Shown here one piece after another: positions 1 to 33,326 of a stretch of DNA of 33,326 nt (positions are counted from its first letter, which is position 1; every line of letters starts with the position of its first letter). Made by a program: the position numbers and the translations under genes. Below the pieces are notes generated by a model. The model searched no databases. It was not told where the DNA came from and saw only the letters and a list, made by a program, of their open reading frames with translations. Source of the stretch: Candidatus Altarchaeota archaeon (GTDB lineage: Archaea; SpSt-1190; DYHY01); contig JAUXGB010000003.1 of NCBI GenBank assembly GCA_030622515.1, positions 1 to 33,326 of the forward strand, read 5' to 3'.

Positions 1-580
1 AGGCAGGGACATCGCTGGCGATAAAGTATTCGCCGTCGCCAACGCCAAGCACAAGGGGGGAGTCCTTTTTTATGGCAACCATCTCGTTCGAGTTCTCCAT
101 GACCGCGACTATTGCATAGGAGCCTTCAAGCTTGCCGACCGCCCTGGCGACTGCTTCGGGGAAGGTCTTGGCGTTTTTCAACTCTGCGTCTATCAGGTGG
201 GCTATTATCTCTGAGTCGCACTGGGAAGAAAATTCGTAGCCTTTCCCTTCAAGCATTTTTCTGAGGGACTGGAAGTTCTCGATAATCCCGTTGTGGACAA
301 TTGCAACCCGCTTGCCTTTTGAAAAGTGGGGGTGGGCGTTTGCAGTGTCAACCTTGCCATGGGTTGCCCAGCGGGTGTGGGCAATTCCTGTATTGCTGTA
401 TGGCAGGGGAACCTGCTTGACAATGCCTATCTGGCCGACAGACTTGTAGATTTCAATAACAGGGTTGGCTACAAGGGCTATACCCCATGAGTCATATCCC
501 CGATATTCCAGCTGCTTAAGGCCCTGAAGAAGGACCTGCCTTGCGTCTTTTTTCCCGACATAACCAACTATTCCGCACAT
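1..580 (-). CDS. glmS: Glutamine--fructose-6-phosphate aminotransferase, N-terminal part (truncated by window edge)
   Basis: Minus-strand translation from ATG at 580 begins MCGIVGYVGKKDARQVLLQGLKQLEYRGYDSWGIA... with GIAHTRWATHGK and HNGIIENF, typical of the class II glutamine amidotransferase domain of GlmS. Confidence 0.93.
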   Translation of the reverse strand, partial: MCGIVGYVGKKDARQVLLQGLKQLEYRGYDSWGIALVANPVIEIYKSVGQIGIVKQVPLPYSNTGIAHTRWATHGKVDTANAHPHFSKGKRVAIVHNGIIENFQSLRKMLEGKGYEFSSQCDSEIIAHLIDAELKNAKTFPEAVARAVGKLEGSYAIVAVMENSNEMVAIKKDSPLVLGVGDGEYFIASDVPA

Positions 581-780
581 GATTGCTACCAAGGGTTCAG
601 AATCATCCCGGATATTAAAGTATTGCTCAGAACAGGTTCGAAGCGTTAAAAGGGGATTGAAACTGGTCATCTCTATTGGGGGCTGAATTGGGGTTTTTGG
701 AGGAAAGTTTTATAAGTTTGTTGATACTGGTATTAAAATTGAATGACTAGGTTTAAAAAGGTGGAAGAGGTCTGGTAACT

Positions 781-1707
781 ATGGCTTATCTCTTGGAAAG
801 GAAGAAAGGGAAACTTGCTGCGGTTGAGGCCAAGATTTCCTCGCCGGAGAAACTTTTCGCAGTCCTCAACCCGGTCAGGTGGAAGCTCCTTAACGAGATT
901 GCAAAAAAGGCAAGCTACCCTTCCGAGCTTGCTGAGAAACTGAAGCTTAACGAACAGAAGGTGTTCTACCATATCAACCAGCTGAGAAAAGCCGAGCTTA
1001 TTGAGGTCGAGAGGAAGGAGGAGAAGAGGGGCGGGGTTGCAAAATATTACAAGGCGACCAGTCTGGCGTTTGGGCTTAAGCTGCCCGCTGCTTCTGACTT
1101 TGAATTCGAGCTTGACATGTCGAAGAAAAGGGTTGAGAGCTTCCTGAAAAATTTCATAACAAAGGGGAAGTTTGACATGATTATTGTCGTTGGTTCCCCT
1201 GACCCGCATGGTCCTGAGAAGGGAAGGGCGAGGGACGGGCACTATGCAGTGCAGGTCGGGATGTTTCTCGCGTCCATAGCCTCGTGCGAGGACGTGGCTG
1301 TCAAGACTGATACTGAGGTCAGGGATGAAGACAAGAAAGGAAACTTAATCCTCATCGGTGGACCGCTGGCAAACAGGATTGTTGGCGAGGTTAACAGCTA
1401 CCTTCCCATCAGGCTTGAAAGGGAAAAGGGATGGGACATCTACTCTGGACTATCCGGGGAAATCTACGGCGATGAGAACGCAGGCCTGATTGTCGAGGTG
1501 GAAAACCCGTGGAATAGCAGGAAGAGGGTCCTGATACTTGCAGGAAAGCACGCTTCCGGGACAAAAGCGGCCGCCATAGCTTTCACGAAAGAGTTTGACA
1601 GGGTGAAGGAAGGAAATGTGAAGAAAAAGAAGGTTATTGCAAAGGTTGTTGAGGGGATTGATATTGACGGCGATGGCCTTGTTGACTCGGTTGAAATAAG
1701 GGAGTAG
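781..1707 (+). CDS. Winged-helix (ArsR-like) protein fused to an S-layer-family-like domain, with a C-terminal DxDxDG motif
   Basis: N-terminal LFAVLNPVRWKLLNEIAKKASYPSELAEKLKLNEQKVFYHINQLRKAELIEV is wHTH. NLILIGGPLANRIVGEVNSYLPI and ENPWNSRKRVLILAGKHASGTKAAAIAF resemble archaeal S-layer-family C-terminal segments. Ends DIDGDGLVDSVEIRE. Confidence 0.75.
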   Translation: MAYLLERKKGKLAAVEAKISSPEKLFAVLNPVRWKLLNEIAKKASYPSELAEKLKLNEQKVFYHINQLRKAELIEVERKEEKRGGVAKYYKATSLAFGLKLPAASDFEFELDMSKKRVESFLKNFITKGKFDMIIVVGSPDPHGPEKGRARDGHYAVQVGMFLASIASCEDVAVKTDTEVRDEDKKGNLILIGGPLANRIVGEVNSYLPIRLEREKGWDIYSGLSGEIYGDENAGLIVEVENPWNSRKRVLILAGKHASGTKAAAIAFTKEFDRVKEGNVKKKKVIAKVVEGIDIDGDGLVDSVEIRE

Positions 1708-2970
1708 CTACTTGGGTTTCTTCTCAGTCTTTTTTTCAGTTTTCTTCTCTTTGGGTTTCTCAGCTTCCGGCTTTTCTTCTTCCGGCGGACGCGACCTCTC
1801 GTAGATGAATGCCCCGATTGTTGCGACGACATTTGTCAGGATTATGACAAGGAAGACGATGTCAGCAAATCCCTCAAGATGTATCCCCTGGGTGAAGGGA
1901 AGGGAAGCCAGAACCGCAGCTGCAAGGCCTCTTGGAAACATCGAGGTAAGTATGATTCGGGAGTCCTCAAGGCTCTTGTTAAGGTCTGTGAAGATTTTCA
2001 CCCCGACATATCTTGCGAAGAGCAAGGCGGCGACTATCCCAAACGAAACAATGACGGTTGTGCTGTTCAGCGCGTCAAGATTGAAGATGAGGCCGAGGTA
2101 AACGAAAAAGAAGGTCTTAACGAAGAAGGAAACCTCGGTTTGGAAGGCCTTTATGCTCCTGTCAATCAGGAAGTCTCCCTGCATCCTAAGCATCTGGGCA
2201 ATCTCACCGGCATTGCCAAGGATGACTCCGAAGACAAGGGCGGCGATAACGCCGTTACCTCCCACATACTCAACAAAGCCGTAGAGGAGGAAGACGACAG
2301 CAAGGGTTAGGAGATAGCCAAGGGATTTTCCGTAGAACTGCCTTAGCGCCCCTATCCAGACGAGGCCGAATATCATTGCAATTACTACTGCTATCGAGAA
2401 GTTGCTTGACAGGCCGTGTAGGGCTTCGGAAATGTTGAGTGCGTCTGAGGCGATTATCTGAAGAATTGTTATTGCACCGACAACGCAGAGGGCGTCGCTT
2501 ATGACAGATTCAAGCTTAAGTATTGTCTTGGCCTCCTCGCTCGTGGTGAGTTGCTGCATTATTGGGAGGACTATTCCAGCGGACGAGCCCCCTATGACTA
2601 CGCCAAGGAGGAGGCCGTGGATGAATTGCCACTCAAGGACTATTGTTGCAAAGGCTGCGGTCGCGAGGGTGGAAAGGGTGAAGATGAGAAGGGTGAAGAT
2701 GGTAGCTTTCGAAAGCTCAGTCAGGACCTTGAAAAAGTTCAGGTTCAATCCGCCGTCAAATGTCAGGATGATAAGGGCTAGTGCGCCGATGAATGCCATC
2801 ATAGGCACAAGCGGCTCTGCCTGGACCACTCCAAATACAGGGCCCATGAGGACACCTAGCAGGAGGAGAAGGATTACGTCAGGAATCTTAGTTTTCTGGA
2901 AAAACAGCTGGCTGAAAAAGCCTGCGACAATTATGCCACCAAGAATCAAAAAGGTTGTCTCGACGCCCAT
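1708..2970 (-). CDS. Cation/proton antiporter (CPA family, NhaP-like) with a charged Lys/Glu-rich C-terminal tail
   Basis: 420 aa, multiple TM segments, e.g. IPDVILLLLLGVLMGP, LALIILTFDGGLNLNF, GVVIGGSSAGIVLPIMQQL, MFPRGLAAAVLASLPF. Tail PPEEEKPEAEKPKEKKTEKKTEKKPK. Confidence 0.85.
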   Translation of the reverse strand: MGVETTFLILGGIIVAGFFSQLFFQKTKIPDVILLLLLGVLMGPVFGVVQAEPLVPMMAFIGALALIILTFDGGLNLNFFKVLTELSKATIFTLLIFTLSTLATAAFATIVLEWQFIHGLLLGVVIGGSSAGIVLPIMQQLTTSEEAKTILKLESVISDALCVVGAITILQIIASDALNISEALHGLSSNFSIAVVIAMIFGLVWIGALRQFYGKSLGYLLTLAVVFLLYGFVEYVGGNGVIAALVFGVILGNAGEIAQMLRMQGDFLIDRSIKAFQTEVSFFVKTFFFVYLGLIFNLDALNSTTVIVSFGIVAALLFARYVGVKIFTDLNKSLEDSRIILTSMFPRGLAAAVLASLPFTQGIHLEGFADIVFLVIILTNVVATIGAFIYERSRPPEEEKPEAEKPKEKKTEKKTEKKPK

Positions 2971-3407
2971 TACTTATTCCCTGCCAGCATTTGTTTTATT
3001 TCCTCCAGATTGGCGTGGATTGCGTCCTGCCTCTCCACAAGCTTGGCTTCTATCTTGGTCACTTCCTTCATGTAGCTTGTGACAGCCTTGAGGTACTTGG
3101 CCATCCTCTCGTCGCCTGAAGAACTTTGAATCATCTTCTCAAGGTCCTGAGTGTGCTTTTCCAGGTTTGATATGTGGCTTTCGAAATCCCTTGCATCAAA
3201 TCTCGGGAAGCTCTTGGCCGCTTTTGACAAATAGGTTGCAACGTTCTTGTTGAGCGCCTCAAGGTCGGTTATTGTTGCCATTCTTTTTTCAATCATTTCA
3301 AGCTTCTCAAGGATTGGGTTGGCAATGTCTTTTGAGGGCTTTCTTCCGGCTTTGTGCTTCCTGACTTTTGCCTTTTTAGAGCGTTTTGACCTCTTCTTTG
3401 TCATCAT
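2970..3407 (-). CDS. Hypothetical coiled-coil protein with basic N-terminus
   Basis: 145-aa ORF abutting the antiporter; KKRSKRSKKAKVRKHKAGRK N-terminus, heptad-rich remainder. Confidence 0.6.
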   Translation of the reverse strand: MMTKKRSKRSKKAKVRKHKAGRKPSKDIANPILEKLEMIEKRMATITDLEALNKNVATYLSKAAKSFPRFDARDFESHISNLEKHTQDLEKMIQSSSGDERMAKYLKAVTSYMKEVTKIEAKLVERQDAIHANLEEIKQMLAGNK

Positions 3408-3443
3408 GAAATAGAAAAACTTGGGATATATATTGCTTTACAG

Positions 3444-3836
3444 CTAGCCAAAGTATCTTGGGGGCGTGTCGAGCGGCTTAGGTGATATCGACTTCTGCGC
3501 AGGCTCTGCGGTTGGGCGCTGCCTTGACCGTCCCCCCTTCTTCCTCTGGTAGCTTTTGTATGCTTCCCAGACATCCTTCGCTGTCGAGCCGCGAAGAATC
3601 TTGATGACAAGGTGCCTTGGCAGGGGAAGGGGCCCCTTGACCTGCTGGGTGTAGTCTACAAGAACTATGTCGCCGCCCTTCACCTTGGGCGCAATCTTCT
3701 TTTCAATGTCGAATGTCAGCTGGTTCCCGTCCCACATCTCAAGAACAGCTTGGCTGGAAGTGTCAGAAGAAATAGTGTCCTTAGACCTGAACTTTATTAC
3801 CGCCAAGACCTTTCCTGGATGATACATAAGACTCAC
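3444..3836 (-). CDS. Hypothetical small protein translationally coupled to rpsJ
   Basis: 130-aa ORF whose start (GTG at 3836, or ATG at 3827) overlaps or abuts the rpsJ stop at 3833. Confidence 0.65.
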
Positions 3837-4144
3837 TTCTCCCTGAGCTCAATTTCGATATTGATGCCTTCCGGCACGTGTATTCTCATTATCTGTCGCA
3901 TGGCTCGTTCGTCAACGCCAAGGTCAACAACTCGCTTGTGGATTCGCATTTCCCAACGCTCCCACGTCATGGTGCCCTCGCCATCAGGGGCCTTGCGCGT
4001 GGTGACTTTCAGTTTTTTTGTAGGCAAGGGTATTGGACCGGAAACTTTTACTCCTGTTCTTACGGCTATTTCTTTTATCTGCCGACTTATCTCGTCAAGG
4101 ACCTTTTGATCGGTTCCTGACAACTTTATCCTTGCTCTTTGCAT
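3833..4144 (-). CDS. rpsJ: 30S ribosomal protein S10 (uS10)
   Basis: [58 protein letters not shown]...[12 protein letters not shown]; archaeal S10. Confidence 0.95.
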
Positions 4145-4220
4145 TTACTTCACCATATTTTGAAAGTGGGAACGGAAAGCCGTCTGGTTTTCGTCCCCAA
4201 TCCCGTTGGGTGTGGTTTGC

Positions 4221-5492
4221 CTACTTGGAAGCAGGAACCACGTCAATAACCATGCCCGCAGCCACTGTCTGGCCCATGTCCCGGATAGCAAATCTTCCGA
4301 GCGGTGGGAACTCAGAGTGTTTCTCAACAACCAGTGGGTGGGTTGGCATTATCTTGACTATTGCAACGTCGCCTGTCTTGATAAAGTCAGGCTTCTCCTG
4401 CAATACCTGTCCTGTCTTCGGGTCAATCTTCTTCACGATTTCACTGAAGGTACAGGCCACCTGTGCTGTGTGCGCGTGGAACACTGGTGTGTATCCCTTC
4501 GCAATGACAGTTGGGTGGTTCAGAACGACAATCTGTGCGGTGAATTCCTTTGCAACTGTTGCAGGCGTGTTAGTGTGGGAAACTACTTCCCCTCTCCTGA
4601 CCTGCTTCTTGTCAATTCCCTTCACGTTGAATCCAATGTTGTCGCCAGGTTCTGCTTTCTGAAGAGTCTCATGGTGCATCTCAATTGACTTTACCTCGCC
4701 AGTCTGGTTGGAAGGTGTGAAGAGGATGTTCTCCCCGACCTTGAGGACTCCTGTCTCAACCCGTCCTACCGGCACTGTGCCAATTCCCTTGATTGTGTAA
4801 ACTTCCTGAATTGGAATCCTGAGCGGCTTGTCAGTTGGCTTGGCTGGAGGTGTGAACGAATCCATGACCTCGAGCAGCGTCGGCCCATTGTACCACTTGA
4901 GGTTGTCTGACTTCTTGTAAACATTGTCTCCCTTCAGAGCTGAAATTGGGACAAACTGAACTGTGTCTGGCTTAACCCCAATACCCAAGAGAAGCTTTGA
5001 GACTGCTTCCTTTGTGTCCTTGAACTTCTTCTCGTCGAAGTTCACCCTGTCAAGCTTGTTGACAGCGACTGCCATCTGCTTGATTCCCAGCGTTCGTGCA
5101 AGGAAAATGTGCTCCTTTGTCTGGGCCTGCGGACCCTCGACACCTGAGACGACAATAATTGCCGCGTCTGCCTGAGACACCCCTGTAATCATGTTTTTTA
5201 CAAAGTCCCTGTGGCCTGGGGCGTCGATAATGGTATAGTAGTATTTCTTGGACTCAAACTTCCTGTGTGCAACGTCGATTGTCATTCCTCGCTGCTGCTC
5301 CTCTTTCAGGTGGTCCATGGTGTATGCGAGCTCGCACCCTTCCATGCCGTACTCCTTGGCCTTCTCCTTGAGCTTGTCCATCTCCTGTCTGGAGAGAGCC
5401 CCTGTATCTACCAAAAGTCTTCCAACTGCGGTACTCTTTCCATGGTCTACGTGACCTATGAATACCAGGTTCATATGCGGTTTTTCTGCCAT
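4221..5492 (-). CDS. tuf: Elongation factor 1-alpha
   Basis: [46 protein letters not shown]; archaeal EF-1A. Confidence 0.97.
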
Positions 5493-5562
5493 ATTTTTTC
5501 ACCTATCATTATATTGTATTGAGACGAAGGGGGATGGGTTTAAAAGCCTTTCTAATGGGCTT

Positions 5563-7746
5563 TTAGACGTAGCCTTCCTCAACTTTCTTAAGGCCTTTCC
5601 TGTCCCTAATCTTTCTGATAACATCAAGCTGCTCGTTCTTTGGGCATGGCTTAAACTGGGAATCAATCAGGCTCCAGAATCCCTTGCCCTCTGTTGCCGA
5701 GCGGAGGTCGTTGGTGAAGCCGAACATGTTGGAAACAGGGATGTCTGCTATTATGACGGTTCCTCCCCTGTCCTCTTTCATCTCGACAATCTTTCCACGG
5801 CGGCCCTGAACGAGGGATGTGCCTGCTGCTATGGAAGTCTGTGGTACGTCGATTCGGATTCGCTGGATAGGTTCCAGGATGATTGCCTCGCCGGAGACCA
5901 TAGCCTGCTTGATGCCGTCCCTCATGGCAGGGATGACCTGAGCCGGCCCTCTGTGAATGCCGTCCTCGTGCAAAGTGCAGTCAGTAAGCTTAAGCTTAAG
6001 TCCTGAGCATTTCTCCTTTGCCAAAGGCCCCTGGTCCATGACTATCCTGAAGCCGTCAACAACAGTGTCGATTACCTCAGGCAGGTGGACCTGCCCCTTT
6101 GTCAGGTTGATAAACATATTTTCCTGATAGACATCAACGACGCCGCGTGCCTCAGCCTTTTCAAGGCCGAACTTCTGGAACATCTCGATAAGCTGTATGT
6201 CCTTCTTCTTTTTCACCCTCATCTCAGGTATTTCTCCAGATGCAACTGCCTTGTAAAGTTCGGGCGCCATTGGCTCAACAATAAGATAGAACTTGTTGTG
6301 CTTGTTTGGAGACTTTCCCTCAACCTCGGGCGACTCTTTCTTAACAGATTCCCTGTAGACGACGATTGGGTCTGAGACGTTTGCGTCAACTTTCCAGTCC
6401 CGCTTCAGTCGCGTCAGCCAGATGTCAAGATGAAGTTCTCCTAATCCGGAGATTAGGTACTCGCCTGTCTCCTCGTCAATGTGGACCTTGATGGTTGCGT
6501 CTTCCCTTGCAATATCCCGAAGAGCCTCAATAAGTTTTGGCAGGTCTTTCGGCTGGCTCGGCTCAATAGCTTTTGTGACGACCGGGTCGAAGACATGCTT
6601 TATTGCCTCGAATGGTTCGATTTTCTCCGAAGCGATTGTTTCTCCAGAGGTTGCTTCCTTCATCCCAACTATTGAAATTATGTTTCCTGCCGGGATGTCG
6701 TCCGCTTTCAGCCTGAAAGGTCCCTTGTAGATTCCAACCTGCTGGACAGCCCTCTTGTATTTTCCTGAAATCATGTAAAGCTCCTGCCCGGCGTGGAGCG
6801 TTCCTGAATAGAGCCTGACAGCAGAAACAACCCCTGCGTGCGGGTCGTTGATTACTTTTGTTACGCAGCCGACAAGAGGTCCGTTTGGGTCGCAAGTGAC
6901 GAGCGATTTTCCAACAGGACTGTCAAGGTCTCCGTGCCACAGCCTTGGAATCCTGTACTTTTGCGCCTCGATTGGGTTTGGAAGATGATGGACTGCCATT
7001 CCGAGAACGACATCAGAGAGGGGAATCTTTTTGTGAAGTTCGTCATGCTTGCCTGCTTCCACTTTCTCAATGATTTCCTTGAAGCCTATCCCTTTCCCCT
7101 TCATTATCTTGAAGTCGATTGCCCACTTCTGGTAGGCAGAGCCGAGGCCAACACTCCCGTCCTCAATCTTGACTTTCCACTTTTCCTTGAATTCCTCCGG
7201 CGCATAGGTGTAGATGATTTCATTTACGCCGGCAATGATTTTGATAATCTGCTTCTGCATTGCTTCCGGAGTCAGTTTCATCTCCTTGATGAACCGGTCG
7301 ACCTTGTTGATGAAAAGAACCGGTTTGACCCGCTCCTTCAGCGCAGAGCGCAAGACCGTCTCGGTCTGGGGCATAACCCCTTCGACTGCGTCGGTGACGA
7401 CAAGGCATCCGTCAACTGCCCTCAAGGCCCGTGTGACATCGCCTCCAAAATCAACATGCCCCGGCGTGTCGACAAGGTTAATCAGGTAGTCCTTTCCGTC
7501 GACGTCGTGAACCAGTGAGACATTGGCTGACTTGATGGTGATTCCCCTGTCCTGCTCAATCTGGTCATAATCTGTCCATGTCTGGTCGCCTGCAAGCTCG
7601 TCTGAAATAATTCCGGCTGCTGCAAGCAGGTTGTCGCAAAGGGTTGTTTTCCCGTGGTCAACGTGAGCAACGATTCCGAGGTTCCTGATTTGCTCCTGCT
7701 TCTTCATAAGCTTGAGTACTCTGTCCGTCATGCTGATTTTCGCCAT
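5563..7746 (-). CDS. fusA: Elongation factor 2
   Basis: NLGIVAHVDHGKTTLCDNLLAAAG, VDTPGHVDFGGDVTRALRAVDG, C-terminal GIHRGPAQVIPAMR retaining the diphthamide-site His. Confidence 0.97.
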   Translation of the reverse strand: MAKISMTDRVLKLMKKQEQIRNLGIVAHVDHGKTTLCDNLLAAAGIISDELAGDQTWTDYDQIEQDRGITIKSANVSLVHDVDGKDYLINLVDTPGHVDFGGDVTRALRAVDGCLVVTDAVEGVMPQTETVLRSALKERVKPVLFINKVDRFIKEMKLTPEAMQKQIIKIIAGVNEIIYTYAPEEFKEKWKVKIEDGSVGLGSAYQKWAIDFKIMKGKGIGFKEIIEKVEAGKHDELHKKIPLSDVVLGMAVHHLPNPIEAQKYRIPRLWHGDLDSPVGKSLVTCDPNGPLVGCVTKVINDPHAGVVSAVRLYSGTLHAGQELYMISGKYKRAVQQVGIYKGPFRLKADDIPAGNIISIVGMKEATSGETIASEKIEPFEAIKHVFDPVVTKAIEPSQPKDLPKLIEALRDIAREDATIKVHIDEETGEYLISGLGELHLDIWLTRLKRDWKVDANVSDPIVVYRESVKKESPEVEGKSPNKHNKFYLIVEPMAPELYKAVASGEIPEMRVKKKKDIQLIEMFQKFGLEKAEARGVVDVYQENMFINLTKGQVHLPEVIDTVVDGFRIVMDQGPLAKEKCSGLKLKLTDCTLHEDGIHRGPAQVIPAMRDGIKQAMVSGEAIILEPIQRIRIDVPQTSIAAGTSLVQGRRGKIVEMKEDRGGTVIIADIPVSNMFGFTNDLRSATEGKGFWSLIDSQFKPCPKNEQLDVIRKIRDRKGLKKVEEGYV

Positions 7747-7846
7747 AGCTATCGGGATTGGCCATTCGGAAGGGTATAAAATAGTTTGTATGGATTCGGC
7801 CCCTGCGACCGTTTTTGATTTATAATTAAACGTCCTCGTTTACCCC

Positions 7847-9463
7847 ATGAAGGCTTGGGCGGCATTCTTCGTGGTTTTTTGCCTGCTCTCGGCGGCCTGC
7901 GCCGACGGCGCATACTTTGACCAATCAATGCAGGGGTTAGAAGAGCCCAGACAGGGAGCTATCGTGATTTGGGACGGCGAGACCGAGACTATTCTCCTTT
8001 CTTCGGCGGTTAGTTGGGAGGAGGAGCCGAGCAGCCTAGTTTGGCTTGTTCCTGTGGTTTCAAGCACCAAACCAGACGTAACGTCCGGCGACATCGACGT
8101 CTTTAAAATCCTTGTAAGCTATCTTGCTGAGGAAACTCGGATTTCAGCGCACTGGGAAGAGGTTTCAGAATTGCAAGACGTATACCTTTATGACATAAAA
8201 ACGCTGAAAGCTGAGGATTCGCATACGCTTTTGGACTGGCTTAACAGTGAAGGCTACACTGTTCCCGAATCTATTCGGTCTTTTTTCGACGAATACACCT
8301 CCAAAGGTAATGTCTATTTTATCGGCAACAATCTTGACTTAGCAAAGAGGTACGGCTGGAACTACACGGACAGCCTCGTTAGGAAAATAGAGGAAAGGAG
8401 AAAGTCGTTCAACAAGACATATCTTCCTCTTGAGCGGAGTGAAGTGACATCCACATCAGTGAAATGGGCTGCCGACCACATCACGAGCAGCATAATTGAG
8501 GGCCGTCCTTTCCCGAGCGACATTGTCAATGGCATCTGGAGGTGTGACGGCGTTGGTTTTGTTGGTACTGGGAGCAATCAACTCATATCTAGGGAGGACT
8601 ATGAGAGATTGCTGTCAGAAGGGTCTTTGGTCGATAACCAAAACCTGAGCTGCATAACCCACCGAGCATGTCGGATTCTCAGCGGCGTTGGAAGGGGCCT
8701 GATTGAAGGCCCGGTCTTGTTATACTGTGAGGACAGCCAAACGGGGACATACTTTGGTTTGTGCGACGGAGAAACAAAAACCGAGAGGGAGGTCAGAAGT
8801 ACTCCCTATATCTCGGAGATGGGTTATTGCATCTCTTTTGTCCAAAAAGCGGGGAGTCTTGAAGCTGCCAGGTCGGCCCTCAGAGACTTGTGTTCGGCTG
8901 ATAAGGTCAAGGAGAAATACGACCAGATAGGGCCGCAGGTTGAAAAAATAATCAAAGAAGAGGTCATGGGGGGAGGAAACTTATCACAGTTCGAAAGGGT
9001 GGACGAGGAGACCAAGAATATGAGGGAGGTCAGAGCGGCACTTCGGAAGGGGCTTACAAAACCCCTCAGGATAGAATTCAAACCGACCACGCCGTTCTAT
9101 CCTTTAGAGATTTCAAGTCTTGGAAAAGGCCATAGTCGAATTGAGGTCTATGTAATTGCTCCTTGGCCTGTTTATGACAACAACGGAATGCTTGATGCAA
9201 AGAAATCAAAGAAAGTTAGCACCCAGCTCAAGTCAGAGCTGGCAGAAAAAAATGTGACAGGTGAAGGGTTGAACTACGTAACAAAGTTTTCTTATAATGG
9301 TCCCTTGTCGAAGCTGAGAGCTGACGCGGAGTTTGAGAAAACTGACGATTTAAAGAGGATTGGGGAAGAACTAAAACAAGCTTCTGTCTCCGCAATAGAC
9401 TCATTGAGAAACGTAGTTTTTAGTGGTCTTGTTTCCTTGATGCGGCTCTTTGACTGGCGTTAG
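7847..9463 (+). CDS. Secreted DUF2330-like protein with Cys-containing middle region
   Basis: Signal peptide MKAWAAFFVVFCLLSAACADG. DUF2330-like segments: EPRQGAIVIWDGETETILLSSAV...SLVWLVPV; LLDWLNSEGYTVPESIRSFFDEYTSKGNVYFIGNNLD; PFYPLEISSLGKGHSRIEVYVIA. Confidence 0.7.
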   Translation: MKAWAAFFVVFCLLSAACADGAYFDQSMQGLEEPRQGAIVIWDGETETILLSSAVSWEEEPSSLVWLVPVVSSTKPDVTSGDIDVFKILVSYLAEETRISAHWEEVSELQDVYLYDIKTLKAEDSHTLLDWLNSEGYTVPESIRSFFDEYTSKGNVYFIGNNLDLAKRYGWNYTDSLVRKIEERRKSFNKTYLPLERSEVTSTSVKWAADHITSSIIEGRPFPSDIVNGIWRCDGVGFVGTGSNQLISREDYERLLSEGSLVDNQNLSCITHRACRILSGVGRGLIEGPVLLYCEDSQTGTYFGLCDGETKTEREVRSTPYISEMGYCISFVQKAGSLEAARSALRDLCSADKVKEKYDQIGPQVEKIIKEEVMGGGNLSQFERVDEETKNMREVRAALRKGLTKPLRIEFKPTTPFYPLEISSLGKGHSRIEVYVIAPWPVYDNNGMLDAKKSKKVSTQLKSELAEKNVTGEGLNYVTKFSYNGPLSKLRADAEFEKTDDLKRIGEELKQASVSAIDSLRNVVFSGLVSLMRLFDWR

Positions 9464-9554
9464 CGCTTTATATTGGCTGCACGATTCAGCCTGTGCCCCA
9501 GCTTCGGCAAAATCCTCGTCAACACAAGGTTGGCGGGTTTTTAGCCCCAATAGC

Positions 9555-9565
9555 CCTTTTATAGC
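9555..9565 (+). promoter_or_regulatory. Box A/TATA element of EamA gene
   Basis: cttttatagc about 26 nt upstream of ATG 9586. Confidence 0.55.
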
Positions 9566-9585
9566 GGAAAGTGCCCCCATAGAGT

Positions 9586-10518
9586 ATGAAAGGTCTCGGG
9601 TTTGCCTTGATTACTGTATTTTTGGCAAGTCTTTACTCGATTTTTGCAAAGTATCTTGTTAACAGTCTTGAGCCGCTGGCCATACAAACTATGAGGTATG
9701 TTCTTGCGTCTGTTGTTCTCTTGGTTTTCATCTATTATAAGAGAAGACTTGAAAATTTAAAAGCTGTCTCGGCAAGGCATGTACTTTTCATTGCAGCAAT
9801 TTCGTTTTTCTCTGCATTTGCAGGGCCTTTGCTATACCTGTATGGGCTTAAGTTTACAAGCGTAATCAACTCCGTCCTTGTTTTCAAAATGGAGGTCGTA
9901 ATAACTTCCCTCCTTGCAGTCGTCATGGTTAAGGAAAGGGTTACAAAACACCAGATAATGGGTGCAGCCATAATGTTTCTTGGTGTTCTTGTGACAATTT
10001 CCAACGGCAACTTTAGCAATTTCAGTCTTAATTGGGGTGATGTCCTTGTGTTTTTCTCTGTGCTGGCTTTCTCGACAGGAACTGTGTTTTTCAAAAAGTT
10101 TGTTCATCGGGTTCCTGCAGAAGATGTGGTTATGCTTCGAAATATCTTTGGAGCCTTGTTTTTCGTTCTTGCTTCCGCCTTTGCAATCGACTACATGGAA
10201 GTTATTCCTCAAATGAGCCTTGACCTAGTTGCAGTTCTTCTTGCAATGGTTATCCTGCCAACAACTATTGGAGTTTATTGTTTCTATAGGGCCCTTCAGG
10301 TGTCAAAAGCAAGTGAACTTGCGACGGTGGCCCTTCTGACCCCTATATTTACATCAATTCTTGCTGTCGCTTTTCTTGGCGAGACTCTGTCTATTTGGCA
10401 ATTGATTGGCGGTGTTTTGATTATTGGCGGACTCGTCTTCCTTGAGGTTCACTTCAGAAAGGTCAGGCCAAGGCATAAGAGAAGAAGAAACCTCAAGCTT
10501 AAGCACTGGCACCATTAG
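9586..10518 (+). CDS. EamA/DMT-family permease
   Basis: 310 aa with a ten-TM-like pattern in two EamA repeats (AGPLLYLYGLKFTSVINSVLVFKMEVVITSLLAVVMVKERVTKHQIMGA; ASELATVALLTPIFTSILAVAFLGETLSIWQLIGGVLIIGG). Confidence 0.88.
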   Translation: MKGLGFALITVFLASLYSIFAKYLVNSLEPLAIQTMRYVLASVVLLVFIYYKRRLENLKAVSARHVLFIAAISFFSAFAGPLLYLYGLKFTSVINSVLVFKMEVVITSLLAVVMVKERVTKHQIMGAAIMFLGVLVTISNGNFSNFSLNWGDVLVFFSVLAFSTGTVFFKKFVHRVPAEDVVMLRNIFGALFFVLASAFAIDYMEVIPQMSLDLVAVLLAMVILPTTIGVYCFYRALQVSKASELATVALLTPIFTSILAVAFLGETLSIWQLIGGVLIIGGLVFLEVHFRKVRPRHKRRRNLKLKHWHH

Positions 10519-10551
10519 TTTTCGGAAAGGGATAAAGGGCAGCTAAAAAAA

Positions 10552-11157
10552 TTACCTTGAGGCTTCTGCCTGTCGCTCAATCATGTCTTTCTTGTTGACG
10601 GCGAAGGACTTGGGGTCGCCTGTTGATGCCGCGATGAGCTCGTCAGCCAGACAAGCTTCGAGCCTCAGCCTTGACTTGAGCGACTTGCTCATTGAGCCTT
10701 TTGTAATCATTCCAAGGGCAAGGTCGAGTCGCCTCTGCGGCGACACATCTACCGAGACAGGGTGCTTTATCCCACCGTACTCGACAGTTGTTGTCTCGCC
10801 CCGAGGGGCAGAGTGCTCTATCGCCTTTACAAGAATCTGAATCGGGTTCTTACTTGTTTTCTTCTCGATTATCTGAAAGGCCTTCTTGGCAACAAGGTAC
10901 ATCTTCTGCTTCTTTCCTGTGTTTCGTCCCGACGTGAAGACGTGCTTTTTGCTGCACTTTACATGACCAGTTACCATCATCTTGGTAATCATCCTTTCAA
11001 CCACATTGTTCTTTTTCTTCCAGAACCTCTTCTTCGTGTGCTTTGCACCTGTGTGGGGGACCATGATCGGGTCAAGGTTGATGTAATCCTTAAGCCCGAG
11101 GTCGTGGACCTCTACCTTGGATGTATCCCATATGTTGAACAGTTTCATGTCGACCAT
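10552..11157 (-). CDS. rpsG: 30S ribosomal protein S7 (uS7)
   Basis: Archaeal S7: NPIQILVKAIEHSAPRGETTTVEYGGIKHPVSVDVSPQRRLDLAL. Confidence 0.95.
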   Translation of the reverse strand: MVDMKLFNIWDTSKVEVHDLGLKDYINLDPIMVPHTGAKHTKKRFWKKKNNVVERMITKMMVTGHVKCSKKHVFTSGRNTGKKQKMYLVAKKAFQIIEKKTSKNPIQILVKAIEHSAPRGETTTVEYGGIKHPVSVDVSPQRRLDLALGMITKGSMSKSLKSRLRLEACLADELIAASTGDPKSFAVNKKDMIERQAEASR

Positions 11158-11162
11158 AATAA

Positions 11163-11600
11163 TTACCTTTTCTTTTTCTCAATCCTTCCGCGTCGCACCA
11201 TCTCGAGAGAGGTGTTGTTTACCTTGACAACGGCCCATCTTACACCCGGGATATCTCCCATAGCTCGTCCCATTGCTCCGCCGATTCCCTGAACAGTTAC
11301 TTCATCGTGCTCGTCAATGTGGTTGATAGCTCCGTCGCCCGGGGCAAAGGCGGTTATTTGCTTGCCGTTCTTGATTAACTGGATCCTGACGCACTTCCTT
11401 ATGCCGGAGTTTGGCTGTTTTGCCTCGATGCCAACCTTTTCAAGGACGATGCCGCGTGCCTGTGGCGCTTTCTTCAAAGGATCCGACTGGAGACGGGTTT
11501 CGTAGAAGCTTCGCCTGAAGGATTTCTGGAGCTTTCTGAACCTCTTCCTCTTCTTTTCCAGCGTTGCAGCCGCGAACAGCCCCTTTGTCTTTCTTGCCAT
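11163..11600 (-). CDS. rpsL: 30S ribosomal protein S12 (uS12)
   Basis: [48 protein letters not shown]. Confidence 0.96.
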
Positions 11601-11636
11601 TTATTCAGCACTTCCGCATTCCATTTATAAATTTGT

Positions 11637-12074
11637 CTATTTTACCTCAATATCGTCCACAATGTGGTGCCTTTTGACGTAATCCTTGAGTTCGTTAAAC
11701 CTTTTCTTCCTGCTTGAGAGCAGAATCTTCTTGTCTCTTGATTCGACCATGACGTTGATTACCTTTGAGCCGTCGCTCTTTTGTGACATGTAGATGTTTT
11801 TCGGTTTTATGGGGTGGATAATGTTTTTCACAAACTGGACAGCGTCCTTTGAGTACTCTATCAGGTCGACTTTCTTATTGATTGAGCTCTCGACCTTCTT
11901 GACATTGATTCCGCCTTTTCCTATGGCAAGCCCCATATCTCCGCCTTTGACGACGAAGGTCACCCTGTCGCCCTTAACTATGCAGTCTCTTACGCTGGCC
12001 CCCGTGACAGCTTCAAACAGGCCAATGTATCTGAACTCGTTAGCGTTGATTTTGATAACTTTTACTCCACCCAT
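11637..12074 (-). CDS. nusA: Archaeal NusA-like KH-domain transcription factor
   Basis: 145 aa, GDMGLAIGKGGINVKKVESSINKKVDLIEYS; position between rpl30e and rpsL. Confidence 0.92.
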   Translation of the reverse strand: MGGVKVIKINANEFRYIGLFEAVTGASVRDCIVKGDRVTFVVKGGDMGLAIGKGGINVKKVESSINKKVDLIEYSKDAVQFVKNIIHPIKPKNIYMSQKSDGSKVINVMVESRDKKILLSSRKKRFNELKDYVKRHHIVDDIEVK

Positions 12075-16076
<4,002 letters not shown>

Positions 16077-17885
16077 CTATCCCTTGTCCTCCAGCCTTAG
16101 TTTTGGGAGTATGCCAAGTGACATCAACTCCTCAAGAAGAATGTGGAATGCATAAGACATTTCCACAAACTCCACCCGGTTCCCTTCTCCACACATCGGG
16201 CAGTATGCTTTTTCCTTCTGGCTGTCATAGACTGCGTGTACCCTGCATCTTTCACAGACAGCGATTGTTGTCTTGTCCGAGTCGAAGCGCTCCTTCAGCA
16301 GCAGTGCGGCGCCGTGGGCCACAAGGCAGTCCTTTTCCATTTCTCCCATCCTCAGACCGCCCTTCTTACTTCGTCCTTCTGTTGGCTGTCTTGTAAGAAT
16401 CTGAACGGGGCCTCTGGCTCTTGCGTGAAGCTTGTTAAGCACCATGTGCCTCAGCTTGTGGTAATAGATTATCCCGGTGTAGATTTCCGCCTCGAATGCC
16501 TTTCCTGTTCTTCCGTCATAGAATCTTTCCTTTCCGGAACTCTTGAAGCCGTGCTTTTCGAGAATCGTTTTCATTTCCTTTTCCGGGTTTTCTGCGAAGG
16601 CGGTTCCGTCAATTAGTTTGCCTTCGAGCGCGCCAGCCTTTCCCGCAAGGAACTCCAGCAACTGGGAAACCGTCATTCGTGACGGGATACCGTGTGGGTT
16701 GGTTATCATGTCAGGAATAAGCCCACTTTCAGAGAAAGGCAGGTCTTCCTCAGGAACTATCATGCCGACAACCCCTTTCTGCCCGTGACGTGAAGAGAAT
16801 TTGTCTCCAAGCTCGGGAACCCTGTCATCCCTCATCCTCACCTTGACCATCTTGTGGCCCTCAGTGTCTTCCGTTATTGCGACAAGGTCTGCGACCCCTC
16901 TTTCGCCATGCCTTATTGAGATTGATGTCTCTCGCCTGTTCTCGACCCCGCGCCGGAAGACGTCAACTGCACCCAAGAATCGCGGCGGTGATGTTCTTCC
17001 AATTATCACGTCCTCGCTCTTCAGTGGAGATTCAAGTTCGACAATTCCGTCGGAACCGAGGTTCCTGTAGAGGCTTTCTACCCGGTAGCCAATGACATCT
17101 TTTTCAGGGGCTTCTATCCTGTCTTCCTGCCCGCCAGGGTAGCGCTTCTCGGAGGTCTTGTACGGCCTGTAGAATGTACTTCTGCCAAGTCCCCGCTCGA
17201 TGGATGACTTGTTAATAACCACTGCGTCCTCCATGTTGTAGCCTTCCCATGTGCAAAGGGCGACAACAAAGTTCTGCCCGGCCGGATGGGTATCAAAGCC
17301 GACAATGTCAGTTAGCTTCGAGCGCACGACAGGCGTCTGGGGGTAGTGGAGGATGTTAGAATAGGTGTCAAACCTAAGCAGGTAGTTTGTTGAATAGATC
17401 CCAAGTGCCTGCTTCACCCCTTTGGAAGCCCCGTAGTTTACCCTGTCACCCCGTGAGAAGTTGGCAAAGGGCACCAGCGAAGCCGGCAGTCCAAGAATCG
17501 TTATAGGGTCTATCTCAAGATGGGTGTGGTCAGGAGTAACATCTTTTGGCCTGAGCGCGATGAAAAGATTTTCCTCTTCCTCGGCATCGACGAATTCCAC
17601 TTTTCCCTGCGCAAGCAAGTCATCCCACTTTAGGCTTCCTTTCTTCACTTTTGTTATGTCGGCAGGTGTGAGTTTCGGCTTTCCGCCCTCTACAACTATC
17701 AGCGGCCTCAAGACTCTCCCCGCATCTGTGAAAATCCTCACCTCGTCGGATTCCTCCAGATAGGATACTGAAACCTGCGGGTCAACTTTCCCACTTCTCC
17801 TCTGGACCCTGAACTTTTCGACAAGGGCCTTCGGGTCGCTGTGTGTTCCAACCATTCTTCCGTTAAGTATTATGTCTGCCATCAT
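16077..17885 (-). CDS. rpoB1: DNA-directed RNA polymerase subunit B'
   Basis: GDKFSSRHGQKGVVGMIVPEEDLPFSESGLIPDMITNPHGIPSRMTVSQLLE; C-terminal zinc motif CERCRVHAVYDSQKEKAYCPMCG. Confidence 0.98.
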   Translation of the reverse strand: MMADIILNGRMVGTHSDPKALVEKFRVQRRSGKVDPQVSVSYLEESDEVRIFTDAGRVLRPLIVVEGGKPKLTPADITKVKKGSLKWDDLLAQGKVEFVDAEEEENLFIALRPKDVTPDHTHLEIDPITILGLPASLVPFANFSRGDRVNYGASKGVKQALGIYSTNYLLRFDTYSNILHYPQTPVVRSKLTDIVGFDTHPAGQNFVVALCTWEGYNMEDAVVINKSSIERGLGRSTFYRPYKTSEKRYPGGQEDRIEAPEKDVIGYRVESLYRNLGSDGIVELESPLKSEDVIIGRTSPPRFLGAVDVFRRGVENRRETSISIRHGERGVADLVAITEDTEGHKMVKVRMRDDRVPELGDKFSSRHGQKGVVGMIVPEEDLPFSESGLIPDMITNPHGIPSRMTVSQLLEFLAGKAGALEGKLIDGTAFAENPEKEMKTILEKHGFKSSGKERFYDGRTGKAFEAEIYTGIIYYHKLRHMVLNKLHARARGPVQILTRQPTEGRSKKGGLRMGEMEKDCLVAHGAALLLKERFDSDKTTIAVCERCRVHAVYDSQKEKAYCPMCGEGNRVEFVEMSYAFHILLEELMSLGILPKLRLEDKG

Positions 17886-19375
17886 TACTCACCCCATTTC
17901 TCCACGCCAAGCAGAAGGAGATTTTTCCTTATGCTCTCGGCCTCGGCGCCTTCTGTAACCTTGCCAAGCAAGGCTAGGTTTTTTCTCAAGCCAATGTTCT
18001 GACCCTCAGGGGTTTCGGAGGCGCAAAGTTTTCCCCAGTGGGTTGGATGAAGCTCCCTCGCCTCAAAGTGGGGCTGTGATGTCGTCAGCGGCGACAGGAC
18101 TCGCCTCAAGTGAGAGAGGGTGTCCATGTAGTTCAGCCTTTGCAAGTGCTGGGAAACTCCTGTTCGCCCGCCAACCCAGTAGCCGGTGGCAAGGGCGGAT
18201 TCGAGCCGCCTTGTGAGCAGCTGCTCACGAACAACAGTCTCCAGAGGAGGCTCCCGCCCCCGCTTGGTTATCCTTTCGAAAGAATATTTCATGTCGTTCA
18301 GCAGCGCCTTGAAGGAGGCACGGAAGAGTTGTTCCATAAGCTCGCCTGCGAGCTTAAGCCTCTTGTTTGCATAATGGTCCTTGTCGTCCTCACTGACATA
18401 GTTGTAGTGAAGCTTGATTAGTTTTTCGCAGCACTTTCCAAGATAGCGGGCTTTTTCCATCTTGTCTGAATGCCTTCTCCCAATGTGGGGGAAGAGGTAC
18501 TGGTCGAGGAGCTGGGAAACCCTCTCTACCCTGTACTCCTGGCCCTGACCTATCTTCATCTGCCGTCCAATCCAGTCAAGCGCATCCTCGGTTGTGTGGA
18601 TGTCGCCTGTGGTTTCAAGGTTAATCATTATGTCCTCGAAAAGCCTTTCGTCCTGCGAAACAACTTTCATTATGTCCTCATCTCTTTCGAGACCGAGGGC
18701 CATCATCAGGACAACCAGTGGGATGCGAAGCACCCTTGCAAAAGATATCCGGATAGAACCGTCGTTCAGCCTCTCGAAAAGGTGAGGCACTCTGAAACCG
18801 GGAGCCTCAGAGAACAGCCTTGCGATTTCTGTCGCAGACCCGCTTTTCTTCCTCTCAATGAGTGGCAGGTTTGGCCGCAAATCCTCAATCGCAATCAGGA
18901 CTCTCTCTGTCCCGTTAATTATGAAATATCCTCCCGGGTCGCCGGGGTCTTCGCCAACATCGATTAACTCCTTTCTGGAAAGCTTGGAAAGCAGGCAGGG
19001 TTTTGACCTCAGCATGATTGGCATCTTGCCGACTTCTGCTTTGATTGGCTCGTTCCTTATCCCGTCCCGTTCAACAATAAGTTCGAGGATGATTGGAGAG
19101 CCGTAGGTGATTTCCCTAATCCTTGCTTCAGACGGAAGGAGTTCGTTCTGGGAGCCGTCGGCTTCCTTGACGACTGGCTTCTTCAGGTAAATCTTCCCGA
19201 ACTTAATCTTGTACTCGCTTGACCCTGCGGGAATAACTGCCGGGACAAGCTCGCCAACCTCGTTGACGACGTTCTGCATTCCCTCTAAAATAAACCTGTT
19301 GTACGAATCAATGTGGTGACGTACCATTCCGTACCTGTCAAAAAATCCCCTGATAATGTGTTCGAAACCTTCCAT
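17885..19375 (-). CDS. rpoB2: DNA-directed RNA polymerase subunit B''
   Basis: GGYFIINGTERVLIAIEDLRPNLPLIE, RRVLSPLTTSQPHFEARELHPTHWGKLCASETPEGQNIGL. Confidence 0.98.
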   Translation of the reverse strand: MEGFEHIIRGFFDRYGMVRHHIDSYNRFILEGMQNVVNEVGELVPAVIPAGSSEYKIKFGKIYLKKPVVKEADGSQNELLPSEARIREITYGSPIILELIVERDGIRNEPIKAEVGKMPIMLRSKPCLLSKLSRKELIDVGEDPGDPGGYFIINGTERVLIAIEDLRPNLPLIERKKSGSATEIARLFSEAPGFRVPHLFERLNDGSIRISFARVLRIPLVVLMMALGLERDEDIMKVVSQDERLFEDIMINLETTGDIHTTEDALDWIGRQMKIGQGQEYRVERVSQLLDQYLFPHIGRRHSDKMEKARYLGKCCEKLIKLHYNYVSEDDKDHYANKRLKLAGELMEQLFRASFKALLNDMKYSFERITKRGREPPLETVVREQLLTRRLESALATGYWVGGRTGVSQHLQRLNYMDTLSHLRRVLSPLTTSQPHFEARELHPTHWGKLCASETPEGQNIGLRKNLALLGKVTEGAEAESIRKNLLLLGVEKWGE

Positions 19376-19461
19376 TAGAATACAACCTCCAAAGGTGAGA
19401 ATGAATCAATGACCTGACGGGAAATCCTCGATGTCCCAAGAGAAAACTGCTTGACATTTTT

Positions 19462-19487
19462 GATAGGTGATGGTGGGCCCAGTGGGA
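19462..19487. repeat. Duplicated tRNA-Lys 3' end plus 12-nt trailer (distal copy of perfect 26-bp direct repeat)
   Basis: gataggtgatggtgggcccagtggga is identical to 19588..19613, which contains the 3' end of tRNA-Lys. Confidence 0.95.
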
Positions 19488-19587
19488 CAAGCCTTTTTCC
19501 AAAAGCCTTGAGGGAAAACCGCGTGTCAAGACACGCACAAGAATTTTTCTTGGGGTGACCCTTAGACCTTCTTTTGCTAAAAGAAGG
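19488..19587. other. 100-bp non-coding hairpin cassette between tRNA-Lys 3'-end repeats
   Basis: Hairpins: GCGTGT-caag-ACACGC (19521..19536), CAAGAA-ttt-TTCTTG (19538..19552), CCTTCTTTT-gct-AAAAGAAGG (19567..19587). Confidence 0.85.
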
Positions 19588-19613
19588 GATAGGTGATGGT
19601 GGGCCCAGTGGGA
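19588..19613. repeat. Native tRNA-Lys 3' end copy of the 26-bp direct repeat
   Basis: gataggtgatggtgggcccagtggga; 126-bp offset from 19462..19487. Confidence 0.95.
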
Positions 19614-19704
19614 TTCGAACCCACGACCCTCTGCTAGCTTCACGACCAAAGGTTTCTTCAGCAGTGTAAAAGGCAGATGCTCTGCCATGCTGAGCTATGG
19701 GCCC
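19600..19704 (-). tRNA. tRNA-Lys (anticodon TTT) with a 31-nt intron at 37/38 (intron 19636..19666)
   Basis: Minus strand GGGCCCATAGCTCAGCATGGCAGAGCATCTGCCTTTTA[CACTGCTGAAGAAACCTTTGGTCGTGAAGCT]AGCAGAGGGTCGTGGGTTCGAATCCCACTGGGCCCA. Acceptor GGGCCCA/TGGGCCC, anticodon stem TCTGC/GCAGA. CUUU/GAAG central helix with 3-nt bulges fits a bulge-helix-bulge site. Mature length 74 nt. Confidence 0.92.
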
Positions 19705-19717
19705 GCGTTTGTGAGGC

Positions 19718-19789
19718 GCCCCGACTGGGATTCGAACCCAGGTCACAGCCGTGACAGGGCTGTATTCTAGTCCACTATACCATCGGGGC
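19718..19789 (-). tRNA. tRNA-Asp (anticodon GTC)
   Basis: Minus strand GCCCCGATGGTATAGTGGACTAGAATACAGCCCTGTCACGGCTGTGACCTGGGTTCGAATCCCAGTCGGGGC; complete cloverleaf. Confidence 0.95.
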
Positions 19790-20126
19790 ATTAGTGCGAG
19801 ATACTTCTCCTTAATCCTGCCGAGGTTTTTTGAAATTTTTGGTATTTGGGGGTGCAATCTGTTGAAAATGTCCAGATTCCCGTCAATGCTGTTCGAACGG
19901 GATATATCTACCTGTCTGGGGGTTTCTGACCTCAAGAAATTACCTCACTCCAGCCTCACAGGATTGGCGGAAAAGTTCCCTTTAAATAGTTTTCGCTACC
20001 GGTGGGAGTGGAAAAAACACGGCTTCCAGCCCTCCCCCAGAGTAGGTTAAATCGGGCTTTTTCACTACCTTAGACGGGTAACATAGCCGACATCTTTATA
20101 AGGCTATGATGGGGATAGAGGGTATT

Positions 20127-20816
20127 ATGGTAGTATCTGGAGCTGACTTCGTGTCCGAGGTTTGTGAAGTGAAAGCTTTGGAATTTCACCCGGCACATGA
20201 TATCCAACCTATAGACAGGTATACACAGAATCATTCTTCAGATGTTACTGCGCTTTATGTTCCGATTGCAGAACATAACGGTAATGGCTACGGCTTAAGC
20301 GTAGGGACTCTCAAGTTTATTGGTAACATTCATGATATTGGTAAAGTTACAATTCCTCCAGAAGTCTTAAACCGAAGCAATAAGGGAGAATTTATATCTG
20401 GGGATATGGAAGCTATGAGGCCGCATGTTATTGGGACTTATGATACGCTCAAAAGAATCTCTGAAGATCCAGATTTTGTGTCTTACCCCGCCAAAAGGGA
20501 ACTATTGGACATTGCAATGGATGTTTCATCTGGACATCACAGATATGAAAAAGAAAATCCTTATCCCGAAAGAATGCCAAAGAGACGCAGTAACATTCCA
20601 AGAGGCGACATGAAAGGACTTAGGGAAGATTTGGCCATTGCTGATTGTTTGAGTGGTTTTAAGAGAAAAAATGGCAGAATCAAGAAAGGTACAGATGTTA
20701 TTGAGACCCTTATAGAATACAGGCCTAAACTAAAGAGAAAAATTGAGAAGATGGTAAGTGATGGATTCCTACAAGGCCTTGTTAATGAGCACTTTGAAGG
20801 CGGAGTTATTGGTTAA
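20127..20816 (+). CDS. HD-GYP-like phosphohydrolase domain protein (degenerate GYP motif)
   Basis: LKFIGNIHDIGKVTIPPEVLNRSNKGEFISGDMEAMRPHVIGTYDTLK, then DVSSGHHRYEKENPYPERMP and DLAIADCLSGF. Start placed at MVVSGADF because of a TATA box (ctttataagg, 20094..20103) about 29 nt upstream. The longer ORF starts at 20106. Confidence 0.8.
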   Translation: MVVSGADFVSEVCEVKALEFHPAHDIQPIDRYTQNHSSDVTALYVPIAEHNGNGYGLSVGTLKFIGNIHDIGKVTIPPEVLNRSNKGEFISGDMEAMRPHVIGTYDTLKRISEDPDFVSYPAKRELLDIAMDVSSGHHRYEKENPYPERMPKRRSNIPRGDMKGLREDLAIADCLSGFKRKNGRIKKGTDVIETLIEYRPKLKRKIEKMVSDGFLQGLVNEHFEGGVIG

Positions 20817-20829
20817 TTTCTAAATATGA

Positions 20830-20848
20830 TTGGTCCCCTCAGCTGGCA
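20830..20848. repeat. Degenerate tRNA-Tyr 3'-end-like repeat, copy 1
   Basis: ttggtcccctcagctggca, identical over 19 bp to 21009..21027; resembles the native tRNA-Tyr end ggtcccctcggtggga at 21221. Confidence 0.88.
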
Positions 20849-21008
20849 CCTTTTAGAAAAAGCTGCACCAAAAGAAGCCCTTGATGTTTCCAACATCTGG
20901 GCCCAATTTGTCAAAGACAATTTGGGTTTTGGGGTTTCAAAAGACCTCCCAAGTTGCTGAAAGCAACTGGGCCCAGTCGTTTCGACTTGGGTTTGTGAAA
21001 AAGGGATT
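20849..21008. other. Non-coding tandem hairpin cassette (distal Tyr cassette)
   Basis: GATGTT-tcc-AACATC (20883..20897); CCCAATTTGTC-aaa-GACAATTTGGG (20902..20926, one central mismatch); CCC(A)AGTTGCT-gaa-AGCAACTGGG (20948..20971); CCCAGTCG-ttt-CGACTTGGG (20972..20991). Confidence 0.85.
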
Positions 21009-21027
21009 TTGGTCCCCTCAGCTGGCA
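21009..21027. repeat. Degenerate tRNA-Tyr 3'-end-like repeat, copy 2
   Basis: ttggtcccctcagctggca, 19-bp identity to 20830..20848. Confidence 0.88.
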
Positions 21028-21220
21028 GCCTTTTCCAAAAAGCCTGCAGGGAAAATAGTCCGTCCTAGGGGACGGACAAGGGGCCCCTCGCTGTCTCTAA
21101 CGGCGAGGCCCAGTACCGGCCGAAGGCTGGTTCTTGACGAACTTGGTTCGTCCAGATGGCAGAGCCAACTTGGTTTTCTTTGGTGATCTCTAAGCTTTCT
21201 TTTAGGAAAAGAAAGATTGA
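21028..21220. other. Non-coding tandem hairpin cassette (proximal Tyr cassette)
   Basis: GTCCGTCC-tagg-GGACGGAC (21058..21077); CCTCGC..GCGAGG; ACCGGCC-gaa-GGCTGGT (21115..21131); GACGAAC-ttg-GTTCGTC (21136..21152); TGGC-aga-GCCA; CTTTCTTTT-agg-AAAAGAAAG (21195..21215). Confidence 0.87.
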
Positions 21221-21222
21221 GG

Positions 21223-21338
21223 TCCCCTCGGTGGGATTCGAGCCCACAGCATGCCGGTGTCTGAGTGATTGCTAACCAAGTAAAGCTTGACAGCTAAACT
21301 CTACAGCCGACCACTCTACCAGATTGAGTTACGAGGGG
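21223..21338 (-). tRNA. tRNA-Tyr (anticodon GTA) with a 42-nt intron at 37/38 (intron 21259..21300)
   Basis: Minus strand CCCCTCGTAACTCAATCTGGTAGAGTGGTCGGCTGTAG[42 nt]ACCGGCATGCTGTGGGCTCGAATCCCACCGAGGGGA; anticodon stem GTCGG/CCGGC; acceptor CCCCTCG/CGAGGGG; mature length 74 nt. Confidence 0.92.
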
Positions 21339-21375
21339 GTATTAAGAATCTCCTGAACGGGCTTAAATAGATTTT

Positions 21376-22806
21376 CTATACCTGGCCGCACTCGACCGGG
21401 TTGGAGCGGATTCCCTGCTTCTTGCCTTCGGCTGTGAACCTGATGAGGGCGGGCGGCAGGTCGATTAACCCTACAATCCCGAAGTCGGTCTTTATCTTGT
21501 AGGTGATGAACCTTTCCTCGTTTGGCGCAAGCTCGGTGAAGTCCCACTCAAGGACTGTTCCCTTCCTGTCTTTCTTCACATGCTTTGGCTTTGAGGTGCC
21601 ATAGCTAAGCGGCTGTGCAAGGGGAGGCACGCGGTCGACAAGGGCAACATTTCCCACAGGCATGTTGGTTAGATTTTTGAAGTGGAGTCCTATTGTCGCT
21701 TCAAGCATGTTTTTCGATATCCTCTGCTTCAGGACTTCCTTCTTTATCGTCACATTTTTTGTGCTTTGCCAGAGGGTCAGGAGAAGGAGCAGGAGGAGGG
21801 CAGCGCCAAGGTAGACTGGAAGATAGGAAATTGAGTAGGTGAACTCATCGCTCTTTCCGCCAGCCTCAAGCCCTTCGTAGACCCAAACCAAGTCAAGGTC
21901 TCCGTCTTCCCTTTGCTGGATTACCGGGTTTGGGTTTGCTGTAAGAAGATATCTCTCGTAACTCTTGATGGTTTCCCGAACTTCCCCGTCGACTCTTGTA
22001 TTTCCGAGGTTCTGTATGTAGATTGATGCCTTTGTTCCGAAGATGTTTGTCTCAACATCCCTTCTCATCTCAGGCTTCTCGTTTGAGACCACAGTAATCT
22101 CCTTCGAGACTTTCCCCACATGTCCTGTCTCTGCAACAAGTTCAGCTGATATTGTGTAGGTCCCCGGCGGGGTCCTTTCGCTGATGGGTATATCGTGAAT
22201 CAAGACTATTGGTTCGACCTGCGAGGTTACTGGAAGAAGGTAGCCGTAGACCGGGTTGCCGTCTTCGTCGTACATTTTCAGGTCTGCTCTGGGATTTACG
22301 AAAACCTGCTTAAGGTCTGTCACCTTTACGACAACCTTGACCTTTTCTCCCGGAAGGAAATTGTGTTTCTCAGTGTAGATTTCAATCGTTGCCTTTCCAA
22401 TAAATCTCTCATCTTCGCCGATTACGTCAATGGTGAAGCTCCGGGTCGGAAGGGTGAGCTGCTGGCCATCCATTACGACATTTCCCTGAACACTGAACCC
22501 GTACTGGTTCGATTTTGTTCCCTGTGTCGGCCCAATCTTAATAGGGATGATTTCCTCGCTGTTTGGCTCGATGTCAAAGGTGTACTTATAGGACTGAATC
22601 CACGCAGGGTAGAGGCCTGTGACAAAAATCCTGCCGCTCATCTCCATGTCCTCATTGTTTGTTATGATTATGTTGTATTCCGCGTTTTCTCCCGGCTTTA
22701 CGCGGCTCTTGAGCTCCTCGATCGTCAGGTCAATGTCTGCAACAATTGCATAGGCTGAGAAAAGGCAGAGGAAAACCACTGCAAGGGCCAAAATCGTCTT
22801 TTTCAT
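21376..22806 (-). CDS. Secreted/membrane-anchored protein with Ig-like/COG1361-type repeats, one TM segment and C-terminal domain
   Basis: Signal peptide MKKTILALAVVFLCLFSAYA; beta-rich repeats (KPGENAEYNIIITNNEDMEMSG; LPGEKVKVVVKVTDL); TM SYLPVYLGAALLLLLLLTLW. Confidence 0.7.
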   Translation of the reverse strand: MKKTILALAVVFLCLFSAYAIVADIDLTIEELKSRVKPGENAEYNIIITNNEDMEMSGRIFVTGLYPAWIQSYKYTFDIEPNSEEIIPIKIGPTQGTKSNQYGFSVQGNVVMDGQQLTLPTRSFTIDVIGEDERFIGKATIEIYTEKHNFLPGEKVKVVVKVTDLKQVFVNPRADLKMYDEDGNPVYGYLLPVTSQVEPIVLIHDIPISERTPPGTYTISAELVAETGHVGKVSKEITVVSNEKPEMRRDVETNIFGTKASIYIQNLGNTRVDGEVRETIKSYERYLLTANPNPVIQQREDGDLDLVWVYEGLEAGGKSDEFTYSISYLPVYLGAALLLLLLLTLWQSTKNVTIKKEVLKQRISKNMLEATIGLHFKNLTNMPVGNVALVDRVPPLAQPLSYGTSKPKHVKKDRKGTVLEWDFTELAPNEERFITYKIKTDFGIVGLIDLPPALIRFTAEGKKQGIRSNPVECGQV

Positions 22807-22915
22807 GTTTCAACTTCCCCCTTATTAAAATATAGGGAAGAAGGCAGCGTATAAATGGTTTCCTCCAGATTCTGCCCAAGTAAGCTTATAAATGTAACAA
22901 ACTTCGACTTTGAAT

Positions 22916-23908
22916 ATGCTTGGAAAAAATTTGGTTTTATTCTGCGTAACCGATTTTTGTAATGCCAAGTGCAAATTCTGCTCCTTCTGGAAGACCAAAA
23001 GGCCGACTTTCCCGAAAAAGGAAGAGCTTGAAGAAATTGTCATCAGCATTAAGAAAAAGCTGGGTTGCCGTATCCTGCAGATAACCGGCGGGGAGCCTCT
23101 GACTTACCCTTATCTCTTTGATTTGATAGAAATTGCAAATAGACACAGGATTATAACTCAGCTTATGACTAACGGAAGTCTGTTGAGCAAAGAAAAAGTG
23201 ATGGGGCTTAAGAATGCAGGTTTGAATTTCATCACAATTTCACTTGACCACTACGATGCCAAAGTTATTGAGGAGAATAGGGGAATTCCTAACCTTTTGG
23301 AAAAAATAAAGCAGAGCGTCAAGCATCTTAAAAAAACAAAGATGGGGGTCTCGGCAGACATCACTATTGCCAAACACAATGTGAATGATTTAGAGAAAAT
23401 CGCCGAATATGCCGTGAGTCTCGGGTTTGACGAGGTTAACTTTTGCTTTCCGGTTCAGAGTACAGATTCAACTTTCCAGTTGGGGGACAACGACCCTGAC
23501 GTAATCAACATTTCAAATGAAGAGCTGGTAAAAATAATTGATAGGCTCATGAAACTAAAGGAAAAGCTTGGGAGCAAGATGTTCAATGAAAAATCATTCC
23601 TTCAGGATATGCGGAGATACTACCTTGGCAGAGCACAAAAGTTTCCTTGCAAAGGAGGAGAAAATATCTTCTATCTGGACAATAACTTGAACGTGTACCG
23701 GTGCATGATGAAGGGCGGAAAATTGGGAAGTATAAAGGGAAAGGTGAAGCTACTTAAAAACTCAAGATGCTATGATTGCCCACTCCAGTGCTTCAGAGAG
23801 CCCTCAATCTACTATGGCGGCATACGATCAATCCACCCCATACTAAGCATGATAAAATCGTCTTGGAAATACTTGAGACCTCTCACAAACAAAAGGAGAG
23901 AGAAATAA
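22916..23908 (+). CDS. Radical SAM protein with SPASM/twitch-like C-terminal Cys cluster
   Basis: CVTDFCNAKCKFCSFW (CxxxCxxC), ITGGEPLTYP; C-terminal CKGGENIFYLDNNLNVYRCMMKGGKLG...CYDCPLQCF. ATG at 22916 follows TATA box cttataaat. Confidence 0.87.
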   Translation: MLGKNLVLFCVTDFCNAKCKFCSFWKTKRPTFPKKEELEEIVISIKKKLGCRILQITGGEPLTYPYLFDLIEIANRHRIITQLMTNGSLLSKEKVMGLKNAGLNFITISLDHYDAKVIEENRGIPNLLEKIKQSVKHLKKTKMGVSADITIAKHNVNDLEKIAEYAVSLGFDEVNFCFPVQSTDSTFQLGDNDPDVINISNEELVKIIDRLMKLKEKLGSKMFNEKSFLQDMRRYYLGRAQKFPCKGGENIFYLDNNLNVYRCMMKGGKLGSIKGKVKLLKNSRCYDCPLQCFREPSIYYGGIRSIHPILSMIKSSWKYLRPLTNKRREK

Positions 23909-23910
23909 AT

Positions 23911-25086
23911 CTAATTTGATTGTTTCTTCTTAAGCACACTGAGATATACTTCAATGACTTTGGAGGCAAAAGTCTCAGGTGAATAGGTCTTTGCAACGAG
24001 CGCTGCATTTTTTTCCATTCTTTTCCTCAAATCTTTATGCGTGAGAATCTTATTTACATATGAGGAGAACTGCCGTGAATTCTTGGCAATAAAACCGTTC
24101 TTCCCGTGATCCACCATCTCCGCTGTTGCTGAATCGAAAACTACTGCCGGGGTCCCACATGCCATTGATTCTATTACTGTCATTCCTTGTGTTTCGCATA
24201 GTGAGGGCATTGCGAAAACTGAGGCAGCACTGTAGCAAGCCGCGATTTCTCTGTCCTCTAGATAGCCAAGGAACTTTATCTTCGTCGCGATTTTTTTCTT
24301 CTTTATGTACTTTTTCAGTCTGTCTTCGTCAGGCCCTATTCCGCACAAGACAAGTTTTGCCTTCATCTTCCCCGCCGTTCTTACGAGGAAATCTATATTC
24401 TTTTCACGACTTATTCTTCCTAGGTAGAGGACGAAAGGCTCACTACCGAGGTCATATTTTTTTCTGAATTCTTTCGTCTTCTTGCTCGGCCGAAACTTCC
24501 TTAAGTCTATGCCGTTGGGGACAACATGTGGAGTGTTTATTCCTGCCCGCTTCATATGCCTCCTTGTCTCGTTTGATGGTGTTATGAGGACGTCACATTT
24601 GTTATGGAACCATTTATTGTATTGCGTCAAAACAATTTTTAGGAAGTCGCCTAAAGCTTCAGAAGCGCGGTTCCCTCTGGTCCACCATGTTATGAACTTT
24701 TCATGATTGGCGTGATATGTAGCAACTAAGGTAATTTTGTATTTTCTCGCTATTCTAAGACCATTCAATCCCATTGAGTACGGAGTGTGGCAGTGTATTA
24801 TGTCAAATTTCTTCTTCTGGAAAACCCTGTTTATGGCTATTAGATAGGGAGGAACAACATGAAAAGTTGTAAGTTTACTCGATAGGTTACTTACCGGTGC
24901 TAGTTCAACACCTTCATAGTAATGTTCCTTCACCCCTTTGTTTGTTCTCTGCTTGGTCTTAGCCCCCACAGTAAAAACATGAACCTCATGCCCCATCTTA
25001 ACGAGGGCACCATTCAAATTCAAGAGGGAGCTTGTAACCCCCCCGACCTGAGGCAAGTAGTTATCTGAGAAGTGTGCGATTCTCAT
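23911..25086 (-). CDS. Glycosyltransferase family 4 (GT-B)
   Basis: MRIAHFSDNYLPQVGGVTSSLLNL; FVLYLGRISREKNIDFLVRTAGKM; MPSLCETQGMTVIESMACGTPAVVF. Start at internal ATG 25086 (ORF extends to 25107). Confidence 0.9.
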   Translation of the reverse strand: MRIAHFSDNYLPQVGGVTSSLLNLNGALVKMGHEVHVFTVGAKTKQRTNKGVKEHYYEGVELAPVSNLSSKLTTFHVVPPYLIAINRVFQKKKFDIIHCHTPYSMGLNGLRIARKYKITLVATYHANHEKFITWWTRGNRASEALGDFLKIVLTQYNKWFHNKCDVLITPSNETRRHMKRAGINTPHVVPNGIDLRKFRPSKKTKEFRKKYDLGSEPFVLYLGRISREKNIDFLVRTAGKMKAKLVLCGIGPDEDRLKKYIKKKKIATKIKFLGYLEDREIAACYSAASVFAMPSLCETQGMTVIESMACGTPAVVFDSATAEMVDHGKNGFIAKNSRQFSSYVNKILTHKDLRKRMEKNAALVAKTYSPETFASKVIEVYLSVLKKKQSN

Positions 25087-25152
25087 ACGATAAAATAGGC
25101 GTCTCACCTATATATTATGGTATAGAAAAGTCAGGGGGTGATGGAAGGGGAG

Positions 25153-25866
25153 TCACCTGACGGCGTGATACTTCTTGTACTTCAGAGGTGACTTTTTCTT
25201 GCGAAGGACCGGGAAGTATGTTGAAAAAATAATCTGAATGTAGTAAAAGAGAGCTCCAACGGGCCCGTGTTTCTCAAGCCGTCTGGAAGATGTAGTGACG
25301 CTGGTCGCGTTTGAGTAGATAATCCGGCCATATTTCCTCGCCCTGTCCCCGTAAACCCAGTCTTCTACAGGTACATTGGGGAAGCCGCCAACTTTTTTGA
25401 AAATCTTTTTCCTAGTGCATAGGTTAATTCCAATAGGCTTCCCCCTTCCAACCAGGGAACGGATACTATAGTACAGGTTGGAGAAAAACGCCCCCGCCTT
25501 CAAAATCAGGGTTTTTTTCGAAAACCTTAAGGAAAAAGTGACTGCAGCAATTTCCCTGTTCTTTAAAACAGAGTAAGCCGTCTCCAGATAATCGGGAGGT
25601 AAGATTGTATCTGCATCTATGAAGACGAGGAGCTTTCCTTTCGCTACGGAGGCCCCCTTGTTCCTGCCAAATGCGATTCCCTTCCTCTTCTCCAGAACAA
25701 CCTTATCGGCGTATTTTCTGGCTATCTTCCTTGTCTTATCTTTGCTGTATCCATCAGAAACAATTATCTCATACTTCAGTTTCGTCTTCTGATTCTTTAT
25801 CGCCTTGAGGCATCCCGCTATGTGTTTCTCTTCGTTGAGAGTTGGGACGATTACTGAAACATCCAT
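25153..25866 (-). CDS. Glycosyltransferase family 2
   Basis: MDVSVIVPTLNEEKHIAGCLKAIKNQ; LLVFIDADTILPPDYLE. Internal ATG at 25866 chosen because the longer ORF runs into tRNA-Pro. Confidence 0.88.
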   Translation of the reverse strand: MDVSVIVPTLNEEKHIAGCLKAIKNQKTKLKYEIIVSDGYSKDKTRKIARKYADKVVLEKRKGIAFGRNKGASVAKGKLLVFIDADTILPPDYLETAYSVLKNREIAAVTFSLRFSKKTLILKAGAFFSNLYYSIRSLVGRGKPIGINLCTRKKIFKKVGGFPNVPVEDWVYGDRARKYGRIIYSNATSVTTSSRRLEKHGPVGALFYYIQIIFSTYFPVLRKKKSPLKYKKYHAVR

Positions 25867-25924
25867 AGACAAAACCAGTTTAAGCCCCCTTTTATTCTTA
25901 ACTATAAAGGAAAAGGGATTTTGT

Positions 25925-25998
25925 GGGGGGGACCGAGATTTGAACTCGGGTCGCAAGCTCCCAAAGCTCGCAGCCTAACCAGACTAGCCTATCCCCCC
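25925..25998 (-). tRNA. tRNA-Pro (anticodon TGG)
   Basis: Minus strand GGGGGGATAGGCTAGTCTGGTTAGGCTGCGAGCTTTGGGAGCTTGCGACCCGAGTTCAAATCTCGGTCCCCCC; anticodon loop TTTGGGA. Confidence 0.92.
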
Positions 25999-26007
25999 GT
26001 TGGGTGG

Positions 26008-26079
26008 AGCCACTACCGGGAATTGAACCCGGGGCCTCGTCCTTACCAAGGACGCGCTCTACCGCTGAGCTATAGTGGC
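26008..26079 (-). tRNA. tRNA-Thr (anticodon GGT)
   Basis: Minus strand GCCACTATAGCTCAGCGGTAGAGCGCGTCCTTGGTAAGGACGAGGCCCCGGGTTCAATTCCCGGTAGTGGCT. Confidence 0.94.
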
Positions 26080-26117
26080 GGCAGGTAAGAGCTTCCGATT
26101 TGGTTTAAAATAGTTTT

Positions 26118-28013
26118 CTAAGAAAGGCGGATTGTCTCGAGGTTCCTTGGGGCAAGCGTCTCTATCCTGAACGCCCGGTGGATTGACTTGGCAAGGTCAA
26201 GGCATTTCGAGTTTTCGCCATGGCCGACAACAACTGTGTTTGGCAGGTTCCTCATCTGTCCCACAAAGTTCATCAGCTCGTTCCTGTCGGCGTGGGCTGA
26301 GAACCCCTCGACTGTGTGGATTTCAAGTTCTGCCCTTGCGACTTCCTTCCTCCCGTTCTTGAAGGCGATTGGAACCTCTTTCCATCCCTTCTGCAGCCTC
26401 TTGCCAAGGGAACCCTCGCCCTGATAGTTTATGAAGATTAGCGAGTTGCGCTTGTCGTCGCAGAGCCGTTTGAGGTATTCGACTGATGGCCCGCCTACAA
26501 GCATGCCTGATGTGGCCATGATAACGCAGGGTGGACCGTTGATTATCTCTTCACGCTCGCGCCTGCTGCCAACCCTCTTGAACATTGGCGCCAAAAGGGG
26601 GTTTTGGTCACGTGAGAAAATCATCTTCTTCACCCTGTTGGAGAGAAACTCGGGGTAGGTTGTGTGGACGGCTGTCGCATCCCACAGCATCCCGTCGAGG
26701 TAGAGGGAAATTTCAGGCAGCAGCTTTCTCCTTGTGAGGTCCTCGAGGATTAACATCAGCTCTTGTGAGCGGCCAACGCCAAGGACGGGGACGAGGACCT
26801 TGCCACCCCGTTCAATCGTCTTCTTGATTATCTCGACAATCTGGGTTTCCGCCTTGCTTCTCTTCGGCTGGATGTCTCCTGCGAGGCCGTAGGTCGCCTC
26901 AAGGAAAAGTGTCTCACAGCGCGGGTAGTGGTTGTTGGCAGGTTCGAGCAGTCTTGAGGGGGCGTACTTTATGTCGCCTGAATAGACAATGTTGTGGAGT
27001 CCTTCCCCGACATGGAGGTGGACTGACGCTGAGCCGATTATGTGTCCTGCGTTGTAAAGGGTAATCCTGATGTCAGGCGTTATGTCGGTTACTTCCTCAT
27101 AGTTTAGGGTGACTGTGTGGAGGATTGCGTTCCTGATGTCCTTGCTTGAGTATGGTGCTTTCTTCCCGTTTCCCGTGACAACGTCGATATAGTCTAGCTG
27201 GAGCAGGGCCATAAGTGCCCGTGTCGGTGTTGTGCAGTAGACAGGTCCTGTGTAACCGTACTTGAAGAGGAGGGGAAGCAGCCCTGAGTGGTCAAGGTGT
27301 GCGTGGGTTATGACAACTGCGTCAAGCTTGCTTATGTCAAACTCAGGGGCTTCAAGAAATGGGAATGCGTGTTCCTCGTTTGCGATGTTGACTCCGCAGT
27401 CAAGGAGGATTCTGCTTTCAGGCGTCTGGACAAAAAGACATGAGCGGCCGACCTCGCGGAAACCGCCAAGGGCTGTGACACGAATCCAGCTGGGCGGCTT
27501 GGACTCGTCATAGACCCTTTTCCCAAGCTTGTCAAGGAAGATTGCCCTTTCCTTCGACTGCTTGATTAAGGTGTGGCGGATTGTCTCGATGATTTCGGAT
27601 TTCATTGGCGGGGTTCGGAAGATTTCAGGGCTCCATAATGTTTCCTTCTTGATTTGCGCGAGCGTGGACCCGCCCTTTCCAATGACAAGACCCGGCCGGT
27701 CGGCCTCGATAAGGACCTTGCATGCGTGGGTCTCGAAGGAAAGGTTTGCAATAGTCACCTCTTTCGGGATTATTGACTTAATCTTTTCCTTGGCCTCCTC
27801 TGGAGGGAGAAGAACTGAGGGGTCGGAACGTACGTCAATCCTCTTCTTGAATTTCTTCGCAATCAGCTTTACAATGTCGCTTGAGGCTGTGAAGAACTTC
27901 TTGTTCTTTGTGAAAAGGACAACACTGGCTCCCTCAAATTTGCTGTCAGTTATCTGGGCATCTTTTGGAAGCTCAGATTTTATTCCATTTATTAAATCTG
28001 TTTCTTTGCTCAT
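26118..28013 (-). CDS. Archaeal CPSF-like KH/beta-CASP ribonuclease (aCPSF1/FttA)
   Basis: KH motif VLIEADRPGLVIGKGGSTL; metallo-beta-lactamase VVITHAHLDHSGLLPLL; beta-CASP LFLEATYG, GFSAHADRNEL. Start at MSKETDL (28013). Confidence 0.93.
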   Translation of the reverse strand: MSKETDLINGIKSELPKDAQITDSKFEGASVVLFTKNKKFFTASSDIVKLIAKKFKKRIDVRSDPSVLLPPEEAKEKIKSIIPKEVTIANLSFETHACKVLIEADRPGLVIGKGGSTLAQIKKETLWSPEIFRTPPMKSEIIETIRHTLIKQSKERAIFLDKLGKRVYDESKPPSWIRVTALGGFREVGRSCLFVQTPESRILLDCGVNIANEEHAFPFLEAPEFDISKLDAVVITHAHLDHSGLLPLLFKYGYTGPVYCTTPTRALMALLQLDYIDVVTGNGKKAPYSSKDIRNAILHTVTLNYEEVTDITPDIRITLYNAGHIIGSASVHLHVGEGLHNIVYSGDIKYAPSRLLEPANNHYPRCETLFLEATYGLAGDIQPKRSKAETQIVEIIKKTIERGGKVLVPVLGVGRSQELMLILEDLTRRKLLPEISLYLDGMLWDATAVHTTYPEFLSNRVKKMIFSRDQNPLLAPMFKRVGSRREREEIINGPPCVIMATSGMLVGGPSVEYLKRLCDDKRNSLIFINYQGEGSLGKRLQKGWKEVPIAFKNGRKEVARAELEIHTVEGFSAHADRNELMNFVGQMRNLPNTVVVGHGENSKCLDLAKSIHRAFRIETLAPRNLETIRLS

Positions 28014-28044
28014 CGGCAGTTCACTTCGAAAGTTTCTTTGCTGT

Positions 28045-28695
28045 TTAGTTAAGTTTGTCAAGCTCTTCGGAAGAATAAATCTTACAGCCCTTGTCGTTTA
28101 TGACGGCTGCATTAAATCCCATCCCTCCGGTGTAGGGGTCCCTTTCCCGCGCATTCTTTAGCGCCTTTATGGCGAGCTTCAGGCCGTCTTGCGTCGACAG
28201 CCCTTCCTGATAGTGTGATTGGAGAACACCAAGGGCAATTGGCCCGCCTGAACCTGTTGTGAAGATTTTTTCGCCTTCAGTAGCTCCCCCCATTGCGTCT
28301 ACAGAGTAGACAGCATAGCCGTTATCATTCTTTCCTGCAACAAGGAGGCCAACCATGTAGGGATAGTAGCGGCTGCCCTGAAGGATGTTGGAGAGGAGGG
28401 TGGCGACTGACTTTGCAGTCATCTTCTTGCTCCTGATTTCCTGAAGGGTCGCCTCGACCTTGAGAAGGCGTGTGAGATACTGGAGGTCGCCGACCATTCC
28501 TGCGGTTGTTATCGCGACGTTTTCATTGATTTTGAAAACCTTTGTCTCATACCTGTTTTCGATATAGGCGGCTGTAGCTTTTCGGTCCGCTGCCAAGACT
28601 ACTCCGTCCTTGCAAACAACCCCAACGGTTGTTGTGCCTTTTCTTACCTGTTCCATAACTTTACTCATGTTATCTACTGCGCCCATCTTAAGCAC
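28045..28695 (-). CDS. psmB: Proteasome subunit beta
   Basis: RKGTTTVGVVCKDGVVLAADRKATA (Thr nucleophile after Gly), FTTGSGGPIALGVLQSHYQEGLS. Start codon uncertain (GTG 28695, ATG 28686 or 28668). Confidence 0.93.
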   Translation of the reverse strand: MLKMGAVDNMSKVMEQVRKGTTTVGVVCKDGVVLAADRKATAAYIENRYETKVFKINENVAITTAGMVGDLQYLTRLLKVEATLQEIRSKKMTAKSVATLLSNILQGSRYYPYMVGLLVAGKNDNGYAVYSVDAMGGATEGEKIFTTGSGGPIALGVLQSHYQEGLSTQDGLKLAIKALKNARERDPYTGGMGFNAAVINDKGCKIYSSEELDKLN

Positions 28696-28760
28696 CTTAG
28701 AATTTCCAGTTATCGCCCACCATACAGGCTATTTAAATGTTTCCCCCTGATGTAAAAGCG

Positions 28761-28770
28761 TTTATAAGTG
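28761..28770 (+). promoter_or_regulatory. Box A/TATA element of NIF3-like gene
   Basis: tttataagtg centred about 26 nt upstream of ATG 28790. Confidence 0.6.
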
Positions 28771-28789
28771 GGGTTAAAGGGCTTAATTT

Positions 28790-29530
28790 ATGGTGGCTTT
28801 GCAGGAAATTGCGGCCTATCTTGACCGGTTGCTGGGGGCAAAGGCCTATAGTGAGCGCTTTCCCGAATCAAACGGGCTGAAAATCACTGTCAACGACGAA
28901 GTGAAAAAAGTTGGGGTTGCTGTCTGCTTATCTAACGAGGTCATTGGGAAGGCTGTCGCAGCCGGGGTCGACCTTCTGCTGACGCACCACGCGTCGTGGG
29001 AAAGGATTGAGTTTTCCCTCAAGTTCAAGAAGCATCTCGAGCTGGAGAAGAATGCGATTAACCTCTATGTTGCTCACGAATGCTTGGATGCGCACAGTGA
29101 GCCGAGCCCCAGTGTGCTGCTTGCGAAGCAGCTCGGGGTTGAGGTCGAGGGAACCCTTGCTGACGACTATGGGGTTTATGGAAATTGTGGGAAGAGTTTT
29201 GGGCAGCTGAAGGAAGGGTTAGGTAAATTGCAGGGCGCCAAACTTGAAACGTGGAACAACTCGGAAGATATTGGCAAAGTGGCAGTTGTCGCAGGAGGGG
29301 GCGGCAGGGACACAAGCTGGCTGAACGAAGCCTTTCGGCTCGGTTGCAAAACTTATGTCACAGGAGAGGCACTGATGTTCACAAAATTGTTTGCGAAGGA
29401 GAGCGGGATGAACCTGCTGCTGGCCGGTCACTTGGCGACGGAAAGGTTATCTATGGAGAGGCTGGTAAAAATTCTTGAGCAGGAGCTCAAGGTCAAGGCC
29501 AAGTTTATTGAGGAGGAGGCTGTCGGATGA
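28790..29530 (+). CDS. NIF3-like dinuclear metal center protein (DUF34/NIF3)
   Basis: VGVAVCLSNEVIGKAVAAGVDLLLTHHASW; YVAHECLDAHSEPS; VAVVAGGGGRD; AGHLATERLSMERL. Confidence 0.88.
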   Translation: MVALQEIAAYLDRLLGAKAYSERFPESNGLKITVNDEVKKVGVAVCLSNEVIGKAVAAGVDLLLTHHASWERIEFSLKFKKHLELEKNAINLYVAHECLDAHSEPSPSVLLAKQLGVEVEGTLADDYGVYGNCGKSFGQLKEGLGKLQGAKLETWNNSEDIGKVAVVAGGGGRDTSWLNEAFRLGCKTYVTGEALMFTKLFAKESGMNLLLAGHLATERLSMERLVKILEQELKVKAKFIEEEAVG

Positions 29531-30978
29531 TGGAGGAGAAGCCAAAGTCGATTGGAATCACAGTCAAGAAGGAAGAGAATTTTTCAGAATGGTATACTGA
29601 GGTTGTTACCAAGTCGGAAATTGCTGACTATTCCCCTGTCTCAGGCTGCATTATTTTCAGGCCGACAGCTATGGGTGCCTGGGAAAGAATGAGGGATTAT
29701 TTTGATGCGAAGATAAAAAAATTGGGCCATCAGAACGCTTACTTCCCGCTCTTCATTCCGGAGAGGCTGCTGAGGAAGGAGCAGGAACACTTCGAGGGGT
29801 TTGTGCCGGAGGTTGCCTGGGTAACCAAGGGCGGCAATAAAGAGCTGGACGAGCCGCTGGCGATTCGGCCGACAAGTGAAACCATTATCTACGATATGTA
29901 CAAGAAGTGGATTAGGAGCCACCGGGACCTTCCGCTGCTTCTGAACCAGTGGGCAAATGTTGTCCGTTGGGAAACAAAAGCTGTCAAACCTTTTTTGAGA
30001 ACGAAAGAGTTCCTCTGGCAGGAGGGCCACACTGCGCATGCCACAAAGGAGGAAGCCGAGAAAGAGGTCATGACTATTCTCGACATTTATGAGAAGATGG
30101 TGGAACATCTTTTGGCGATTCCTGTCATTAAGGGGATTAAGACGGACAGGGAGAAGTTTGCAGGGGCAGTCTATACCACCTGCATTGAGATGCTTATGCC
30201 GGACGGGAAGGCGCTGCAGGGGGGAACAAGCCACATGCTTGGGACAAACTTTTCAGAACCGTTAGGCATCCGGTTCCTTGGGGAGGATGGCGAGAAGCAT
30301 TTTGTCCAGCAGACATCGTGGGGATTCTCAACCCGTCTCCTTGGAGCCATGGTTATGATGCACGGGGACAACAAGGGGCTGGTGCTGCCGCCGCAGGTAG
30401 CTCCGACGCAGGTTGTTATTGTCCCTATCTTTTTTGGAGACAAGGACACTATCCTGAACAAGTGTCTTGAGGTTGGGGAGCGGCTGGAAGCTGAGGGGGT
30501 GCGGGTTCATGTTGATGACAGAGACAATTACACACCGGGCTGGAAGTTTAATGACTGGGAGCTTAAGGGGGTCCCGCTGAGAATTGAAATCGGGCCCAAG
30601 GATATTGCAGCCGGCCAGGTGGTTGCTGTCAGGCGGGACAGCAGGGAGAAGACAAGTGTTAAGGATGAAGAGGTCGGGGCTTTTGTGAAGAAGACGCTGG
30701 AAGGCGTTCAGGCCGCCCTCTTTGACAGGGCGAAGAAGTTCATGCTTGAAAATATCAGGTCGGTAAGCAGCTACGATGAGTTCAAAAAGGTTCTCGAAGC
30801 CAAGCGCGGCTTTATCAGGGCGTGCTGGTGCGGGAATCCTGAGTGCGAGGGAAAGGTCAAGGACGAGACTGGCGCTGATATCAGGTTGATTAGGTTTTCC
30901 GAAGAACCCTGCTTCGCCCCGTGCCTAGTTTGTGGGACTCCCGCGAACAAGGTTGCCTACTTTGCCAAGGCATACTAA
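29527..30978 (+). CDS. proS: Prolyl-tRNA synthetase, archaeal/eukaryal type
   Basis: FSEWYTEVVTKSEIADYSPVSGCIIFRPTAMGAWERM; GTSHMLGTNFSEP; C-terminal CWCGNPECEGKVK...CFAPCLVCG and terminal Tyr. Confidence 0.96.
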   Translation: MMEEKPKSIGITVKKEENFSEWYTEVVTKSEIADYSPVSGCIIFRPTAMGAWERMRDYFDAKIKKLGHQNAYFPLFIPERLLRKEQEHFEGFVPEVAWVTKGGNKELDEPLAIRPTSETIIYDMYKKWIRSHRDLPLLLNQWANVVRWETKAVKPFLRTKEFLWQEGHTAHATKEEAEKEVMTILDIYEKMVEHLLAIPVIKGIKTDREKFAGAVYTTCIEMLMPDGKALQGGTSHMLGTNFSEPLGIRFLGEDGEKHFVQQTSWGFSTRLLGAMVMMHGDNKGLVLPPQVAPTQVVIVPIFFGDKDTILNKCLEVGERLEAEGVRVHVDDRDNYTPGWKFNDWELKGVPLRIEIGPKDIAAGQVVAVRRDSREKTSVKDEEVGAFVKKTLEGVQAALFDRAKKFMLENIRSVSSYDEFKKVLEAKRGFIRACWCGNPECEGKVKDETGADIRLIRFSEEPCFAPCLVCGTPANKVAYFAKAY

Positions 30979-30982
30979 TTTA

Positions 30983-30995
30983 ACTATATATAGAG
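30983..30995 (+). promoter_or_regulatory. Box A/TATA element of mre11
   Basis: actatatatagag about 26 nt upstream of ATG 31015. Confidence 0.58.
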
Positions 30996-31014
30996 TGTAG
31001 TATTGTTGTTAGCG

Positions 31015-32289
31015 ATGAGAATTGGGATTATAGGGGATACCCATTTTGGATTTGGCCACGGGAGTGAGAGGGAAGATGATTCTTTTGCCAACGCCAAGGA
31101 AGCCTTTGAGAAGGTTATTGCGGAGAAGCCCGATTTCATAATCCTGACAGGTGATATTTTTGACAAGTCAATCCCCAAGCCGGAGGTTCTTTCGAAAGCC
31201 GCTGACATCCTCACCCTTCCGCTGCTGGCCAAACGGTCAAAGGCCAGGCTGGCCGGGACGATAAGGAGGAAAGAGCCGGTAAAGGTGCTTGCCTTCCACG
31301 GGATTCCTGTGGTTGCGATTCACGGGACTCACGAGAGGCGGCCAAAAGGCTATCCAAACCCGGTTGAGATTCTTGAGAAGATGGGACTTCTTGTCTATCT
31401 TCACGGGAACGGGATTGCCCTCAGGTGCGAGGGCCAGATGGCCGGCATACAGGGGCTCGGCGGGGTTCCTGACCAGTACTTCAAAAACGTCCTTAAGGCG
31501 TGGTCACCTGTGCCGGAGAGAAACGTCTTTAACGTTCTTGTTTTCCACCAGACGATTAAGCCTCTTATCTATACGCAGGTTGATGTTCCTGAGATTGCTG
31601 ACCTGCCGCCGGGTTTCGACCTCTACATTGACGGGCATATTCACAACCCGACAATAAAGAGCCACCCTAAGGGGGGCGCTGTCATCTTCACAGGCTCGAC
31701 AATAGTTACGCAGATGAAGGAGAATGAGGTTGAGAAGAAGAGGGCGTGGATAGTTGATGTTGGGTTTGATAAGACGAGGATAAAGCCGATAGAGCTGGAC
31801 GGTGTCAGGCAGTTCAAGTACCTCAAGGTTGAGTGCGGGGAAGCAGGCCCGAAGGAAATTGTTGAAAAAACCAAGAAAGAGGTTGGGAAGGCGATTGGTG
31901 AGGCGAAAGGCAAACCCTTGATGAAGGTTAAGGTCTATGGAAAGCTGCCTGCAGGAATTTCGCCAAGCGATGTGGACCTTGCTCCGCTTGTTTCCCACTT
32001 CAGCGAAAAGGCGATTGTTTCTATTGACAAGGAACTTGAGGCGGCGACACTTGACAAGGTTGAGGCTGCTATTGAGGAAAGGGTTTCCCTTGAGGAGACT
32101 ACCATAAGGATACTTTCGGACATTCTTGAGAAGAAGAAGGTGCCGCCGGGACTCAACATTGAGTCACTTTACACCCTGCTCTCTGAAAAGAGGGAGACTG
32201 AAGTTTACGACCTGCTGCTTGCGTGGTCAAAAGGAATTGAGTTCAAGGGGGATTTGAGGGCATTTGTTGATGTGGAGGGGAAGAAATGA
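31015..32289 (+). CDS. mre11: DNA double-strand break repair nuclease Mre11
   Basis: MRIGIIGDTHFGFG, LTGDIFDKS, GTHERR, VFHQT, DGHIHNP phosphoesterase motifs; overlaps rad50 by 4 bp. ATG at 31015 follows TATA box actatatataga. Confidence 0.9.
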   Translation: MRIGIIGDTHFGFGHGSEREDDSFANAKEAFEKVIAEKPDFIILTGDIFDKSIPKPEVLSKAADILTLPLLAKRSKARLAGTIRRKEPVKVLAFHGIPVVAIHGTHERRPKGYPNPVEILEKMGLLVYLHGNGIALRCEGQMAGIQGLGGVPDQYFKNVLKAWSPVPERNVFNVLVFHQTIKPLIYTQVDVPEIADLPPGFDLYIDGHIHNPTIKSHPKGGAVIFTGSTIVTQMKENEVEKKRAWIVDVGFDKTRIKPIELDGVRQFKYLKVECGEAGPKEIVEKTKKEVGKAIGEAKGKPLMKVKVYGKLPAGISPSDVDLAPLVSHFSEKAIVSIDKELEAATLDKVEAAIEERVSLEETTIRILSDILEKKKVPPGLNIESLYTLLSEKRETEVYDLLLAWSKGIEFKGDLRAFVDVEGKK

Positions 32290-33326
32290 TAACGAAGATA
32301 TCCTTGACAAGCTGGCGCTCCCATTCAAGGTCGGAATTCTCCTTCACCAAAGGTACCAATGCCCTTCTCGGGATAATGGGGAGCGGAAAAAGCAGCGTGC
32401 TTCAGGCGCTTTGCTTCGGGCTGTTTGGGGATTTGCCTGAGCTGAGCTCAAGGAAGCTTAAGCTTGAGGACCTGATAACGAGGAAACCCCAACGGAAGGA
32501 CTTTGCAGAAGTGGAAGTCGGCTTCAGGGTTGGCGGGAAGGACTACACTGTCAGGAGGAAGATTGAACGAGGCAAGGGAACTGTCCTTGCCGAGATAAGA
32601 GAGGGGGGCCGGCTTCTTGAAGGGCCGAGCCCGGCGAAGGTTACGAACCTGATTGAAAAGATAATCAAAGTCAACTACGAAATGTTTGTGCAAGCCATCT
32701 ACGCGGACCAGAACGGGATAGACAACTTCCTCACAATAGCCAAGGGAAAGAGGATGAAGAAGATTGATGAGCTGCTTCGCATAGACAAGCTTGAGGAGGG
32801 GAGGAAGACCCTTATCAGGATAGGGAACAGGGCTTCCATCAGTCTGGGTGAGAAGGAGAAGTTCCTGAAGGGGATAAATGTCGACAAGCTGAACAAGGAA
32901 CTGCAGGACACCCTGGCTGAAATCGCCCATCTCAAGGTTAAGGAAAAATCAATTGCCGAGGAGCTTGTGAAGACTGCAAACGAGCTGGCAAGGTGTGAGA
33001 AAGAGGAAGTCGGGCTTGAGCAGAAGGCGAAAGAAGTTATCAGGCTTGAGAAGGAGGCCTTTGGCCTAAGCAAGCAGGCCGGCGATGTTGAGACGAGGAT
33101 AAAGGAGCTGAGGATAAGCGAAGCGCCGGAGGACTGTGAGGCACAGCTGAAGGCTGCAAACGAGAAGGCGGCCCTGCTTAAGAGGATTGAGAAAAAGCTT
33201 AACACGGCGAAGGAGGAGGCGAAAGGGATTGAGGCCTCGCTCGGCGAGATGAAGAAGAGGAAGGATAAGATAGTTGAGGAGCTTGGCGACATCCGCGGGA
33301 CCCCTGCGAACGAACTTGACAGGAAG
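32286..33326 (+). CDS. rad50: Rad50 ATPase, N-terminal part (truncated by window edge)
   Basis: MITKISLTSWRSHSRSEFSFTKGTNALLGIMGSGKSSVLQALCFGLFG (Walker A), then coiled coil; ATGA overlap with mre11. Confidence 0.93.
   Translation, partial: MITKISLTSWRSHSRSEFSFTKGTNALLGIMGSGKSSVLQALCFGLFGDLPELSSRKLKLEDLITRKPQRKDFAEVEVGFRVGGKDYTVRRKIERGKGTVLAEIREGGRLLEGPSPAKVTNLIEKIIKVNYEMFVQAIYADQNGIDNFLTIAKGKRMKKIDELLRIDKLEEGRKTLIRIGNRASISLGEKEKFLKGINVDKLNKELQDTLAEIAHLKVKEKSIAEELVKTANELARCEKEEVGLEQKAKEVIRLEKEAFGLSKQAGDVETRIKELRISEAPEDCEAQLKAANEKAALLKRIEKKLNTAKEEAKGIEASLGEMKKRKDKIVEELGDIRGTPANELDRK

Follow-up and report, generated by a model that had tools for sequence, protein, structure and literature searches.

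Why should the 3' end of a tRNA gene be present twice, with a short stretch of hairpins in between? The question is raised by a tRNA-Lys gene in the 33,326-nt stretch of DNA analyzed here (the window), which corresponds to contig C8 in the draft genome (877 kb) of an archaeon (the source genome, G000). We find that the cassette behind this gene probably belongs to a family of short hairpin elements, mobile and non-coding, whose insertion sites are the 3' ends of tRNA genes and, at least once, of a small RNA (sRNA) gene, and which duplicate their target. In the following sections, we describe the cassette and its relatives and consider how such an arrangement could have arisen.

The tRNA-Lys cassette and its 26-bp duplication

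A repeat search of the window recovered the direct repeat GATAGGTGATGGTGGGCCCAGTGGGA in two copies with 100% identity and a start-to-start distance of 126 bp, so that the duplication described in an earlier note on this DNA is exact. The chance expectation of a 26-mer repeat within 33 kb is about 1e-7. Read along the minus strand, the locus consists of tRNA-Lys, CCA, TCACCTATC, hairpin 1, a linker, hairpin 2, hairpin 3, the copy of tRNA nt 60-73, CCA and TCACCTATC (Table 1). The tRNA-Lys(UUU) gene was identified through Rfam and was missed in an ARAGORN run on the window.

The interior had been described in the earlier note as consisting of hairpins and lacking an ORF. Three hairpins are indeed found within its 100 bp, and an Rfam search of this interior returned no match. 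The second part of the description needs qualification: the interior is non-coding, but two minus-strand ORFs (19338-19688 and 19375-19935) are listed across the cassette stretch. Because both enter or traverse tRNA genes, we take them to be spurious.

The last 9 nt of the repeat, which follow the encoded CCA, are similar to the starts of sister elements elsewhere in the genome (CCACCTATCCC behind tRNA-Leu at C10:5880 and CCACCTATTCC in an array on C35). On the strength of this similarity, these nucleotides may belong to the element, as the remnant of a lost second tandem unit, and not to a native tRNA trailer.

Table 1. Features of the tRNA-Lys and tRNA-Tyr loci in the window.
Feature	Position	Strand	Basis and remarks
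rpoB2, downstream neighbor of the cassette	17885..19375	-	ORF list; RpoB2 comparison
Distal copy: tRNA-Lys 3' end plus 9 nt	19462..19487	-	Repeat search
100-bp non-coding hairpin element	19488..19587	-	Homology to sister elements in the source genome
Hairpin 3, CAAGGCTTTT..AAAAGGCTTG	19488..19510	-	Folding; outer stem with compensatory changes among sister elements
Hairpin 2, GCGTGT..ACACGC	19521..19536	-	Folding
Hairpin 1, CCCTTCTTTT-AGC-AAAAGAAGG	19567..19588	-	Folding
Gene-side 26-nt copy: tRNA nt 60-73 (14 nt), encoded CCA, TCACCTATC	19588..19613	-	Repeat search
tRNA-Lys(UUU) with intron, target gene	19600..19704	-	Rfam RF00005, 61.5 bits
Second GCTGAGGGGACC copy	20832..20843	-	Downstream DNA of tRNA-Tyr
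Second, tandem element behind tRNA-Tyr	20844..21010	-	Nested double hairpin at 20948-20991
Copy GCTGAGGGGACC of a tRNA-Tyr 3' end	21011..21022	-	Present gene reads ACCGAGGGGACC
First element behind tRNA-Tyr	21023..21220	-	Downstream DNA; homology to sister elements
tRNA-Tyr gene, second target in the window	21223..21338	-	Rfam RF00005, 47.4 bits; long match, presumably with intron

An element family at tRNA and small RNA 3' ends

Searching the source genome with the tRNA-Lys cassette identified related stretches on several other contigs, and a listing of the DNA downstream of its tRNA genes revealed hairpin-rich homologous elements directly 3' of about 19 of 38. A single homologous family is present at many tRNAs, including those for Lys, Phe, several Leu, Tyr, Trp, Asn, Val, Met, Gln, Ser and others. 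About twenty copies are found, each about 90-200 bp long and without ORFs, and pairwise matches between their interiors show 72-97% identity. The tRNA-Lys element matches the elements behind tRNA-Leu on C10 (86% over 58 positions), tRNA-Leu on C56 (76% over 95), tRNA-Phe on C59 (73% over 100) and tRNA-Tyr in the window (86% over 29). Nested inside the loops of some elements is a double hairpin built around GGGCCC, which forms a second module.

The stems of these elements covary. In an alignment of sister elements, the outer stem of hairpin 3 was found as CAAG/CTTG, GCAG/CTGC, GGAG/CTCC, GCAC/GTGC and CGAG/CTCG. These compensatory changes indicate that the fold of hairpin 3 matters, either as RNA or as single-stranded DNA. 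An Rfam search of element loci in the source genome assigned the elements to no family, viral contigs searched with two element patterns gave 0 matches and several searches of the open-access literature returned nothing relevant.

We next consider the sequence that closes each element. The earlier note had proposed looking for other tRNA genes with duplicated 3' ends in the same genome, and a strict test, which required the acceptor strand and a copy within about 170 nt downstream, found a copy of the tRNA's own end at no fewer than 13 of 37 testable genes versus 0 of 30 control tRNAs from six unrelated complete archaea (at least 13/37; Fisher p = 3e-4). The copies are specific to each gene: when downstream regions were swapped among the tRNAs of the source genome, the mean score was 7.2, with the 99% level at 17, and the real scores were higher. 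At 15 loci, the own-end match starts near nt 56-60 and stops with CCA. The per-position match is at least 0.73 from about nt 60 through CCA and then 0.40, which gives the duplicated segment sharp edges. Its length varies from about 10 nt (sRNA) to 26 nt (tRNA-Lys), with decay blurring the edges. Distal copies of Tyr, Met, Val and Gly hold mismatches that are absent from the gene, and this independent decay is consistent with the copies being scars.

Tandem elements are found behind tRNA-Tyr in the window, tRNA-Leu on C1, tRNA-Leu on C56 (continuing on C64) and tRNA-Met on C57, and near-identical tandem units span C56/C64. Such arrays seem to break assemblies. In the tRNA-Tyr pair, both copies share a sequence that differs from the 3' end of the present gene (Table 1), as would be expected of fossils that no longer track the gene. 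We also observed orphan elements (C28:4884, C35:15568 and C1:7217) that carry a tRNA-Leu end with no tRNA gene adjoining, one orphan being a mosaic of two subtypes. The orphans and the mosaic point to recombination among element copies, and since simple target duplication does not predict orphans, later rearrangement would be needed to explain them.

One target lies outside tRNA genes. Contig C48 of the source genome encodes a predicted C/D-box sRNA on its minus strand (L226, G000:C48:1252-1319; GCC-GATGATGA ... CTGA-GGC), whose guide TGATGGGCGG pairs with the universal 16S sequence CCGCCCGTCA with one G-U (the E. coli 16S was compared). In this sRNA, the nucleotide that faces 16S C1402 lies five positions upstream of box D. 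Rfam had no match at this locus, and a search for orthologues of the sRNA in relatives gave weak matches only. Behind the predicted sRNA lie two family elements, each closed by GTCTGAGGCA, which equals the sRNA 3' end. From this single case, small RNA gene 3' ends, and not the T-loop, would seem to be what the elements target. No element was seen in the downstream stretches of eight SRP RNA genes, so not every small RNA is targeted.

Filled and empty sites in related genomes

Comparisons with relatives, which rest on draft assemblies without reads, revealed orthologous sites that are both filled and empty. The tRNA-Lys/rpoB2 junction had been singled out in the earlier note as the place to look, and in the nearest relative, G001, this junction is empty: on contig DYHY01000001.1, tRNA-Asp, intron-bearing tRNA-Lys and rpoB2 retain their order, with element and second 3' end both absent. 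Further empty sites came from a same-genus pair (G005 and G008, DPANNHV_H2 bins 121 and 71) in which sites were paired through matching flanks. Between Arg(gcg) and Lys(ctt), the spacer measures 40 bp in G005 versus about 200 bp in G008, where it holds hairpins and a degenerate copy of the Arg 3' end. Conversely, a Cys element with a perfect copy and a Met element are found in G005 only, and the corresponding sites are empty in G008.

A different kind of evidence is provided by G007, in which two tRNA genes on the same contig, separated by 3.6 kb, carry an identical element. The two elements are closed by CAAATCCGGGCGGCCCCA and CGACTCCGGGTGGCCCCA, each of which matches its own tRNA gene exactly. 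Duplication of an entire tRNA-plus-element unit could also produce such a pair, but would require that gene and copy later changed jointly. That one element occurs at two genes of this genome, and is followed in each case by the 3' end of the adjoining tRNA, argues for mobility, as do the filled and empty orthologous sites within a genus and the empty junction in G001.

The same anatomy, built from other sequences, is found in G001 and in family f2 (G002, G005, G007, G008 and G009); G003 and G006 were sampled thinly in this survey. In f2, a first hairpin, with stems that vary but remain self-complementary, is followed by GAYCAAA, and this motif lies within 110 nt at 34 of 88 f2 tRNAs versus 0 of 30 controls. 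Because the closest named relatives by RpoB2 are Candidatus Altiarchaeota MAGs, the anatomy of the tRNA-end elements appears, from these sequence comparisons, to be a phylum-level feature.

Two arrays in relatives deserve separate mention. In G001 (L098, contig C27), a perfect 53-nt tandem array opens with a tRNA-Arg(TCG) 3' end and reaches the contig end. In G007 (L133, contig C4), tandem hairpin-GACCAAAAC units behind a tRNA gene are interrupted by the contig end.

Candidate mechanism and competing explanations

The most economical account of these observations is insertion by a trans-acting enzyme with target-site duplication. An element would insert at the 3' end of a tRNA gene, and at least once of a C/D-box sRNA gene, and insertion would duplicate the last roughly 10-25 nt of the target. 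The complete 3' end would stay on the tRNA body, which would render insertion harmless, and the second copy would remain behind it as a scar. Tandem arrays would then arise through further insertions or through slippage between repeats. Since the elements encode nothing, an enzyme acting in trans would be needed to move them; we further infer staggered cutting of the target and a DNA or RNA intermediate.

A search for such an enzyme covered 10 genomes of the class. Cas1 (PF01867) and Y1 (HUH) transposases are absent from all 10, and tyrosine recombinases (PF00589) are present in two, with none in G000 or G001. A single reverse transcriptase gene (PF00078) was identified, at C6:4306-4923 of G000 (L155), and was rejected as a general mover on the grounds that it is found in this genome only. 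Because the class genomes are drafts that are 72-98% complete, absence of an enzyme from them is not proof.

Could the structure instead be maintained for the sake of the tRNA? The earlier note had raised the possibility of a tRNA-mimicking processing element, in which hairpins and second 3' end would form a selected tRNA-like or alternative precursor structure that serves as an RNA-processing or regulatory trailer. Covarying stems would be in keeping with this role, and an annotated small RNA is released from a similar layout in E. coli. One G007 (f2) element together with its copy folds as an acceptor-like stem, one arm and a T-arm to the discriminator base (z -2.9), which makes a processing role possible in some members. 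The tRNA-Lys element of the window, however, has no tRNA-like fold (z only -1.7). Mismatches in distal copies are not mirrored in the gene, the element is missing at orthologous tRNAs within one genus and about half of tRNAs lack an element, all of which render a maintained trailer an unlikely general explanation.

Duplicated tRNA 3' ends are also the classic mark of integration at tRNA genes, as the earlier note stated, and the inserts of archaeal tyrosine-recombinase elements are flanked by direct repeats from the tRNA 3' part (PMC6563490). The loci described here could accordingly be read as attL/attR pairs whose interiors have nearly all been lost, since T-loop-to-3'-end identity blocks are typical of att sites and tRNA genes are often used by archaeal elements (PMC6563490). 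Known elements of this type share the flanking duplicated tRNA 3' end but are large, encode an integrase and carry att on the element, and none of these traits was seen here. This explanation is disfavored, and we regard it as improbable: the recombinase is missing from G000 and G001, one attP would need to fit many different tRNAs, leftovers at different tRNAs are mutually homologous, unlike the products of independent deletions, and the C48 sRNA case involves no tRNA. The classic form of tRNA-gene integration is therefore not upheld for the window. Casposons come closer in their choice of target. The A. boonei casposase acts at the tRNA-Pro 3' end, recognizes the T-loop motif TCAAATC and generates a 14-15-bp duplication (PMC6614799); casposons thus resemble the present elements in targeting a tRNA-gene 3' end and duplicating a short target segment, and non-autonomous, miniature versions would look alike. 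Casposons nevertheless are kilobases in size, encode Cas1, have terminal inverted repeats and duplicate a segment further downstream. The duplication made by the casposase starts 8 bp past the T-loop motif; the copies described here begin at about nt 56-60, in or beside the T-loop. Visual inspection of the tRNA-Lys and G007 elements showed no obvious terminal inverted repeats. Given in addition that none of the 10 class genomes has Cas1 and that the C48 sRNA target has no T-loop, a Cas1-based origin is very improbable. Least credible is an explanation that dispenses with mobile elements and invokes tandem duplication through replication slippage or assembly error. The perfect 53-nt units in G001 and the near-identical C56/C64 units do show slippage-like expansion, but slippage cannot place homologous interiors behind unrelated tRNA genes, and unrelated assemblies share the anatomy.

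A comparison with known systems places the proposed mobile elements among small non-coding hairpins. The closest analogue is the E. coli tyrV/tyrT locus (RttR small RNA; Rfam RtT), where three 178-bp units lie directly behind the tRNA gene at tyrV, each ending in 19 nt that repeat the 3' end of tRNA-Tyr, CCA included (AATCCTTCCCCCACCACCA). The archaeal elements are likewise closed by the 3' end, including CCA, of the adjacent tRNA. They form a genome-wide family that is present behind about half of the tRNA genes, in each case with a copy of that gene's 3' end. The Rfam RtT model gave no match to the elements at 11 loci up to E = 1. Yeast mitochondrial GC clusters, sponge RHE and Allomyces double hairpins are tiny non-coding mobile hairpins with no known enzyme, whose units merge and shuffle (PMC4478555, PMC2800124). 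Nested double hairpins and mosaics in G000 recall these mitochondrial elements, which differ in having 2-3-nt flanking duplications or none, no targeting of small-RNA 3' ends and no homology. With homologous copies at several sites, no ORF and both filled and empty orthologous sites, the archaeal elements behave as mobile hairpins (MITE-like, as a functional class), and we file the window element as a non-autonomous mobile hairpin element outside the RttR, GC-cluster and casposon families. The non-autonomous mini-integrative element suggested in the earlier note is thus well supported by duplicated 3' ends elsewhere and by empty sites in relatives.

A broader proposal, which we advance tentatively and consider rather unlikely, is that these sequences represent a new class of element that recognizes small structured RNA genes (tRNA, C/D-box sRNA) by their 3' ends as such and not by a DNA motif, perhaps through an RNA intermediate or some integrase, and that has colonized tRNA genes phylum-wide. 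If the mobile-element reading is true, about half of one archaeon's tRNA genes hold roughly 100-bp mobile hairpin copies. It would caution that assemblies of archaeal genomes break at tRNA genes bearing such arrays, and would place the E. coli tyrT 3'-end repeats in a broader context. Which machinery places DNA at small RNA gene 3' ends would then become a testable question.
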